Below, piece by piece: positions 1-64,000 of a stretch of DNA of 64,000 nucleotides. The notes under the pieces are model-generated. The model made no database searches. It saw only the letters and a list, made by a program, of their open reading frames with translations, and was not told where the DNA came from. Source of the DNA: Pararhodobacter zhoushanensis (GTDB lineage: Bacteria > Pseudomonadota > Alphaproteobacteria > Rhodobacterales > Rhodobacteraceae); NCBI RefSeq assembly GCF_003990445.1, contig NZ_REEZ01000007.1, positions 161,661 through 225,660 on the forward strand, in the 5' to 3' direction. A program made the translations under genes and the position numbers. Numbering within the stretch: the first letter of the stretch is position 1; every line of letters starts with the position of its first letter.

Positions 1-121
1 GCGCGTAAAACGCGATCCCGGCGGCCAGCAGGCCGATCTGATCCTCGCCGATGCCGACATAAAGCCGCATCGCAAAACCGCGCAGAGACGAGCGGCGGGC
101 CGGTATCGGAGAGTCGGTCAT
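1..121 (-). CDS. YihY/BrkB family membrane protein, N-terminal fragment (cut by window edge)
   Basis: Only the first 40 codons are in the window; the gene continues beyond base 1. The translation begins MTDSPIPARRSS and reaches GLLAAGIAFYA, the start of the first membrane segment that is characteristic of the YihY/virulence factor BrkB family (once called ribonuclease BN), an inner-membrane family with no firm biochemical role. The start ATG overlaps the stop of pdeM (ATGA), so it is the third gene of an overlapping lhr-pdeM-yihY operon. The family call rests on a short segment and the context does not test it. Confidence 0.6.
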   Translation of the reverse strand, partial: MTDSPIPARRSSLRGFAMRLYVGIGEDQIGLLAAGIAFYA

Positions 122-789
122 ACGCGCTGCCTTCGGTCTTTTCGCCCTGTCGGGCGGGTCAGGGGACAGGCCAGCAGCCGCGCCCCGGTCAACAGCGCCA
201 GACCCGGCCCCACCAGAGACGCCAAGGGCTCGACACCGCAATCGAGACCGCCGGTATACGTGCCAAAGGCCGGAAGGACCAGATGCTCGGCCCCGATCAG
301 GAACGCTGGCCGCGCTTGCCCGGCCAGTCGTGCCTTGGGGTGGTAGTGGCCCGAGATGTCGGGGCCAGCGCCCGCGATGTGGCGCAGGGTCACGCCCTGC
401 TCGGTGATTTCGTCGGCTACGGTGCCGAAACCAGGCAGGGCGGCGGCATCATGGTTGCCGGTGATCCACAGCCAGTCGCGCCCTTGGGCCATCGCCGCCA
501 GCCGCGCGGTTTCCTCAGCCCGCAGCGCCTCAGGGGCCAGCGCATCCTCGAACGCGTCGCCCAGACTGATCACCCGCGCCGGGTTCAGCGCGTGCAGCTC
601 GGCCTCAAGCCGCGCCAGCGTGTCCGTCGTCTCGTGCGGGGGCAGCAAGGCACCGCCGCGCGCCGCCATCCGCGCCGACTTGCCCAGATGCAGATCGGCC
701 ACGATCAGCGTGTCACACTGCGGCCAGTACAGCGCGCCTGAGGCCCGCGCCTGCACCCTGACCCCGGCAAAGACCACATCGCGGATCAT
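118..789 (-). CDS. pdeM: ligase-associated DNA damage response endonuclease PdeM
   Basis: 223-residue calcineurin-like metallophosphoesterase. Visible metal-binding motifs: D-L-H-L-G-K at 32-37, G-D at 77-78, G-N-H-D at 111-114 and G-H-Y-H at 147-150, the order expected for a di-metal phosphoesterase. The family is known from operons with an Lhr-like helicase, an ATP-dependent DNA ligase and a ligase-associated exonuclease, and is believed to act as a nuclease in DNA repair. Here its start overlaps the helicase stop by four bases (ATGA) and its stop overlaps the next gene in the same way, so it is translationally coupled on both sides. The ligase and the exonuclease are not in this window. 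Length is normal for the family. Confidence 0.93.
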   Translation of the reverse strand: MIRDVVFAGVRVQARASGALYWPQCDTLIVADLHLGKSARMAARGGALLPPHETTDTLARLEAELHALNPARVISLGDAFEDALAPEALRAEETARLAAMAQGRDWLWITGNHDAAALPGFGTVADEITEQGVTLRHIAGAGPDISGHYHPKARLAGQARPAFLIGAEHLVLPAFGTYTGGLDCGVEPLASLVGPGLALLTGARLLACPLTRPTGRKDRRQRV

Positions 790-3167
790 GACAGCCCCGC
801 CTCGCGCATCAGCCGTTCCGCTTCGCGCGCCATTTCCCGCTCGCGCCCCTCACCCTCGACCGAGACGCGGCCGATCTCCATCAGCACCGGCGCCGCCAGC
901 GGGGTCACATGCGGCGGCCTTGCGTGGTCGATGATGGGGTTGGTGCGCAGCATATCCTCGATCCGGTCGAAATCCACCAGACCCCGCCGTGCCTCGTCCG
1001 CCGTGATGCGCAGCAAGAGGTGCCCGGGGTCGTGTCGCCTGAGCGTGTCATGGATGATGTCCGAGGAAAAGGTCGCCTGCCGCCCGCTGCGCCGCTGACC
1101 GGGCAGATTGCGCGGCAACAGCCCTGCCACGGTCGCTACGCTGCGAAATGTCCGTTTTATCAGCGAATTGCCCGCCAGCCAGCCGTCCAGCCCGGCTTTG
1201 AGCACCTCTGGCTGCAACAGGGCGGCGGCATCCTTCACCGGATCGGTGGACCAGATCAGCAGCGCGTAATCGGTGGGGGTAAAGCCCAGAGGGCCCAGCC
1301 CCAGCGCCTCCATCTGCCGGGTCAACAGCAGGCCCAGCGTCTGATGCGCGTTGCGCCCGGCAAAGCCATAGAGGCAGAAAAACCACCGATCGCCGCGTGG
1401 AAATGTCTCGCAGGCCAGCACCCCGTCACGCGGCAGCACCGACAGACGGCGCTGCATCTCCAGCCAGTCGGCGATGTCGGCAGGCAGCTGATCCCAGCGC
1501 GCAGGATCGCCGATCAGCGCCTGCACCCGGTGCGACAATTGCAACGAACTTGCCATCTTCACGCCGCTGAACACCGCGATGCGCGGGTTGCGGGTGGGTG
1601 TGTGCTGGACCTCGACGATCATGTCGCGCAACCGCTCGAACCGCACCACCTTGCCGCCGATCAGAAATGTATCGCCCGCCTCAAGCGTCGCCGCGAAGCT
1701 TTCCTCGACCTGCCCCAGCGGCGCACCCCCGCGCGAGCGCGCCAGCCGTACCTGCAAGGTCTCGGAGGCGGTGATCGTCCCGATGTTCATGCGGATCAGC
1801 CGCGCCGCCCGGGGATCGCGCAACTGCCACAGCCCGCCGCGCAGCATCAGCCGTTGCCAGCGGTCATAGGCTTTCAGCGCATAGCCCCCCGTGGCGCACA
1901 GATCGAGACAGGCGTCGAAATCGTCCCGCGTCAGCGCCGCATAGGGCCCGGCGCTGCGAACCTCGTCAAACAGCGCCTCCGCCTCGAACGGCCCGGCGCA
2001 GGCGGTCAGCAGGATCTGCTGACACAGCACATCCAGCGGCCCTGGTCCGCGCGGGCTGCCATCCAGAACGCCCTCATCCACCGCCTGCAACGCCGCCACA
2101 CTCTCGATCACCTCGAACCGATTGGCCGGCACCAGCCGCGCGCGGGATGGCTGATCGTAGCGGTGGTTCGACCGCCCGATCCGCTGCATCAGCCGCGTCA
2201 CCAGCCGGGGCGCGCCGACCTGCAGCACCAGATCCACATCGCCCCAGTCGATCCCCAGATCCAGCGAGCCGGTGCACACCACCGCCCGCAACGCCCCCGC
2301 CGCCATCGCCTGTTCCACCCGTTGCCGCGCCTCGCGCGACAGCGAGCCATGGTGCAGTCCGATGGGCAGATTGGCGTCGTTCACCTCCCACAGCGCCTGA
2401 AAGAACAGCTCGGCCTGCGCGCGGGTGTTGACGAAAACCAGCGTCAGCCGCGCCTGCGCAATCGCCGCCATCACGTCGGGCACCGCGTAATGCGCGCCGC
2501 CGCCGGACCAGGGCGCGGGCGCGCGGGTCGCCAGCATGGCAATGTCGGGCGCGGGGCCGGGATCGGCGCGCAGGATCACCGCGCCGCCCATGAACGCGGC
2601 CAGCCCCTCAGGATCGGCCACCGTCGCCGACAAGCCGGTCACCGCCAGCCCCGGCGCAAGCGTCTTGAGCCGGGCGATGCCCAGCATCACCTGATCGCCG
2701 CGCTTACCTTCGGCCAGCGCGTGAATTTCGTCGACGATCACCCGCTTGAGACCCGCAAAGATCTTCGGCGCTTCAGGGTAAGACAGCATCAGCGCCAGAC
2801 TTTCCGGCGTGGTCAGCAGGATATTCGGCGGATCAACCCGCTGCCGCGCGCGTTTCGCGCCCGAGGTATCCCCCGTCCGGTCCTCGATCCGGATCGGCAG
2901 CCCCAGCTCAGCAACCGGCGCAGCCAGATTGCGCGCGATGTCGGCGGTCAGCGCCTTGAGCGGCGACAGGTAGATCGTGTGCAAACCCTTGCCGCCCCCG
3001 GCCAGATCGACCAGCGACGGCAAGAACCCCGCCAGCGTCTTGCCCCCGCCTGTCGGCGCGATCAGCAGCGTGTTTCCGGTCGCCGCCAGCAGCGCCAGCT
3101 GATGCGGGTGGGGAGACCAGCCTCGGGCGGCGAACCACTCGGCAAAGCGCGGGGGCAGGGTGCTCAT
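786..3167 (-). CDS. ligase-associated DNA damage response DEXH-box helicase (Lhr-like)
   Basis: 793-residue superfamily 2 helicase. Starting at the ATG at 3167 the protein opens MSTLPPRFAEWFAARGW, the usual beginning of this family; an upstream in-frame ATG at 3239 would add 24 residues of poor coding character. Motifs: Q-motif-like HPHQ near 20, Walker A PTGGGKT at 38-44, DEIH box in VIVDEIHALAEGKRGDQ, SGLSAT-type motif III, and a C-terminal helicase half ending in QRIGRSNHR (motif VI). The second half carries the Lhr-type winged-helix and Lhr-core extension. It is followed by pdeM with overlap, which places it in the ligase-associated repair set rather than the long Lhr (about 1500 aa) class. 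It probably acts on DNA or DNA-RNA hybrids during repair; the substrate is not known from sequence. Confidence 0.93.
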   Translation of the reverse strand: MSTLPPRFAEWFAARGWSPHPHQLALLAATGNTLLIAPTGGGKTLAGFLPSLVDLAGGGKGLHTIYLSPLKALTADIARNLAAPVAELGLPIRIEDRTGDTSGAKRARQRVDPPNILLTTPESLALMLSYPEAPKIFAGLKRVIVDEIHALAEGKRGDQVMLGIARLKTLAPGLAVTGLSATVADPEGLAAFMGGAVILRADPGPAPDIAMLATRAPAPWSGGGAHYAVPDVMAAIAQARLTLVFVNTRAQAELFFQALWEVNDANLPIGLHHGSLSREARQRVEQAMAAGALRAVVCTGSLDLGIDWGDVDLVLQVGAPRLVTRLMQRIGRSNHRYDQPSRARLVPANRFEVIESVAALQAVDEGVLDGSPRGPGPLDVLCQQILLTACAGPFEAEALFDEVRSAGPYAALTRDDFDACLDLCATGGYALKAYDRWQRLMLRGGLWQLRDPRAARLIRMNIGTITASETLQVRLARSRGGAPLGQVEESFAATLEAGDTFLIGGKVVRFERLRDMIVEVQHTPTRNPRIAVFSGVKMASSLQLSHRVQALIGDPARWDQLPADIADWLEMQRRLSVLPRDGVLACETFPRGDRWFFCLYGFAGRNAHQTLGLLLTRQMEALGLGPLGFTPTDYALLIWSTDPVKDAAALLQPEVLKAGLDGWLAGNSLIKRTFRSVATVAGLLPRNLPGQRRSGRQATFSSDIIHDTLRRHDPGHLLLRITADEARRGLVDFDRIEDMLRTNPIIDHARPPHVTPLAAPVLMEIGRVSVEGEGREREMAREAERLMREAGLS

Positions 3168-3293
3168 GCGGCGAACAACCTTGTGCGCGCGGCTTTGAGC
3201 GCCCATTGTAACCCCAAACCCCCACAGCCTGCGGAACAACCCGCCTGCTCAACCGTTGTGTGGGGGTGCGTCTTCACCATGTCAGGGGCCTTC

Positions 3294-4280
3294 ATGCGCC
3301 GTTTCCGTTGCCCATCGTGCCAGCACGAGGTCTTCTTTCCCAATACCGCCTGTCTCTATTGCGGCTCTGTGCTGGGCTTTGCGCCCGGTGGAGGCTTCGC
3401 GCTGATCGGCGACGATAACCCCGCCTGCGCCAACCGCGCCACCATCGACTGCAACTGGATCGCGCCGGAGCCGGGCGCGCTGTGCCTGTCGTGCCGCCAC
3501 ACCACCGTGGTGCCGGATCTGACGGTCGAGGGCAATATCGAGAAATGGGCCCGCATCGAAACCGCCAAGCGCCGCCTGATCCGCCTGCTGTACCGGCTGG
3601 AACTGCCGCTCAACGACGACGAGGGCAACCCGGCCCCGGTGTTCGAGCTGAAAGGCGATCCCATCGATACCGGCAAGCCGCGCGTGCTGACCGGGCATGA
3701 GAACGGCACCATCACGCTCAACATCGTCGAGGCCGACGATGCCGAGCGCGAAGCCATGCGCAGCGCCATGGGCGAGCCGTATCGCACGCTGTCGGGCCAC
3801 GTCCGCCATGAGGTCGCGCATCATTATTTCGAAGCGCTCACCGGCAACGACCCGGCCCAACGCGAGGCCCTGCGCGCGGTCTTTGGCGATGACCGCGCGG
3901 ATTACGGCGAGGCGCTGAAAGCGCATTACGAGAACGGCCCGCCCGCCGACTGGGCGCAGAGCTTCATCTCGTCCTATGCCACCGCGCATCCCTATGAGGA
4001 TTTCGCCGAGACCTGGGCGCATGTGATGCATGTGCTCGACGGTCTGGAAACCGCGCGGGCGTTTTCTCTGGTCGGGGCGGATCTGCCCGAGGATCTGCAC
4101 GATCTGGCGCTCAGACCGATGGAGCGGCTGGCGGAATCCTGGGTGGCGCTGTCGGTGTCGCTGAACGCGGTCAATCAGGCGATGGGGCACGAGACGTTCT
4201 ATCCGTTCGTCCTGTCCCCCACCGTCATCGCCAAGATGGAGGCGATCCGCGCCCTGATAACCCGCAACTGGCAGCTCTGA
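3294..4280 (+). CDS. zinc-ribbon putative metallopeptidase (Peptidase_Mx-type)
   Basis: 328 residues. The start at 3294 is chosen because AGGGG lies five bases upstream; an alternative ATG at 3279 lacks a site. The N-terminus has two CxxC pairs (C6, C9, C20, C23), a zinc ribbon, and more Cys follow near residues 44-67. A gluzincin-like HEVAHHYFE sequence (HExxH starting at residue 172) and a downstream ED-F-AETWAHVMH helix give the signature of the putative zinc-binding metallopeptidase family common in proteobacteria. There is no signal peptide, so it is probably cytoplasmic. It is divergent from the helicase operon and converges on the sugar dehydrogenase gene, six bases away. Substrate unknown. 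Confidence 0.8.
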   Translation: MRRFRCPSCQHEVFFPNTACLYCGSVLGFAPGGGFALIGDDNPACANRATIDCNWIAPEPGALCLSCRHTTVVPDLTVEGNIEKWARIETAKRRLIRLLYRLELPLNDDEGNPAPVFELKGDPIDTGKPRVLTGHENGTITLNIVEADDAEREAMRSAMGEPYRTLSGHVRHEVAHHYFEALTGNDPAQREALRAVFGDDRADYGEALKAHYENGPPADWAQSFISSYATAHPYEDFAETWAHVMHVLDGLETARAFSLVGADLPEDLHDLALRPMERLAESWVALSVSLNAVNQAMGHETFYPFVLSPTVIAKMEAIRALITRNWQL

Positions 4281-4285
4281 TCCCC

Positions 4286-5416
4286 TCAGTCCCGCGGGGT
4301 CAGGCGGAGCAGCTGGCCGGGGGCGTCGTCCTCGATCAGCCAGACCGCCCCGTCGGGGGCCATGGCCACATCGCGGATACGGGCGTCCATGTCCCAGCGC
4401 TCGGCCTCGTCGGCCTGATCGCCGTCAACCGTGACGCGCACCAATCCCCGCGCGGCCAGCCCGCCGATCAGCGCCGAGCCTTGCCAGTCGGGGAACAGAT
4501 CGCCGGTGTAGAACACCATCCCGGCAGGGGCGATCACGGGCGTCCAGCTCAGGCGCGGGGCCTCGAACTCGGGGCGTTCTTCGTGGTCGGGGATGGCCGA
4601 GCCGCTGTAATTGCTGCCATTCGACACCACGGGCCAGCCATAGTTCAGCCCCGGCGCAATCAGGTTCAGCTCATCGCCGCCGCGCGGTCCCATCTCGTGC
4701 AGCCAGAGGTTTCCGTCGGGCGCAAAGGCCAGCCCGTAGGGGTTGCGGTTGCCCAGCGTCCATAGCTGCGCCGCCACGCCGACCTCATCGGCAAAGGGGT
4801 TGTCCGCCGGGGTCGAGCCGTCCAGCATCAGCCGCAGCACCTTGCCGCGCGCCTGCGCCGGATCTTGCGCGCTCTCGGACAAGGTGCGCTCGCCCAGCGT
4901 CAGGAACAGATGCTCGCCCGCCGGGTCAAAGGCGATGATCGCGCCGGGATGCCCGCCGCCACCGCCCTGCGGCTGACGCCACAACTCCTCGACATCGCGC
5001 AGGCTTGTCCCGTCCAGCCGCGCGCGGGCCAGCACGATCTGGCTGCCGTCCTCGCCGGGCGCGGCATAGGTCAGATAGATCAGCCCGCTCTGCGCGAAAT
5101 CGGGGGCAGGGGCGACATCATGCATGCCCAGCTGGCCCTGCTGATGAACCTCTGGCACGCCCGAAATCTCGGTCTTCTCACCCTCGGGCGTCACCACGAA
5201 CAGATGCCCTGCGTGTTCCGTCACCAGCATCCGCCCGTCCGGCAGCGCCGCAATCGCCCAAGGGGTGTCGAAATCGGCTACCGCCTGCACCGCGAAGGGT
5301 TGGGTCGGACTGTAGTCGCGTGCGCCGACTGTCCGGCCATTGGCGAGAATCGGCAGCACAGCAAGCGCGGTTCCGGCGATCAGGCCAGAAAGGATAAGAA
5401 CGGAGCGCGGACGCAT
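4286..5416 (-). CDS. PQQ-dependent sugar dehydrogenase (soluble aldose/sorbosone dehydrogenase family)
   Basis: 376 residues. A signal peptide or membrane anchor is visible (MRPRSVLILSGLIAGTALAV). The mature part is a six-bladed beta-propeller of the glucose/sorbosone dehydrogenase (Asd/YliI) family: DFDTPWAIAALPDGRMLVTE near the start, the GGGGHPGAIIAFDP and LWTLGNRNPYGLAFAP signatures in the middle, and W-L-I-E-D-D near the end. Such proteins oxidise aldose sugars in the periplasm with PQQ as cofactor; the natural substrate is unclear for most. A strong AGGAG lies six bases before the start. It sits alone between a convergent peptidase gene and the quiC operon, with about 200 bases without a gene upstream. 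Confidence 0.88.
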   Translation of the reverse strand: MRPRSVLILSGLIAGTALAVLPILANGRTVGARDYSPTQPFAVQAVADFDTPWAIAALPDGRMLVTEHAGHLFVVTPEGEKTEISGVPEVHQQGQLGMHDVAPAPDFAQSGLIYLTYAAPGEDGSQIVLARARLDGTSLRDVEELWRQPQGGGGGHPGAIIAFDPAGEHLFLTLGERTLSESAQDPAQARGKVLRLMLDGSTPADNPFADEVGVAAQLWTLGNRNPYGLAFAPDGNLWLHEMGPRGGDELNLIAPGLNYGWPVVSNGSNYSGSAIPDHEERPEFEAPRLSWTPVIAPAGMVFYTGDLFPDWQGSALIGGLAARGLVRVTVDGDQADEAERWDMDARIRDVAMAPDGAVWLIEDDAPGQLLRLTPRD

Positions 5417-5623
5417 GGGGGTCTCCTGGTCAAAGGGCAGGCGCAGGGGGCCTTTGCCCTAATCTAGCGCGCAAGGGTGCCGGGGGCACGTCACCGCCCG
5501 CGCACGTTTTTGTCAGGAGCCACCGCGCGTTGCGCCCCCGGCACCCGTCCGCATCGCGCGCCGGGTTGCGCGCAACACAAAGGTGTCGGCGGGATGCGCT
5601 TGCAGGTCTGAAACGCCGGGCGG

Positions 5624-7507
5624 CTACAGCCGGGGCATCCCTTTGGGCCGGGACAACCGCTTTTGCGCTGCCACCCGGAACGGCGCATTCGCCGCGCCAT
5701 AACCCTGATAGCCGCCGCGCCGTTCGATCAGTTCGATGAACATCGCACCGGCGAAATTGCGCGAATAGAGCTGAAAGAACTCGGCCTCGCCGTCGCGGTC
5801 ATAGAGAATGTTATGCGCCTGCAAGCGGGCCAGAAACGCCGGGTCCAGCTCGAACCGGGCGGTCAAATCGGCATAGTAGTTGCCCGGCATCGGCAGCGGT
5901 TCAAAGCCCAGCACCGCCAACCGTTCGGCCGTGGCAAAGATGTCATCGCAGGCAAAGGCCACATGCTGCACGGCTGCACCAAAGCTGTCGGCCAGAAAGC
6001 CCCCGGCCAGTGTGCGGTGGTTCTCGGCCCCGTTCAGCGTCACCCGCAACCCGCCATCGGGCGAGGACAGCGCCTGACTGCGCACCAGCCCGTCGGGGTC
6101 GATGACGTCGACCATCGGCGTCTTGGTCATGCCGAACAACGAGGAATAGAACAGCGACCATGACAGCATCTCGTCATAGCTCATGGTCAGCGCAAGGTGA
6201 TCAACCCGTGTCAGACCCGCGCCGGGGGCAGAGTTGCCAGTGCGCGTAAACTCCACCTGCCACACATCGCTGAACCCGTCGTCAACGAAATGCAGAACCG
6301 AGCCGCCGACGCCGCGGATGGCCGGGATCGGCAGTTCGCCGGCCTGACGCGGCTGGCTGAATGCCGCGGATCCCAGCGCGATTGCCCGGGCAACCGTGTC
6401 TGGGGCCGAGGCCACGCGCAGCCCGATATCGCAGATATTGGTGCGGTGGACGGTAAACGTGCTGCCCGCGTGGCCCTGCGTTTCGGCGTTCAGCAGAACG
6501 CGGATCGCGCCCTGTTGCCACAGGGTCAGATCCTTGGCGATGTGGCGGCCCGTCTCGGCAAAGCCCAGCGTGCGCAGCAGGGCGGCGATGCTTTCGGCCT
6601 CGGTCCCGCGGGTGGCGATCTCGATGAACTCGACCCCCTGCGCGGGCTTGGGTGCCGGGATCGGTGGCAGATCGACCGTCAGCGACGGCTCGGCCCGGCG
6701 CACGCTGTCCATCAGGTGGATCAGTGAGCGGTGGCCATCGCGGGCAATCGCGCGCGGCAAGCCGCCGCGAAACTGGTCGTTGAAGATTTCCAGACTGATC
6801 GGCCCGCTGTAGCCCGTCGCCATCACCGCGCGCATGAAGCCGGTGACGTCCAGATCGCCCTCGCCGGGCATGTTGCGAAAGTGGCGCGACCAGTAGAGCA
6901 GATCCATCGGGATCGCGGGCGCATCGGCCAGCTGGACAAAAAAGATCCGGTCGCCGGGAATGCGGCGGATGGTGTCGGGGTCGATCCCCCGGCCCAGCGT
7001 GTGAAAACTGTCCAGGATAAGTCCGACATTCGCATGATCGGCGCGGCGCACGATTTCCCACGCATCGCGGTGGTCATCGACATGCTTGCCCCATGCCAGC
7101 GCCTCGTACCCGACGCGCAACCCGCGCTTTGCCGCGCGCTCGCCCAGCTCGGCGAAATCCGCCGCTGCGCGGTCGACACCGCCCTGCGCCTGCGGATGCA
7201 CGGACGAGCACACCAGCATCAGATCGCAGCCCAGTTCACCCATCAGATCGAACTTGCGCTCGGCGCGTTCAAAGGCCCGCCGCCGCAGGTCGCCCGGCAG
7301 CCCCTCGAAATCGCGGAACGGCTGGAACAGCATCAGATCAAGCCCCGCGTCCCGGATGCGGGTCGCCAGCGCGCGCGGGCTGCGGGCGTCGGCGATGAAA
7401 TCCTGCTCAAAGATCTCGATCCCGTCGAATCCCGCCGCCGCGATCGCTTCGATCTTTTCTTCCAGATTTCCTGCGATGGAAACGCTGGCGATCCCGCATT
7501 TCAGCAT
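5624..7507 (-). CDS. quiC: 3-dehydroshikimate dehydratase, QuiC-type (isomerase-like barrel fused to HPPD-like domain)
   Basis: 627-residue two-domain protein. Residues 1 to about 280 form an AP-endonuclease-2/sugar-phosphate-isomerase-like TIM barrel; the rest is a vicinal-oxygen-chelate domain like 4-hydroxyphenylpyruvate dioxygenase (VDHLALTMSYDEMLSWSLFY, and the C-terminal FIELIERRGGYQGYGAAN ligand segment). This fusion is the known architecture of bacterial QuiC, which dehydrates 3-dehydroshikimate to protocatechuate. It is the last gene of a five-gene run: shikimate/quinate dehydrogenase, TRAP transporter P-Q-M, then quiC, with three bases between dctM and quiC. The operon would take up quinate or shikimate and convert it to protocatechuate. 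No protocatechuate dioxygenase lies nearby. Confidence 0.9.
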   Translation of the reverse strand: MLKCGIASVSIAGNLEEKIEAIAAAGFDGIEIFEQDFIADARSPRALATRIRDAGLDLMLFQPFRDFEGLPGDLRRRAFERAERKFDLMGELGCDLMLVCSSVHPQAQGGVDRAAADFAELGERAAKRGLRVGYEALAWGKHVDDHRDAWEIVRRADHANVGLILDSFHTLGRGIDPDTIRRIPGDRIFFVQLADAPAIPMDLLYWSRHFRNMPGEGDLDVTGFMRAVMATGYSGPISLEIFNDQFRGGLPRAIARDGHRSLIHLMDSVRRAEPSLTVDLPPIPAPKPAQGVEFIEIATRGTEAESIAALLRTLGFAETGRHIAKDLTLWQQGAIRVLLNAETQGHAGSTFTVHRTNICDIGLRVASAPDTVARAIALGSAAFSQPRQAGELPIPAIRGVGGSVLHFVDDGFSDVWQVEFTRTGNSAPGAGLTRVDHLALTMSYDEMLSWSLFYSSLFGMTKTPMVDVIDPDGLVRSQALSSPDGGLRVTLNGAENHRTLAGGFLADSFGAAVQHVAFACDDIFATAERLAVLGFEPLPMPGNYYADLTARFELDPAFLARLQAHNILYDRDGEAEFFQLYSRNFAGAMFIELIERRGGYQGYGAANAPFRVAAQKRLSRPKGMPRL

Positions 7508-7510
7508 GGC

Positions 7511-8806
7511 TTACCCCTGATATCCCAACACACGCGGCAGATAGAGCACGAAGTCCGGGCAGAAGGTGATCACCATCAAGGCCACGATCAGAATCGCAAT
7601 GAACGGTGCCAGATCCTTGATGATCGGGATCAGCGGTTGCTTGGTGATCGCCGCGACGATGAACAACAGCAGGCCGTAAGGGGGCGTGATCAGCCCCAGC
7701 ATCGCGTTGACCACCAGCACCACACCGAAATGCACCAGATCAATCCCCAGCGCCTGCGCAGCCGGGATCAGGATCGGCACCACGATCAGCAACAGCGCTC
7801 CGGCTTCCAGCACGCAGCCCAGCACCAGAAACAGGATGTTGACGGCGATCAGGAACCCGACAGGCCCCAGATCCATCGCGCTGAGCATCGCGGCGACCGA
7901 ATCCGGCACATTTTCGCGCGTGACCACATAGTTGAAGGACAGCGCCCCGGCGATCAGAATGCCCACCGACGCCGTTGAGCGGGCCGAACCCAGCAGCGCC
8001 TGATACAGCCCCCGCGCGCTGACCGACCGGTACAGCACGACCGAGATCACCAGCGCATAGGCAGCGGCGACGGCGGCGGCCTCGGTCGGTGTCATCACCC
8101 CGCCATAGATACCGCCCAGCAGGATCACCGGCAGCATCAGCGCCGGGATCGCCTGCCATGTTGCGCCGGGCAGTTCGCGCAGCGGAATGCCGTCATCGAC
8201 CGGGAACCCGCGCCGATGGGCGATCACGCCGTTGGTGACGGCCATCAGCAGCGCCATCAGCAGGCCGGGCAGGATACCGGCGGCGAACAGAAAGCCGACC
8301 GACTGGCCCGAGACCAGCGCATACAGCACCATCGGGATCGACGGCGGGATGATCGGGCCGACAATGGCCGTGGCGGCAGTGATCGCGGCGGCATAGCTGG
8401 GGGTGTATTTGCCGTCCTTGGTCATCATGGTGATGACGATCTTGCCCATGCCCACGGCGTCCGCCACGGCCGAGCCGGACATGCCCGAAAAGATCAGCGA
8501 CGAGACCACGTTTACGTGCCCCAGCCCGCCCCGGAACCGACCCACCAATGCCTGCGCAAAGCGCAAGAGCTTGTCGGCCAGCGAGCCGATATTCATGATG
8601 TCAGCGGCCAGAATGAACAGCGGCACCGCCAGCAGCGTATAGCCGTTGAACAGACCCTGCATCATCGTCTCGGCGGCGATGGAGACGTCGTAGCCCTTGA
8701 GCATCAGGTAGACAAAACTGCCCACCAGCATCGAGATGCCGATGGACTGACCCATCAGCGCCAGCGCCGCGATCAGCACCATGGCCAGGGTGAACGGATC
8801 AGTCAT
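7511..8806 (-). CDS. TRAP transporter large permease subunit (DctM)
   Basis: 431 residues, hydrophobic throughout, with the TRAP large-subunit features: GISMLVGSFVYLML near the N-terminus, FSGMSGSAVADAVGMGKI, and IIPPSIPMVLYA, a conserved signature loop. About 12 membrane segments. The start at 8806 has GAGGG eight bases upstream; an ATG two codons earlier at 8812 has the site too close. It overlaps the end of dctQ by eight bases. Works with dctQ and dctP as a sodium-driven secondary importer, here probably for quinate or shikimate because of the flanking dehydrogenase and quiC genes. Confidence 0.93.
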   Translation of the reverse strand: MTDPFTLAMVLIAALALMGQSIGISMLVGSFVYLMLKGYDVSIAAETMMQGLFNGYTLLAVPLFILAADIMNIGSLADKLLRFAQALVGRFRGGLGHVNVVSSLIFSGMSGSAVADAVGMGKIVITMMTKDGKYTPSYAAAITAATAIVGPIIPPSIPMVLYALVSGQSVGFLFAAGILPGLLMALLMAVTNGVIAHRRGFPVDDGIPLRELPGATWQAIPALMLPVILLGGIYGGVMTPTEAAAVAAAYALVISVVLYRSVSARGLYQALLGSARSTASVGILIAGALSFNYVVTRENVPDSVAAMLSAMDLGPVGFLIAVNILFLVLGCVLEAGALLLIVVPILIPAAQALGIDLVHFGVVLVVNAMLGLITPPYGLLLFIVAAITKQPLIPIIKDLAPFIAILIVALMVITFCPDFVLYLPRVLGYQG

Positions 8807-9329
8807 AATCATGGCCCTCGGGATGGATCGGCGTCACATAGCGGCTGCCTGTCCCCCGGATCGCACCCCAGACGTTAAGCAGGCTGCGGATGATCACGGC
8901 GACGGCGAAGGCGATGTAGATCGCAAAGACATAATTGTAGGGGATGCGCAGGGCGGGCGTGCGCTCGATCCGCATGAACTGCACGTAGTCCCAGCACTTG
9001 GGCAGCGTATAGGCCAGGATCGCGGCGCAGATCAGGCCGGTGGCAACGTCGAGCACCCGGCGCGCGCCCAGCGGCAGGCCGTTGTAAACGATATCCAGAC
9101 GGATGATGTCGCTGTCGCGCACGACAAAGGCATAGCCGAACAGGATGCCCCAGAGCCACGCGATCGAGACAAACTCGACCGTCCAGTTGGTGTAAGTCAC
9201 CGGCAAGGCAAGGATATAGCGAAACAGGATCTGCAGCAGGAAGGTGAGAAACATCGCCGCCAGCATCAGCGCAATGAAATTCTCGGCGCGTCGCTGCAAC
9301 CATCCAAGGATCGGCGCAAAGCGGGTCAT
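8799..9329 (-). CDS. TRAP transporter small permease subunit (DctQ)
   Basis: 176 residues with four predicted membrane segments, the normal size for a DctQ subunit. The segment FLLQILFRYILALPVTYTNWTVEF is the usual second-helix region and LWGILFGYAFVVRDSDIIRLDI carries the conserved R-D-x-x-I-R-x-D signature of the family. It lies between the binding protein gene (75 bases upstream) and dctM (overlapping), in the order P-Q-M. Confidence 0.9.
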   Translation of the reverse strand: MTRFAPILGWLQRRAENFIALMLAAMFLTFLLQILFRYILALPVTYTNWTVEFVSIAWLWGILFGYAFVVRDSDIIRLDIVYNGLPLGARRVLDVATGLICAAILAYTLPKCWDYVQFMRIERTPALRIPYNYVFAIYIAFAVAVIIRSLLNVWGAIRGTGSRYVTPIHPEGHDYD

Positions 9330-9404
9330 GGCGTGTCTCCGTCAGGGCGGGCAGAGGCTGCGACGGCGACCGTACCGGGCCACCGTCGCGCGCTGGGCGC
9401 AGGC

Positions 9405-10388
9405 TTATTGGCCGACAGCGCCGATGGCATCGACCAGCCCGTCAGGCCAGTCCGCCGAATAGGGCGAGTTCATGTAAACCTCGGTCACATGCGCCTGAAA
9501 CGCGGCGTTGTCAGGGACATAGACGTCGATGCCCTGCGCTTCGAATTCGGCTTGCAGGGTCGCTTCCTGATCCAGCGTGATCTGGTCAAGCGCCGCTTCG
9601 AACTGGTTGGCACACATCTGCACGCGCTCTTGCTGCTCGCCGGTCATCGCGTTCCACTTGGACATCGAGATGGTGAATTCGTTCGCCGCGATCAGGTGGT
9701 TGGTCAGCGCGATATGGGTCAGCAGCTCGTCGAAATGCATCGAGCGGGTGGCCGGAAAGCCGTTATCCTGCGCGTCGATGGCATGCGTTTGCAGCGCGGT
9801 GTAAACCTCGGTGAAGGCCACCGGCACCGGGCTTGCCCCCATCGCCTGACCGACGAACTGCCAACCCTCACCACCGGGCATCCGCAGACGGACACCGGCC
9901 AGATCCTCAGGCGTCATGTAGCGGTGGTCGCCGATATACGACAGGTGGCGCGCGCCGATATAGGGGAAGGACAGGAACTTGATGTTGGTCGCGTCCTCGA
10001 CCTGCGCCCACAGATCATCCAGCACGTCGCTGTTATAGACCGCGCGCATGTGCTCATAGTCGCGGAACAGGAACGGCAGACCCAGGACCGAGGTCGCCGG
10101 GACCTGATTGTAAAAGTCAAAGATCGCCAGATTGGCCATGTCCAGATTGCCGCGCTGCATGGCGGTCAGCTCGGTGCCCTGCGCGAACAGAGTCGCGCCG
10201 TGATAGGCTTGGAAGTTGAACTCGTCGCCCAGACAATCGCCGAATTCCGTTTGCAGCAGCTGCGAGCGGATATCGGTGTCGGACACCGTGTCCGAATAGA
10301 TCAGTTCGACCGTTGCCGAGGCGGCGCTGGCACTCAGGGTCGCAGCGGCGGTGCCGCAGGTCAGAAGAGTCTTCAGAGTCAAACGCAT
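9405..10388 (-). CDS. TRAP transporter substrate-binding protein (DctP), probably quinate/shikimate
   Basis: 327 residues. Signal peptide MRLTLKTLLTCGTAAATLSASAASA, then a DctP-type binding fold: ELTAMQRGNLDMA, LGLPFLFRDYEHMRAVY and LRMPGGEGWQFVGQAMGASPVPVAFTEVYTALQT, which is the conserved ligand and helix region; the R of the LRMPGG segment is the usual carboxylate-pairing arginine. GGAGG lies in good position before the start at 10388. Two cysteines flank the C-terminal helix. The ligand is inferred only from the flanking aroE-like and quiC genes. Confidence 0.92.
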   Translation of the reverse strand: MRLTLKTLLTCGTAAATLSASAASATVELIYSDTVSDTDIRSQLLQTEFGDCLGDEFNFQAYHGATLFAQGTELTAMQRGNLDMANLAIFDFYNQVPATSVLGLPFLFRDYEHMRAVYNSDVLDDLWAQVEDATNIKFLSFPYIGARHLSYIGDHRYMTPEDLAGVRLRMPGGEGWQFVGQAMGASPVPVAFTEVYTALQTHAIDAQDNGFPATRSMHFDELLTHIALTNHLIAANEFTISMSKWNAMTGEQQERVQMCANQFEAALDQITLDQEATLQAEFEAQGIDVYVPDNAAFQAHVTEVYMNSPYSADWPDGLVDAIGAVGQ

Positions 10389-10431
10389 AATATCCTCCCA
10401 GTAGCGTTTGGTGCGCCCCGAAGGGTGCAGG

Positions 10432-11307
10432 TCAGGTGAAACTGTCGAATGTGGCGCGCATCCGCGCCGGGTCGGGCTTGCGCCCGGTGAACAGCTCGAA
10501 CGCCAGAACCGCCTGAAAAACGGCCATGCCCGAGCCGTCGATGCCGTGACAGCCCTTGGCGCGGGCCTGTTGCAGGAACGCGGTTTCCAGCGGGAAGTAG
10601 ACGATATCGGCAACCCAGTGGCGCGGCTCGACCAGCGCCATGTCCAGCGGCGTGCCGGGCAGTTTGGCCATGCCCACCGGCGTTGCGTTGACGATGCCGT
10701 CGGCCGCAGCGGCGGCAACGCGCAGATCAGCCGCCAGGCGCACCCGCCCGACCCCCAGCCGCGCGGTAATCGACCCGACCAGCGCCTGGGCGGCAGCGGC
10801 GTCCACGTCCTGCACGAACAGCAGCCCTACGCCCGAGTCGAGCAGCGCATTGGCCACCGCGCCCCCGGCACCGCCCGCGCCCAGCAGCAGCGCGCAACCA
10901 TGCGCCTGCGCGCCGATGTCGCGGCGAAAGCCCTCGGCAAATCCGGCGTAATCGGTGTTGTGTGCCACGCGCCCGTCCGGCCCGAAAACCACGGTGTTGG
11001 TCGCGCCGACCGCCAGCGCCGAAGGCGCGATGCTGTCGACGTGGTCAAGCGCCGCGCGCTTGAACGGAAAGGTCACGTTCACCCCGGCCAGCCCGTCCGC
11101 CTGCGCCTGATCGAGCAGGGCGGCGATGTCGCGCGTCGCCAGCTGATCGGCGTCGATCAACTCATAGCCATAATCCAGCCCCAGCGCGCGGCCTTCCTCG
11201 ATGTGCATGCGTGGCGTGCGCGATGCGCCGATACCGGCCCCGATCAACGCCGCACGCAAGCCCGGACCGGGCGACGCAAGGGTCACAGGTGATGGCGCTG
11301 CGGACAT
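10432..11307 (-). CDS. shikimate/quinate dehydrogenase (AroE family, catabolic context)
   Basis: 291 residues. Substrate-domain motif GAGIGASRTPRMH matches the S-x-S/T-P region of AroE relatives; GVNVTFPFKRA holds the catalytic Lys, HNTDYAGF the catalytic Asp, and GAGGAGGAVA the NAD(P)-binding loop. First gene of the operon with TRAP transporter and quiC, so it probably works in quinate/shikimate breakdown (quinate to 3-dehydroquinate or shikimate to 3-dehydroshikimate) rather than in the chorismate pathway. No dehydroquinase is visible beside it, so shikimate is the more self-contained substrate. Start at 11307 follows GGGAGG at a rather long spacing of about 11 bases; an upstream in-frame ATG at 11355 would place the start inside the promoter. 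Confidence 0.88.
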   Translation of the reverse strand: MSAAPSPVTLASPGPGLRAALIGAGIGASRTPRMHIEEGRALGLDYGYELIDADQLATRDIAALLDQAQADGLAGVNVTFPFKRAALDHVDSIAPSALAVGATNTVVFGPDGRVAHNTDYAGFAEGFRRDIGAQAHGCALLLGAGGAGGAVANALLDSGVGLLFVQDVDAAAAQALVGSITARLGVGRVRLAADLRVAAAAADGIVNATPVGMAKLPGTPLDMALVEPRHWVADIVYFPLETAFLQQARAKGCHGIDGSGMAVFQAVLAFELFTGRKPDPARMRATFDSFT

Positions 11308-11342
11308 GCGGATCGATTCCTCCCTCGGCTCCTGCGGCTCAA

Positions 11343-11374
11343 ATTGTACCGACAAGTTAATTGTGTCAATTGAA
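11343..11374. promoter_or_regulatory. divergent promoter region with palindrome between aroE-like operon and tetR-hydrolase
   Basis: On the minus strand a perfect -35 TTGACA (11364-11369) and a good -10 TACAAT (11343-11348) are separated by 15 bases, slightly short. On the plus strand TTGTGT (11361-11366) and TAGGTT (11384-11389) are 17 apart. Over both -35 boxes sits an imperfect dyad centred on ATTG-TGT-CAAT (11360-11370, extended TTAATTG / CAATTGAA). A TetR-type repressor bound here would block both directions. Read by eye only. Confidence 0.5.
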
Positions 11375-11418
11375 ATGTTCCGCTAGGTTCATTTCCAACG
11401 GAAGAGGAGCACCACCCG

Positions 11419-13044
11419 ATGGGCGAAGGCGTGATGGACGGCGGGCAGGGCCGGCAGCGATGGAAGCAAGATCCTGAGGGGGTTCGCCGCGCGATTCTGG
11501 ATGCGGCGCAGGCTGAATTCGCCCGCCATGGCTATGCCTCGACACGGGTCGAGGATATCGCGGCGCAGACCGCGACCTCCAAGCGTATGATTTATTACTA
11601 TTTCACCGACAAAGAGGGGCTTTACCTGCAAGCGCTTGAATCAGCCTATGCGCAGGTGCGTCAGGGCGAGGCGGCGCTGCGGCTGGACCACTTGCCGCCG
11701 GTGCAGGCGCTTAGAACATTGGTCGAATTCACCTTTGACCACCACCGCGCGCATCCTGATTTCATCCGGCTGGTGATGATCGAAAACGTCCATAACGCCG
11801 ACAATCTGCGCGCTTCGGGTCTGATCGGGCGGGTCAACAAGGGGGCTATCGAGAAACTGGCCGATCTCTTGGCACGGGGGCAGGCGCAGGGCCTGTTCCG
11901 TCCCGATATCCTGCCGTTGGAACTGCACTGGCACATCTCGGCGCTGTCCTTCTTCAATGTTTCCAACCGGCCCAGCTTTACCGAAAGCTTCGGCGATTCC
12001 CTGTTCGCCGAAGCCGGTCAGGCCCGGCTCAAGGCGCAGGCGGTCGAGGCCGTCTTGCGCCTGGTTCAGGCCGGTGCCGACACCCCTACACCCACCCCGG
12101 AGCCCCCTATGCTGAACCCTGAACTCACTGGCTTTCTGACGGCATGGACCGAGAAATGGGCCGCGTTGCCCCCCGGTGCCTCGCCTGCTGACCGGCGCAA
12201 ACGGTTCGAGGTGATCGCCGCCGAAATGCGCCTGCCGACGCCCGAGGATGTCGATTGCGAGACCGAGCACTGGATCGACTCCAAGGCCGGTCCGGTCCGC
12301 GTGCGGGTGTTTCGCCATCGCTCGGGCGGGACGCAGCCGTGCCTGATCTACATGCACGGCGGGGCGTGGATGCAGGGCTCGCCCGAGACGCATTGGGACA
12401 TCACCAGCCGCATCGCCTCGACCAACAGGCAGACGGTGATCAGCGTCGATTACGCGCTGGCACCCGAGCATCCGTTCCCCGCCGCGCTGGATCAATGCGG
12501 GGCGGTGGCGCGCTGGGCGCATGCGACAGCGGGCAGTCTGGGCATCGATCCGGCGCGCATCGCGGTGGGCGGTGACAGCGCGGGCGGCAATCTGGCGGCA
12601 GCGCTGGCGCTGGATCTGCGCGGCTCCGAGGTGCCGCTGATCGCGCAATTGCTGATCTACCCGGCCTGCGATTTCGACAAATCCCGCCCCAGCTATAGCG
12701 AAAACGCCGAAGCGCCGCTGTTGCAGGTCAAGGGCATGGACATGGTCAACGCGATGTATTCACCCGACACCGCGCAGCTGCACACCAACCCCCGCGTCGC
12801 CCCGCTGGTGGCCGCATCGCACGCAGGCCTTCCCCCCGCGTTCATCGCCGTCGCGCAAAACGACCCGCTGCGCGATTCCGGGCTGGCCTATGCCGATGCG
12901 CTGCGCAGCGCGGGTGTGCCGGTCACGCAGGACGACGGCACCGGCCTGATCCACGGCTATCTGCGCGCGATGGAATATTGCGCCGCCAGCCGTACCGCGC
13001 TTGCGGCGATGACCGACTGGCTGGCACAGCAACAGACCGTCTGA
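11419..13044 (+). CDS. TetR-family regulator fused in frame to an HSL-family alpha/beta hydrolase
   Basis: 541 codons with no stop. Residues about 15-65 are a TetR helix-turn-helix (AILDAAQAEFARHGYAST, then DIAAQTATSKRMIYYYF), followed by a normal TetR ligand domain to about 220. A short linker TPTPTPEPP leads to Met231 (base 12109), where a complete 311-residue hormone-sensitive-lipase-type esterase begins: oxyanion motif HGGAW, nucleophile in GGDSAGG, acid in NDPLRDSG and His in IHGY. Met231 has GGAG six bases upstream, so the hydrolase could also be made alone by internal initiation. The gene is divergent from the quinate/shikimate operon and the TetR half probably controls it. The hydrolase might cleave an ester of the same substrate class, which is inference. 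AGGAG precedes the first ATG. Confidence 0.85.
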   Translation: MGEGVMDGGQGRQRWKQDPEGVRRAILDAAQAEFARHGYASTRVEDIAAQTATSKRMIYYYFTDKEGLYLQALESAYAQVRQGEAALRLDHLPPVQALRTLVEFTFDHHRAHPDFIRLVMIENVHNADNLRASGLIGRVNKGAIEKLADLLARGQAQGLFRPDILPLELHWHISALSFFNVSNRPSFTESFGDSLFAEAGQARLKAQAVEAVLRLVQAGADTPTPTPEPPMLNPELTGFLTAWTEKWAALPPGASPADRRKRFEVIAAEMRLPTPEDVDCETEHWIDSKAGPVRVRVFRHRSGGTQPCLIYMHGGAWMQGSPETHWDITSRIASTNRQTVISVDYALAPEHPFPAALDQCGAVARWAHATAGSLGIDPARIAVGGDSAGGNLAAALALDLRGSEVPLIAQLLIYPACDFDKSRPSYSENAEAPLLQVKGMDMVNAMYSPDTAQLHTNPRVAPLVAASHAGLPPAFIAVAQNDPLRDSGLAYADALRSAGVPVTQDDGTGLIHGYLRAMEYCAASRTALAAMTDWLAQQQTV

Positions 13045-13053
13045 GCCCCCAGT

Positions 13054-13088
13054 GGTGACCCGGCAGGCCTTTGGCTTGCCGGGTCGCC
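13054..13088. terminator. bidirectional hairpin between convergent genes
   Basis: GGTGACCCGGCAGGCC - TTT - GGCTTGCCGGGTCGCC forms an almost continuous 16-bp hairpin with two wobble pairs. It lies in the 48-base gap between the end of the fused TetR-hydrolase gene and the end of the TRAP permease gene. There is no U-tract, so it may be a termination or RNA-stabilising hairpin. Confidence 0.6.
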
Positions 13089-13092
13089 GCGC

Positions 13093-15066
13093 TCACTCCG
13101 GCGACTGGGCCAGCGCGTCTGCCAGCGCAATCCGCCGGGCCGCGCTGTAGCGGTGCCAGAACTCCCACCCCAGCAAGACGACGCCCAGCAGCACCCCGAT
13201 GACATCGGTGTAATCCGCCCCGGCAAAGGCGTTATAGGGCACCAGCGCAAGGATGCCGGTGACAAAGAACACCAGCCGGTGCAGCGGGCCCAGCGGGCGC
13301 ACCATGAACCCCACCATCCCGACCGAGCACAGGAACACCCCGAACACGGCGGTTGAGGTGGCCAGCACGATCTCAAGCGGCGCACCCTGCATCACCAGCG
13401 CTGGCGACGACACGAACAGGAACGGCACGATATACGCTGTCCATCCCAGCCGCATCGAATGCAGCGCCGTGCTCAGCGGATCGGCCTTGGCGATGGTCGC
13501 GGCGGCATAGGCGGCCACGGCGACCGGCGGCGTCAGAAAGGACAGCAGGCCGAAATACATCACATACAGATGGGCCGAAATCGGCAGGACTCCCAGCTCG
13601 ACAATCGCCGGGGCAACCAGCGCGGCCAGCAACACATAGACCCCGACCGTCGGCAGACCCATGCCCAGAATGATGCACACCACCGCCGAGATCAGCAGCA
13701 GCAGGAACAGATTGCCTTCGCCGACGGAAACCAGCGTCAACGTCAGGCTGAAGCCCAGACCGGTCAGCGACAGCACGCCGATCACCATACCCGCCCCGGC
13801 GGTGATCACGATGATGTCCAGCGCGCCCAGCCCGGTGCGATAGATCGAGGCGAAAAGGTCAGCGATCTTTGGCCGCTTGCCCTTGTAGCCAAAGGCCAGC
13901 GCCGTCACCAACAGCGCGCCGATGGCGGCGACAACGGCCATCTGCGGCTGCCAGTTGAGTGAGAACAGCGCGTAGATCATCACCACGAAGGGCAGGAAGT
14001 AATGCCAGCCCGCCTTGAGCACCGCGCCCGCGCGGGGCAGCTCGGACGCCGGGATCGCCTTGATCCCGGCCTTGCCCGCGTCCAGATCAATGATGATGAA
14101 CAGCGCCAGATAATACAGGATCGCCGGCACCAGCGCCGCCAGCAGCACCTGCGAGAACGGGATCTGCAGGAACTCGGCGATCAGAAAGGCCGAGGCCCCC
14201 ATTACCGGCGGCATCAATTGCCCGCCGGTCGAGGCCACGGCCTCGATCCCCGCCGCGCGGGCGGGCGAATAGCCTGAGCGTTTCATCCACGGGATCGTAA
14301 TCACCCCCGAGGCCACGACATTCGCCACCGCACTGCCTGACACCGAGCCGAACAGCAGCGAGGCCAGCACGGCGATCTTGGCCGGCCCGCCGCGATAGCG
14401 CCCCATCAGGGCCAGCGACAGGTCGGATAGGAACTCGGCCCCGCCGGTGGCCGACAACAGGCTGCCGAACAGCAGGAACGCGATGATCACGGTGCAGGCC
14501 ACGATGATCGGCAGGCCCAGCATGCCGTTCACGTCGATTGCCAGATAGGCGGTCAGCCGCTCGATATCGGTGGCGCGGCCCTGCAACATGCCGGGCACGA
14601 AATCGCCAAACAGCCCGTAGAGCAGGAACAATACCACGATGATCGGCAGCGCCCAGCCGGTCGAGCGGCGCAGCGCCTCGATGCTCAGCACCAACAGCGC
14701 ACCGCCCGCAATCACCCCGTCGCGCGGGCGCATCAGCACCAGATCCACCAGATTGGGAATCTCGACCGCCAGATAGAGGCCCGCAGCCAGACCGATGGCC
14801 GCCAGCACCCAGTCATGCGGCGGCACGTTGTTGCGCGTGCTGCCGCGCCGGAAGGGAAAATGCAGAAAGGTCAGGGCCAGACACAGCCCCAGCATGCCCG
14901 CAACGAATTGTTGGGTCAGGATATTCAGCCCGACACGGCGGAAAAGATCGGCCCCCCAAAGCAGCGCCGCAATCGTGATCGCCGAGGCGATCACGATCTT
15001 TGTATAACCCACAAAATCACGAGAGACCTGTACGTCACTGTCGCCCATGGTCGGCGTGTCCGCCAT
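13093..15066 (-). CDS. TRAP transporter fused permease (DctQM-type, TAXI system)
   Basis: 657 residues from the ATG at 15066, which has AGGAG eight bases upstream; a GTG at 15099 that overlaps the TAXI stop (GTGA) is a possible longer start. The protein is a fused small plus large permease: an N-terminal four-helix part up to about 150 and a DctM part with FGSVSGSAVANVVASGVITIPWMKRSG and GGQLMPPVMGASAFLIAEFL signatures. A further small C-terminal hydrophobic region follows (SVGMVGFMVRPLGPLHRLVFFV). Such fused permeases pair with TAXI binding proteins, as here. The substrate is unknown; context (acyl-CoA synthetase, GST-like isomerase) hints at an organic acid. Confidence 0.93.
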   Translation of the reverse strand: MADTPTMGDSDVQVSRDFVGYTKIVIASAITIAALLWGADLFRRVGLNILTQQFVAGMLGLCLALTFLHFPFRRGSTRNNVPPHDWVLAAIGLAAGLYLAVEIPNLVDLVLMRPRDGVIAGGALLVLSIEALRRSTGWALPIIVVLFLLYGLFGDFVPGMLQGRATDIERLTAYLAIDVNGMLGLPIIVACTVIIAFLLFGSLLSATGGAEFLSDLSLALMGRYRGGPAKIAVLASLLFGSVSGSAVANVVASGVITIPWMKRSGYSPARAAGIEAVASTGGQLMPPVMGASAFLIAEFLQIPFSQVLLAALVPAILYYLALFIIIDLDAGKAGIKAIPASELPRAGAVLKAGWHYFLPFVVMIYALFSLNWQPQMAVVAAIGALLVTALAFGYKGKRPKIADLFASIYRTGLGALDIIVITAGAGMVIGVLSLTGLGFSLTLTLVSVGEGNLFLLLLISAVVCIILGMGLPTVGVYVLLAALVAPAIVELGVLPISAHLYVMYFGLLSFLTPPVAVAAYAAATIAKADPLSTALHSMRLGWTAYIVPFLFVSSPALVMQGAPLEIVLATSTAVFGVFLCSVGMVGFMVRPLGPLHRLVFFVTGILALVPYNAFAGADYTDVIGVLLGVVLLGWEFWHRYSAARRIALADALAQSPE

Positions 15067-15095
15067 TTCGTGTCTCTCCTGACTCACCGTGTCGC

Positions 15096-16061
15096 TCACT
15101 CGGCTGCGGGCATGATGCCGACTTCGTTAAAGAAGCGGACGGCGCCGGGGTGGTATTCGATGGGAGAAAGCGGTCGCGCCATCATCGCCGGGTCAAAGCC
15201 GCGGAACGCCGGGAAGGTGGCAATCAGCTCGTCCCGGTGCTCGTAAATCGCCTGCGTGACATCGTGGACAATATCGTCCGAGGTGCTGGCGCTGGCGAAC
15301 ATGATCGCGTCGATGGCCAGAATGGTCGTCGGCTCGGTCACGCCGGGCGCGCCCGGCCGCGGGTCGAACTGGCGGAAATAGGCTTGCGGCAGGAATTCAC
15401 GGATCGCGGCCAGTTCCTCGTCCGTGCCGCCAAAGGGCAGCACACGGACGCCACCGACGGCCGCGTCAACTTCGCTGACCTTGGCAGCACCAAGCGCAAA
15501 GAAGAACGCATCCACGCGCCCGGCGGCAAAATCATCCGCGCCGCCGACGGTATTGGCGACCGTGACGCTTTCCACGTCAGCCTCGGTCATGCCGACGCTG
15601 GCATAGATCGCCTCCATCATCGTCGCGGCGATCTGCTGGCTGCTGTAGCCGCCCGGTACGGTGTGGCCGCGCAGATCGGCGATCGAGTGGATGTCCGAAT
15701 CCGCCCGTACGAACATGCCGAACTGCAACGGGAACATCACCCCCAGGGCGCGCAGGCCTTCTTGCGGACGGCCCTCGAAATGCTCGCGCCCCTCCAGCGC
15801 GACCCCCACTTCATGCGCGGTGCCGACGCCGAAGTCGATGTCGCCCTCACTGATCGCCGGGATATAGACATTGGCGCTGGCGAAGGGCTGCAGAATGGCC
15901 CGGATGCCCGCTTCGTCGTTGATGATCTTGGCAACCGCCGTGCCCGCCGAGTGAAACAGCGAGCCGGGTGTTGCGGTCCCGACCGTCACCATTTGTGCAG
16001 ACACCTGCTGCGCCGGAAGCGCGAGCAGCAGCGCCGACAGCGCAAATACTACCGTTTTCAT
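15096..16061 (-). CDS. TAXI family TRAP transporter solute-binding protein
   Basis: 321 residues with signal peptide MKTVVFALSALLLALPAQQVSA. The mature start VTVGTATPGSLFHSAGTAVAKIIND is the hallmark of TAXI proteins, followed by SEGDIDFGVGTAHEV and LRGHTVPGGYSSQQIAATMMEAIYASVGM. A strong AGGAGG stands before the ATG at 16061. It is transcribed with the fused permease. An 18-bp palindrome shared with the lysR-acyl-CoA synthetase intergenic region lies about 150 bases upstream (16213-16230), so it is probably controlled by the adjacent LysR regulator. Confidence 0.93.
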   Translation of the reverse strand: MKTVVFALSALLLALPAQQVSAQMVTVGTATPGSLFHSAGTAVAKIINDEAGIRAILQPFASANVYIPAISEGDIDFGVGTAHEVGVALEGREHFEGRPQEGLRALGVMFPLQFGMFVRADSDIHSIADLRGHTVPGGYSSQQIAATMMEAIYASVGMTEADVESVTVANTVGGADDFAAGRVDAFFFALGAAKVSEVDAAVGGVRVLPFGGTDEELAAIREFLPQAYFRQFDPRPGAPGVTEPTTILAIDAIMFASASTSDDIVHDVTQAIYEHRDELIATFPAFRGFDPAMMARPLSPIEYHPGAVRFFNEVGIMPAAE

Positions 16062-16212
16062 TGTTCCTCCTTCTCGGGTTTCCCGCGCCAGTGATCCAGC
16101 GCCCTCCAAACCCGATTTCCCTGAAGTCCCATGACCCCGAAAGGCCACCTCCAACACCCTCAAGCCTAATACAGCCAGCGTCAGGGTGACTAGCGAGGCT
16201 GGCTGAACAGGG

Positions 16213-16230
16213 TGTTCTTATTTTGGAACA
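16213..16230. promoter_or_regulatory. LysR-type palindrome upstream of TAXI-TRAP genes
   Basis: TGTTCTTATTTTGGAACA: inverted arms TGTTC / GAACA around eight bases. It matches the palindrome at 17176-17193 in 14 of 18 positions, with the same arm spacing. It lies between the lysR stop and the TAXI start. Confidence 0.6.
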
Positions 16231-16240
16231 TGCCGCGCGG

Positions 16241-17137
16241 CTAAGCCTGGGTCTTGAGATGCTCGGTAATCCGGTCCAGCAAGGCCCGCATCTTGCGCGG
16301 CGCATAGCGGCGTTCCAGATAGGTCGCCGAGATCAACAGCGGCGGGCTTGTCCAGGCCAGCGGCAGCCGGATCAAGCGCCCCGCTGCCACGTCCTGCTTG
16401 CACATGATGTCGGGCATCAACCCGATGCCGAGGTCTTGCAGCGCCAGTTCCTGCACCAGCACGGCGTGGTTCACCACGACCCGCGGCGTCAGCGCCACTG
16501 TCGTGCCGTCCGGCAGGCGCATGTCGGGAAACACCCGGTCGCGCTGCTGGTACTGGTGCAGGATGACATCGTGGTTCACCAGATCGTCCAACGTGGCCAG
16601 TGGCCCGCGCTGCGCAAGATAGCCGGGGCTGGCGTAAAAGCTGCGCGGCAACTCGGCCAGCCTGCGCATCGGGTTGTGGGTTTCGGCGGGCAGACCAAAG
16701 TGAATCGCCACGTCAAAAGGCTCTTCCGCCACATCGACAACGCGGTTCTGTGCTTCGATCTCTAACCGCAGGCCGGGGAATTCCTTGGCGAAATCCGCCA
16801 GCGGGTGGCTGATCCAGCTGACAAAAAACACCGGCATGCTGATTCGCAGAACGCCGCTCATCTCTTCCTGCATCTTGGTCGTGTGCAGGTCGGCGTTCTC
16901 CAGCTCCTGCGCGATGCTTTCACAGCGCAGATACAGCGCGTGGCCGATTTCGGTCAGTCCCAGTGCCCGTTGACCCCGCTTCAACAGGGTCGATCCCAAC
17001 TCTTGCTCAAGGGCTGTCAATTTGCGGCTGATGGTGGATTTGGGCATGCCCAACTTGAGCGCTGCCTTGTTGATGCTGCGCGCGTTCACCGTTTCATAAA
17101 ACAAAAGCAACGCATTGAGATCCAGTCGTCGCGTCAT
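16241..17137 (-). CDS. LysR-family transcriptional regulator of the TAXI-TRAP / acyl-CoA synthetase locus
   Basis: 298 residues. N-terminal winged helix-turn-helix: LNALLLFYETVNARSINKAA, LGMPKSTISRKLTALEQELG, TLLKRGQRALGLTEIGHALY. The effector domain is of the AaeR/DsdC-like type (VLRISMPVFFVSWISHPLADF, then FDVAIHFGLPAETHN). The start at 17137 gives the standard LysR opening (MTRRLDLNALL); a start at 17173 would add 12 residues. The gene is divergent from the acyl-CoA synthetase and is upstream of the TAXI-TRAP genes, with a near-identical palindrome on each side. A 14/18 match between those sites supports both as its operators. Confidence 0.9.
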   Translation of the reverse strand: MTRRLDLNALLLFYETVNARSINKAALKLGMPKSTISRKLTALEQELGSTLLKRGQRALGLTEIGHALYLRCESIAQELENADLHTTKMQEEMSGVLRISMPVFFVSWISHPLADFAKEFPGLRLEIEAQNRVVDVAEEPFDVAIHFGLPAETHNPMRRLAELPRSFYASPGYLAQRGPLATLDDLVNHDVILHQYQQRDRVFPDMRLPDGTTVALTPRVVVNHAVLVQELALQDLGIGLMPDIMCKQDVAAGRLIRLPLAWTSPPLLISATYLERRYAPRKMRALLDRITEHLKTQA

Positions 17138-17175
17138 GCCAGATATCCCGCAGTTCCGGCGCTCGGGCCGCATGG

Positions 17176-17193
17176 TGTTCCAATTCTGGAACT
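17176..17193. promoter_or_regulatory. LysR-type palindrome between lysR and acyl-CoA synthetase gene
   Basis: TGTTCCAATTCTGGAACT, with perfect arms GTTCCA / TGGAAC around ATTC. It sits 38 bases upstream of the lysR start, in the divergent gap, in the usual autoregulatory position. Its twin is at 16213-16230. Confidence 0.65.
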
Positions 17194-17275
17194 TAGCGTT
17201 CGCCCCCGCTGTCTAGTCAAGCGGAACCGTGTCCTTATTGTTTGCCGGAACGCTCGACTTACCAAGAAGGCCGCC

Positions 17276-19174
17276 ATGACGTTCGGAACTGCGAGACCCC
17301 AAACCGCAACGCGCCCCGAAGTGCGCCGGCCGATCCGCAGCCTTGCTGACATCGAAGCAATCGAAGCGCAGCGCTATGACGACGTCGTGCCGGTTCACAA
17401 CACGCATCAGTTGCTGCAACGCTCTGCCGCGCTGTTCCCCGAGCATACCGCGCTGACCTATCTGACCGATGGATCGCTCGACAGCGACGTGACCACGCTG
17501 ACCTTCAGTGACCTGCTGGCCGATGTGAACCGCGCGGCAAACGCCCTGCGCAGGCTGGGTCTGAAGCCTGACGAAACGGTCGCGCTGTTGATGCCCTCGA
17601 TGCCCGAGGCCTTCGTGTCGCTCTTTGCCGCGCAGGCCGCCGGGCGGGTCTGCCCGATCAACTACATGCTCGCGCCCGAGCATATCGCCCATCTGCTCGA
17701 CAGCGTAAACGCCACGGTTCTGGTGGCGCTGGGACCGGATGCCGAGCTTGATATCTGGTCAAAACTCTCCGCGATCCGGCAGCGCTCACGGTCCCTGCGC
17801 GCGGTGGTCTGTGTCGGCGACGCGCCCGAACCCTGGGCGCATAGTTTCGCCGCCCTCATCGCTGCCGAATCCCCGGTGCTGTCCTTTGACGTCACCGCCA
17901 CCCGCGACAGCATCGCCAGTTTCTTCCACACCGGCGGCACGACCGGGGTGCCCAAACTGGTGACGCATACTCATGGTAACGAGGTCCATGTCAGCTGGTT
18001 CGGCGGCATGTTTTACGACATGGGCGACGGTGATGTGATCATCAACGGCTTCCCGCTGTTCCACGTCGCGGGGGCGTTTGTGCTGGGTGGCAGCGCCATC
18101 GCCGCCGGGGCGGCAACGCTGATCCCGTCGAAACTGGGCATGCGCAACAAGGCTTTCGTGCGCGATTTCTGGCCGATCACCCGGCGGTTCGGCGTGACCT
18201 TCCTGTCCGGTGGGCCGACCTTTGTGTCGACCATCCTCAACCGCCCTGTTGGCGAGATCGACATCAGCGGCGTGAAGGCGCTGTTTGGCGGCGGCTCACC
18301 CATGCCGGTGGAAACTGCCGCCCGGTTCGAGACCGCCTTCAACGTGCCCTTGCGCAGCATCTATGGCATGACCGAGGCCTCGGGCCTTGCCAGCGTTATC
18401 CCCCGCGCCGCACAGCGGGTGCCGGGCGCGTCCGGCTGGCGGCTGCCGTTCTGCGAGGTGGCCGTGTTCGCGCTGAACGACGAGGGCGAGCCCGACCCGC
18501 AAAGCACCCTGCCGCCCGGTGTCATGGGCGCGCTTGCCCTGCGCGGCCCCAACATCAGCCCCGGCTATACCGACCCGTCGGTCACCGCCGCCGCCTTTAC
18601 CGCGCAAGGCTGGCTGCTCACCGGCGACATGGGGCAGGTCGCCGAGGACGGGCAGATCGTCGTGATGGGCCGCTCGAAAGACGTCATCATCCGCAGCGGT
18701 CACAACATTGACCCGGCAGTGATCGAAGAAGCCTTGATGCAGCACCCCGATGTGCAGCTGTGTGCCGCCGTCGGCCAGCCTGACGCCTATGCCGGTGAGC
18801 TTCCGGTCGCGTTTGTTCAGGTCCGGCCCTCGCGCACGATCACCGCGCAGCAGATCCTTGAGGCAACGCGCGGGCATATCCCCGAGCCCGCAGCGGTCCC
18901 CAAGGCGCTCTATCTGATCGACGCGCTGCCGCTGACAACGACGGGCAAGATCTTCAAGCCCGCCCTGCGCCGCATGGCGGTCGAACGGGCGTTTTCGCAG
19001 CAGTTGACGGCGCTGCTGCCGGATGGCGCGTTGGAAAGCGTGACCTGCCTTGAGGAAAAGGGCGCGCGGCGGGTCGAGATCCGTCTGGCAGGTGACGCCG
19101 CGCCGGGCAGCGAGGCCACCGTCGCGCAGCACATGGCCGGGTTTGCCGTGCCCTATGCGCTGGTCAGCGACTGA
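17276..19174 (+). CDS. acyl-CoA synthetase (AMP-forming)
   Basis: 632 residues, the ANL superfamily. Motifs: phosphate loop FHTGGTTGVPKLVTHTH, YGMTEASGL (adenine region), WLLTGDMGQ, GRSKDVIIRSGHNIDP (hinge) and the C-terminal catalytic lysine in LPLTTTGKIFKP. The length and the C-terminal extension of about 55 residues match an uncharacterised subfamily of AMP-binding acyl-CoA synthetases. The start at 17276 has AAGAAGG upstream. It is divergent from lysR with the shared palindrome between, so it is likely co-regulated with the TAXI transporter and may activate the imported acid. It converges on the GST-like gene with no gap. Confidence 0.9.
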   Translation: MTFGTARPQTATRPEVRRPIRSLADIEAIEAQRYDDVVPVHNTHQLLQRSAALFPEHTALTYLTDGSLDSDVTTLTFSDLLADVNRAANALRRLGLKPDETVALLMPSMPEAFVSLFAAQAAGRVCPINYMLAPEHIAHLLDSVNATVLVALGPDAELDIWSKLSAIRQRSRSLRAVVCVGDAPEPWAHSFAALIAAESPVLSFDVTATRDSIASFFHTGGTTGVPKLVTHTHGNEVHVSWFGGMFYDMGDGDVIINGFPLFHVAGAFVLGGSAIAAGAATLIPSKLGMRNKAFVRDFWPITRRFGVTFLSGGPTFVSTILNRPVGEIDISGVKALFGGGSPMPVETAARFETAFNVPLRSIYGMTEASGLASVIPRAAQRVPGASGWRLPFCEVAVFALNDEGEPDPQSTLPPGVMGALALRGPNISPGYTDPSVTAAAFTAQGWLLTGDMGQVAEDGQIVVMGRSKDVIIRSGHNIDPAVIEEALMQHPDVQLCAAVGQPDAYAGELPVAFVQVRPSRTITAQQILEATRGHIPEPAAVPKALYLIDALPLTTTGKIFKPALRRMAVERAFSQQLTALLPDGALESVTCLEEKGARRVEIRLAGDAAPGSEATVAQHMAGFAVPYALVSD

Positions 19175-19789
19175 CTACCAGCCACCCTCGCGCAGCCATT
19201 CTTCCAGCAGTTCCATCTTTTCCAGCCCGAAGAACGGCTCACCATCGACGATGAAATACGGCGAGCCGAACACGCCCTTGGCCAGCGAGGCTTCCACCCC
19301 CGCGTTGAGCAGCGCTGAAGCCGCGCCGCTTGCATGCGCCTCGGCCAGCGCAGCGCGGTCGACGCCCTGACCGGCGGCAAGGTCCAGCAACGTGTCCAGC
19401 TCTCCAATCGCGCGGCCTTCCAGCCAGTACGCGGCCAGAATGGCCTTGGCGACCGGCTTGGCGCGCATGGGGTCGTGCTCGGTCAGCCAGTGAAACGTCC
19501 GCCCGGCGGCCAGAGGGTTGGCCGGTGGATCCGTCAGCTGCCGCCCGAACCGGATGCCATGGCGGCGGCAATAGCGCTGCGCATCCAGCCGCATATAGGG
19601 GCCTTTGAGCGGTGTCTTGGGTATGGCTTTCAACCCCATGACCTTCATCACGCTGACGCCCAGCAGCATCGAGGTCCATGTCGTCTCGCGCCCATATTTC
19701 GCCGCAAGATCATCCACCCGCAGACTGGCCAGAAAGCCAAACGGTGAAATGAAGTCGAAGTAGAACTCAACCGGGTGCTGGTCAGAAAT
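19175..19789 (-). CDS. 2-hydroxychromene-2-carboxylate isomerase / kappa-GST family (DsbA fold), ATT start
   Basis: 204 residues. The opening SDQHPVEFYFDFISPFGFLAS is the typical N-terminus of this thioredoxin-fold family, with the Ser of the I-S-P segment in the glutathione-contact position; FGSPYFIVDGEPFFG near the C-terminus is the second family signature. Members isomerise glutathione adducts in aromatic (naphthalene-type) degradation. No ATG, GTG or TTG sits in frame at the expected place: the reading frame reaches GGAGGTTCGACC and then ATT, which fits an initiating ATT at 19787-19789 with ideal spacing. A GTG at 19804 precedes the Shine-Dalgarno itself and is unlikely. Its stop abuts the stop of the acyl-CoA synthetase gene. 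Confidence 0.82.
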   Translation of the reverse strand: MSDQHPVEFYFDFISPFGFLASLRVDDLAAKYGRETTWTSMLLGVSVMKVMGLKAIPKTPLKGPYMRLDAQRYCRRHGIRFGRQLTDPPANPLAAGRTFHWLTEHDPMRAKPVAKAILAAYWLEGRAIGELDTLLDLAAGQGVDRAALAEAHASGAASALLNAGVEASLAKGVFGSPYFIVDGEPFFGLEKMELLEEWLREGGW

Positions 19790-20214
19790 GGTCGAACCTC
19801 CCACATGGAATCGGCTCAAAACAAGCCTATGGCGGTTTTGCGGCGATCCGGGCTGTATGTCCACGGATAACCGTACCGGAAACATCGTCCGGCGCGACCC
19901 CACAGCCGTCTGCGCCTTGGCTGCGAAAAGCCAGACTTCGTGGCAACGTTCGAGAAGCCGAAGAGCTGGGTGATCCCCGCTTGCCAGGTTCCGGGCTGTC
20001 AGGGTAACCGTTTGCTGCGGGGTTTTACAACGCCCGGTGGAACCGGTCTGCCAGAGGATCGCCGCGCAATGGGAACCCATAACCGTATGCCAGACCCTGA
20101 CAAACTGCCCGCAAAGACCGTCGCGATGCCCGCGCGTCTCGCTCATGTCCCGCGCGTCACCACTCGCCTGACGTGGCGCATCGCCCGCACCCAAGCACAG
20201 TGCGAGGTCGCAGG
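19790..20214. other. 425-base divergent intergenic region, no supported gene
   Basis: The space between the isomerase gene and the ketosynthase gene. A plus-strand open frame of 92 codons (19940-20218) ends in TGA overlapping the ketosynthase GTG, but it has no recognisable motif, no clear ribosome site and untypical codon use. I see no repeat or RNA structure here that I would defend. Confidence 0.5.
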
Positions 20215-22056
20215 GTGAGCGTGCCGGTCCCCGTCGCGGTGGTCGGCATGGCCTGCCGTTTTCCGGGTGCGGACTCAACCGGGGCGCTGGCAGAGCTGCT
20301 GCGCTCGGGCGGCAGCGGGATCGGGCCGGTCCCTGCCGACCGGCGTGCGCTTTGGGGGCCATCCCCGGCCCTGCCGCCCGCCGCCGGGTTACTGGACGGC
20401 ATCGACCGTTTTGACCGGCATCCGTTCCGCATCTCTGCCAGCGAGGCCCCGCTGCTGGACCCGCAGCAGCGTCTGGCTCTGGAAATGGCGTGGCACGCGC
20501 TCGAGGATGCCGGGCTGTCTCCGGCGGCACTCGAGGGGATGTTCGCCGGTGTCTATATCGGTGCCGGGTCGTCAGATCACGCGATGCGCATGGCCCGCGC
20601 GGGGTTGGTGGCTGGCAATCCCCATCTGCCCAACGCGCTGCAGAACGCGGCGATCACGGGCCGGGTGAGCTATTGTCTGGGCCTGACCGGGCCGTCGCTG
20701 ACCGTCGATACCGCCTGCTCATCGGCGCTGACCGCCGTGACTCTGGCCGGTGACGCGCTCCGTCTGGGGCATTGCGACATGGCGCTGGCGGGCGGGGTGA
20801 CTGTGTTGCTGGCGCCCGAGGGGTTCTCGGCGCTGGAAAGCTCTCGCGTGTTGTCCGCACGCGGGCAAACCCGCTCGTTCGACGCGGCAGCAGACGGGTT
20901 TGTCCGCTCCGAAGGCTGCGGGATGCTGGTGCTCAAGCGCCTGCCCGACGCGCTTGCCGATGGTGACCGCATCCACGCCGTGCTTGCGGGCTGGGCGACT
21001 GGGCAGGACGGTCGCAGCAACGGGTTGAGCGCGCCGTCACGTGTCGCGCAGGTACAGGTGATCACCCGGGCAATGCAGGCAGCCGGGGTCACGCCCGACC
21101 AGATCGGCGCAATCGAGGCGCATGGCTCGGGCACCGTGCTGGGCGACCTGATCGAGACGCGGGCGCTGGGCGATGTCTTCGCCGGGCGGTCACAGGCTCC
21201 GGCGGCGCTGGGGTCGATCAAGGCAGCCATCGGGCATCTTGAGGCCGCGGCGGGCATTGCCGGGCTGATCAAGACGATCCTGATGGTGCGCGACGGGTTC
21301 ATCCCGGTGCAGCCCTGCTTCACTGACCCATCGCCGCAGGTGGATTGGGACACCCTGCCGCTTGAGGTGCCACGCGCGACGCGCGATTGGCCTGGGCCGC
21401 ACCGGGTGGCGGGGGTCAGCGGGTTTGGCATGAGCGGCCTCAACGCTCATGTGATCGTCGCGGGCGCAGACGACCATTCCGCGCCTGTTGCCAACCCTGA
21501 GGGCACGTCGGCGCTGTTCCTGCTGTCGGCGGCCAGCCCCGCCGCCTTGGCCGCGCGGGCTGGCCAGCTTCACGCGGCGCTGGACGCGCCTGAGGCCTCG
21601 CTTGCGCGCATCGCCGCCGCCGTCACGCGCCGCTGGTCGGGACTGCCCCTGCGCGCCGGTTTCACCGCGCGGACGGTGGATGAAGCCAAGGCGGCCGCGC
21701 GCCGCATCGCCGCCGACCCGCCGGGCCGAGCCGCACGCCTGATGGGAAAAATTGCGCTCGAAACGGCGCAGCCGTTGGCACCCGCGACCGTCGCGCAGCT
21801 GCGCCGGATCTGCCCGGCTCTGGTTGACGGGACGCCAGAGAGCACGGGGACTGCGCCTGTTCGGGTTGCCGCGCCAGACGGGACCGCGAGCGGCGACGAG
21901 GCCGCATCGGCGCTCCTCGCGCTGCATCTTGCCGGGGCGACGCTGGTAGCACAGCGCCTTGCACCCGCTGACCCGGCGCTGCCAACGCTTCCGGGCTACC
22001 CGTTCGACCGGCAACGCTGCTGGTATGACGACAGGCCTGCGGCAGGAAAGGGATAG
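20215..22056 (+). CDS. free-standing type I polyketide ketosynthase without acyltransferase domain
   Basis: 613 residues from a GTG at 20215 (GAGG seven bases upstream), opening MSVPVPVAVVGMACRFPGAD, the standard KS start. Catalytic residues are present: Cys168 in VDTACSSAL, His303 in EAHGSGT and His341 in AAIGHLEAAAG. After the KS (about 1-425) there is a linker of about 190 residues ending in LPTLPGYPFDRQRCWY, the motif that follows the acyltransferase in modular PKSs or the flanking subdomain in trans-AT PKSs. No GHSxG acyltransferase motif, ACP or reductive domain is visible. The broken malonyl-CoA-ligase-like gene starts three bases after its stop. A role in a small polyketide-like or lipid chain-extending reaction is inferred; the partners are not in the window. 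Confidence 0.88.
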   Translation: MSVPVPVAVVGMACRFPGADSTGALAELLRSGGSGIGPVPADRRALWGPSPALPPAAGLLDGIDRFDRHPFRISASEAPLLDPQQRLALEMAWHALEDAGLSPAALEGMFAGVYIGAGSSDHAMRMARAGLVAGNPHLPNALQNAAITGRVSYCLGLTGPSLTVDTACSSALTAVTLAGDALRLGHCDMALAGGVTVLLAPEGFSALESSRVLSARGQTRSFDAAADGFVRSEGCGMLVLKRLPDALADGDRIHAVLAGWATGQDGRSNGLSAPSRVAQVQVITRAMQAAGVTPDQIGAIEAHGSGTVLGDLIETRALGDVFAGRSQAPAALGSIKAAIGHLEAAAGIAGLIKTILMVRDGFIPVQPCFTDPSPQVDWDTLPLEVPRATRDWPGPHRVAGVSGFGMSGLNAHVIVAGADDHSAPVANPEGTSALFLLSAASPAALAARAGQLHAALDAPEASLARIAAAVTRRWSGLPLRAGFTARTVDEAKAAARRIAADPPGRAARLMGKIALETAQPLAPATVAQLRRICPALVDGTPESTGTAPVRVAAPDGTASGDEAASALLALHLAGATLVAQRLAPADPALPTLPGYPFDRQRCWYDDRPAAGKG

Positions 22057-22059
22057 ATC

Positions 22060-23519
22060 ATGACACTGTACACCCGGATGCGCGCGGAATGAACCTCGCC
22101 CTTGGCGGTGGCGCTCGACGATGGGACGACGCACCTGACCTACCACGCGCTGGATGCGGCCACCGACCGGTTCGCGCGATGCCTGCTTGGCCGGGGCCTG
22201 CGTACCGGGGACCGGATCGGACTGGCCCTGCCCAAATCGACCGGGCAGGTGGTGGCGCTTCTGGGCGCGTTGCGGGCCGGGATAGCGGTCGTGCCCCTCG
22301 ATGCCGCCGCCGCTGTCCCCTATGTCACCGACGTCATCGCCCGTACCCGCCCTGCGTTGATCCTGGGCGATCATCCCGCGCGGCACGCCACACCGGCGGT
22401 GCCATGGCTGCCCGCGCTTGCCGATGACGCGCCAGAGTCAGGTCTGGCTGCGATGGGCGCGGACCAGCCCGTTCCAGCCTCGACCGAAGCCATCGTTCTG
22501 TTCACCTCGGGCAGCACCGGCAGGCCGAAGGCCGTCGCCCATACCCACCGCACCGTCCTTGCCGGGGTGCAGGCCTTGCGTCAGGCCTGGGACATTACCG
22601 CGTCGGACCGTCTGCTGCACATTCTGCCGATGACCCACGCGCATGGCCTGATCATCGCGCTGATGCCGCTTCTGATGGCCGGTGCCCGTTTGGACCTGCG
22701 CCCGCGTTTCGATCCTGCCGATGTCGTCCGGCGTCTTCCCATGGCGACCTGTTTCATGGGGGTGCCGTTTCATTACGCGCAGCTTCTGGACCATCCCGGT
22801 TTCAACGCCGGGGCCGCGACAGGCATCCGGTTGTTCACCTCGGGCTCTGCCCCGTTGCCCGACGACCTGCGCCGTAGCGTTGAAGCCCGCACGCACAAAC
22901 CGTTGCTGGAACGCTACGGGATGACCGAAACGCTGATTACCACGGCCAATACCCCTGATGCCTTTCGTCCGGGCTCGGTCGGCCGGGCGCTGCCCGGAGC
23001 GGATCTGCGGATCCGCGATCTCGAAACCGGAGAGCTGGTGGCCCCCGGCGGCGAGGGCGAAGTCGAGGTCCGGGGGGATTTCGTCTTTGAAGGCTATCAG
23101 GACGATCCGTCCGAGACCGCGCTTGCCTTCGGCCCCGACGGTTTTTCCGCACCGGCGATGTCGGGCAGCTTGACGCCGAGAGCTTCCTCACCCTGTCCGG
23201 GCGGAGCAAGGATGTCGTTATCTATGCCGGTCTCAAGATCCATCCCGCCGAGGTCGAGGCGGCGCTGCGTCAGGTGGAAGGCGTCGCCGATGCCTGCGCC
23301 TTTGGCATTCCCCATCCCCGCACCGGCATGAGCCTGCTTGCCGCCATCGTGCCCAAGCCGGCGGTCGCGCTGGATCCCGCGAAGGTGCGTCTGGCCCTTG
23401 TCGCGGCCCTTGCGCCAACGAAAATTCCCAAGCGCATTCATCTGGTGGACGCGCTGCCGCGCAACGCCATGGGGAAGCTGCGCCGCGATGTGCTCTGCGC
23501 GCGATTCGCGGCAGACTGA
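22060..23519 (+). pseudogene. MatB-like malonyl-CoA/acyl-CoA ligase, interrupted by an in-frame TGA and a frameshift
   Basis: An ANL-superfamily ligase in two frames. It begins with ATG at 22060, three bases after the ketosynthase stop (MTLYTRMRAE), and meets TGA at 22090-22092, codon 11; the same frame continues as SPLAVALDDGTTHLTY through LFTSGSTGRPKAVAHTH and ERYGMTETLITTAN, close to malonyl-CoA synthase MatB. At about 23144-23148 a run of five T (GGTTTTTCC) puts the frame off by one; adding one T restores FFRTGDVGQLDAESFLTLSG, then SGRSKDVVIYAGLKIHPAEV and the catalytic lysine in LPRNAMGKLRRD, ending at 23519. Both lesions could be real decay, sequencing error, or (for the second) -1 slippage. 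Restart at TTG 22102 or GTG 22108 would give a protein without C-terminal lid. Confidence 0.8.
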
Positions 23520-23526
23520 ACGCCGC

Positions 23527-24279
23527 TCAACCGGGATTGACCGCGCACACCAGCAGATAGGCAGACAGGGATACTTCGATCTCGCGGCCATAGGCATGCA
23601 TGGCGCTGCGGTGCATGACTCCGGCGAACGGCAGGATGGTATCGGCCCTGATATCGCGGATCTCCACGGGCTCAAGCCCCGCCGCCTGCAACGAACGGGC
23701 ATAGTCCGCGGGCGTTCTTTCGTCGTTGACCGACGGAATGAAGCTGGTGGGCCGGTCGGCAAGAACGTCGGTCAGGATCAGTCGCCCGCCCGGCACCAGC
23801 AGCCGGCGCGCCTCGGCGAAGAAGGCACTGCGCGGGCGGAAATGCATCGCGGCCTCGACGGCATGGATGCAATCGACGCTCTGATCGGGAAAGTCCAGCG
23901 CGGTCGCATCCATCTGGAGAAAGCGGATCCGCGCGCTGGCGTAGGTGTCGTTGGCATAGGCGATCTGGCGTGCGGAATAATTGATGCCGGTGATTGTGGC
24001 CTCGGGGTAGCCTGCCGCAAACAGCGCCGTGCAGGCCCCCAGCCCGCAGCCGACGTCCAGCACGGTGCGGGCCGTGTCACGTTGGGGATCGGTGTCGATA
24101 TGCAGCGAAACAAGGCGAGTCGCCGCTTCCGGCAGGGTCTCGATCGGCTCACCGCTGGCGCTGCGCCAATAGCCGTAATTGTACAGATCGGTCGTGCCGA
24201 ACAGGCGCCGAAACGCCGGGTGAAGGATTGCGAAATCGTAATCGTCGGTGTGCAATCTCAGGCGGTCGTCGCCGGGCAT
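23527..24279 (-). CDS. class I SAM-dependent methyltransferase
   Basis: 250 residues. SAM-binding motif I is VLDVGCGLGACTALFAA, followed by the acidic end of strand 2 region (ITGINYSARQIAYA), motif II-like FLQMDATALDFPDQSVDCIHAVEAAMHF and post-motif LLVPGGRLILTDVL. The N-terminal DLYNYGYW stretch resembles small-molecule and natural-product C- or O-methyltransferases. Start at 24279 with AAGGA upstream. It converges on the ligase pseudogene, seven bases away, and its upstream end faces tRNA-Thr. It might modify a product of the ketosynthase locus; that link is only positional. Confidence 0.85.
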   Translation of the reverse strand: MPGDDRLRLHTDDYDFAILHPAFRRLFGTTDLYNYGYWRSASGEPIETLPEAATRLVSLHIDTDPQRDTARTVLDVGCGLGACTALFAAGYPEATITGINYSARQIAYANDTYASARIRFLQMDATALDFPDQSVDCIHAVEAAMHFRPRSAFFAEARRLLVPGGRLILTDVLADRPTSFIPSVNDERTPADYARSLQAAGLEPVEIRDIRADTILPFAGVMHRSAMHAYGREIEVSLSAYLLVCAVNPG

Positions 24280-24495
24280 GGGTCTTCCTTGGGCTGCAAG
24301 GAAAGAGGGTATGCGCAATCGCAAATTCGGTGCAATCCGATTGTTGCGGGGCCGTGCAAACATTGCGGCCACCAAACGGGCAGCGTTCCGGCAGTACCGA
24401 CGCGACCCCGCAGCGCGAACACCTTGTCGGGCACGCGGTATGTCCTGCGACGGCTCCTGTGTAGGGGCGCGCTGGGTTCGGGATGTTGGGGATTG

Positions 24496-24571
24496 TGGTG
24501 CCGATGAAGGGACTCGAACCCCCGACCCACGCATTACGAATGCGTTGCTCTACCAGCTGAGCTACATCGGC
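24496..24571 (-). tRNA. tRNA-Thr (anticodon CGT)
   Basis: Minus-strand cloverleaf: acceptor GCCGATG / CATCGGC, D-arm with AGCTCAGCTGGTAGAGC, anticodon stem ACGCA / TGCGT around loop TTCGTAA, T-arm GGGGGTTCGAGTCCC, discriminator A and an encoded CCA (24496-24498). The anticodon CGT reads ACG threonine codons. 76 bases including CCA. Confidence 0.97.
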
Positions 24572-24650
24572 CACGTCGCCCCCTTTACTGTTCACAGGCC
24601 TCTTGCGCAAGGCTGAAACTGGCAGGGGGCGTCGTCTTTTGTGGCGGGGC

Positions 24651-24833
24651 TTACCGTTGGTGCGCCGGGTCGGGCCGCGCCGCCGCTTCGATGATCGCGC
24701 GCGCTCGCTCGGGGTCGTTCAGCGCCTGCGCCAGGGCCAGCGCGGCCTTGGCCAGAAACAGGGGCGCGCGCTCGACACCGACCTGATCGAGCGTGGTGGC
24801 CAGCGTGTCAAAGACGTCTTCGATATCGGGCAT
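24651..24833 (-). CDS. DUF2783 small protein
   Basis: 60 residues: a short helical protein (FDTLATTLDQVGVERAPLFL, AKAALALAQALND) of the DUF2783 type. It starts one base after the stop of the flavoprotein monooxygenase gene, which is where this family is normally found in proteobacteria. The function is unknown; constant linkage suggests an accessory to the monooxygenase. No signal peptide or cysteines. Confidence 0.85.
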   Translation of the reverse strand: MPDIEDVFDTLATTLDQVGVERAPLFLAKAALALAQALNDPERARAIIEAAARPDPAHQR

Positions 24834-24834
24834 G

Positions 24835-26436
24835 TCAGGCGACCTTTGTGCTCAGGATGGTGGCGATTGCGGCCAGAACGGCCTGGGGCGTCGGCGCGCT
24901 CCACCGTGCGCCGATGTGCAGGTCGGGGCGGATCAGCAGGGCCGCGCCCTTTGCCGCGCCGAGCCGCTTTCCCGCCGCGCCGTCACAGGGCAGGGACAGC
25001 ACCGTCAGATCGAGATGCGCGACCTCCAGCGCCGGGCCAAAGCACAGCAGGGTGAAGCCGGGGCCAAGGCATTCCGACAGGAACCCGTCCCCCTCGGCCG
25101 CATCCGGCAGCATCGCCCCCAGCGCAGCCGCTGGGCCAAAGCCGCCCGCACCCGCCACCACGGCAGGGCTGTCGGCGTAGGTGTAGGGCGTCATCTGGCG
25201 CGGGTTGGCCAGTTGCCCGGCCCAGTCCTGCGTCAGCGCCAGAGACAGCGCCGCGTCGCGCATCAGCCGCCAGCCCGCCGTCGGCGGCGTCATGAAGCGC
25301 GTCGATTTCTGCGCATTGGCGAAGACATCCAGCGTCGCCCCGCGCCGCTCAGGCGTGTAGCTGTCAAGCAGGCCCTCACCGGCCCGGCCCGTCACCACGC
25401 GGCCCAGCTTCCAGCCGATATTCTGCGCATCCGCCAGCCCGTTGTTCAGCCCGCGCACGCCAAAGATCGGCACGATATGCGCGCTGTCACCGATGAAGAA
25501 CACCCGCCCGTCGCGGTACTCGTCCAGCGCCAGCGTGTTGGCGGAATAGACGCTCCACCACTCCAGCTCCCAGTCGCCGGTATGCCCGATCTCGGCCAGA
25601 ACCGCGCTCACAGACGCCCGCACCACGTCCTCTCGGGTTGCCTCCTCGGCGCTCTCACCGTCACCCAGCTGATAGTCGATGCGCCAGATGTCCTGCGGCT
25701 GGCGGTGAATCAGCACGGTGCCACCGGGGCGGCAGCCCGGATCGAACAGCGCGCGGCGGATGGTCGGATAGTCATGCGCCATCCGCACATCTGCGATCAC
25801 ATAGCGGCCCTCATAATTCTCACCCTTCAGCCGCAGCCCGCGCATCCCCCGGATGGCCGAGCGCGCCCCGTCCGCCGCCAGCAGCCACGGTGCCGACACC
25901 CGGTAGTCGCCGTGTGGATCGCTCAGGGTCACCGCCACGCCGCCGTCCTGATCCTCAACCGCCGTCACCCGCGTCTGCCAGCGCGTCTCGATCAACGGCT
26001 GGGCCGCGACGGCGTCCCACAGGAACGCCTCGATATACTGCTGTTGCAGGTTGTACATCGGGCGGAAGCGGTCATCCGACCCGTCGGGCATCTGGAACTC
26101 AAGGATCTGCTGACCCCGGTACAGCGTCCGCCCCATCGTCCAAGGCAGCCCCTCGCGCAGGAAGGGGGCGACGGCACCGATCCGCTCCAGAATGTGATAG
26201 CTCGACCGCGACACACAGATCGCCCGGCTGCCGTCGTTGAACGTGCCCTTGGCCTCGACCAGCAGGCAGCGCACACCCTCGGCTGCCAGTGTCAGCGCGG
26301 CGGTCATGCCGACAGGGCCAGCGCCGACGATGATCACCGGCGCATCGGTGTCGCGCGGGGCATCCGCAGCAGGGGCCTCGAACTGCGGATAGGTGAAATA
26401 GAGCGAGTCATACTCGCCACGTCCCTCAGGGCGCAT
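24835..26436 (-). CDS. FAD-dependent aromatic-ring hydroxylase-type monooxygenase (MhpA-like)
   Basis: 533 residues, class A flavoprotein monooxygenase. FAD-binding GxGxxG in VIVGAGPVGMTAALTLAAEG (about 38-57), the E of LLVEAKG, the DG motif in WLLAADGARSAIR and the GD motif in FFIGDSAHIVPIFGVRGLNNGL. The C-terminal third is the thioredoxin-like dimerisation domain of phenol-hydroxylase relatives (FTLLCFGPALEV, LLIRPDLHIGARW). GGAGG stands before the start at 26436. It forms an operon with DUF2783 and is divergent from a LuxR-type regulator, 73 bases away, which is probably its regulator. 3-(3-hydroxyphenyl)propionate hydroxylase is the closest named activity, but no ring-cleavage gene is adjacent. 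Confidence 0.88.
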   Translation of the reverse strand: MRPEGRGEYDSLYFTYPQFEAPAADAPRDTDAPVIIVGAGPVGMTAALTLAAEGVRCLLVEAKGTFNDGSRAICVSRSSYHILERIGAVAPFLREGLPWTMGRTLYRGQQILEFQMPDGSDDRFRPMYNLQQQYIEAFLWDAVAAQPLIETRWQTRVTAVEDQDGGVAVTLSDPHGDYRVSAPWLLAADGARSAIRGMRGLRLKGENYEGRYVIADVRMAHDYPTIRRALFDPGCRPGGTVLIHRQPQDIWRIDYQLGDGESAEEATREDVVRASVSAVLAEIGHTGDWELEWWSVYSANTLALDEYRDGRVFFIGDSAHIVPIFGVRGLNNGLADAQNIGWKLGRVVTGRAGEGLLDSYTPERRGATLDVFANAQKSTRFMTPPTAGWRLMRDAALSLALTQDWAGQLANPRQMTPYTYADSPAVVAGAGGFGPAAALGAMLPDAAEGDGFLSECLGPGFTLLCFGPALEVAHLDLTVLSLPCDGAAGKRLGAAKGAALLIRPDLHIGARWSAPTPQAVLAAIATILSTKVA

Positions 26437-26509
26437 GGAATCCTCCCGTGTTGATGTGTATCTAAAACGGGATTGCGGTGCTGTATGTCCCCCGCAAAAG
26501 AGGACAGCC

Positions 26510-27190
26510 ATGCTGGAGCTGATAGATCCCTGCCTTGCCCGACTGGGCCAGGATGATTTCGCGCCCGCGTTTCTGAAGGCCGCTCAGGCGGCGGGCGCCG
26601 ATCAGGTGATGATCTTTGCCTATCGCCCCGATGCTGTCACCTGCCTGTTGTCGCGCAATTTCATCGAAGGTCGGCTGGGCACCCGTCTGGCCGAGGCCTA
26701 TGTCCGCAGCGGGTTTCGCGACGATCCGCTGCACGCGCGGGTGCTGGCGCTGGAACCGCGGACCGCAGCGTTGGTCGAACTGGCACATTTGACCAGCGCG
26801 ATGCCCCCCGCCTACCGCACCCGGTTCTTCGACGCGCCGGGGCTGGGCGACAAGGTGGCCGTGCTGGCGACGGGCGAGCGGCTGCATCTGGTGCTGAACC
26901 TTTACCGAACGCAACAGGCACAGGGCTGGCCCGAGGATCTGCTGCGCGTTCTGGGCCGGCTTGCCGTCCTGCATTTCGAAGCCCGCAGCGGCACAATGCC
27001 CGAAGCCCTGCTCGCCCTGTCGGACCGCGAACGCGCCGTGTGCGAAGGCATTCTTGCCGGTCAGAAGGCCGAGGTCATTGCCCATTCGCTGGGCGTTGCT
27101 GCCACCAGCGTGATCACCTACCGCAAGCGCGCCTATGCCAAACTCGGCATATCCTCGCGCGCCGGGCTGTTTGCCATCTGCCGGGGCTGA
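26510..27190 (+). CDS. LuxR-type helix-turn-helix regulator
   Basis: 226 residues. The C-terminal LuxR (GerE) helix-turn-helix is at about 165-222: LSDRERAVCEGILAGQKAEV, then AATSVITYRKRAYAKLGIS. The N-terminal domain (1-155) is not a receiver and could be a ligand-binding PAS/GAF-like or autoinducer-binding-like domain; the Trp-rich acyl-homoserine-lactone signature is absent, and no luxI gene is nearby. Start at 26510 with AGAGGA upstream. It is divergent from the monooxygenase gene, so control of that operon is the simplest reading. Confidence 0.85.
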   Translation: MLELIDPCLARLGQDDFAPAFLKAAQAAGADQVMIFAYRPDAVTCLLSRNFIEGRLGTRLAEAYVRSGFRDDPLHARVLALEPRTAALVELAHLTSAMPPAYRTRFFDAPGLGDKVAVLATGERLHLVLNLYRTQQAQGWPEDLLRVLGRLAVLHFEARSGTMPEALLALSDRERAVCEGILAGQKAEVIAHSLGVAATSVITYRKRAYAKLGISSRAGLFAICRG

Positions 27191-27234
27191 GGCACGGCTT
27201 GACAGTCGCGCGCCCAACGCCCACCCCGTGGCTC

Positions 27235-27789
27235 ATGTCCGCCTCTCTCTCCCCCGCTCAGACCGCTTCGGCGCTGCTCACCGCACAACGCGTGCTGGTC
27301 ATCGGCTGCGCGGGTGCAGGCAAGACGACCCTGGCGCGGCGGCTCTCCACCCGCTTTGATCTGCCGTTCCAGTCGCTTGACCGAGACGCGCGCTGGTTGC
27401 CCGATTGGGTCGCCCGCGATCCCGAGGAACAACGCGCGATCATCACCCGGCTGGCTGGGGCCGAGCGTTGGGTGATGGACGGCACAGATCCTGACAGTCT
27501 GGACCTGCGCCTGCCGCGCGCCGATCTGGTGCTGTGGCTGCGCGTCCCGCGCACCACGGCGGTGGCCCGTGTTTTGTGGCGCGGCCTCGTGCACTGGGGG
27601 CGGGTCCGCCCCGGCATGGCGCGCGGCTGCCCCGAGCGTCTGCCCACCGCCAGCAATCTGTCGGCCCTGTGGCAGTATGACCGCGATCAGGCCCCGGTCA
27701 TCGAGCACCACCTGACCCGCTATGGTGCCGACGTGCCCGTCGTCCAGCTGCAGTCCCCGGTCGAGATCGCCCAGCTTTTCGCCACCTGA
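27235..27789 (+). CDS. small P-loop kinase/topology-modulation-type AAA ATPase
   Basis: 184 residues. Walker A is GCAGAGKTTLA (residues about 24-34), followed by LPFQSLDRDARWLPDW and WVMDGTDPDSLDLRLPRADLVLWL, the pattern of the adenylate-kinase-like FlaR/topology modulation family. This copy keeps the sensor arginines in VPRTTAVARVLWR. The biological substrate is unknown. It follows the LuxR gene by 44 bases on the same strand and ends at a strong bidirectional terminator. Confidence 0.8.
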   Translation: MSASLSPAQTASALLTAQRVLVIGCAGAGKTTLARRLSTRFDLPFQSLDRDARWLPDWVARDPEEQRAIITRLAGAERWVMDGTDPDSLDLRLPRADLVLWLRVPRTTAVARVLWRGLVHWGRVRPGMARGCPERLPTASNLSALWQYDRDQAPVIEHHLTRYGADVPVVQLQSPVEIAQLFAT

Positions 27790-27793
27790 TGCA

Positions 27794-27821
27794 AAAGGCC
27801 GCCCCAGGGGCGGCCTTTCTT
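27794..27821. terminator. bidirectional Rho-independent terminator
   Basis: AAAGGCCGCCC - CAG - GGGCGGCCTTT, an 11-bp perfect hairpin flanked by A on one side and CTTT on the other. It sits between the P-loop kinase gene (+) and hemY (-) and can end both transcripts. Confidence 0.85.
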
Positions 27822-27837
27822 TGGCGATCCGTGGGCC

Positions 27838-29400
27838 TTACAGCCCCATCCGCCGCGTCTGGTCCAGATCGATGACCTTCGCGCCTTGCTCGGGTTCGGG
27901 TTCCGGCTCTGGCGTGGTTTCGGCGACGTCCTCGGGTTCTTCGGCGTCCTCGATGGGCTCTTCTGCGACGGGCTCGTCGACCTCATCCTCGTCGTCGATC
28001 ACCGCCGCCTCAGGCGCGGGCGAGGGCAGGGCGCCCACGATCAGCGGCAGCATCTCGGTCCCCGTCGCGCTGGGGCCCGAGCTGTTGGGCGTCTGGGTCC
28101 AGCTGAGCGTGTCGAACGCCCCGCAATTGGCGCACAGCGCGTGCCAGCCGGCGTGTTCATGGTGGCAGTTCTCGCAGACCCATTGCTGGCCGCGCGGCGC
28201 GATCAGCGCCCGTGCCAGCCAGCCGCGCACCACCTGATCCGGCGAGCCTTCGCCGCGCTCGATTGCTGCCATGATGGTCATCACGCGCTGCGTCGGGTGG
28301 GTGTCGTGCAGATCGCCCATGGCGCGGCGCGCGCCGGGGAAATCCTCGGCCGCGATGAGCAGTTCGGCGCGGGTCATCTGCGCCTCGGGACCGGGGGTCA
28401 GCGCCAGCAGCGGCTCGAACCGCTTGAGCCGGGTCGTCGCCGCCTCTTGCGGGGCAATCGCCGCGAAGGCCTGCGCCAGTTCGGGGTGCGGCTGGGTTTT
28501 CCACGTGCGTTTGAGCACTTTGGCCGCCGCCTTGGGCTTGCCGCGCGCCACCATCGCGCCCGCCGCCATCACCGCCGCAGGCACCAATTCGGGCGAGGCC
28601 TTGTTCGCCTCGATCGCCAGATCCTGCGCCAGCGCGGTGTTGCCCTTCTCGGCCTCGACCTCGGCCTGTTGCAGGGTCAGCACGGCATCACGGCGCTGAT
28701 AGACCGGCTTGGGCAAGCGGCCCGAACGCGAAGTCTCAAGCAGCGTGCGCCGCGCGCCTTGCCAGTCCGAGGCATCGTTTTGCAGTTTCAGCAGGTTATC
28801 CTGCGTCGCCGCATGGCCGGGCCGCAGGCTGAGCGCCGTAGCCGCCAGTTTGCGCGCCTTGGTGGAATTGCCCGCTTCGATCTGTTGCGACAACAGGCCT
28901 TGCACGCCGACAAAGCGCGAACGGTCCTGCTCCAGCAGCCGCTTGTAATACTCCTCGGCCAGCTGGGTGTTGCCCTTGGCCTGCGCCGATTGCGCGATCA
29001 ACAGGGTGGTCAGCGTCTGGTCATCCATCAGCTTCTCGGCCTTGCGCGCCTTGGTCAGCGCCTTGTCGCCCTCGCCCGAGGCCAGCGCCAGAAAGCCGTC
29101 GGTCAGCGCTTCAAGCCCGCGCCGACGGCGGCCACGCTCGAAATAGCGGCTGATCGCGGTGTCATCGCCGTTGATGAAGCGCAGCGTTGCCACCAGCAAC
29201 CCGGCCAGCTTCATCAGCAGCCACAGCCCGGCCAGCAGCAGGATCGCGGCAATCGCCATCTGCACCGGGCCCAGCGTGAATTCGGTGTTCGCCACGGCGA
29301 TGCGCACGCCCGCGTCTGTCTGCATCAGGGTCTCGGCGCCTATCGTCAGGCCCGCGACCACGGCAAGGAACAGGATGACCTTCAAGACTGTCCAGAACAT
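27838..29400 (-). CDS. hemY: heme biosynthesis-associated protein HemY (TPR membrane protein)
   Basis: 520 residues. Two N-terminal membrane segments (VLKVILFLAVVAGLTIGAET and MAIAAILLLAGLWLLMKLAG) with the short loop between them, then the HemY-N domain and a long TPR-like helical repeat region to about 400. Near residues 405-430 a zinc ribbon CENCHHEHAGWHALCANC is present, followed by an acidic Pro/Glu-rich tail. HemY of this kind is coupled to hemD in many proteobacteria but its enzymatic role is not established; it is unrelated to protoporphyrinogen oxidase HemY of Bacillus. Three bases after the mic60 stop, third gene of hemD-mic60-hemY. Confidence 0.9.
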   Translation of the reverse strand: MFWTVLKVILFLAVVAGLTIGAETLMQTDAGVRIAVANTEFTLGPVQMAIAAILLLAGLWLLMKLAGLLVATLRFINGDDTAISRYFERGRRRRGLEALTDGFLALASGEGDKALTKARKAEKLMDDQTLTTLLIAQSAQAKGNTQLAEEYYKRLLEQDRSRFVGVQGLLSQQIEAGNSTKARKLAATALSLRPGHAATQDNLLKLQNDASDWQGARRTLLETSRSGRLPKPVYQRRDAVLTLQQAEVEAEKGNTALAQDLAIEANKASPELVPAAVMAAGAMVARGKPKAAAKVLKRTWKTQPHPELAQAFAAIAPQEAATTRLKRFEPLLALTPGPEAQMTRAELLIAAEDFPGARRAMGDLHDTHPTQRVMTIMAAIERGEGSPDQVVRGWLARALIAPRGQQWVCENCHHEHAGWHALCANCGAFDTLSWTQTPNSSGPSATGTEMLPLIVGALPSPAPEAAVIDDEDEVDEPVAEEPIEDAEEPEDVAETTPEPEPEPEQGAKVIDLDQTRRMGL

Positions 29401-29403
29401 CGC

Positions 29404-30750
29404 TTACTCCTCACCATCCATACGCGTCTGGACTTGCGCCAGCGCTGCCAGGGCCGCAAGCCGGGTCTCGGCCTGCGCGCGCCAGTTTGCCATCGCCTCG
29501 GCGGGGGCGCCGGTCAGCGCGTCCACCTCGTCCAGCGTCGCTTGCAGATTGCCCTGCTGCAACTGCGCCTCGGCGCGTGACAGCACGGCATCGGGGTCGT
29601 CGCCCTCGCGCGGCGCGAGCGAGCGCGCGCCGGTCTGCGCCCGCACGAACGACGCCACCCGGTCGCCCAGGCTGGCATCAGGCGCAGGCGGCACCGACGC
29701 GAGCGCCGCGCGCGCTGCCGGGGCGAAGCTGCTTTGCAACTGCGCCAGCGTCACCAGCCCCTCACCCAAGGGGGCAAGGGCGGCGGGCGCATCGGTCAAC
29801 GTCGCCAGAGCGCCCGGCTGCGGATCGCCCGACTCGGACGCCGCGACCAGTTCGGCCAAAGCGGCACGCTCGGCGATGCGCTGCTGCGCCGTCGCCACAT
29901 CCTCTTCGCGGGTCTCCAGCACCTGCTCTTGCGAATCCAGCGCGCTGCGGGCATCCGCCATCGCGGCCGTTACGGCCGTGTCGATCCGCCCGGCAACGCC
30001 CTCTTCCAGCTCGGCCAGCCGGGTCGCGAGCGAGCCGACAGCGGTGTTCAGCGTATCCTCGGTCACGCCGCTTGGCGCGGCCTCCAGCGTGCTCAGCCGC
30101 TCCTCGACCGGCGACAGATCCGGCGTCGCGCTTTCCAGCGCCGCTACACGGTCCGCCAGACCGGCGGTATCGGCAGGCGTCGCCGCCTCAAGCGCGGTGA
30201 TGCGGGTGTCCAGCGGCTCAAGCGCAGCTTGCAAGGCCGCCGGGCTGACACTGCTTTGTGCTTCCAGCGCCGCGATCCGGTCGGTCAGAGCCGACGTGTC
30301 CGCCGTCGCCCCGCGCCAACCCTCAGGCAGCACGAACAACACCGCCGCCGCGCCAATCGCTGCGGCCAGAACGCCACCCAGCAGCATCGTGCCCGTGCCG
30401 CGCGGCGGGGCGGGCGGCGCCGGGGCCACGGGTTCGCTGACCGGGGTTTCGACCGGCTCGATCACTGGTTCGGAAAACGGGGATTGCTCAACCGCGGGCT
30501 CATCCGTTGCCATCCCCGACGGATCAATGACCGGCTCAGGCTCAGGCTCAGGGGCGGGCGCTGGTTCAGACAGGGTTTCTTCCGCAGGCGCGTCCAGAAC
30601 GGGCGCTTCGACCGGCGTTGCTGACGGGCTTTCCGGCGTTTCTGCGGGAATCCCGGCAGTCTTTTCTTCGACGACCTCGGCCTCGTCGATGGCGGCCGCC
30701 TTGTCACTCGCCTTGTCGGACTTAGCGCGGCTGCGAGTTGTGCGTGCCAT
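29404..30750 (-). CDS. mitofilin/Mic60-family inner-membrane protein
   Basis: 448 residues. An N-terminal acidic, Pro/Glu-rich stretch, one membrane span (TMLLGGVLAAAIGAAAVLFVL, about 122-142), a long coiled-coil-forming middle with repeated A-L-E segments, and a C-terminal mitofilin-like region (AQLQQGNLQATLDEVDALTG). Alphaproteobacterial Mic60 shapes inner-membrane folds, and its gene is known to lie beside hemD/hemY, as here. The start at 30750 has GGAGG six bases upstream. Confidence 0.88.
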   Translation of the reverse strand: MARTTRSRAKSDKASDKAAAIDEAEVVEEKTAGIPAETPESPSATPVEAPVLDAPAEETLSEPAPAPEPEPEPVIDPSGMATDEPAVEQSPFSEPVIEPVETPVSEPVAPAPPAPPRGTGTMLLGGVLAAAIGAAAVLFVLPEGWRGATADTSALTDRIAALEAQSSVSPAALQAALEPLDTRITALEAATPADTAGLADRVAALESATPDLSPVEERLSTLEAAPSGVTEDTLNTAVGSLATRLAELEEGVAGRIDTAVTAAMADARSALDSQEQVLETREEDVATAQQRIAERAALAELVAASESGDPQPGALATLTDAPAALAPLGEGLVTLAQLQSSFAPAARAALASVPPAPDASLGDRVASFVRAQTGARSLAPREGDDPDAVLSRAEAQLQQGNLQATLDEVDALTGAPAEAMANWRAQAETRLAALAALAQVQTRMDGEE

Positions 30751-30822
30751 CGGAACCTCCACGTCACTGTGCGCCGCAAATACCGGCGCTTGATTGATAC
30801 TTAGCCCGCCGCCGACAAGGTC

Positions 30823-31524
30823 TCAACCCGCCGGGGCGTCCTGCGACAATGCTTCCTTGACCGCGCGCAACATTGCGGCGCCGTCGGGTGCCTCCGCGAT
30901 CACTGCATGGGCACGCAGCGTATCAGGCAAGGCTGCAGCACAGTTTGCACTGATCGCGATCAGCGTCAGATCCGAAACTGCGTCTATGCCAGACTGGTTG
31001 GCGAATCGTTTCGCCGCGCGCGGTGAGAACAACGCAACGACAACGCGCCGCCCGGCCAACTGTTCCGCCAGACCCGGCGGAAACTCGCACCCCTGCGCCT
31101 CGTAGACCGCGACACCCTGCAGATCGAGCTGCGGCAGCGCTGCCACCAGATCGCGCGCCAGATGCACGCCGTGGGCATGAACCAGCGGCCCCTCGGGCGC
31201 ATCACGGGTCAAGGTTTCGATCAGCGCCCCGGCCTCGCCGCCGCCATCGCGCGGCTCGAACCCGGCCGCCTTGGCGGCCTGCGCCGTCGCCGGACCCACG
31301 CACCACGCGGGCATCGGCGGCAGCTTGGGCAGGAACGGCACCGCATTGGCCGAGGTCAGCACCAGCCCCCGCGCGCGGTCGAAAACGCGTGCATCAAAGG
31401 GCACCCCGACCACTTCGGACAAGGGGGCAATCACTACCTCATGAGGGGGGCACGACTCAAACGCCTCGGCCGCGAAGCGGTTGGACTGGGGCAGGGGGCG
31501 GGTCAGCAGCAAAATCGGGGGCAT
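30823..31524 (-). CDS. hemD: uroporphyrinogen-III synthase HemD
   Basis: 233 residues, two-lobed HemD fold: LLLTRPLPQSNRFAA opening, LVLTSANAVPFLPKLP and CVGPATAQAAKAAGFE at the lobe boundaries, then VVVALFSPRAAKRFA and LTLIAISANCAAALP, the conserved active-site region. It closes and flips hydroxymethylbilane to uroporphyrinogen III. First gene of hemD-mic60-hemY, divergent from tsaD. An ATG two codons earlier (31530) is an equally weak alternative start. Confidence 0.9.
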   Translation of the reverse strand: MPPILLLTRPLPQSNRFAAEAFESCPPHEVVIAPLSEVVGVPFDARVFDRARGLVLTSANAVPFLPKLPPMPAWCVGPATAQAAKAAGFEPRDGGGEAGALIETLTRDAPEGPLVHAHGVHLARDLVAALPQLDLQGVAVYEAQGCEFPPGLAEQLAGRRVVVALFSPRAAKRFANQSGIDAVSDLTLIAISANCAAALPDTLRAHAVIAEAPDGAAMLRAVKEALSQDAPAG

Positions 31525-31615
31525 GAGCATTCCGTAGCGCCCATTGTCTGCGGCGCGCCCCGATGCTACCCCCGGTGCCACGCGCTCTGCAACCAGCCAG
31601 ACCAATACGGCACCC

Positions 31616-32695
31616 ATGACCCGCACGCTTACCGTCCTTGGCATCGAATCCAGCTGCGACGATACCGGCGCGGCTTTGGTGCGCCATGTGCCGGGCCAGC
31701 CGGGTGAGGTGCTGGCCAATGTGGTGGCAGGCCAGACCGATCTGCACGCGGCCTTCGGCGGCGTCGTCCCCGAAATCGCCGCCCGCGCCCATGCCGAGAA
31801 GCTGGATCTGGTGGTGGAAGAGGCGCTCGCCCGTTCAGGCCTGACCTTGCGCGACCTTGACGCGATTGCCGTCACCGCCGGGCCGGGGCTGATCGGCGGC
31901 GTGCTGTCGGGCGTGATGCTGGCCAAGGGGCTGTGCGCCGCCACCGGCCTGCCGCTGGTCGGCGTTAACCACCTTGCCGGCCATGCGCTGACCCCGCGCC
32001 TGACCGATGGCCTTGCGTTCCCCTATCTCATGCTGCTGGTCTCGGGCGGGCATTGCCAATTCCTGCGGGTGGATGGCCCCGAGGCTTTCACCCGCCTCGG
32101 CGGCACCATTGACGACGCACCCGGCGAGGCGTTTGACAAGACCGCCAAACTGCTCGGCCTGCCGCAACCCGGCGGCCCGAGCGTGGAGCAAGAGGCCAAG
32201 TCAGGCGACCCCAAACGCTTCGCCTTCCCGCGCCCGTTGCTGGACCGGCCGGGCTGTGATCTCAGCTTTTCCGGCCTGAAAACCGCCTTGATGCGCGCCC
32301 GCGATGCGCTGGTGGCCGAAAAGGGCGGGCTGACCCGTCAGGACCGCGCCGATCTGTGCGCCGGGTTTCAGGCGGCCGTCTCCGACACGCTGGCCGAAAA
32401 AGCCCGCCGCGCGCTGGCGCTTTGCCCCGACATTACCGCCTTTGCCGTGGCCGGCGGCGTCGCCGCCAACGCCACCCTGCGCAGCCGCCTGACGCAGGTG
32501 GCGGGCGACATCCCCTTCATCGCCCCGCCGCTGGCCCTGTGCACCGACAACGCCGCGATGATCGCCTGGGCCGGGATCGAGCGGTTCCGGGGCGGCCATA
32601 CCGATGACATGACCCTGAGCGCCCGGCCCCGCTGGCCGCTCGACACCGCCGCCCCCGCGCTGATCGGCTCGGGCAAGCGCGGCGCCAAAGCCTGA
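31616..32695 (+). CDS. tsaD: tRNA N6-adenosine threonylcarbamoyltransferase TsaD
   Basis: 359 residues, Kae1/TsaD family. Motifs: [13 protein letters not shown], the metal-binding [37 protein letters not shown], and [16 protein letters not shown] near the C-terminus. It transfers threonylcarbamoyl to A37 of ANN-decoding tRNAs together with TsaB and TsaE, which are not in the window. It leads the plus-strand series tsaD-yciI-EVE. Divergent from hemD with a gap of 91 bases that must hold both promoters. Confidence 0.96.
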
Positions 32696-32712
32696 CCCAA
32701 AGAGGAAATCCC

Positions 32713-32985
32713 ATGCCCCTGTTCGCATTGATCTGCACCGACAAGCCCGACCACGAACCCCTGCGCAAATCCACCCGCGACGCGCATCTGGCCTATCTGA
32801 ACGGCACCGGCAGCACCGTGTTCGCCGGGCCGTTTCTGGACAATGGCACGATGACCGGCAGCCTTGTGGTCATCGACGTCGCCGACAAAGCCGCCGCCGA
32901 ATCCTGGGCCGCGAACGACCCCTACGCGCTGGCCGGGCTCTTCGCATCGGTGCGTATCGAGGAATGGAAAAAGGTGATCGGCTGA
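32713..32985 (+). CDS. YciI family protein
   Basis: 90 residues, dimeric ferredoxin-like YciI fold: MPLFALICTDKPDHE, R-x-A-H-L-A-Y-L segment with the conserved His (RDAHLAYLN), GPFLDNGTMTGSLVVIDV and the F-x-x-V-R-I-x-x-W end. AGAGGA upstream. Its TGA overlaps the ATG of the EVE gene, 17 bases after tsaD. Exact chemistry is not known for this branch. Confidence 0.9.
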   Translation: MPLFALICTDKPDHEPLRKSTRDAHLAYLNGTGSTVFAGPFLDNGTMTGSLVVIDVADKAAAESWAANDPYALAGLFASVRIEEWKKVIG

Positions 32986-33407
32986 TGGCCTACTGGCTGA
33001 TGAAATCCGAGCCCAACAAGTTCAGCTGGGACCAGCTGATCGCCAAGGGCGAGGCCGGTGAAGAATGGGACGGCGTGCGCAACTATCTGGCGCGCAACAA
33101 CATGCGCGAGATGGCGCTTGGCGATCAGGTGTTCTTCTACCACTCGAACATCGGGCTTGAGGTCGTCGGCATCGCCGAGGTCTGCGCGCTCTCGCATCCC
33201 GACAGCACCACCGAAGACCCGCGCTGGGATTGCGTCGACATCCGCGCAGTCAAACCGCTGCCGCAGCCGGTCTCGCTCAAAGAGATCAAGGCCACGCCCG
33301 AACTGTCCGATATGTCGCTGGTCACCTCGATGCGGCTGTCGGTACAGCCGGTCAAACCCGAGGAATGGCAACTCGTCTGCCGCATGGGCGGCCTGGAACA
33401 GGACTGA
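32985..33407 (+). CDS. EVE domain protein
   Basis: 140 residues. The opening AYWLMKSEPNKFSWDQL and WDGVRNYLARNNMREMALGDQVFFYHSN are the EVE/thymocyte nuclear protein 1 signature, a PUA-like fold that binds modified bases. In bacteria these proteins occur with tRNA-related and DNA-modification genes; here coupled to yciI and tsaD. The start is fixed by the TGATG overlap with yciI. Confidence 0.93.
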   Translation: MAYWLMKSEPNKFSWDQLIAKGEAGEEWDGVRNYLARNNMREMALGDQVFFYHSNIGLEVVGIAEVCALSHPDSTTEDPRWDCVDIRAVKPLPQPVSLKEIKATPELSDMSLVTSMRLSVQPVKPEEWQLVCRMGGLEQD

Positions 33408-33466
33408 AACCCCTTTCCCGCCGCCAGAGCCCGCGCTAGCCTGACCAAAACCATGGGAGGGACAGC

Positions 33467-33862
33467 ATGGATTATCTCGCAGTGATCGTCACCGCGGCGA
33501 TTGGTTTCGGCATCGGCGCGCTTTGGTACGGGGTTCTGTCAAAGCCCTGGGTCGCGGCCTCGGGCGTGCCGACCGACGCCAACGGCGCACCGCGCGGCGG
33601 GGCCAATCCGGTCACCTTCGCCGGGGCCTATCTCTGCATCCTGCTCGTCGCCGGGATGATGCGCCATGTCTTCGCCATGGGCGGGATCAACACCATGGGT
33701 CTGGGCATCATGGGCGGGTTGGGGATCGGTCTGTTCTTTATCGCGCCGTGGATCACCCTGAACGTCCTCTTTGCCCAACGCCCCAAGGTTCTGGCGCTGA
33801 TCGACGGCGGCTATGCCACCATCGCCTGCGCGGTGATGGGCGGGGTGCTCACGCTGTTCTGA
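33467..33862 (+). CDS. DUF1761 membrane protein
   Basis: 131 residues with about four membrane helices: AVIVTAAIGFGIGALWYGVL at the N-terminus with the FGxGxLWY signature of DUF1761, AYLCILLVAGMMRHVFAM, IMGGLGIGLFFIAPW and IACAVMGGVLTLF. GGGAGG precedes the ATG. Role unknown. It is followed by the EamA gene 19 bases later. Confidence 0.85.
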   Translation: MDYLAVIVTAAIGFGIGALWYGVLSKPWVAASGVPTDANGAPRGGANPVTFAGAYLCILLVAGMMRHVFAMGGINTMGLGIMGGLGIGLFFIAPWITLNVLFAQRPKVLALIDGGYATIACAVMGGVLTLF

Positions 33863-33881
33863 GCCGCGAAAGGACGCCCTC

Positions 33882-34316
33882 ATGACCCAATGGACCACAA
33901 GCTGGCAGCTTTGGGCGCTGCTCGCCGCGGCTTTTGCCGCGATGACCGCAATCTTTGCCAAGATCGGTGTGCAGGGCGTCAATTCCGACTTTGCGACGTT
34001 CTTTCGCACCATTGTCGTGGCGCTGGTGCTCGGCACCATCCTGATCGCCACCAGGCAGATGCAATCGCCGCTGGGGCTGGGCAGCAAGAGCCTGATCTTT
34101 CTGGTGCTCTCGGGCCTCGCCACCGGCGCGTCCTGGGTCTGCTATTTTCGCGCGCTCAGCATCGGTCAGGCGTCGCAGGTCGCCCCGGTGGACAAGCTCA
34201 GCGTCGTGCTGGTGGCGATCTTCGGCGTGGTGTTTCTGGGCGAGCGCCTGTCCGGCCTCAGCTGGCTCGGCGTCGGCATGATCGCCTCAGGCGCGGTGAT
34301 CATGGCGCTGGGCTGA
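33882..34316 (+). CDS. single-domain EamA-type transporter subunit
   Basis: 144 residues, one EamA domain of five helices (LWALLAAAFAAMTAIFAKIG; FFRTIVVALVLGTILIA; LIFLVLSGLATGASWVCYF; VAPVDKLSVVLVAIFGVVFLGERLS; GVGMIASGAVIMALG). Typical drug/metabolite exporters have two such domains (about 300 aa); a one-domain protein must act as a dimer. Ligand unknown. The 3' end overlaps the convergent TspO-like gene by 17 bases. Confidence 0.87.
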   Translation: MTQWTTSWQLWALLAAAFAAMTAIFAKIGVQGVNSDFATFFRTIVVALVLGTILIATRQMQSPLGLGSKSLIFLVLSGLATGASWVCYFRALSIGQASQVAPVDKLSVVLVAIFGVVFLGERLSGLSWLGVGMIASGAVIMALG

Positions 34317-35013
34317 CCCGCCGCCAGATCAGCAACCCCGCCATCAGTGCTATCCCCAGCGCCGCCAGCCCGGCCACCGGCGCGTTCAGCGGGCTGGCGT
34401 TGTGCACCACCACCGCGACCAGCGCCCAGATCACCGTCAGCCCGTATTCCGGCGCACGCGGCAACCGCGCCTGAACCGTCAGTGCCAGTGCCAGAGCCAC
34501 CACCAGCGCGACCAGTGCCGCAGGCGTCGCGCCCGTCCAGCCCCACCCGGCCAGCAGCAGCCCGATCGACACCGAACTCGCCGCCGTCAGCCAGCCCGCA
34601 TAGATCGCCACCGGTGCCTGCTGCAACCAGCGGTCCGCCCGCGTCGTGCGCCACAGCGCCACCAGCGCCGCGATCAGCATCGCCCAGATCAGCACGGTTG
34701 CGCCAATCGGCGTGCGCTCGGCCATCGCCAGCCAGAAGGTGCCCAGCCCAAGGCTGACAAACAGCGCCGGGCGCATCGGCTGCCACGCAGGGTCTTCGGC
34801 GCGTTTCCACAGCCCGAACCCGGCGGCAATGATCAGCCACGCATAAATCAGCCCCCAGATCGAGAAGGCATAGCCCGCCGGCTGCACCGGCGGGTCATCC
34901 TGCGGGACAGGGAACAAGGCCGGATCGAACCCGGCAAAGCTGGTGACAAAGAACGGCGACACCGCAAAGGTCACCGCGACGAGCAGAACGAGGAAGGGCA
35001 TGAGGCGTTTCAT
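34300..35013 (-). CDS. TspO/MBR-related tryptophan-rich membrane protein
   Basis: 237 residues with six or seven membrane helices. The N-terminal half keeps a TspO-like pattern, PAGYAFSIWGLIYAWLIIAAG, but the protein is longer than true TspO (about 150-160 aa, five helices), matching the extended tryptophan-rich sensory protein relatives of proteobacteria. Ligand and role are uncertain. Start at 35013 with AAGG upstream. Confidence 0.72.
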   Translation of the reverse strand: MKRLMPFLVLLVAVTFAVSPFFVTSFAGFDPALFPVPQDDPPVQPAGYAFSIWGLIYAWLIIAAGFGLWKRAEDPAWQPMRPALFVSLGLGTFWLAMAERTPIGATVLIWAMLIAALVALWRTTRADRWLQQAPVAIYAGWLTAASSVSIGLLLAGWGWTGATPAALVALVVALALALTVQARLPRAPEYGLTVIWALVAVVVHNASPLNAPVAGLAALGIALMAGLLIWRRVSPAP

Positions 35014-35055
35014 GCTGCCTTATGTGGCGCGCGGAACCGGCAAATCCAGCCCTGC

Positions 35056-36024
35056 TCAGCGGATCCCCAGCGCCGCCATCGTCTCGTCCATCGAGACAGT
35101 TCCGGGCTCAATCCCCTCGCGCAGCATCCGCACCGACAGAGCGATCATCGCGTCATTCAGCGGCGTCGGCACCCCGTGCAACCGACCCAGCATCGCGATC
35201 TCGCCGTTCAGATAGTCGGTCTCTACACTGCCCCCGCGCTGCAGGCTTTGCAGGGTTGAGTTGCTCATGCCGGGCGCATCCGGGATCGGGCCGGTTTTCA
35301 TATGCACAGCCCGGCGCGGGTCGGTCTGGCTGACATCCTCGACGCGAATGCCCGCAGCGGCCAGAACCGTTTCCGCCTCGGCCCGAAGGGCGGCGCGCAG
35401 CGGTTTGTCCGCGGCCTTGGGCCCAAAGGCCGCGCCCGAGATATTGCCAAGGTTCATCAGAAGCTTGCCATATTTCGACGCCATCACATCGTCTTTGACA
35501 TACGCCGCGAACGTCGCCCCGTTCAGCGCCTCGGCCAGCGCGGCGTCGGCGTCATCCGAGCCGCTAGGGAAGCGGCCAATGTCGAACATACCGAACTTGG
35601 GATAAGAGTGGGTGATCGCTTCGCCGGGGTTCAGATAGGTCGCGGGCATCATCACGGTGACGCCGTGGACATTGGGAAACAGCCGCAGCGCCATCGCCTC
35701 GTTCGCCACGCCATTCTGAACGCAGAAAATCGGCTGCTCGGTCACGCCGGCCATGCGCAGCGCGTCCAGCGCGGGCTGGGTGTCTTGCGTCTTCATGCAC
35801 AGCAGGATCGCGTCATCGGGGCGAAAACTGATCTCGCCGGGCGACGCGACGCAGGTGACCGGCACCACCGCATCCACCTCGGGGCTGCGCAGGCGGATGC
35901 CTCCCGCCTGCACGGCTGCCAGCATGCGCCCGCGCGCGATGCCGATTACCTCGGTGCCCGAGCGTTGCAGCGCCGCCGCCAGCACGCCCCCGACAGCGCC
36001 AACCCCGTAAACGATGACCCGCAT
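35056..36024 (-). CDS. 2-dehydropantoate 2-reductase-like protein
   Basis: 322 residues. NADP-binding start MRVIVYGVGAVGGVLAAAL, FCVQNGVANE and the C-terminal helical domain with KYGKLLMNLGN (catalytic Lys region) and YLNGEIAMLGRLHGVPTPLND, all typical of the ApbA/PanE fold. Many paralogues of this type are not the pantothenate enzyme, and no pan gene is adjacent, so the substrate is open. Confidence 0.85.
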   Translation of the reverse strand: MRVIVYGVGAVGGVLAAALQRSGTEVIGIARGRMLAAVQAGGIRLRSPEVDAVVPVTCVASPGEISFRPDDAILLCMKTQDTQPALDALRMAGVTEQPIFCVQNGVANEAMALRLFPNVHGVTVMMPATYLNPGEAITHSYPKFGMFDIGRFPSGSDDADAALAEALNGATFAAYVKDDVMASKYGKLLMNLGNISGAAFGPKAADKPLRAALRAEAETVLAAAGIRVEDVSQTDPRRAVHMKTGPIPDAPGMSNSTLQSLQRGGSVETDYLNGEIAMLGRLHGVPTPLNDAMIALSVRMLREGIEPGTVSMDETMAALGIR

Positions 36025-36101
36025 GGCGTTCTCCTTATCCGTTTTGCCGCGACCCTAAGGGGGATCGCCAAAGGGCGCCAGTGGGCGCAACGGGATCGTA
36101 G

Positions 36102-36120
36102 GGCGGGGTTTAACCCCGCC
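36102..36120. repeat. perfect palindrome GGCGGGGTT-T-AACCCCGCC
   Basis: A 19-base perfect inverted repeat within TAGGGCGGGGTTTAACC, lying in the 204-base gap before the 2-dehydropantoate reductase-like gene. Elements of this appearance (CGTAGGG-GGGGTTT...) recur between genes in many Rhodobacteraceae; here only one clear copy is seen. Confidence 0.55.
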
Positions 36121-36228
36121 ATGGTCCCGCCGCCACGGGCTATGCAGCAGGCAGACGCGGGTGCGTTGCTGGCTCAAAGGCGAGTGCCGCACGATGATCG
36201 ACGGCCCGGGCACCTGCGCGCTGTGCCG

Positions 36229-37206
36229 TTACCGGCCCGCCGGGATCAGCAGCAGCTTTCCGGTCGTCTGCCGGCTCTCGATATCCGCCAGCGCCTGCGC
36301 GGCCTCTTGTAGCGGATAGGCGGTGGTCGCCTGCACCATCAGCTGACCGCGCGCGATCCAGTCGAACAGCTGCGCCGCGTGCTGGCGCAGCAAGGCCGGG
36401 GTCGGGATGTGATCCGAAAACACCGCATAGCCCAGCTTGATGCTGCGCGGCAGGCTCATGATCTCGATGGCATCGGGCGCTCCCAGCACCGGGCCGTACC
36501 AGCAAAACGTGCCGGACGGGCGCAGCGCATCCAGCGAGCCTTGAAACGTCACCGGCCCGCTGCCGTCATAGACCACATCAACGCCTTTGCCGCCGGTCAG
36601 CGCGCGCGCCTGCTGCGCGAACTCGCCCGCGGTGTCGATGATCACATGATCCGCCCCGGCCGCGCGCGCAACGGCGGCCTTTTCTTCGGACGACACCCGC
36701 CCGATCACCGTGCCGCCCCGCAATTTGATGATCTGCGTCAACAGCAGGCCCAGCCCGCCTGCAGCGGCATGGACCAGCGCCACATCGCCGGGCTGCACCG
36801 GATAGAAATCGGTGGCGAAATGGCTGGCGGTCAGCCCCTGCATCATCACCGAGGCCGCCGTTTTATCGTCAATCCCCTCGGGGACCGGCACCAGCGAGGC
36901 GGCGAGGATGACCAGCTGCTCGGCATAGCTGCCCGGCGCATAGACCCAGGCCACGCGGTCGCCGGGCGCGAAATCCGTCACACCCGCGCCGACCGCGCGC
37001 ACGGTGCCAGCGCCTTCGACACCCATCACCTTGGGGTCGGGCGTGTCGGTCCAGGCCTTACCCTGCCGGACGCCCAGATCCATGAAATTGACCCCGGCTG
37101 CGGCCACCGTAACCAGCACCTCGCCCGGACCCGGCTGCGGGTCTGGCCACGCGACATAATCCATCACGTCCCGATCACCGGGACGGTTCATTACCACTGC
37201 TTTCAT
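36229..37206 (-). CDS. NADPH:quinone oxidoreductase-like zinc-free MDR family enzyme
   Basis: 325 residues. MKAVVMNRPGDRDVM opening, ALVHAAAGGLGLLLTQIIKLRG (nucleotide-binding AAGGVG-type motif), DVVYDGSGPVTFQGSLDALRPSG and the C-terminal TTGKLLLIP. It lacks the zinc-binding Cys set, as in QOR/crystallin-zeta. The start at 37206 has GGAG eight bases upstream. An operator-like palindrome is at 37232-37248, and the TetR gene upstream is on the same strand. Confidence 0.9.
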   Translation of the reverse strand: MKAVVMNRPGDRDVMDYVAWPDPQPGPGEVLVTVAAAGVNFMDLGVRQGKAWTDTPDPKVMGVEGAGTVRAVGAGVTDFAPGDRVAWVYAPGSYAEQLVILAASLVPVPEGIDDKTAASVMMQGLTASHFATDFYPVQPGDVALVHAAAGGLGLLLTQIIKLRGGTVIGRVSSEEKAAVARAAGADHVIIDTAGEFAQQARALTGGKGVDVVYDGSGPVTFQGSLDALRPSGTFCWYGPVLGAPDAIEIMSLPRSIKLGYAVFSDHIPTPALLRQHAAQLFDWIARGQLMVQATTAYPLQEAAQALADIESRQTTGKLLLIPAGR

Positions 37207-37231
37207 CTGTCTGACTCCGTTCTTGACAGAA

Positions 37232-37248
37232 TGGTCCAAAATGGACCA
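37232..37248. promoter_or_regulatory. TetR-type operator palindrome before the quinone oxidoreductase gene
   Basis: TGGTCCA-AAA-TGGACCA, a perfect palindrome in the 49-base gap between the end of tetR and the start of the oxidoreductase gene. It shares the core GTCCA with the palindrome upstream of tetR. Confidence 0.65.
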
Positions 37249-37255
37249 AAAAAAA

Positions 37256-37828
37256 TTACCGGCGGATCAGGGCGCGCATCGCCAGCCTTCTGATCGCATT
37301 TAGGCTCGCGGGAGCGGCGCCACCGCGCGCCGACAGCCGCAGGCTGGCAATCGTCGCGACCACAAAGCGCGCCGCTTCCTCGGGCACTACCCCGTCGGCC
37401 AGCGTGCCATCGGTTGCGGCGTCCTCAAGGCACGCCATCAGGGCTTGCTGCAGCACCCGGTCGGCGGCGGCGTTGATCGCGTTTACCTCGGCGTCGCGGC
37501 AGCCGAATTCGCTGATCGACCCGACGCCAAGGCACGGCTCATCCGCCCGAGCGATCACGCCGTCCAGCAGGGCCGCAATGGCGTCCAGCCCGCGTCCGCC
37601 CGTCTTGAGCGCGCTCAGATGCTTGTGCGCTTCGTCACGCGCGTAGCGTTCGAGCGCGGCGGCGTAGAGCTTCTGCTTGTCGCCGAACGTGTCGTAAAAG
37701 CTCTGCCTGCCGATGCCCATCGCGGCAAGCAACATGCCAGTCGAGCTGCCCTCGAACCCGTGGTCGCGGAACACCCCGATTGCGGCCTCAAGCGCGCTGT
37801 CACGTTCAAATTCTTTCGGTCTTGCCAT
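37256..37828 (-). CDS. TetR/AcrR-family repressor
   Basis: 190 residues. Helix-turn-helix in the first 50 residues: ALEAAIGVFRDHGFEGSSTG, LLAAMGIGRQSFYDTFGDKQ. The C-terminal part is of the TetR_C-type of repressors that sit beside quinone or aldehyde reductases, often responsive to electrophiles. The start at 37828 is used because it gives the canonical MARPKEFERDSALEAAI; the frame stays open upstream. A palindrome lies 17 bases before it. Confidence 0.9.
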   Translation of the reverse strand: MARPKEFERDSALEAAIGVFRDHGFEGSSTGMLLAAMGIGRQSFYDTFGDKQKLYAAALERYARDEAHKHLSALKTGGRGLDAIAALLDGVIARADEPCLGVGSISEFGCRDAEVNAINAAADRVLQQALMACLEDAATDGTLADGVVPEEAARFVVATIASLRLSARGGAAPASLNAIRRLAMRALIRR

Positions 37829-37844
37829 GAGGGGGATATAGTGA

Positions 37845-37866
37845 TTCTGGATCGAATAGTCCAGAA
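37845..37866. promoter_or_regulatory. palindrome upstream of tetR, likely autoregulatory operator
   Basis: TTCTGGA - TCGAATAG - TCCAGAA, perfect 7-bp arms spaced by eight, 17 bases upstream of the tetR ATG. The right part TAGTCCAGAA aligns with TGGTCCAAAA of the 37232 site. Confidence 0.5.
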
Positions 37867-37903
37867 CTAAGTGCGGTGCCCAACCCTTGCCCCACCGAAA
37901 CGC

Positions 37904-37928
37904 AAAACGGGAGCCGATTGGCTCCCGT
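37904..37928 (-). terminator. Rho-independent terminator downstream of ahcY
   Basis: On the minus strand: ACGGGAGCC-AATC-GGCTCCCGT followed by TTT. A 9-bp perfect stem with a four-base loop and a short U-tract, located 95 bases beyond the ahcY stop and before the tetR start. Confidence 0.8.
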
Positions 37929-38023
37929 TCATAGCTTTCGCAAAGGTTAACGGCTCTGCTCAAACTATTGATTTCTATGGTGGCGGGAAAGTGTCCCATC
38001 GTGGGACACCCGCCGTTTCCAGA

Positions 38024-39412
38024 TCAGTACCGGTAATGCTCGGGCTTGAAGGGCCCCTCGACCGTGACGCCGATATACTCGGCCTGTTCGGATTTCAGCG
38101 TGGTCAGCTTGACCCCGATCCGCGCCAGATGCAGGCGGGCGACTTTCTCGTCCAGCGCTTTGGGCAGCAGGTAGACGCCGGGCTGGTATTCCTCGCCCTT
38201 GGTCCACAGCTCGATCTGCGCCAGCACCTGGTTGGTGAAGCTGGCCGACATCACGAAGGACGGGTGGCCGGTGGCGTTGCCAAGGTTCAGCAGGCGGCCT
38301 TGCGACAGCAGGATCATGCGGTTGCCCGAGGGCATCTCGATCATGTCCACCTGATCCTTGATGTTGGTCCATTTGTGGTTGCGCAGCTGGGCGACCTGGA
38401 TCTCGTTGTCGAAGTGGCCGATGTTGCCGACGATCGCCATATCCTTCATCTCGCGCATATGCTCGATGCGGATCACGTCCTTGTTGCCGGTCGTGGTGAT
38501 GAAGATATCGGCGGTGGCCGCCACGTCTTCCAGCGTCACCACCTCATAGCCGTCCATCGCCGCCTGCAGCGCGCAGATCGGGTCGATTTCCGTGACTTTC
38601 ACGCGGGCACCCGCCCCACTGAGCGACGCCGCCGAGCCCTTGCCCACATCGCCATAGCCGCAGACCACGGCGACCTTGCCGGCCATCATCGTGTCGGTGG
38701 CGCGGCGGATGCCGTCGACCAGCGATTCCTTGCAGCCGTATTTGTTGTCGAACTTCGACTTGGTGACGCTGTCGTTCACGTTGATCGCCGGGAAGGGCAG
38801 CTGGCCCTTCTTGTGCAGATCATAGAGACGGTGCACGCCGGTGGTGGTCTCCTCGGAGACGCCCTTGATCTGGTCGCGCACCTTGGTGAACCAGCCGGGG
38901 CTGGCCGCCATCCGCTTGGCGATCTGCGCCTTGATCACCACTTCCTCATCCGATTGCGGGACGGGGATGACGTTTTCCCCGGCCTCAGCCCGCGCGCCCA
39001 GCAGCACGTAGAGCGTCGCGTCACCGCCATCGTCGAGGATCATGTTGGGGCCGTCGGCGAACTGGAACGAGCGGTCGAGATAATCCCAATGCTCTTCCAG
39101 CGACTGGCCCTTGATCGCGAAGACCGGCGTGCCGCCCGCCGCAATCGCGGCGGCGGCGTGGTCCTGCGTCGAGTAGATGTTGCACGAGGCCCAGCGGACA
39201 TCGGCGCCCAGCTCGACCAGCGTCTCGATCAGCACGGCGGTCTGGATCGTCATGTGCAGCGAGCCGACAATACGCGCGCCTTTCAGCGGCTTGGTGGTGC
39301 CGAATTCTTCACGACAGGCCATCAGGCCGGGCATTTCGGTCTCGGCGATGTCCAGTTCCTTGCGACCGTAATCCGCAAGCGCAATGTCTTTGACGATGTA
39401 ATCGGCGGCCAT
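38024..39412 (-). CDS. ahcY: adenosylhomocysteinase (SAH hydrolase)
   Basis: 462 residues. [24 protein letters not shown] opening, [15 protein letters not shown] (catalytic region), [23 protein letters not shown]-binding [16 protein letters not shown] and the C-terminal PEHYRY that closes the cofactor site of the neighbouring subunit. It carries the inserted segment typical of bacterial rather than thermophilic enzymes. It splits S-adenosylhomocysteine into adenosine and homocysteine in the methyl cycle. AGGAG seven bases before the start at 39412. I looked for an SAH-type riboswitch in the 150 bases upstream and could not make one out. Confidence 0.98.
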
Positions 39413-39570
39413 CCGAGGCTCCTGTCTGACGCGGTATTTTTGCCCAGATAGCACTGCGCCCCCTTTACAGCAATGGCAGCGCCCAAACGCGGTTACGCAA
39501 GGGTTTCGACGTCGCCGCGCGACCTCTGTGCCCTTGCGTCCGGTTTCGGTGGTGACCGCCGCAGCTCAGC

Positions 39571-39747
39571 TTACGTCCGCGTGATCGCCGTCAACAGCGG
39601 ATCGCGACGCTCGGTGCGCAGGCGGCTGCTGCGCTCGATCGCATCGCGGTCGCGCCAGTCAGCGGGGTGGATCATCGGCTGATAGGGCTGCGAGGGCGCG
39701 TCAGAACGGGTTGCGACGCGGATGATGGAATTCATGATGCCGAACAT
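39571..39747 (-). CDS. hypothetical 58-residue protein
   Basis: A small gene with AGGAGAG before ATG (MFGIMNSIIRVATRSDA...) and a basic, Arg-rich second half (ERSSRLRTERRDP). Codon use follows the genome (G/C third positions). No membrane segment or cysteine. Located between ahcY and the LysR gene, 158 bases from the ahcY start. Family not recognised; it may be a conserved small protein of the Rhodobacteraceae. Confidence 0.6.
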   Translation of the reverse strand: MFGIMNSIIRVATRSDAPSQPYQPMIHPADWRDRDAIERSSRLRTERRDPLLTAITRT

Positions 39748-39850
39748 GGGGGCTCTCCTGCCAGTGTTTTGATGCTCCCGTTATGCCTTGAAACTGCTGC
39801 AGGACGAAGTTCGGATGGTTTTCAACCTGTAAGCTGTGCTAACATCAGGC

Positions 39851-40732
39851 ATGGACTGGAAAGACATCCCCTCACTGGCCTCGCTGCGTGCCTTCGACGC
39901 GCTGGCGCGGCATGGCAGCCTGTCGGCGGCGGCGCGCGAGCTGAACGTGACTCATGCGGCGGTCTCGCAGCACCTGCGCGCGCTGGAGAGCGAGTTCGCC
40001 GAGCCGCTCGCCCGGCGTGAAGGGCAGGGGATGGTGTTGACCGAGGCCGGGCATGAACTGGCCGCTGCATTGGGCGAGGGTTTTGCCCGTATTGCCGAGG
40101 GCGTCACCCGGCTGCGCGACCGGCGCGTGGCGCGGCCCGTGGTGGTGGCGCTGACCCCGTCCTTTGCCGAAGCGTGGCTGATGCCGCGCATCGGCGGGTT
40201 CTGGGCGGCGCATCCCGAGATCGAGGTGCGGCTGGTGCCCGGCATCACCCTGACCGACCTGCGCCGCGACGGGGTGGATCTGGCGATCCGGTTCGGCGCG
40301 GGGCAATGGCCCGGCGTCCAGAGCGAGCCGCTGGATCTGAGCCGCTTCGCCGTCGTGGCGGCACCCGGCTATACCAAGGTGCGCTCGCTGGCCGATCTGG
40401 ACAAGCTGACCGCGCATGACTGGTTCTTCTCGACCGCTTCGTCCGAACAGCGGGTCTGGGGCAAGGCCATCGGCGCCGATTTCGATAAGGTTGGCGCGCG
40501 CGAGATGGCGAACAACGGCATGGTATTGAGCGCCGTACGCGCCGGTCTGGGTATGTCCATTCAGGCGATGGCGCTGGTCCAGCCGGATCTGGCAACGGGC
40601 CAGCTGGTTTCGCTCTATGAGGGCGATGCCGAGGGGCTGGGCTATTACATCATCACGCGCAACGAGCCGCCTTCGCCCGGCGCGCGCGTATTCCTGTCGT
40701 GGCTAAGGCGCGCCGCGCGGACCGGCGCTTAG
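39851..40732 (+). CDS. LysR-family regulator, GcvA-like
   Basis: 293 residues. The opening DIPSLASLRAFDALARHGSL, then AARELNVTHAAVSQHLRALE, is the winged helix-turn-helix of the GcvA/AmpR group; the effector domain follows (PVVVALTPSFAEAWLMPRIG, DGVDLAIRFGAGQWPG). Targets unknown. It lies divergent to the small 39571-39747 gene and converges with the MFS gene, overlapping it by four bases. Confidence 0.9.
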   Translation: MDWKDIPSLASLRAFDALARHGSLSAAARELNVTHAAVSQHLRALESEFAEPLARREGQGMVLTEAGHELAAALGEGFARIAEGVTRLRDRRVARPVVVALTPSFAEAWLMPRIGGFWAAHPEIEVRLVPGITLTDLRRDGVDLAIRFGAGQWPGVQSEPLDLSRFAVVAAPGYTKVRSLADLDKLTAHDWFFSTASSEQRVWGKAIGADFDKVGAREMANNGMVLSAVRAGLGMSIQAMALVQPDLATGQLVSLYEGDAEGLGYYIITRNEPPSPGARVFLSWLRRAARTGA

Positions 40733-41949
40733 GCCGGGTCGCGGTTCAGGCGCGGCAGGAAGGCGGCAAGGATGCCGAGCGCTGGCAGGAAGCCGCAGAT
40801 CTTGTAGACGAACTCGATCCCCTTGTCGTCAGCGACCAGCCCCAGCGCGGCGGCGGCAATCCCGCCGATGCCGAAAGACAGGCCAAAGAACACACCGGCA
40901 ATCAGTCCGACGCGGCCCGGCACCAGCTCTTGTGCGAAGACGACGATGGCGGGAAAGGCCGAGGACAGGATCAGGCCGATGAAGACGGTCATGATCCCGG
41001 TGCCGACGAGACCGACATAGGGCAGCGCCAGCGTGAAGGGCAGAACGCCCAGAATGGACACCCAGATCACCGTGCGTGTGCCGATCTTGTCGCCGATCAC
41101 CCCGCCAAAGATCACCCCGCAGGCCGAGGCCGCAAGGAAGATGAACAGCATCATCTGCGACTCTTGCGTGGTCAGGTTGAACCTCTCGATCAGGAAGAAC
41201 GTGTAGTACGAGCTGATCGAGGCGATATAGGCGTTCTTGGTGAACACAAGGAAGGCCAGCAGGGTGATGGTGAGCACCACCCGGCTGCGCGGCAGCCCGT
41301 GGTCGATGATTGCACGCCTGCGTTTAGCCGCGCGGTTCTGGCGGGCCTGCCAGCGGCCGACCTGACTGAGGATCGCAATCCCGACCAGCGCCAGCGCAGC
41401 GAACCACGCCACCGACCCGCGCCCTGAGGGCACGACGATGAAGGCGGCCAGCAGCGGTCCTGCCGCATGGCCCATGTTGCCGCCGACCTGAAACATCGAC
41501 TGCGCGGTGCCGAACCGGCGACCGGCGGCGGTGCGGGCGACGCGGCTTGCCTCAGGGTGGAAGACCGCCGAGCCGATACCGATCATCGCCGCACCCGCCA
41601 GCAGGTAGGGATACGAGGGCGCATTGGCCAGCAACAGCAGGCCCAGCATGGTGCTGCCCATGCCCACAGCCAGCGATTGCGGGAACGGGTAACGGTCGGT
41701 CAACGTGCCCACGATAGGCTGCAGGACCGAGGCGGTGCCCATGAAGGCCAGCGACATCAGGCCGATTTGCGTGAAGCTCAACGCAAATTCGTCATGGAGG
41801 AGGGGATAACTGGCCGAAAGGACGGACTGCATTACATCATTGATGAAATGGCAAAGCGCGATGGACAGGATCACCATGTACTGGGTTTGCACAACCGCTT
41901 CGGCAGCCGAAGGCGCCGCAGCGCCGGAAGAAACAGTGGTGTCCGCCAT
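40729..41949 (-). CDS. MFS transporter, fosmidomycin resistance (Fsr)-like
   Basis: 406 residues, 12 membrane helices. The N-terminal LCHFINDVMQSVLSASYPLL and the LMSLAFMGTASVLQPIVGTLTDRYP loop are signatures of the Fsr group of exporters. A central loop is basic (WQARQNRAAKRRR). In E. coli Fsr exports fosmidomycin; a wider range of small metabolites or drugs is plausible here. Divergent from tamA. Confidence 0.87.
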   Translation of the reverse strand: MADTTVSSGAAAPSAAEAVVQTQYMVILSIALCHFINDVMQSVLSASYPLLHDEFALSFTQIGLMSLAFMGTASVLQPIVGTLTDRYPFPQSLAVGMGSTMLGLLLLANAPSYPYLLAGAAMIGIGSAVFHPEASRVARTAAGRRFGTAQSMFQVGGNMGHAAGPLLAAFIVVPSGRGSVAWFAALALVGIAILSQVGRWQARQNRAAKRRRAIIDHGLPRSRVVLTITLLAFLVFTKNAYIASISSYYTFFLIERFNLTTQESQMMLFIFLAASACGVIFGGVIGDKIGTRTVIWVSILGVLPFTLALPYVGLVGTGIMTVFIGLILSSAFPAIVVFAQELVPGRVGLIAGVFFGLSFGIGGIAAAALGLVADDKGIEFVYKICGFLPALGILAAFLPRLNRDPA

Positions 41950-42209
41950 GATCCGATCCTACACAGGTGTAGCATGGACGTGAACGCGAGGACGCTTGCT
42001 GTCAAGGGTTTCGCTGAATTGCGGCGTATTTGCGCCAGCGCGCGCGGCTTGGCGCCTGATCACGGCATTCACTGTTGAGCGACGGGGGCCTTTGTGCGAC
42101 ATCTTCCAAAACGGCGGTACAGCGAGGAATGCGCGTGACAAACGCGACGGCAGGACGGCGGGCGAACCCGCGCGCCGCCAGGCATCGGGCTCGACTCGGA
42201 CAGTTTGGC

Positions 42210-44012
42210 ATGCGCGGCAGGCTGATGGCTGCGGCGTTGATGGCTGTGTTGGGTCTTGGCGCGACGACGCAGGCCGCAACAGCCCTTGAATCCATTGACT
42301 TTAACGCTGAGGGTGCCAGCGACTCGCTGATGGAAACCCTGCGCGCGAGCTCGCTTTTGCTGACCGCGCAAGAGGCCGAGCGCACGGCGCCGCTGGACCT
42401 GATGGCCGCCGCGCGCGCGGAATACGGGCGGCTGATCGGGCTGCTGTATGAGCAGGCGTATTTCGCGCCCACCATCCATGTGCGCGTCGACGGGCGCGAG
42501 GCGGCGGATATCGCGCCGCTGTCGAACCCCACCACCATTGACCGGATCGTCGTGGATATCGTCCTTGGCCCCCAATTCACCTTTGGTGAGGTGTCGGTCG
42601 AGCCGCTGATCGCCGGAACCGTCCTGCCCGAAGATTTCGCCACCGGCCAGCCTGCCCGCAGCACCACGGTGCGCGCCGCGCTCACCGCGGCGCTGGATGC
42701 GTGGCGTGCGCAGGGCTATGCGCTGGCTGCTGCTGCCGATCAGCGCGTTGTCGCCAACCACAACAGCAACCAGCTGAATGTGCGACTGACTCTGACGCCC
42801 GGCCCGCAGTTGCGTATCGGCACGGTGGTGCCGCAGGGGCAAGAACGCACGCGGCCTCAGCGGATCGTCGATATCGCCGGGCTCGAGCGGGGCGCGATTC
42901 ACAATCCCGAAGACATCACCGATGCCGAAACGCGGCTGCGGCAAACGGGGGCTTTTGCCTCAGTCGTGCTGAACACCGCTGAAACGGCGAACCCGGACGG
43001 CACCGTCGATGTGACCGCGCTGGTGCAGGAGGCTCCGCCCCGGCGTATCGGGTTCGGCGCCGAGATCGACTCAGAATCTGGCGGGCGGCTCAGCGGTTTC
43101 TGGCTGCACCGCAATCTTTTGGGCGGGGCCGAGCGGCTGCGGCTGGAAGCGGCGGTTGACGGTATCGCGGCGCGGGTCGGCGGGCTGGGTTATACGCTGG
43201 ATGCGCGCTATACGCGGCCAGCCACCCTGAACCGTGACACCGATCTGGAGCTGGGCCTCAACGCTGTCCGCCTGAACGAGCGCGACTACGAGGCCGACGC
43301 GTTTCAAGCGGATGCCACGCTGGTCCGCCGCTACAGCGATGCGCTGCGCGCGTCCGCCGGGCTCATCCTGCGCTTTGAAAGCGCGGATTTTGCCGGCACC
43401 AGCCGTGATTTCGGCACCTTTGGCATTCCGGTCACGGTCACGCATGACACCCGCGACGTGGCCCTGAACGCAACGGATGGCCATTACGTCTGGGCCGAGG
43501 CGATGCCCTATCTCGGCTTTGCCGAGGCGCAAAGCGGGCTGCGCCTGCGCTTTGATGCGCGGACCTATCATGACCTGGGCAGCGAGGGCCGCTTTGTGCT
43601 GGCCGGACGCGCGCAACTGGGCGCGGTGATCGGGCCGGATATCGACGCCACGCCGCGCGGCTATCTGTTCTATTCGGGCGGCGGCGGCACCGTGCGCGGC
43701 TTGCCGTATCAATCGCTGGGCGTGACCAGCGGCGGCACCGACTCTGGCGGGCGCGGTTTTGCCGGGCTGTCGGCGGAACTGCGGGTGCGGATCAACGATA
43801 CCTTCTCGGTCGTCGCGTTTGCGGATGCAGGCGCGGTATCGTCCGGTGTCTTTTCCGGCGAGACCGACTGGCAGGCGGGCGGCGGTGCGGGCATTCGCTA
43901 TGCCACGCCGATCGGCCCGCTGCGGCTGGATCTGGCCGTGCCGATACGGCGCAATGCCGGTGTTACGGGGAATAATGTGCAGCTTTATCTTGGTATCGGA
44001 CAGGCTTTTTGA
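42210..44012 (+). CDS. tamA: outer-membrane assembly factor TamA (BamA/Omp85 family)
   Basis: 600 residues from the ATG at 42210, which gives a clean signal peptide (MRGRLMAAALMAVLGLGATTQAATA). An earlier ATG at 42129 would prepend 27 residues with atypical codons (AGG, GGA, CGA, ACA), so I take the shorter form. POTRA domains span about 25-270 (LTPGPQLRIGTVVPQG, TDAETRLRQTGAFASVVLN), then a 16-strand barrel with the VRGLPYQSLG motif that matches Omp85 motif VRGY, ending in aromatic F (IGQAF). It works with TamB to insert or transport envelope components. Confidence 0.93.
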   Translation: MRGRLMAAALMAVLGLGATTQAATALESIDFNAEGASDSLMETLRASSLLLTAQEAERTAPLDLMAAARAEYGRLIGLLYEQAYFAPTIHVRVDGREAADIAPLSNPTTIDRIVVDIVLGPQFTFGEVSVEPLIAGTVLPEDFATGQPARSTTVRAALTAALDAWRAQGYALAAAADQRVVANHNSNQLNVRLTLTPGPQLRIGTVVPQGQERTRPQRIVDIAGLERGAIHNPEDITDAETRLRQTGAFASVVLNTAETANPDGTVDVTALVQEAPPRRIGFGAEIDSESGGRLSGFWLHRNLLGGAERLRLEAAVDGIAARVGGLGYTLDARYTRPATLNRDTDLELGLNAVRLNERDYEADAFQADATLVRRYSDALRASAGLILRFESADFAGTSRDFGTFGIPVTVTHDTRDVALNATDGHYVWAEAMPYLGFAEAQSGLRLRFDARTYHDLGSEGRFVLAGRAQLGAVIGPDIDATPRGYLFYSGGGGTVRGLPYQSLGVTSGGTDSGGRGFAGLSAELRVRINDTFSVVAFADAGAVSSGVFSGETDWQAGGGAGIRYATPIGPLRLDLAVPIRRNAGVTGNNVQLYLGIGQAF

Positions 44013-47000
44013 TGGGCCAAACCGCAAAGCGTGATGTTGCGGTGACACGGTTCGGGCGCATCAAACACCAAATGCGCGGCTGGGTTGCCGTGCTGATGGC
44101 GATGGTGACGCTGGCCGCGACCCCGGCGATGGCCGACACGCAAGAGGATGTCGGCGTTCTGGCCGGGATGCTTCAGGACGTGCTGTCGGACGCGGGCCGC
44201 AATGTGCGCATCCGCGGCTTTCAGGGCGCGCTGTCATCGCGGGCCACGATCAGCGAGATCAGCATCTCGGACGACGAGGGCATCTGGATCACCCTGACCG
44301 ATGTGGTGCTGGACTGGAACCGCTCGGCCCTGCTGAGCGGACGGGTCGAGATCAACGAACTCAGCGCCGAGCGGATCGACCTGTTCCGCGTGCCCGGCTC
44401 GACCACGCCCGATCCGGCGCTGCCGAGCTCGACCGCGCGCGAGGATTTCTCACTGCCCGAATTGCCGGTCTCGGTGAATATCGGCACGGTCCGCGCCGGG
44501 CTGGTGCATCTGGCCGCGCCGGTCATCGGGCAAGAGGCCGAGTTCACCCTGACCGGTGCGGCTCAACTGGCCGGACGGCAGGGCAACGCCAGTTTCGAGG
44601 CGCATCGCACCGACGGACAAGAGGGGGCGTTCCGCTTTCAAGGCAGCTTCGACAATGAAACGCGCATCCTGACGCTGGATCTGTCGCTGACCGAGGGGGG
44701 CGATGGCATCGTCGCCACCATGCTCAGCATTCCCGACCGTCCGGCGCTGGGCCTGTCGCTGCAAGGCGAAGGCCCGCTCAACACGTTCGAGGCCGACCTG
44801 GCGCTGGCGACGGACGGGCAAGAGCGGGTGACGGGGCGCGTGACTGTCGTGGATGCCTCGCCCGATACCAGCGTGATGGATGGCGGCGGGTTCGAGGTGG
44901 ACATCACCGGCGATCTGCGCCCGTTGCTGGCCGCCGATCTGCACCCTTTCTTTGGCGCGCGCTCTGCCCTGCGGGCGACCGGCACGCGCTCGGAAGAAGG
45001 GGAACTGGACCTGTCCGAGCTGTCGGTGACCACCGGTGCGATGCAGCTCAACGGCAGTGCCGCGATCAGCCCCCAGGGGCTGCCGCGCCGCGTGCAGCTG
45101 ACGGCGGGCATCGAGCGCGCCGATGGTCAGCCGGTGCTGTTGCCGGGCAGTTCGGGGTCGGCACATCTTCAGCGCGCCACGCTGGATATTCACTATGACG
45201 AAGGCATCTCTCGCGACTGGACCGTGCGGGCCGAGATCGACACGCTGGATCTGCCGACGATGATGCTGGGCGGTGCCACGCTGGACGGGCGCGGGCGGCT
45301 GAACGCCACCAGCGGCACGCCGCTGCCGGGCAGCGATCCGGTGCCAATGTTCGAGGGTGTGTTTGAATTTGACGCGCGCGGGATCGAAGCTGACGACCCG
45401 GCGATGCAACAGGCTGTAGGGAGCGAGGTGTTCGGACTGGTCAGTCTGAACTGGCTCGGCGCAGGGCAGCCGGTCGAGCTGACCGGCCTGTCCTTTGAAG
45501 GCAGCACCGTGTCGCTGACTGCCTATGGGGAATTGGACGGGCTGAACTTCACCGGTTACTCAGAGCTGGCAATCCCGGATCTGGCCGCCTTCTCGGCCCT
45601 TGCAAAACGCCCCTTGGGCGGCAGCGCACTGGCCACGGTGCAGGGCAGCGCCAACCCGTTGACCGGCGCGCTGGATCTCACGGCGGATCTGACCACCACC
45701 GATCTGTCGGTCGATATCGCCGAGGCTGACGCGCTGCTGGCCGGACAATCGGGCATCTCGGTGTCGCTGCGCCGCGATACCCAAGGCACCGAATTGCGCG
45801 GCTTCTCGGTTGTCGCGGGCACGGCCGAGGTGACGGCACAGGGCCGACTGGACCCGACCGGGACCGATCTGACCGCCTCGCTGATCGTGCGCAATCTGGC
45901 GCGGCTGGGTGAGGGCTATGGCGGACAACTGGCGCTGGAGTCGCGGTTGAGCACGACCAGCGGCACCGTGCGGGTGCGGCTGGACGGCTCGGTCGAGAAC
46001 CTCGCGTTGGCGGATCTGCCGGCAGCGGGCGTGCTGGGCGGGATGTTCACCGGCACCAACCAGTTGCACGCCGATGTGGTGATGCAGGACGGCGTCACGC
46101 AGATCGTGGATCTGACGCTGATCGGCCCGCGTCTGGACCTGAGCGCCGATGGCCGCTGGTCGGCGGATGCGCCCGATGTGGCGGTGACGCTGAACCGGCT
46201 TGAGATGGCGGCGCTGAACGCGGGCGGACGCGGCCAGATTTCGGCGCGGGCGCAGTTGGCAGGTGAGGACGGCACCACGCGCTATCTGCTCTCGGTGCTG
46301 GGATCGGGGCCGCTGGCGACCGGCATCGCGCAAGTGGATTCGCTGATCGGTGACGGTCTGACGGTGCAGGCGCGCGCCACGACGACGGCGGAGGGGGGGC
46401 TGCGCATCGACGAAGCCGAGCTCGCCTCGGACGGCTTGCAGGCGACGATCAGCGGGTTGCAGCAAGCCGATGGCGCCGCGCGGTTTGCGGTCAATGCGGT
46501 GATCGACAATATCGGACGGGTGGTGCCCGGCATCGGCGGTCGCGTGACGCTGGACACCACTGTGACGCGCACGGCGGGCGACACCGGCTATGGCGTCACG
46601 GCGCAGCTGGCAGGCCCCTCGGCGCTGAATGTCAGGGCCAATGGCCGCGTGAACGACGATTTCACGGTGCAGCTGGCGATGAACGGCGGGCTGGACAGCG
46701 TGCTGCTGAACCCGTCACTGGAACCGGCCTCGGTCTCGGGGCTTATCCGCTTCGATGGCACCGTCAACGGCCCCATCGGGCTGAATGCCCTGCGGGTCAC
46801 CGCAAGCCTGTCGGACGGGCGCTATTCACTGCCCGCCGTGGGCGTGGCGTTCCGCAACATCGACGCCACCGCACAGGTCAACGGGCTGTCGGCACAGATT
46901 GACCTGAGCGGCACGTCCCTGTCGGGCGGTGACGCGTCGATTTCGGGGCGTATCCGTCTGGACGGTGCGCGCGAGGCGGATCTGGCCGTGCGCGTCAACG

Positions 47001-47956
47001 AGCTGATCGTGCAGCAACCGCAACTGTTCGAGGCAAGCATTTCCGGCGCTGTCCGGCTGATCGGGCCGCTGGCCCGCGGTCCGTTGGTCACCGGTGAGGT
47101 CAACGTCAATCAGGCCGAGATCAGCATTCCCAACTCGCCGCTGGGACGCGCCGGGATGGGGCTGCAAGGGTTGGTGCATGTCGGAGAAGACGCTGCCAGC
47201 CGCGAGACGCGGATCAACGCGGGCATTGCCACGGGCACCCGGCTTGGCCCGGCACCCGTGCCGATGCGGCTGGATCTGAGGCTGAATGCGCCGGGCCGGG
47301 TGTTCGTGCGCGGGCGCGGGCTGGACGCAGAACTGGGCGGCACGCTGGAGCTGGGCGGCACCACCAGACGGGTGGTGCCGGCGGGCACTTTCAACCTGCT
47401 CCGGGGCCGTCTGGATCTGCTGGGCAACCGCTTTAACCTGACCGACGGGTCGGCCAGCATGGTGGGCAGCTTCATGCCCTTCATCCGCCTGACCGCGACG
47501 ACCGAAAGCGACGGGGTGCTGACCTCGGTCACGCTGTCGGGGCAGGCCGATAGTCCTGAGATCACCTTCTCGTCTGTGCCCGAGCTGCCGCAGGATGAGG
47601 TGCTGGCGCGGCTGATCTTCCGGCAGGCGCTGACCTCGCTGTCACCGTTTCAGGCGGCGCAGCTGGCGATGTCGGTGGCGACGCTGACGGGCCGCTCGGA
47701 CAATTCCATCATCAGCCGCACGCGGCAGGCGCTGGGACTGGACGATCTGGACTTTACCGTCAACGACGCAGGCAACACCCAGCTGCGCGCCGGGCGGCAT
47801 ATCGGTGAGCGGCTTTATACGGATGTGAGCGTCGACAGCACCGGCGAGGGCGAGGTGACGATCAACCTTGATCTCACCTCGAACATCACCCTGCGGGGCC
47901 GAGCCGACTCGTCGGGCGGCTCGGGCCTTGGGATCTTTTTCGAGCGCGACTATTAA
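44012..47956 (+). CDS. tamB: translocation/assembly module protein TamB
   Basis: 1314 residues, overlapping the tamA stop in TGATG. A single N-terminal membrane segment (GWVAVLMAMVTLAATPAMA) follows a 21-residue cytoplasmic tail; a start at 44072 is a possible alternative. The rest is long beta-repetitive AsmA-like/DUF490 sequence that forms a groove-like taco structure spanning the periplasm. The conserved C-terminal DUF490 block is visible (LLRGRLDLLGNRFNLTDGSA, then FRQALTSLSPFQAAQLA). It partners TamA and is thought to move phospholipid or help barrel insertion. Ends four bases into the convergent GST gene. Confidence 0.94.
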   Translation: MGQTAKRDVAVTRFGRIKHQMRGWVAVLMAMVTLAATPAMADTQEDVGVLAGMLQDVLSDAGRNVRIRGFQGALSSRATISEISISDDEGIWITLTDVVLDWNRSALLSGRVEINELSAERIDLFRVPGSTTPDPALPSSTAREDFSLPELPVSVNIGTVRAGLVHLAAPVIGQEAEFTLTGAAQLAGRQGNASFEAHRTDGQEGAFRFQGSFDNETRILTLDLSLTEGGDGIVATMLSIPDRPALGLSLQGEGPLNTFEADLALATDGQERVTGRVTVVDASPDTSVMDGGGFEVDITGDLRPLLAADLHPFFGARSALRATGTRSEEGELDLSELSVTTGAMQLNGSAAISPQGLPRRVQLTAGIERADGQPVLLPGSSGSAHLQRATLDIHYDEGISRDWTVRAEIDTLDLPTMMLGGATLDGRGRLNATSGTPLPGSDPVPMFEGVFEFDARGIEADDPAMQQAVGSEVFGLVSLNWLGAGQPVELTGLSFEGSTVSLTAYGELDGLNFTGYSELAIPDLAAFSALAKRPLGGSALATVQGSANPLTGALDLTADLTTTDLSVDIAEADALLAGQSGISVSLRRDTQGTELRGFSVVAGTAEVTAQGRLDPTGTDLTASLIVRNLARLGEGYGGQLALESRLSTTSGTVRVRLDGSVENLALADLPAAGVLGGMFTGTNQLHADVVMQDGVTQIVDLTLIGPRLDLSADGRWSADAPDVAVTLNRLEMAALNAGGRGQISARAQLAGEDGTTRYLLSVLGSGPLATGIAQVDSLIGDGLTVQARATTTAEGGLRIDEAELASDGLQATISGLQQADGAARFAVNAVIDNIGRVVPGIGGRVTLDTTVTRTAGDTGYGVTAQLAGPSALNVRANGRVNDDFTVQLAMNGGLDSVLLNPSLEPASVSGLIRFDGTVNGPIGLNALRVTASLSDGRYSLPAVGVAFRNIDATAQVNGLSAQIDLSGTSLSGGDASISGRIRLDGAREADLAVRVNELIVQQPQLFEASISGAVRLIGPLARGPLVTGEVNVNQAEISIPNSPLGRAGMGLQGLVHVGEDAASRETRINAGIATGTRLGPAPVPMRLDLRLNAPGRVFVRGRGLDAELGGTLELGGTTRRVVPAGTFNLLRGRLDLLGNRFNLTDGSASMVGSFMPFIRLTATTESDGVLTSVTLSGQADSPEITFSSVPELPQDEVLARLIFRQALTSLSPFQAAQLAMSVATLTGRSDNSIISRTRQALGLDDLDFTVNDAGNTQLRAGRHIGERLYTDVSVDSTGEGEVTINLDLTSNITLRGRADSSGGSGLGIFFERDY

Positions 47957-48555
47957 CCCTTGGCCATCGCGCGTTTGAACGCGGGACGCTGGGTCATGCG
48001 CTCGAAATAGCTGACAAGATAGGGCTCGTTGATCTCGAACTTGGCAGCGCGCGCCCAGACCAGACAATGCGCCAGCAGGATGTCGGTCACGGTGAACTCG
48101 TTCCCCGTGGCAAAGGGCGTATCACCCAACCGCTGCGCCAGACTGGTCTGGTTGCGGTTGAACTCCCAGCGCAGGGATTCCTTGACCCCGGCGACGCGCT
48201 GTTCGGCGGGCAGCATGAAGCTGTGGCGCGCAGCGGTCCAGAGCACGCCGTCGAACTCGTCCAGAACGCATTGCGACAGCATATCCTGCCGCGCGCGGGC
48301 GATGGTACCCGCGGGGGCGGTGAACTGGCCGTGGGCATCTGCAAGATACTGGATGATCGCGGTAGAATCGGTGATCGGCTCGCCATCGACCAGCAGCACG
48401 GGGACTTTGCCGCGCGGGTAATGCTGGGTGACCGAGGCCTCGTGCGGTTTGGCGCTGAGGTGCTCATAGGGCACGCCCAGTTCCTCAAGCATCCACAGGG
48501 CGCGACCGGCGCGCGTGCCAGCGGCACCGATCAGGGTGTAATTCGGGGTGGTCAT
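47953..48555 (-). CDS. glutathione S-transferase
   Basis: 200 residues. N-terminal thioredoxin-like domain: TLIGAAGTRAGRALWMLEEL, then GKVPVLLVDGEPITDSTAII, the PVL...DS glutathione-binding pattern; C-terminal helical domain with FTVTDILLAHCL (the N-capping motif of helix 6). A mid-protein Tyr/Ser catalytic residue is not obvious, so this may be a beta- or theta-like GST. GGAGG before the start at 48555. Substrate unknown. Confidence 0.9.
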   Translation of the reverse strand: MTTPNYTLIGAAGTRAGRALWMLEELGVPYEHLSAKPHEASVTQHYPRGKVPVLLVDGEPITDSTAIIQYLADAHGQFTAPAGTIARARQDMLSQCVLDEFDGVLWTAARHSFMLPAEQRVAGVKESLRWEFNRNQTSLAQRLGDTPFATGNEFTVTDILLAHCLVWARAAKFEINEPYLVSYFERMTQRPAFKRAMAKG

Positions 48556-48628
48556 TGGCGATCCTCCATTCGCTTTGGCGCGCATGAAGACATGGGCCGG
48601 GCGGGGCGGCAAGCCCGTCGCAGCGTAA

Positions 48629-49654
48629 TCAGCGCCGTCCGGCCATCCGCGCCAGCCGGATCAGCGCGCGTTCGGCCAGTGCCCGCGTCGGCGCGTGGGT
48701 GGACGAGCGCAGCATCAGGTCGGTGGCGGTCAGATCGCGCAGCGCGTCCTCGACGCGCGACAGCGACCAGTTCTGCGCCTGACGCAGCAGCTTGTCTCGG
48801 CGCGGCCCAAAGACCGGCGGGCGCAGCGACTGGATCGCCTGCGACGGCCCGCCCGGCGCGCTGACCAGCGCGTGCAGCATGCGGAAATGACGCGCGGCAC
48901 CGATGCAGACGGCGACCGGCTGCACACCCTGCGCCGCCAGCCGCGACAGAATCGGTGCCAGATCGGCCATGCGCCCCTCGGCCAGCGCGTCGAGGATATC
49001 GTCGATCTCGGCCTCGTTGCTTTGCGGGGCGAGCATGGCGATTTCAGCCGTGGTCAGGGGTTCGTTGTCGCTGAGCTTGTAGAGCGCGATGCGGGTCAGC
49101 GTCTGGCGAAAATCGCCCGGCTCCAGCAATTGCCCCAGCGCCACCAGATCGCGCAGCGCGTCCTGCGGCACGCTCTCCAGACCTTCGGCGCGCAGCATGC
49201 CTTCGATCTCGGCCCGGCCCGGCGGGTCATCATAGATCGCCAGCACCCGCGCGCGCTTGTCGCCCTCGAAAAGCTTGCGCAGCTTTGAGCCGGGGGTGAG
49301 CTGACCGGCAGTGATCACCAGCATGGCGTCGCCTTCGGCCCATTCATCGAGCACGGCTTTCAGGCCGGTGACGGCGTGGTCATTGGCTTCGTCAATCACC
49401 ACAGCCCGTGCGCCGGGGAAAAAGCCCTGCGCCTTGGCGGCGTCGACGGCGGCAGAGGGGTCTTTGCGCAGATCGCTGCCGGGCATGCGGGTCAGCCGCA
49501 TTTCGGCGTCGCCCTTGGGGCCGACAATCGTGGCAACCAGCTTGGCGCGCTTTTCGCTGACGCGCATCGCATCGGCGCCGTAGATCAGCAGGGCTGGCAC
49601 GCGCGGGTCGGGACGGGCCAGAAAACCCTCCGCATCGCGGGGCGAGAGTTTCAT
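48629..49654 (-). CDS. holA: DNA polymerase III subunit delta
   Basis: 341 residues. Opening [35 protein letters not shown], then AAA-like core segments VVIDEANDHAVTGLKAVLDE and the C-terminal SLSRVEDALRDLTATDLMLRS collar domain. It opens the sliding clamp in the clamp loader. Its start overlaps the lptE stop (ATGA); last gene of leuS-lptE-holA, the arrangement common in alphaproteobacteria. Confidence 0.94.
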   Translation of the reverse strand: MKLSPRDAEGFLARPDPRVPALLIYGADAMRVSEKRAKLVATIVGPKGDAEMRLTRMPGSDLRKDPSAAVDAAKAQGFFPGARAVVIDEANDHAVTGLKAVLDEWAEGDAMLVITAGQLTPGSKLRKLFEGDKRARVLAIYDDPPGRAEIEGMLRAEGLESVPQDALRDLVALGQLLEPGDFRQTLTRIALYKLSDNEPLTTAEIAMLAPQSNEAEIDDILDALAEGRMADLAPILSRLAAQGVQPVAVCIGAARHFRMLHALVSAPGGPSQAIQSLRPPVFGPRRDKLLRQAQNWSLSRVEDALRDLTATDLMLRSSTHAPTRALAERALIRLARMAGRR

Positions 49655-50148
49655 GCCGACGGGATACCCGGCTCGGTGTAGAGCCGCGTGGCAAGCGAAT
49701 CGGCCAGCATCCGCATCAGGCGCAGATCAGCGTCCTCGGCGGCGGTGGCGGTCGCCAGTTGTGTGCCGGTGGTCGAATAGACACCGGTCGCCAAGACCTG
49801 ATCCTGCGCCAGAACGGTGCCGCTGGTGATGTCGGTCAGGGTGAAATCGACGGTGCCGAACAGCTGGACGCGGGTTGTGCCGAAATCGTCCACCGAGCCG
49901 CGACCAACCTCGCGCACGGCGATGGTATAGGCCAGCGCGAAACGGGGGGCCGTGGGGCGGCCAAGGGTTTCTTCCAGCGCGTGCAGGAACTGATAGTCCC
50001 TGCGGCTGACCGGATCGTCGGCCCGCACCGCGTTGCGCAGCACGCGGCCCGCGCCGCCATCGCCATAGACCGGGCGAAAGCCGCAGGCCCCGGTCAGCGC
50101 AAGCGCCCCGAGACCCGCCAGTACTTTGCGTCGGTCAGATAACGACAT
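49651..50148 (-). CDS. lptE: LPS-assembly lipoprotein LptE
   Basis: 165 residues with signal peptide and lipobox ([17 protein letters not shown]; Cys about 22), then a typical LptE core ([31 protein letters not shown] and [24 protein letters not shown]). It plugs the LptD pore and delivers lipopolysaccharide to the outer leaflet. Overlaps leuS by 14 bases at its start and holA at its end. Confidence 0.92.
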
Positions 50149-52708
50149 TCACGATCCGCCCCGGGACAACGATGATTTTCTTCGGCGTGGCACCCGCCAG
50201 AGCCTTGATCACAGCTTGGTCGGCCAGCGCGGTTTTTTCAACCTCTTCCTTGCTGGCGTCCTTGGGTACGGTGATCTCGGCCTTGCGTTTGCCGTTGAAC
50301 TGCACGGGCAGGGTGATCACGTCATCGACCAGCAGCGCCGGGTCGGCCTGTGGCCATTGCGCCTGCGTCACCAGCCCGGCACCGCCCAGACGGTGCCACA
50401 GCTCTTCGGCCAGATGCGGGGTCATCGGGGCCATCAGCTGCGCCAGAACCCGGCCCGCCTGCTTTTGCGCCTTGGCCGAGGCCTTGGTGCGCGACAGGAT
50501 GCTGGTCAGTTCATAGAGCTTGGCGATGGCCTTGTTGAAGGCAAAGCCCTCGATGGTCTTGGTCACGTCGTCGATGGCGCGGTGCAACGCGCGCATCAGC
50601 TCGTCGTCGCCTTCACCGGGCGCATCGGCGGGCAGGGCGGCGATCTTGTCGCCCAGCGTCCAGACGCGGTTCAGGTGCTTATAGGTCGCCTCGGCCCCTG
50701 AGGCCGTCCATTCCACGTCGCGTTCGGGCGGCGAATCGCTCATCACGAACCACCGCGCGGTATCGGCACCGAACTGGTCGATGATGGCGACCGGGTCGAC
50801 GACGTTACGCTTGGACTTGGACATCTTGGCCGAGGGGATGATCTCGACCTCTTTGCCGTCCTTCAGGAAGCCCGCGCCGTCGCGCAGCTCGACTTCTTCA
50901 GGATAGTGATAGACCGCGCGGCCCTGCGCATCGCGGGTCTGGTAGATCGCGTGCGTCACCATGCCCTGCGTGAACAGCGCGTTGAACGGCTCGATGGATT
51001 TGGCCGACAGGTGGCCGGTCTTGTGCATCGCGCGGGCAAAGAAGCGCGAATAGAGCAGGTGGAGAATCGCATGCTCGATCCCGCCGATATACTGGTCGAC
51101 GTTCATCCAGTAGTCGGCTTCTTCCAGATCGGTCGGCGTCGAGGCATGCGGCGCGGTGAAGCGCGCGAAGTACCACGACGAATCGACGAAGGTGTCCATC
51201 GTATCGGTTTCGCGCAGCGCGGGCTTGCCGCATTCCGGGCAGGTGCAGCTGCGCCACGCGGTGTGGCGGTCCAGCGGGTTGCCAGGTTTGTCGAACGTGA
51301 CATCGTCAGGCAGGCGGACCGGCAGGTTTTCCTTGGCCTCGGGGACCAGACCGCAGGTGTCGCATTGCACGAAGGGAATCGGGCAGCCCCAATAGCGCTG
51401 GCGGCTGAAGCCCCAGTCGCGCAGGCGGTACATGGTGGTGTCCTTGCCGATGCCACGCGATTCGCACAGCTTGATCGCCGCATCGACAGCCTGATCGGCG
51501 GTTTGCTCGGGCTCCCCGGCGATGGGGCGCAGATAGCGCACTGACTCGCTGTCTTCGGGCACATAGGCCTCGGTCAGCGGGGCCTCTTCTGCACCCTTCG
51601 CCACGAACACCGGAACGATGGGCAACGCGTATTTGGTGGCAAAGTCGAAATCGCGCTGGTCATGCGCCGGGCAGCCAAAGACAGCGCCGGTGCCGTAGTC
51701 CATCTTGATGAAGTTGGCGATCCAGACCGGCATGTGCCAGTCGGGGTCCAGCGGGTGCTGCACAGTCAGCCCGGTGTCAAAGCCCAGCTTCTCGCCCGTC
51801 GCCATGGCTTCTTCGGTCGCCGCGCCCTTGCGGGCTTCGGCGCAGAAGGCAGCGACGGCGGGGTTTTGCGCTTCCAGTGCCTTGGCCAGCGGGTGATCGG
51901 GCGCGATGCCGACAAAGCTGGCGCCCTGCAGGGTATCGGGGCGGGTGGTGAAAACCTCGATCTGGGTGATGCCATCCGCCGGGGCGGTCAGATCAAAGGC
52001 GAATTGCAGGCCGCGGCTGTAACCGATCCAGTTGCGTTGCTGCAGCTTTACCTTGTTGGGCCAGTTTTCCAGCCCGTCCAGCGCCGAAAGCAGCTCGGCC
52101 GAATAGTCGGAAATCTTGAAGAACCACTGCTCTTTCTCGCGCCGCTCGACTTCCGCGCCCGAGCGCCAGCCCTTGCCGTCGATGACCTGCTCGTTGGCCA
52201 GAACGGTCATGTCGACCGGATCCCAGTTCACGATGCCGGTTTTGCGATAGATCAGCCCGGCCTTGTACATGTCCAGAAACAGCGCCTGCTGCTGGCCATA
52301 GTATTCGGGATCACAGGTGGCGAATTCGCGGCTCCAGTCGATCGACAGGCCCAGAGGCTTCATCTGCCCCTTCATCACCTTGATGTTGTTATAGGTCCAG
52401 GTGCCCGGATGCCCGCCCTCGGCCATAGCGGCGTTTTCCGCCGGCATGCCGAACGCGTCCCAGCCCATCGGATGCAGCACGCTGAAGCCCTGCGCGCGTT
52501 TGTAGCGCGCGACCACGTCGCCCATCGTGTAATTGCGCACATGCCCGATGTGGATGCGGCCCGACGGATAGGGGAACATTTCCAGCACGTAATACTTCGG
52601 ACGCGCCGGATCGACCTTGGCGGCAAAGCAGCCGTCCGAATCCCAGGCCTGCTGCCAGCGGGGTTCGATTTCTTTGGGCGAATAACGGGCGTCGGACTGG
52701 GCGGACAT
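50135..52708 (-). CDS. leuS: leucyl-tRNA synthetase
   Basis: 857 residues, class I synthetase. HIGH signature in [19 protein letters not shown], an editing (CP1) domain with [20 protein letters not shown], the KMSKS loop in [16 protein letters not shown] and a C-terminal anticodon-binding domain. Length and domain order are normal. First gene of the leuS-lptE-holA operon, downstream of a terminator that closes the DUF3576 gene. Confidence 0.98.
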
Positions 52709-52761
52709 CAGGGTTCCCTGCAGGTGAAAGGCCGGGGCTAATGAAAGGGCCGGGGCAAATG

Positions 52762-52786
52762 AAAAAGCCGGGCCACGGGGCCCGGC
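52762..52786 (-). terminator. Rho-independent terminator of the DUF3576 gene
   Basis: On the minus strand GCCGGGCC-CCGT-GGCCCGGC followed by TTTTT: an 8-bp G/C stem with U5 tract, 48 bases past the DUF3576 stop and before the leuS start. Confidence 0.85.
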
Positions 52787-52833
52787 GGTGTCTTACTCTG
52801 CCCGGGCCGGGGATTCCAGCCCGGCGAATCGGC

Positions 52834-53328
52834 TCAGAGGCCGAGTTCGCGAATGCGGATCTGACGGGCGCGGGTCAGGATGGCGTTTTCCACAGCGCGC
52901 ACGGTTTCCGCGCTGGCCGGGCCGTTACGCGTGACCAGCGCCACGTTGAGCGAGCGCGCATCAAGCGCGGCGTCGGTCACGGCGATGGTGGCGCGGTAGG
53001 GACGGCCACCGCCCGGCGGCGTGCCGAACCCGGTCGAGATCACGCCCGAGAACGGGTCGATTTGTTCAACCGGCAGGAAGTCGAGCACTTCCAGCGACGC
53101 GGTCCAGATATAGCGGTTCACGGTGAGAACGGTCGAGGGATCCTCACGGCTGGCAAACAGATCCCAGATCGAGGCAGTCGAGCCGGTCTCAGCCATCCGC
53201 TCTTCCAGCGCATAGTCGCGGGCTGTCCGTTGGTCGCCCGCGTCGCCGCGTCCGCCCAGTCCACACCCGGCCAGCGCGACCGAAAGGCCCAGTGCCGTCA
53301 TCGTCAGTGCCGCCGATCTTGCCGCCAT
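52834..53328 (-). CDS. DUF3576 outer-membrane-type lipoprotein
   Basis: 164 residues from ATG 53328 (a GTG at 53340 is possible). Signal peptide with lipobox LSVALAGC, then the DUF3576 core: ASIWDLFASREDPSTVLTVNRYIWTASLEVLDFLPVEQIDPFSGVI and a C-terminal helix of Arg residues (ILTRARQIRIRELGL). The conserved position just before leuS is known in alphaproteobacteria. Function unknown; envelope biogenesis is plausible from position. Confidence 0.88.
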   Translation of the reverse strand: MAARSAALTMTALGLSVALAGCGLGGRGDAGDQRTARDYALEERMAETGSTASIWDLFASREDPSTVLTVNRYIWTASLEVLDFLPVEQIDPFSGVISTGFGTPPGGGRPYRATIAVTDAALDARSLNVALVTRNGPASAETVRAVENAILTRARQIRIRELGL

Positions 53329-53795
53329 CCGTAAGTCCACCCCTTTTGAGGTTCGCGTGTTTGTCCGGCCGCATGATCCTGCGCGCTATCATCCCGCGCA
53401 AGGCAGCCCAGTCGCGGCCCTATCTATCCGAGGGGCGGCACGCGAACAAGGCATTTGCGGGCACAGGGGCCGGAACGGCCACGGCATCGGCAAACAAACG
53501 CGCCGACTGTTACAGCCGTGCGCCTGCGCGACTCATGTGTGTGGCAGACACCGGCGCGGGATCAGCGCTGGCAGACCACGTTTGCGGCGCGTTCGGGGCA
53601 AGGGGTGCACGGGGTAGGGGCTTGTAGTCACAGGCTTTGCTGGGGTCAAAACCGTGCGTGGCAAATCTGCATCACAAAACGTCAGAGTTAGAACGCCGCT
53701 GACCGCCGACTTGCAATGAAAGGTCGAAGGCGGGAAACAGGCTGTGACCCAGCTTGCTGACAAGATGGGCACGATTTTGAAAAACGAGGGAAACC
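53329..53795. other. 467-base region between DUF3576 and the first porin gene
   Basis: Divergent gap holding the promoters of both genes. The 200 bases before the porin are less G/C-rich than average and probably carry a long 5' leader; I could not fix a -35/-10 pair with confidence. An open frame on the plus strand here (53292-53627) is arginine-rich noise. GAGGG lies before the porin ATG. Confidence 0.5.
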
Positions 53796-54830
53796 ATGAA
53801 CAAGATTCTTCTTGCTTCGACCGCCCTGGTGCTGTCGGCCGGTCTGGCCCACGCTCAGGCTGTGACCATCACCGGCGAAGGCCGCATGGGCATTCAGTAT
53901 GACGACTGGGGTGTTGCTGGCGGTGGATTTACCGCTGCAGACAGCTGGCGCCAAGAAAACCGCCTGACCCTGAACTTCAACGTTTCGGTTGAAGCTGATC
54001 ATGGTCTGACCTTCGGTGCTTGGAGCCGCGCTCGCATGCAGTCCGGCGGCCTCGGCGTTGCAAACCAGGGCGTGTTCTCGGGTTCGCGCGTTTGGGTTGA
54101 GTCGAACGGTCTGAAACTGACCTTCGGTAACCAAGACGGCGCTATCCGTGGTGCTGGCACCGCGATGGGCTATGCTGGCGGTTGTGCCGTCGGTTACGAA
54201 GGCGGTCAGATCTGTGCTGACACCGCTGGCGTTCTGAACGTGTCGCAAGGCCAAAACTCGACCGGCTCTGACGACGTTCCGATGGCTCGTATCGACTACA
54301 CCATGGGTTCGACGCGCGTCGCTCTGTCGCATGGCCGTAACGCCGCGACTGAGTTCGGCATCCGCAGCACCTTCGACGCGTTCACCGTCGCTCTGGGTTA
54401 CTCGAACGGCAACGGCACCAACGGCACCTACGGCCTGCCGCCGATCGCAGGCGGCTCGCTGGCCGCTGCACTTGACGATGTTACGACCATTTCGGGTTCG
54501 TACAACGGTGGTTCTTGGACCGCTGCCGTCATCGTCGCTCGCATCAACGTGGACAGCGTCAGCTTCGTCCCGACGGGCCTTGCTCCGGTTGCGATCGCTG
54601 GCCCGATGTCCTGGACCAACTGGGCTCTGCAAGGCAGCGTTCAGCTGGGCGGCGGCACCATGTATGGCTACGTCGGTGACTACTTCGACGGCACTGCCTA
54701 TGGCTTGAACTATGCCTACTCGCTGGGTGGTGGTGCTACCGTCACCGTCGGTGCTGAGCGCGCGACCGACCTGTTCGGCTCGGGTATCGACCACACCACC
54801 GGTTCGGTCGGCGTTGCCTTCGTGTTCTGA
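53796..54830 (+). CDS. porin (Rhodobacter-type general porin), copy 1
   Basis: 344 residues: signal peptide MNKILLASTALVLSAGLAHA, then mature AQAVTITGEGRMGIQYDDWG. Beta-strands end typically with aromatic residues and the chain closes in VGVAFVF, the C-terminal Phe used by BamA. Repeated segments NRLTLNFNVSVEADHGLTFG and GSRVWVESNGLKLTFGNQDG are shared with copy 2. Codon use is unlike neighbours (many GCT, GGT, CGT), as expected for a highly expressed gene. It carries about 38 residues more than copy 2, mainly in loops (GNGTNGTYGLPPIAGG). Own terminator follows. Trimeric outer-membrane diffusion channel. Confidence 0.93.
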   Translation: MNKILLASTALVLSAGLAHAQAVTITGEGRMGIQYDDWGVAGGGFTAADSWRQENRLTLNFNVSVEADHGLTFGAWSRARMQSGGLGVANQGVFSGSRVWVESNGLKLTFGNQDGAIRGAGTAMGYAGGCAVGYEGGQICADTAGVLNVSQGQNSTGSDDVPMARIDYTMGSTRVALSHGRNAATEFGIRSTFDAFTVALGYSNGNGTNGTYGLPPIAGGSLAAALDDVTTISGSYNGGSWTAAVIVARINVDSVSFVPTGLAPVAIAGPMSWTNWALQGSVQLGGGTMYGYVGDYFDGTAYGLNYAYSLGGGATVTVGAERATDLFGSGIDHTTGSVGVAFVF

Positions 54831-55236
54831 TACGGTTTAACACCGAATCGGCAAAGAGCGGGCTTCGGCCCGCTCTTTGTTTTTGCCGCGCCGGTCCTTT
54901 TGGATCCGGCGCGATTTTCATGAAGAACGTGGCGCACGACCTCCGATTCCAAGCGCCGCTCACCAGCAGATTCCTCAACCGCGCGTGGGATTGATGTGAG
55001 TCGGGCAAAATCAGGTGTATGGCGGCCTGCCCATACAAGCGGCAGATGCGCAGGCCGAAGAGGTGCGTTGCGGCTATCGCAGGCAGTTTCAGGTCGGGCG
55101 GGCATGCGACTATTGCTGCAATGCAACATGTTTTGTCGTTTTTTCCGACCCGACAGACAAGCGCTGCCGTTCGAAGGTCAAGAGGCGTAAAACAAAGTTC
55201 AGGCAAAGAAACCAACTGTCACGAAACGAGTACATC
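54831..55236. other. 406-base region between the two porin genes
   Basis: Contains the porin-1 terminator (54853-54884) and then about 350 bases of leader for porin 2, including an inverted repeat around 55025-55060 (GGCCTGC ... GCAGGCC). A frame open from 55015 runs into porin 2 but has no ribosome site and Cys/Arg-rich, non-porin content, so I treat it as leader. Confidence 0.55.
54853..54884 (+). terminator. Rho-independent terminator of porin copy 1
   Basis: AAAGAGCGGGC-TTCG-GCCCGCTCTTT followed by GTTTTT. An 11-bp perfect stem with a stable TTCG tetraloop, 22 bases after the stop. Confidence 0.95.
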
Positions 55237-56130
55237 ATGAAAAAGATCCTCCTCGCCTCGACCATGCTGATCGCGACCGCTACGATCGCGAACGCTCAGG
55301 CTGTCACCATCTCCGGCGAAGGTCGCATGGGTATTCAGGCGCTGCGTGCGTTTGGCACCACCATCTGGACCCAGGAAAACCGCCTGACGCTCGATTTCAA
55401 CGTTGCCGTTGAAGCCGATCACGGCCTGACCTTCGGCGCCTGGTCGCGCGCTCGCATGAGCTCGGGCTGGCCGGGCACGGCTGGTGCTGGCATCTTCTCG
55501 GGTTCGCGCGTTTGGGTCGAATCGAACGGCCTGCGCCTGACCTTCGGCAACGCTGACGGTGCTATCGCAACCTCGGGTACGTCGCATGGCTGGCTCGGCG
55601 GCTGCGGTGTCGGCTACGAAGGTGGCCAGATCTGCGGTGACACCGGTTTCCTGGACCGCGTTGCGCACGTCGAAAACTCCAACGGTGCAAACGCTGCCCC
55701 TCAGGCGATGATCACCTACAGCGCAGGTGACTATGCCGTCGCCCTGTCGAGCCAGCGTGGCGTTTCGACCGAAGTTGCGGGCCGCTACACCTTCGGCGCC
55801 ATCACTGTCGCCGCAGGCTACAGCGACTCGCGCATCAGCAGCGCCAATGACTTCTGGACGATCTCGGGTCACTACGATGGCGGTTCGTGGGGCGTTGGCG
55901 CACTGGTCGCCGACATCAACAACTTCACCAACTGGTCCCTGTCGGGTACGGTCGACGTCTACGGTGGCCACGCCTACGGCTATGTTGGCGAAATCTTCGG
56001 CCTCAACACCTACGGCCTGAGCTATGGCTACGACCTGGGCGGCGGCGCGACCCTGACCGCCGGTGCCGAATACATCGACGTCTTCGGCGGTGTGACCTCG
56101 GGTTCTGTCGGCGTTGCCTTCACGTTCTGA
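55237..56130 (+). CDS. porin (Rhodobacter-type general porin), copy 2
   Basis: 297 residues: signal MKKILLASTMLIATATIANA, mature AQAVTISGEGRMGIQALR, then ENRLTLDFNVAVEADHGLTFG, GSRVWVESNGLRLTFGNADG and CGVGYEGGQICGDTGF shared with copy 1, ending VGVAFTF. Same codon bias for high expression. The size is normal for Rhodobacter porins. The start at 55237 gives a clean signal peptide; a looser AACGAG stands upstream. A duplication of the porin gene with its terminator is the likely origin of the pair. Confidence 0.95.
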   Translation: MKKILLASTMLIATATIANAQAVTISGEGRMGIQALRAFGTTIWTQENRLTLDFNVAVEADHGLTFGAWSRARMSSGWPGTAGAGIFSGSRVWVESNGLRLTFGNADGAIATSGTSHGWLGGCGVGYEGGQICGDTGFLDRVAHVENSNGANAAPQAMITYSAGDYAVALSSQRGVSTEVAGRYTFGAITVAAGYSDSRISSANDFWTISGHYDGGSWGVGALVADINNFTNWSLSGTVDVYGGHAYGYVGEIFGLNTYGLSYGYDLGGGATLTAGAEYIDVFGGVTSGSVGVAFTF

Positions 56131-56153
56131 TCGGTCAGTCAACTGACAGTGCA

Positions 56154-56187
56154 AAAGAGCGGGCCTTGGCCCGCTCTTTCCATTTTG
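56154..56187 (+). terminator. Rho-independent terminator of porin copy 2
   Basis: AAAGAGCGGGC-CTTG-GCCCGCTCTTT followed by CCATTTT: the same 11-bp stem as the porin-1 terminator with a different loop, 23 bases after the stop. Confidence 0.93.
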
Positions 56188-56282
56188 TGATCGGCGGATC
56201 ATTGCGCAGGGCGTCACGGGTTGTTTCGCTGACGCCCGCAGATGTGGTAAACTTGACCATCAAGACAAAGAGAGCCCCGTTG

Positions 56283-56570
56283 ATGCGTCGTCTCCTTCCC
56301 GCGATCCTGATTCTGAGCGCCGCGCCTGCAGCTGCCGAGGTGTCGCATCACATCGAAGGCCGCTTTGGCGTTGCCTATCATGCCACCGGAAACGGTACTG
56401 GCACGACGCAGCCGTTGTATGAGGGGCGCTATACCTCGACCTTCAGCCACACCGCCGATAACGGTCTGACCTTCCGGTTCGAGCTGGGCGTTGTCGTCGG
56501 CAATATCCCCGATCGGGGCGAACGTGCCAGCCGCGACTCATATAGTATCGGTCTGGGCGCGACGGACTGA
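56283..56570 (+). CDS. short porin-like secreted protein (stub or small family)
   Basis: 95 residues. Signal peptide MRRLLPAILILSAAPAAA, then EVSHHIEGRFGVAYHATGNG and FSHTADNGLTFRFELGVVVGN, which follow the first two strands of the neighbouring porins (ISGEGRMGIQ, then ADHGLTFG). The reading frame then stops in a non-porin tail (SYSIGLGATD), so the barrel is incomplete. It could be the remnant of a third porin or a genuine short family member. Genome-like codon use, not the high-expression bias of the full porins. YggS follows 52 bases later. Confidence 0.65.
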   Translation: MRRLLPAILILSAAPAAAEVSHHIEGRFGVAYHATGNGTGTTQPLYEGRYTSTFSHTADNGLTFRFELGVVVGNIPDRGERASRDSYSIGLGATD

Positions 56571-56622
56571 CGGCTTCCCTTTCACGCCTGCCTGTGGCTT
56601 GGTGTCCGAAAACGGAGACGCC

Positions 56623-57282
56623 ATGACACTCGATGCCATCACCAGCCGCTTGCGAGACGCCGAAACCCGTGCCGGACGTGCCGAGGGGTCGGTCACGCTG
56701 ATCGCTGTGTCGAAAGTGCAGCCTGCCGAGCGGATCGAATCCGTGCTTGCCCAAGGGCAACGGGTGTTTGGCGAGAATCGCGTGCAAGAGGCACAGGGCC
56801 GCTGGCCCGCGTTTCAGGAGCGGTTCGAGGGCATCTCGCTGCATCTGATCGGGCCGCTACAAACCAACAAGGCCCGCGCTGCGGTGAGCATGTTTGACGC
56901 GATCCATTCCGTGGACCGGCTGAAGCTGGCCGAGACCATCGCCCGTCTGGCCGATGAAGAGGGGCGGTGCCCCGAGCTGTTCGTTCAGGTGAACACCGGC
57001 GCTGAACCGCAGAAAGCCGGTGTTCTGCCGGACGAGCTGGAACGGTTGATCGCTTCGGTTCGTGCGCTGTCTTTGCCGCTCAAGGGTCTGATGTGCATCC
57101 CACCGGCGGATCAGGACGCGGCAGTGCATTTCCGCCTGCTGGCCGCGCTGGCGGCGCAGAACGGTCTGGAGGGGCTGTCGATGGGCATGTCGGATGATTT
57201 CGAGGTCGCCGTTGAGCTGGGCGCAACCCATGTGCGCGTGGGCTCGGCGATCTTTGGCGAGCGGGTTCCGCCAAAAGGGTGA
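56623..57282 (+). CDS. YggS family PLP-binding homeostasis protein
   Basis: 219 residues, alanine-racemase-like barrel without C-terminal domain. PLP lysine K31 in LIAVSKVQP, then FGENRVQEAQGRWP, LIGPLQTNKARAA, HSVDRLKLA, GLMCIPP and LSMGMSDDFEVAVELGATHVRVGSAIFG, the complete YggS set. It buffers pyridoxal phosphate and affects amino-acid pools. GGAG before the start. Confidence 0.95.
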   Translation: MTLDAITSRLRDAETRAGRAEGSVTLIAVSKVQPAERIESVLAQGQRVFGENRVQEAQGRWPAFQERFEGISLHLIGPLQTNKARAAVSMFDAIHSVDRLKLAETIARLADEEGRCPELFVQVNTGAEPQKAGVLPDELERLIASVRALSLPLKGLMCIPPADQDAAVHFRLLAALAAQNGLEGLSMGMSDDFEVAVELGATHVRVGSAIFGERVPPKG

Positions 57283-57298
57283 GCGGGTGGCGCGCTTC

Positions 57299-57375
57299 GG
57301 GGCCATCGAGGCCCCTCAGCGCGCGTGGGGGGCGCTGCCCCCCACGGCCTTGCGGCCTCCCCCCGGGATATTTTC
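57299..57375. repeat. triple-hairpin intergenic element (Rhodobacteraceae G/C type)
   Basis: Three adjacent hairpins: GGGGCC-ATCGA-GGCCCC (57299-57315), GTGGGGGGC-GCT-GCCCCCCAC (57325-57345) and GGCC-TTGC-GGCC (57347-57358), followed by CCCCCCGGGATATTTT. The closing CCCCCGGGATATTT motif is a recurrent intergenic feature of this family, probably acting as terminator or RNA-end stabiliser between yggS (+) and the L,D-transpeptidase gene (-). Confidence 0.65.
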
Positions 57376-57390
57376 AGCATAAAGTTGGGG

Positions 57391-57897
57391 TCAGGGGCGC
57401 ACGAGCAGGCGCGCGCCGGGCGTGAGGCGTCGGGCGATCCAGAGGAGGTCTGCGCGCGCGAAGGCGATGCAACCGGCGGTGGGGTAGCCGGGGCGACGCC
57501 AGGTATGCAGGAAGATGGCCGAGCCCTTGCCGGGGACAGCGGGGTGCATGTTCCAGTCGGTGATCAGGATCAGGTCATAGAGCGGGTCGGCGCGGCGCAG
57601 CGTCTCGTGGCTGGCGTTGAGTGGCGCGCGGACGGGTTGGTTGTAGGCACCGTGTGTGGGGTCGTCGCACCACAGGGCGCCAAGGCCGATCGGCGTGGCC
57701 CAGCGGGGCAGGGTGTGGGCCGGGATACGGTCGGGGCGGTAGAGCAGGCCGGTGATGCGGTGCTCGCCGGCAGGGGTCGCCAGGTCGCCCTCAACCTTGT
57801 CGCGGGTGATGCCGCTGCGCCCGATGGTACAGGGCAGGGTGCGCCCGGCAAAGCGCAGGCCGGTAGGGGTGAGGACAAGATCGGTGGTGGTCATCAT
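57391..57897 (-). CDS. L,D-transpeptidase (YkuD family)
   Basis: 168 residues. The catalytic region is AIFLHTWRRPGYPTAGCIAFARADL, with His and nucleophilic Cys in the H-x(n)-S/T-x-G-C-I pattern. No signal peptide is visible, unusual for a cell-wall enzyme; short cytosolic-looking YkuD proteins of this type are common in alphaproteobacteria. Last gene of the ribA operon, ATGA overlap with the unknown gene before it. Confidence 0.88.
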   Translation of the reverse strand: MMTTTDLVLTPTGLRFAGRTLPCTIGRSGITRDKVEGDLATPAGEHRITGLLYRPDRIPAHTLPRWATPIGLGALWCDDPTHGAYNQPVRAPLNASHETLRRADPLYDLILITDWNMHPAVPGKGSAIFLHTWRRPGYPTAGCIAFARADLLWIARRLTPGARLLVRP

Positions 57898-58604
57898 GGG
57901 GCGGCTTTGAGTGTTGAGAACCAGAGCTGATCGAGGGCATCGACGGCGGCGGGATCGAAACGGGATTCTTCTTTCCAGTATTTGCCCGACGCGACGATGT
58001 AGCCCAGCCGCGCCTCTTCCGCGAGCGCGGCGGTGAGGGGTGGGGGCGTGATCGGGCGCAGAGTGGCCACTGTGTCCAGCGTGGCGCGGGGAAAGACGAG
58101 GCGGCTTTCGTCGTCCGAGAGGTTCACGCAGGCGCAGCCCTGCGCGGCGGCGAGGAGCATGAGGCGGGCGGATTTGGCCTCGAGGCTGCGCAGCGAGATG
58201 TCCTTGCGCAGCGGGTCGGGCGTACCGGTGCCGTAAAAATGTGTGGGGCCGGTGTCAGGATAGACCATGTCGCAGCCGAAATAGGCCAGCACGCGCGGTT
58301 TGAGCGCGCCAAGCGCCCAGTAACCGGCGGTGAAGCTCATCGTGCCGCCGGCATAGACGAAACCGCCATAGCCGTTCTGGATCGGCACATAGGCGTCGGA
58401 GCGGATGATGCTCTGGCTCGCGCTCGGCGTTGCGGGCTGTTGCTCGGGCGGGAAATCGTCGGGGTGGATCAGGAAATCCCAATCCGGGCGCACCCGCCAG
58501 GCGTTGTTGATCGCCACAATCTGTGTGAAGGGCGCGCGGGGCCAGTCAGCGGCGCGGTTTGCGCTGGGGCCACTGCCGAGCACCAGCACCACGCCGCAGC
58601 TCAC
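57894..58604 (-). CDS. unknown protein, Rossmann-like GSGPS N-terminus
   Basis: 236 residues from a GTG start overlapping the ribA stop (GTGA). It opens with VVLVLGSGPSANRAADWPRA and continues IVAINNAWRVRPDWDFLIHPDD, resembling the N-terminal fold of MptE-like/DUF115 and sialyltransferase-like proteins in which a named ligand sits behind GxGPS. A Cys/Tyr pair follows (YFGCDMVYPDTG). No membrane segment. Located between ribA and the L,D-transpeptidase, with overlaps on both sides, so it is translationally coupled to both. Not a family I can name. Confidence 0.55.
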   Translation of the reverse strand: MSCGVVLVLGSGPSANRAADWPRAPFTQIVAINNAWRVRPDWDFLIHPDDFPPEQQPATPSASQSIIRSDAYVPIQNGYGGFVYAGGTMSFTAGYWALGALKPRVLAYFGCDMVYPDTGPTHFYGTGTPDPLRKDISLRSLEAKSARLMLLAAAQGCACVNLSDDESRLVFPRATLDTVATLRPITPPPLTAALAEEARLGYIVASGKYWKEESRFDPAAVDALDQLWFSTLKAAP

Positions 58605-59680
58605 AGCAGGTGCCCGGATTTCGCGGCTTTGGTCGCGAGATAGGCGGCGTTCTCGTCTGTCTGGCCGACCTTGAGCGGAACGCGCTGGGTCACGTCGATG
58701 CCGCCCTTCTGCAGCATCGCCACCTTGCGCGGGTTGTTGGTCAGCAGGCGGACCTGTGAGAAACCCATCTTCTTGAGCAACTCGGCACCCAGGCGGAAGT
58801 CGCGCTCGTCATCCTCGAACCCCAGCCGGTGATTCGCCTCGACGGTATCAAAGCCCTGATCCTGCAAGGAATAGGCGCGCATCTTGTTGGCCAGACCGAT
58901 GCCGCGTCCCTCCTGATTGAGGTACAAGAGCACGCCCGAGCCCGCTTCGTGCATCGCGATCAAGGCGGCATGCAGCTGCGGGCCGCAGTCGCATTTCAGC
59001 GAGCCGAGCACATCGCCGGTAAAGCAGGCCGAGTGCAGCCGGGCCAGCACCGGGGCGTCGCGCATCGGGCGGCCTACCTCGACCGCGTAATGCTCGACCC
59101 CGCCGTCCTGCGGGCGAAAGACATGCAGCCGTCCGGCCCCGGCCAGACGCATCGGCAGGCGGGCGGCGATGACGGGGGAGAGGCGGGTCTCAGGGGTGTT
59201 GGTTTCCTCGGCGCTGAGCGTGGTCAGGCTGTGGCTGCTGGCCAGATCGGCAGCGGCGGGCGCAACCACCACGACGGCGGCGGGCAGCAACTGTGCCGAT
59301 TTCACCAGCCGGATGGCAGCGCGATGCAGCGCCGCCGGCCCGTCGCGCTGGGACAAGAGCGGGCCTTTCATCGGGTGGGTCAGGTCGTCGGCGGGATCGG
59401 CCAGCGCCTCGATCCACGCGACGCCCACATCCCCCGGCAGCACGATCCGCGCCACATCGCCGTCATAGGCGCGCGCCTTCAGCGTCGCGGCGCGGTGGGC
59501 GGTCAGCGCGACAACCGGCTGCCCGATCGCGCGCAGATCGGCGAGGCGGGCGGCGTCAAGCGTCTCGGCGGCACCAACGAGCGCCGAGGACGCGCCATCA
59601 GTCAGCACGACGGGCAAGCCCATACGCAGGTCGGCGCGGGCACGGTTGAGCCGTTCGAGCGGGCTGGGGGTCAGCGACAT
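58601..59680 (-). CDS. ribA: GTP cyclohydrolase II with degenerate N-terminal (RibB-like) domain
   Basis: 359 residues. The C-terminal half is a complete GTP cyclohydrolase II: LHSACFTGDVLGSLKCDCGPQL (zinc Cys), YLNQEGRGIGLANKMRAYSLQD and EANHRLGFEDDERDF. The N-terminal 170 residues occupy the place of the DHBP synthase domain of RibBA but lack the DD...RENEGD active-site motif, so that activity is not expected. Produces the first committed riboflavin intermediate. First gene of the overlapping ribA-unknown-L,D-transpeptidase operon; divergent from cenR. Confidence 0.92.
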   Translation of the reverse strand: MSLTPSPLERLNRARADLRMGLPVVLTDGASSALVGAAETLDAARLADLRAIGQPVVALTAHRAATLKARAYDGDVARIVLPGDVGVAWIEALADPADDLTHPMKGPLLSQRDGPAALHRAAIRLVKSAQLLPAAVVVVAPAAADLASSHSLTTLSAEETNTPETRLSPVIAARLPMRLAGAGRLHVFRPQDGGVEHYAVEVGRPMRDAPVLARLHSACFTGDVLGSLKCDCGPQLHAALIAMHEAGSGVLLYLNQEGRGIGLANKMRAYSLQDQGFDTVEANHRLGFEDDERDFRLGAELLKKMGFSQVRLLTNNPRKVAMLQKGGIDVTQRVPLKVGQTDENAAYLATKAAKSGHLL

Positions 59681-59851
59681 GAGGGGCCTTGCTGAAACAT
59701 TTGCCCCTAGGATGTAAGACAGGACGGGGGAAATTGAAACATTCCCCGGTAAACCGACACGACCGCGTGACAAATCGTGGCTTTGCTTGAACAAACCCGC
59801 CCGCGCCCACAGTTTAATCCGTGAATGACCTGTGAATTTGAGGCCAAAGCA

Positions 59852-60538
59852 ATGTCGAAACTGAACAAGATCCTGCTCGTCGACGACGACGATGACCTGC
59901 GCGAGGCGCTGGCGGAACAGCTGGTCGCAACCGAAGACTTCGATACGTTCGAGGCGGGCGATGGCGCCGCCGCGATGGAACGTGTGCGCGATGAGCAGTA
60001 TGATCTGGTCATTCTGGACGTGGGCCTGCCCGATACCGACGGGCGCGAGCTGTGCAAGCGGATGCGCAAGGCGGGGGTGAAATGCCCGATCCTGATGCTG
60101 ACCGGGCAGGACTCGGATGCCGACATGATCCTGGGGCTGGACAGCGGCGCCAATGATTACATCACCAAGCCGTTCAAGTTCCCCGTGCTGCTGGCCCGCA
60201 TCCGCGCGCAGCTGCGTCAGCATGAGCAGTCCGAGAACGCGGTGTTCCAGCTGGGCGACTATCAGTTCAAGCCCGCGCAGAAGATGCTGGTCGATGCCAA
60301 AGAGCGCAAGATCCGGCTGACCGAGAAAGAGACCAACATCCTGAAATTCCTCTACCGCGCGCCGGACGGACTGGCCCCGCGTGAGGTGCTGCTGCATGAG
60401 GTCTGGGGCTATAACGCCGGTGTCACCACGCACACGCTGGAGACCCACATCTACCGCCTGCGCCAGAAGATCGAGACGGACCCGTCGAACGCGCGCCTGT
60501 TGGTGACCGAACCCGGTGGATATCGGCTGGTGCCGTAA
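59852..60538 (+). CDS. cenR: OmpR-family response regulator, CenR-like
   Basis: 228 residues. Receiver domain 1-120 with DDDDD acidic pocket, phospho-Asp in LVILDVGLPDTDG, switch Thr in LMLTGQ and Lys in YITKPFKFPVLLARIRAQLR; winged-helix DNA-binding domain from about 135 (RLTEKETNILKFLYRAPDGL, then EVWGYNAGVTTHTLETHIYR). The sequence closely resembles CenR, the essential cell-envelope regulator of Rhodobacter and Caulobacter; the name is by recall, not search. No histidine kinase is adjacent. Start at 59852 with GAGG upstream. Confidence 0.75.
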   Translation: MSKLNKILLVDDDDDLREALAEQLVATEDFDTFEAGDGAAAMERVRDEQYDLVILDVGLPDTDGRELCKRMRKAGVKCPILMLTGQDSDADMILGLDSGANDYITKPFKFPVLLARIRAQLRQHEQSENAVFQLGDYQFKPAQKMLVDAKERKIRLTEKETNILKFLYRAPDGLAPREVLLHEVWGYNAGVTTHTLETHIYRLRQKIETDPSNARLLVTEPGGYRLVP

Positions 60539-60589
60539 AAAAAAATTAGGTCGGGCGTCGTTTTGTTGCCCGATTCACCCCAGATTAAT

Positions 60590-60710
60590 GTCTGTCAGCG
60601 AGACTTGATCTCAGGGTGTTCCTCCCTCCCTCCCTCGCGTGTTGGGGTTATGACACGAACCTCCCTGTTGGACTGGCCCGGGCTCCCTCGCCCGGGCCTT
60701 CTTTTATTTG
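60590..60710 (+). ncRNA. candidate small RNA with repeated CUCCCU motifs
   Basis: Downstream of cenR lies a stretch with no open frame that has CCTCCCTCCCTCCCT (60621-60635), CCTCCCT (60661-60667) and a strong Rho-independent terminator whose loop is TCCCTC. Repeated C/U-rich loops of this kind resemble the CcsR small RNAs of Rhodobacter (CCUCCUCCC motifs), which bind target sites or anti-Shine-Dalgarno regions. A weak promoter could start it (TTGTTG at 60562, TAATGT 17 bases later). Ends are estimated; no expression evidence. Confidence 0.4.
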
Positions 60711-60711
60711 G
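60676..60711 (+). terminator. Rho-independent terminator after cenR / candidate small RNA
   Basis: GGCCCGGGC-TCCCTC-GCCCGGGCC, a 9-bp all-G/C stem, followed by TTCTTTTATTT. It overlaps the tail of the convergent secreted-protein gene (stop at 60704). Confidence 0.9.
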
Positions 60712-61162
60712 CCGGTTGGGGTGTGGGGCCGGGGGTTGGCGCGAAGTCGATATGCGGCAGGGTCAGCGCGAACTCGATACGCAGGCCGGTGGCGGGGTCG
60801 CTGACAGACCCGGCCAGATCCAGATCATTGCCCTGCACCCGCGCGCGCTGGACGGCGATCTGTACATCGGACACGGCATGGGCCGCGCCTGCAGGCGGGA
60901 TCATCGTGCCGTCGCGCCCCTGACCGTTCTCCACGGCCAGCCCGATGATCCAGTCGCCCTCGGGCCCTGACGCAAGGAAATGCACGCTGAGCACGCCGTC
61001 GTAGGAATTCCACGACGAGCGATTACCGAGCGTGGCGGGGTCGATGGACAGCGAAAGCCGCTGGCCGTCGCGGATCAGCGTCACCGTGGCGGGTGTGTCG
61101 GCTTGCGCAGGCAGCGCAAGCGCGAGGCTGGCGGCGAGCAGAAAACGGCGGGTCACGGGCAT
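60704..61162 (-). CDS. small secreted protein of unknown function
   Basis: 152 residues with a signal peptide (RFLLAASLALALPAQA). The mature part is beta-rich (VTLIRDGQRLSLSIDPATLG, YDGVLSVHFLASGPEGDWIIGLA) and ends in a Pro-rich tail (FAPTPGPTPQPAK). No cysteines. It may be a lipocalin-like or other beta-barrel periplasmic protein; I do not recognise the family. Convergent with the cenR side and divergent from xthA by 71 bases. Confidence 0.65.
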   Translation of the reverse strand: MPVTRRFLLAASLALALPAQADTPATVTLIRDGQRLSLSIDPATLGNRSSWNSYDGVLSVHFLASGPEGDWIIGLAVENGQGRDGTMIPPAGAAHAVSDVQIAVQRARVQGNDLDLAGSVSDPATGLRIEFALTLPHIDFAPTPGPTPQPAK

Positions 61163-61233
61163 GGCGGCCTCTCAAGCGGGTTTCTCAGGGCGTGGCGGAC
61201 GTGTAGACCCATGGGATCAGCCACGGAGATATC

Positions 61234-62022
61234 ATGACCTTCACCCTCGCCACCTGGAATATCAATTCTGTCCGTCTGCGGGCCGGTCTGGTTCAAAAAC
61301 TCCTGACCGAAGAAGCCCCCGACGTGCTGTGCCTGCAGGAATGCAAGAGCCCGGTCGACAAGATCCCGGTCGAGCTGTTCGCCGAGCTGGGCTATGGTCA
61401 CATCGTGGCGCGGGGGCAGAAGGGCTATAACGGCGTGGCGATCCTGTCGCGGATGCCCTTGCGGGATGCGGGACATATCGACTGGTGCGAAAAAGGCGAC
61501 GCGCGGCATGTGGCGGCCGAGCTGGAGAACGGTGTGGTCATCCACAACTGCTACGTGCCCGCGGGCGGGGACGAGCCGGACCGCACGATCAACGAGAAGT
61601 TCGGTCACAAGCTGGATTTCGTCGCCGAGATGCGCGACCGGTTCCGGGAGTCGCTGCCGGCCAGGTCGATCCTTGTCGGCGATCTGAACATCGCGCCGCG
61701 GGAAGACGACGTCTGGAGCCACAAGGCGCTGCTGAAAGTGGTCAGCCATACCCCGGTCGAGGTTGAGGCGTTCGAGGAAGCCCGCGCCGCCGGGGGGTGG
61801 GTGGACATCACGCGGCAGGACGTGCCCGAGGGGCAGCTCTATTCGTGGTGGTCCTACCGGGCGAAGGACTGGGATGCGGCGGACAAGGGGCGGCGGCTGG
61901 ATCATATCTGGGCCAGCGCGGATATCGGCGCGGCGGGGCATTCATCGCGGATCCTGCGGGCGGTGCGGGGCTGGACCCAGCCCAGCGACCACGCGCCGGT
62001 GCTGGCGACGTTTGATCTGTAA
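61234..62022 (+). CDS. xthA: exodeoxyribonuclease III
   Basis: 262 residues, endonuclease/exonuclease/phosphatase fold. Motifs: TWNINSVR, LCLQECKSP, GYNGVAILS, LVGDLNIAP, RLDHIWAS and QPSDHAPVLATF, with the conserved Glu, Asp/Asn and His catalytic residues. It removes abasic sites and 3' blocks in base-excision repair. Normal length. Confidence 0.96.
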   Translation: MTFTLATWNINSVRLRAGLVQKLLTEEAPDVLCLQECKSPVDKIPVELFAELGYGHIVARGQKGYNGVAILSRMPLRDAGHIDWCEKGDARHVAAELENGVVIHNCYVPAGGDEPDRTINEKFGHKLDFVAEMRDRFRESLPARSILVGDLNIAPREDDVWSHKALLKVVSHTPVEVEAFEEARAAGGWVDITRQDVPEGQLYSWWSYRAKDWDAADKGRRLDHIWASADIGAAGHSSRILRAVRGWTQPSDHAPVLATFDL

Positions 62023-62186
62023 GGGGGATGGGTGTCCCCTGATGGGAGATTTCTCGGGTCGTTGAAAATCAAGCACTTGGGTGGTGCGATTAACCTGTCC
62101 TTAGGGTTTTGGCCGGGGACACGGGCCCGCGCGGGGGCTTGCGGGGGTGGTCTGGCTGCCCCATGCTGCCGGTCGGAGGGCCAGCG

Positions 62187-63875
62187 ATGACCGACGCGGA
62201 AAAGGCCTATGAACGCGCGAAGGAGCTGATCGCTGAGGCGAAGGCCGAGGGGGCGACGCGGCTTTCGTTTGATCACGAGGACACGCGTGCGCTGAAGGTA
62301 CTGCCGCGCGAGATTTCGGAACTAACAGCGCTCCAAAGCCTCAGCCTTGATCATACGCAAGTCAAAGACTTGGCCCCACTTACGGGACTGACCAACCTAA
62401 CAGAGTTAAGGCTGGAAAGCACAGGTATCATGGACCTGTCTCCGCTACGCGGACTAAGTGCTCTGACTAAGTTGTGGCTGGAGCTAAAAGGGAAGAGGCG
62501 CGGGCAACATCAACAAATAGACGCAACAAAAGATGGCTCCAAGCTACCGGCGGGGACTGGCAAAAGCGTCGACATAACAGGCATGCGGGTGCTCGCAGCT
62601 GATGATAACGCTACTAACCGCATGATCCTAAGGGCGATGTTGCATCAACTCGGTGTCACGACGCACGTGGTAAGTGGCGGCAACGAAGCTATTGAGGCCT
62701 ATAGGGCAAGCTCGTTCGACCTTTTGATCATCGACATAAATATGCCCGATCGCGACGGAATCGATGTCATGCGTGAAATCCGTGCGATGGAGGCGGCACG
62801 CTCTATTGTAGGATCGAATGCACCGACCAAGATGTTGCCGATAGTCGGTTTTGCGGCCAACATGATGTGGCATCAACGCGAAACCTATCATGAGGCGGGC
62901 TTCGATGATTGCTTGGTAAAGCCGTTGCAAATGGGTCCGTTGCGCGAAGTACTTTCGTCACTGATCGCAGATAGGGGCAGGCGCACGTCTCCCAACTCAG
63001 TGCCATTGCGCGACGAACTCGTTGCCCCGCAGCCCCCTTCCACACGTCCTGCTCCATTGCAGGCAGGTATTAGCGGTGGGCGGCTGGTCAGGGCCGGGGG
63101 CAAGGCGCTGCCTAAGGCGGATCCGTTGGTCCGGGCCGAGGCCGGGTGGCGGGCGCTCAGGGCGTATCGCGCGACCTTTGGCAGCGCCTTCAATCTGCAC
63201 AACCATCATCCGCTGGGGGCGTTCCTTGATGCCTTTGACATGGCGATGGGGGACCGGTTCGATCCTGAAAATTCAATCCTGATCGGCGCGATGAGTGGCG
63301 GGATTATTGCCTTGGCCGGAAATGGCGAGTTCTGCGGGCAATTGCCGGTCGGGGCCGAACCGTTGTTGCGGCAGTTCGCGGCGCAGTTGCAGACCTATCT
63401 CAACCGTTTTCCGGATTGGACGGCGTATCAGGAGGATGCGGCGGGGGGCGAGGACAACACTGCCAGTGCCGCCGAAAGCTTCGAGGCGCTGGACGAGGAT
63501 TTGCAGGCCAGCCCCGACACGGACCGCGATGTGGCTGAGATCTATGACATGCAGGTCCGTGCCGCCCTTGACCCCCAGAGCGCGGAGGGGACGCGCAAAG
63601 GCCTTGTTGCCTCGACCGGCGAAGTCACGCGTGCGCTTGCGGAGAAAGCGCTGGACGAGGTCAGGAGTGGGCAGGCGGTGCGCGGGTATGTCGGCTCAAT
63701 GGACAAAGTGCACGATGCCGAGGCAGCGAAGGTTGGCTGGTACGCGGGCGGATTTGCTGTGGTGTTTATCCAGCGCCGCAAAGCGCATTTCAGGCGTCTT
63801 GCCGACACGTATCCAAGCCGAATGGGGTGGTTGCACGGGGTGCTCGACTACCTTTTCGGGGCTGAGCGCGACTGA
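62187..63875 (+). CDS. chimeric protein: leucine-rich repeats, hybrid-kinase-type receiver domain, unknown C-terminal region
   Basis: 562 residues; GGAGGG before ATG. Residues about 25-100 are leucine-rich repeats (LPREISELTALQSLSLDHT, LAPLTGLTNLTELRLESTG, LSPLRGLSALTKLWL). Residues 131-262 are a receiver domain of the kind at the end of hybrid histidine kinases: acidic D139 D140, phospho-acceptor D183 in LLIIDINMPD, Lys245 in DDCLVKPL; the normal switch Thr (ALTAN) reads GFAAN, Ala at 223. The C-terminal 250 residues (AEAGWRALRAYRATFGSAFNL, then a short hydrophobic stretch GWYAGGFAVVFI near the end) are not a family I know. The middle (about 62310-63010) is visibly poorer in G/C and richer in ATA, CTA, AGG, AAA codons than the ends. 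No kinase is adjacent. Confidence 0.8.
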   Translation: MTDAEKAYERAKELIAEAKAEGATRLSFDHEDTRALKVLPREISELTALQSLSLDHTQVKDLAPLTGLTNLTELRLESTGIMDLSPLRGLSALTKLWLELKGKRRGQHQQIDATKDGSKLPAGTGKSVDITGMRVLAADDNATNRMILRAMLHQLGVTTHVVSGGNEAIEAYRASSFDLLIIDINMPDRDGIDVMREIRAMEAARSIVGSNAPTKMLPIVGFAANMMWHQRETYHEAGFDDCLVKPLQMGPLREVLSSLIADRGRRTSPNSVPLRDELVAPQPPSTRPAPLQAGISGGRLVRAGGKALPKADPLVRAEAGWRALRAYRATFGSAFNLHNHHPLGAFLDAFDMAMGDRFDPENSILIGAMSGGIIALAGNGEFCGQLPVGAEPLLRQFAAQLQTYLNRFPDWTAYQEDAAGGEDNTASAAESFEALDEDLQASPDTDRDVAEIYDMQVRAALDPQSAEGTRKGLVASTGEVTRALAEKALDEVRSGQAVRGYVGSMDKVHDAEAAKVGWYAGGFAVVFIQRRKAHFRRLADTYPSRMGWLHGVLDYLFGAERD

Positions 63876-63923
63876 CCTGCGTCCACGCAGCTAGCTGAGA
63901 AAGCGCGGCGGAACTGGAGGCCG

Positions 63924-64000
63924 TGAGCTGCTCCCCAAAAATCGGACAGTGACGGAAGCTACGATCTGACGTCTGCTGGTCTCCAAGAACGAGGAGATCA
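63924..64000 (+). mobile_element. probable left end of an insertion sequence, cut by window edge
   Basis: From TGAGCTGCTCCCCAAAAATC onwards the sequence looks like the terminal inverted repeat and leader of an IS3-like element, ending in GAACGAGGAGATCA, a ribosome-binding site directly before an ATG that would fall just beyond base 64000. Neither the transposase nor the other end is visible, so the family is an impression. Confidence 0.4.

Follow-up and report, generated by a model that had tools for sequence, protein, structure and literature searches.

We propose that the reading frame at 62187-63875 of the window (the whole analysed stretch of 64,000 nucleotides from Pararhodobacter zhoushanensis) is a genuine gene of mosaic structure. 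An older leucine-rich-repeat (LRR) gene, ending in one kind of C-terminus (type B), would have had its body replaced by one carrying another C-terminal module (type A), with a kinase receiver in the place of the usual linker; this receiver, a pseudo-receiver, would act as a docking or switch piece. We give the reading as a whole a probability of about 60%. The architecture of the gene, its relatives, the kinship of the receiver, a similarity break near 62270-62290 and the trace of an old gene end are directly supported. Judged by sequence comparison, the gene is a mosaic in a variable LRR family of the Rhodobacteraceae, and its architecture was found in one genome only.

Domain architecture and relatives

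The 562-aa product is encoded on the + strand by an uninterrupted frame that begins with ATG at 62187 and ends with TGA at 63875. As the preliminary description had read it, this single frame joins leucine-rich repeats, a receiver and a C-terminal region; the last has no Pfam model. The repeats (aa 41-98, 62307-62480), about three by a simple pattern, are recognized as LRR_4 (PF12799, E 3e-9, 37.3 bits against a cut-off of 27, best over aa 48-88), and with LRR_4-type repeats above the cut-off the protein counts as a bacterial LRR protein. A first linker (aa ~101-128, 62487-62570), the upstream junction zone, leads to the receiver (aa ~133-262, 62583-62972), which is matched by Response_reg (PF00072, E 2.3e-18, 66.8 bits against 30.2, aa 135-255). 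The Pfam scan found neither HisKA nor HATPase_c in the protein, which by its domains is not a hybrid histidine kinase. The receiver is followed by a tail resembling a kinase C-terminus (DRGRRTSPNSVPLR..., 62973-63035), which forms the second linker and the downstream junction zone, and then by the type A domain (aa ~284-562, 63036-63872) with its Pro-rich RPAPL start. Beyond aa ~265, Pfam gives just CBM_5_12_2, at an E value of 0.13 and under its cut-off.

AlphaFold2 divides the full 562-aa chain (mean pLDDT 86, pTM 0.53) into three domains, most of each predicted with confidence: the repeats, a complete receiver with the (beta-alpha)5 order of the Response_reg fold, and the helical domain at the C-terminus. 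They are joined by two low-confidence linkers at aa 103-125 and 270-277 (block pLDDT 52-56 over aa 101-130 and 47 over aa 271-280), which coincide with the putative joints and count in favour of a mosaic. Modelled alone, the C-terminal part reaches a pLDDT of 86 and a pTM of 0.85, as a beta-hairpin and then some 15 helices; it has no close counterpart in solved structures, which does not establish a new fold.

The type A domain is present in six of 198 family genomes at E <= 1e-3 and in six of 391 order genomes at E <= 1e-5, the query's own genome being counted each time. Combined, these searches give ten matches in nine other genomes, among which L028, L029 and L030 are weak or partial (E 6e-6 to 3e-4). 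Identity is 33-42% for L105, L106, L036 and L035 (alignment A1) and up to 44% in the search. Pfam detects Response_reg in none of the ten proteins, which supports the receiver as the intruder. LRR_4 repeats stand in frame with the type A domain in half of them (L035, L036, L105, L108 and L028), and these five are receiver-less homologues of the kind that the preliminary description had expected for the family; L106 has repeats close by in a different frame, and L027 is without a Pfam match.

The N-terminal part is shared as well, with 66% identity to the sister genome G018 over aa 1-99, and by its N-terminus and C-terminal domain together the protein belongs to the LRR-linker-C-terminal family of the Rhodobacteraceae. 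It has the N-terminal helix and the repeats in common with L105, L035, L036, L108 and the type B protein L031 of G018; its Pro-rich start and C-terminal domain recur, in addition, in the type A proteins. The normal order in LRR members is repeats, linker, Pro-rich start and C-terminal domain, and a linker residue pattern occurs in 10 of the 12 tested relatives (LRR or type A proteins), whereas it was not found in the query, where the receiver occupies the linker's place. That two of the 12 relatives also miss the pattern counts against the mosaic reading. The earlier suggestion of an inserted receiver holds in that none of the ten type A relatives has one, but rather than being simply added it took the place of the linker, and probably of some repeats too.

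Among 394 family genomes, with at most seven candidates scored per genome, no joint of LRR to receiver was seen, in agreement with the stated rarity of the pairing, and the full architecture does not recur in this set. The lack of a second copy of the LRR-receiver-C-terminal architecture counts against the mosaic reading.

Several further arrangements were met in the surveyed genomes. In G504 the type A domain lies in one frame with the lipid A enzyme LpxC (L107 1492-3294; PF03331 E 3e-93). The weak C-terminal matches of L029 (1192-2688, G072) and L030 (1189-2826, G022) stand behind another N-terminal module without a Pfam model, and the two share a W-x-V-W-T-D-W-Y motif. In the MAG DT_100 the same LRR N-terminus is joined to DUF6161 (L011 5554-7245; E 4e-11), one more C-terminal module. 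The LRR and C-terminal parts occupy separate frames in G494 (L110, ~4300-5900), a split or broken gene, and in G015 a transposase-like frame (L033 4164-5549, by reading) lies directly upstream of the LRR gene.

Gene exchange at the locus

Upstream, the locus is anchored by an exonuclease III-like gene (61234-62022, + strand; Exo_endo_phos, PF03372 E 1.6e-26), which we take to be xthA and whose DNA is 95% identical in G018. G018 matches the window with 91% identity across 56154-62393 and has no match past 62393. In 60-base steps, identity is 0.90-0.93 over 61980-62219 (0.93 in the last step, 62160-62219), 0.83 over 62220-62279 and 0.62-0.67 after 62280; the first ~28 codons of the gene (62187-62270, + strand) are common with the G018 LRR gene and form the upstream side of the exchange, where identity breaks. 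In G018 an LRR gene comes after the exonuclease gene. It has 577 codons when counted from the equivalent start (585 from an ATG further upstream) and encodes about ten repeats, a linker and a type B C-terminus; further 3' lies a thioredoxin-TPR gene, presumably trx. Comparison of the type A with the type B C-terminus gives no sign of similarity (hhalign probability 0.5%; BLASTP E 0.44). A response-regulator-like frame (59825-60538, by reading) is situated about 1.6 kb upstream in the window and is 95-100% identical in G018 from 60000.

The same neighbours recur around type A genes elsewhere. In G257 the exonuclease, LRR and thioredoxin-TPR genes follow one another in one direction, as in G018; in G145 a thioredoxin-TPR gene follows the type A gene, and the exonuclease gene is divergent at a distance of about 1 kb; in G494 a thioredoxin-TPR gene again comes next, and past it, on the opposite strand, is the exonuclease gene; and the type A gene of G193 is at another locus. 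Within the genus, five of 19 genomes carry the LRR N-terminus, and in G014 the thioredoxin gene directly follows the exonuclease gene.

Past the query stop, and in frame with it, lies a trace of the tail of a type B LRR gene (63886-63923, + strand), which agrees with the collinear stretch of G018 at 29 of its 38 bases and reads TQLAEKARRNWRP against APLAEEARRKWRP there (9/13). In the same register, none of 61900 38-mers of the window reaches 29 (maximum 23). At any position in the 175-base target, five of 12200 48-mers equal the score, none of them at the collinear place, and none of 2000 shuffles is as high, the best coming near it (29 against 31); these two results weigh against the mosaic reading. 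This type B trace after the query stop points to a probable exchange of the gene body at the same site.

The window ends with contig C54, 125 bases past the gene, and its last 77 bases (63924-64000) are the left end of an insertion sequence (IS) that starts 48 bases past the stop. Contig C56 has the same 77 bases at its end, and C11 has them internally at 90%; the IS-like end noticed earlier about 50 bases after the gene is real. Contig C43 begins with the opposite end of such an element (77 bases) and continues with 94% identity to G018, the synteny running from the last codons of the G018 LRR gene onward. By reading, the flanks at C54 and C43 both show CCG, which looks like the IS's own 3-base target duplication, and we infer the adjacency C54-IS-C43 from synteny; this indirectness and the nearby contig end weigh against the mosaic reading. 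Since the IS sits inside the trace of the old gene, it probably arrived later than the exchange, and with its apparent target duplication it does not serve as the sign of separate acquisition for which it had been taken. The trace is 76% identical to G018 against 94% past the IS, and this difference counts against the mosaic reading; the exchanged gene would therefore have been an already divergent allele, or the trace has drifted.

The GC content at third codon positions (GC3) steps down within the gene, from 0.78 over aa 1-40 to 0.58 over aa 41-295, and returns to 0.76 over aa 296-562. Across the 37 other long frames of the stretch, 310 windows of 255 codons have a mean of 0.82 (sd 0.05, minimum 0.62), and none is as low. 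The composition shift pointed out in the preliminary description is real, but it is not specific to the receiver. The low block starts in the repeats (aa 41-98, GC3 0.55), ahead of the receiver, and includes both (0.53 over aa 99-128, at the first linker). LRR genes of three other genomes are likewise poorer in GC3 than their neighbours (0.47 against 0.63-0.64 in G145, 0.56 against 0.66-0.68 in G257, and 0.68 against 0.87-0.89 for the fragment in G494), and in L105 of G257 the repeats are GC3-poorer than the C-terminal part, the receiver being absent. The sister gene of G018 departs from this, since its repeats reach a GC3 of 0.95; taken by themselves, the genes of G193, G511 and G001 lie at 0.73-0.83. 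Because several receiver-less relatives are also low, low GC3 is weak evidence for an inserted receiver. Of the proposed separate acquisition or recombination of the LRR-receiver stretch, what stands is the probable body exchange, with its break near 62270-62290 and the trace; the arguments from composition and from the IS do not hold in the form given.

Origin and active site of the receiver

The receiver part matches a frame of 493-876 aa at E <= 4e-33 in all 19 genus genomes, its own included, the best at 61% identity in G012; among the receivers of the tree below, its best identity is 62%. In a shallow tree of 26 receivers including the query, 13 are of the GAF-PAS kinase type and come from 13 genus members; the query and these 13 form a 14-row group (support 85/88) that is not starred as one of the best supported, a point against the mosaic reading, and the smallest starred group with the query has 16 rows (support 97/98) and adds two receivers of another genus. 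A 7-8-residue insert before the LPI strand is shared by the query and 12 of the 13 genus receivers and is absent from the 12 other receivers. The similarity also extends past the receiver into the kinase tail, where DRGRRTSPNSVPLR aligns with ERGRRRPTPRGGVIPLRATSG and similar ends of genus kinases, a few residues before the kinase stop. By these common features (insert, tail and a best identity of 62%), the receiver is related to the one that ends the GAF-PAS hybrid kinase of its genus, from which it differs in standing without a kinase core and in the loss of the switch Thr. The earlier label of a hybrid-kinase-type receiver was apt, whereas that of a foreign segment was not, since the insert in common with the genus's own kinase means that the receiver is not foreign to the genus. 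The kinase is intact in the query's own genome (L032, 728 aa, GAF-PAS-HisKA-HATPase-REC), and the two receivers are 59% identical; the captured copy would therefore be old or fast-evolving and not a fresh duplicate. The end branch of the query is long (0.76), which counts against the mosaic reading.

The receiver keeps the acidic pair D139 and D140 as well as D183 and K245, and has Ala at the switch Thr position 223, where all 25 compared receivers have Thr; D183, K245 and the Ala had been correctly noted before. The five active-site residues of a canonical receiver (DD, D, T/S, K) are thus incomplete. In addition, A226 has become Met and V231 Arg, at positions where the 25 other receivers hold only A/V and V/I, and 12 of the 64 positions that are invariant in the 13 genus receivers are altered in the query (leave-one-out among the 13 gives 0 to 4), which like the long end branch would fit a dying gene. 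In the available text of PMC12632262, a pseudo-receiver is a receiver in which one or more of the five active-site residues are missing, and by that definition the predicted active site makes this receiver a pseudo-receiver, owing to Ala223. It resembles the pseudo-receivers treated there in missing one such residue and differs from them in retaining the phosphorylatable Asp and in sitting between repeats and a domain of unknown function. The same source describes the switch T as contacting a phosphoryl oxygen and as part of a known allosteric network; with the acidic pocket and the Lys kept and the switch Thr lost, phosphorylation may therefore be possible while signalling, or the normal shape change, may be weakened.

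Proposed role and competing readings

In the usual product of the family, repeats (likely the binding part) would be connected by a conserved linker to a C-terminal module that can be exchanged (likely the output part). We propose that an older type B gene kept its first ~28 and last ~13 codons and that everything between them gave way to a type A-ending block, in which the linker is gone and the receiver and tail of the genus GAF-PAS hybrid kinase are in its place; the body exchange probably came first and the IS afterwards. The repeats may still bind a partner, and the C-terminal domain may act as output. The linker would normally couple the repeats to the C-terminal module, and the pseudo-receiver that takes its place may be a phosphorylation-impaired docking or switch piece, possibly in contact with the phosphate-donor machinery of the parent kinase. 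Most economically, the receiver would be a spacer plus a docking piece for the parent kinase's partners.

The main rival to this proposal, improbable in our judgement but deserving serious weight, is a decaying mosaic, a by-product of recombination without selected function, which at most is still transcribed and whose receiver is drifting. The long receiver branch and the loss of a Thr kept in 25 of 25 others would fit such drift, as would three repeats by the simple pattern against 8-11 in G018, G145, G193 and G511, the IS 48 bases past the stop and the restriction of the architecture to one genome. However, the frame has stayed open over 562 codons, D139, D140, D183 and K245 are kept and the three domains are predicted with high confidence, and by the same simple pattern few repeats are also seen in L105 (one), G144 (three) and the P. 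aquimaris frame (two). Less likely than decay, and doubtful altogether, is a working phospho-switch, in which the receiver would take phosphate from a kinase or Hpt protein and control the output by the usual conformational change. The Ala at the switch position, the Met and Arg at 226 and 231 and the pseudo-receiver status under the quoted definition of PMC12632262 speak against it, even though the metal, phosphate-acceptor and Lys positions are retained and an intact kinase of the parental type is encoded in the same genome. A chimera of assembly or contamination is the least probable of all: the sharp composition step and the nearby contig end might suggest one, but both sides of the block fit one syntenic locus, the frame continues through both joints and the receiver is just 59% identical to that of its own kinase, so that an assembly join in 62310-63010 is unlikely.

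Receivers without kinases have been described in predicted prokaryotic conflict systems (PMC8195603, in the available text), and the query is like them in carrying a receiver in a modular protein off the kinase core. PADLOC (2023 library) gives a sole match, PDC-M60C at E 3e-5, which covers aa 133-228 and hence the receiver only, and none of five relatives matches. By analogy, and as a long shot, the gene could encode a bacterial version of the 'integrated decoy' known from plants, a repeat recognition protein with a captured receiver of its own kinase whose switch residue is lost. If so, an attacker or user of the kinase would bind or modify the receiver and thereby trigger the C-terminal output without a phosphorelay signal, and the locus would be an exchange site for recognition and output modules.

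Under the mosaic reading that we prefer, domain exchange is caught at one locus, where the flanks are 91% identical and the gene bodies differ, one of them carrying a receiver related to a kinase of the genus. The helical C-terminal module without a Pfam model is found behind LRR, behind another N-terminal module of unknown kind and also behind LpxC. Should the receiver be in use, repeat-based recognition would be joined to two-component signalling in this protein. The gene illustrates how modular genes are rebuilt.
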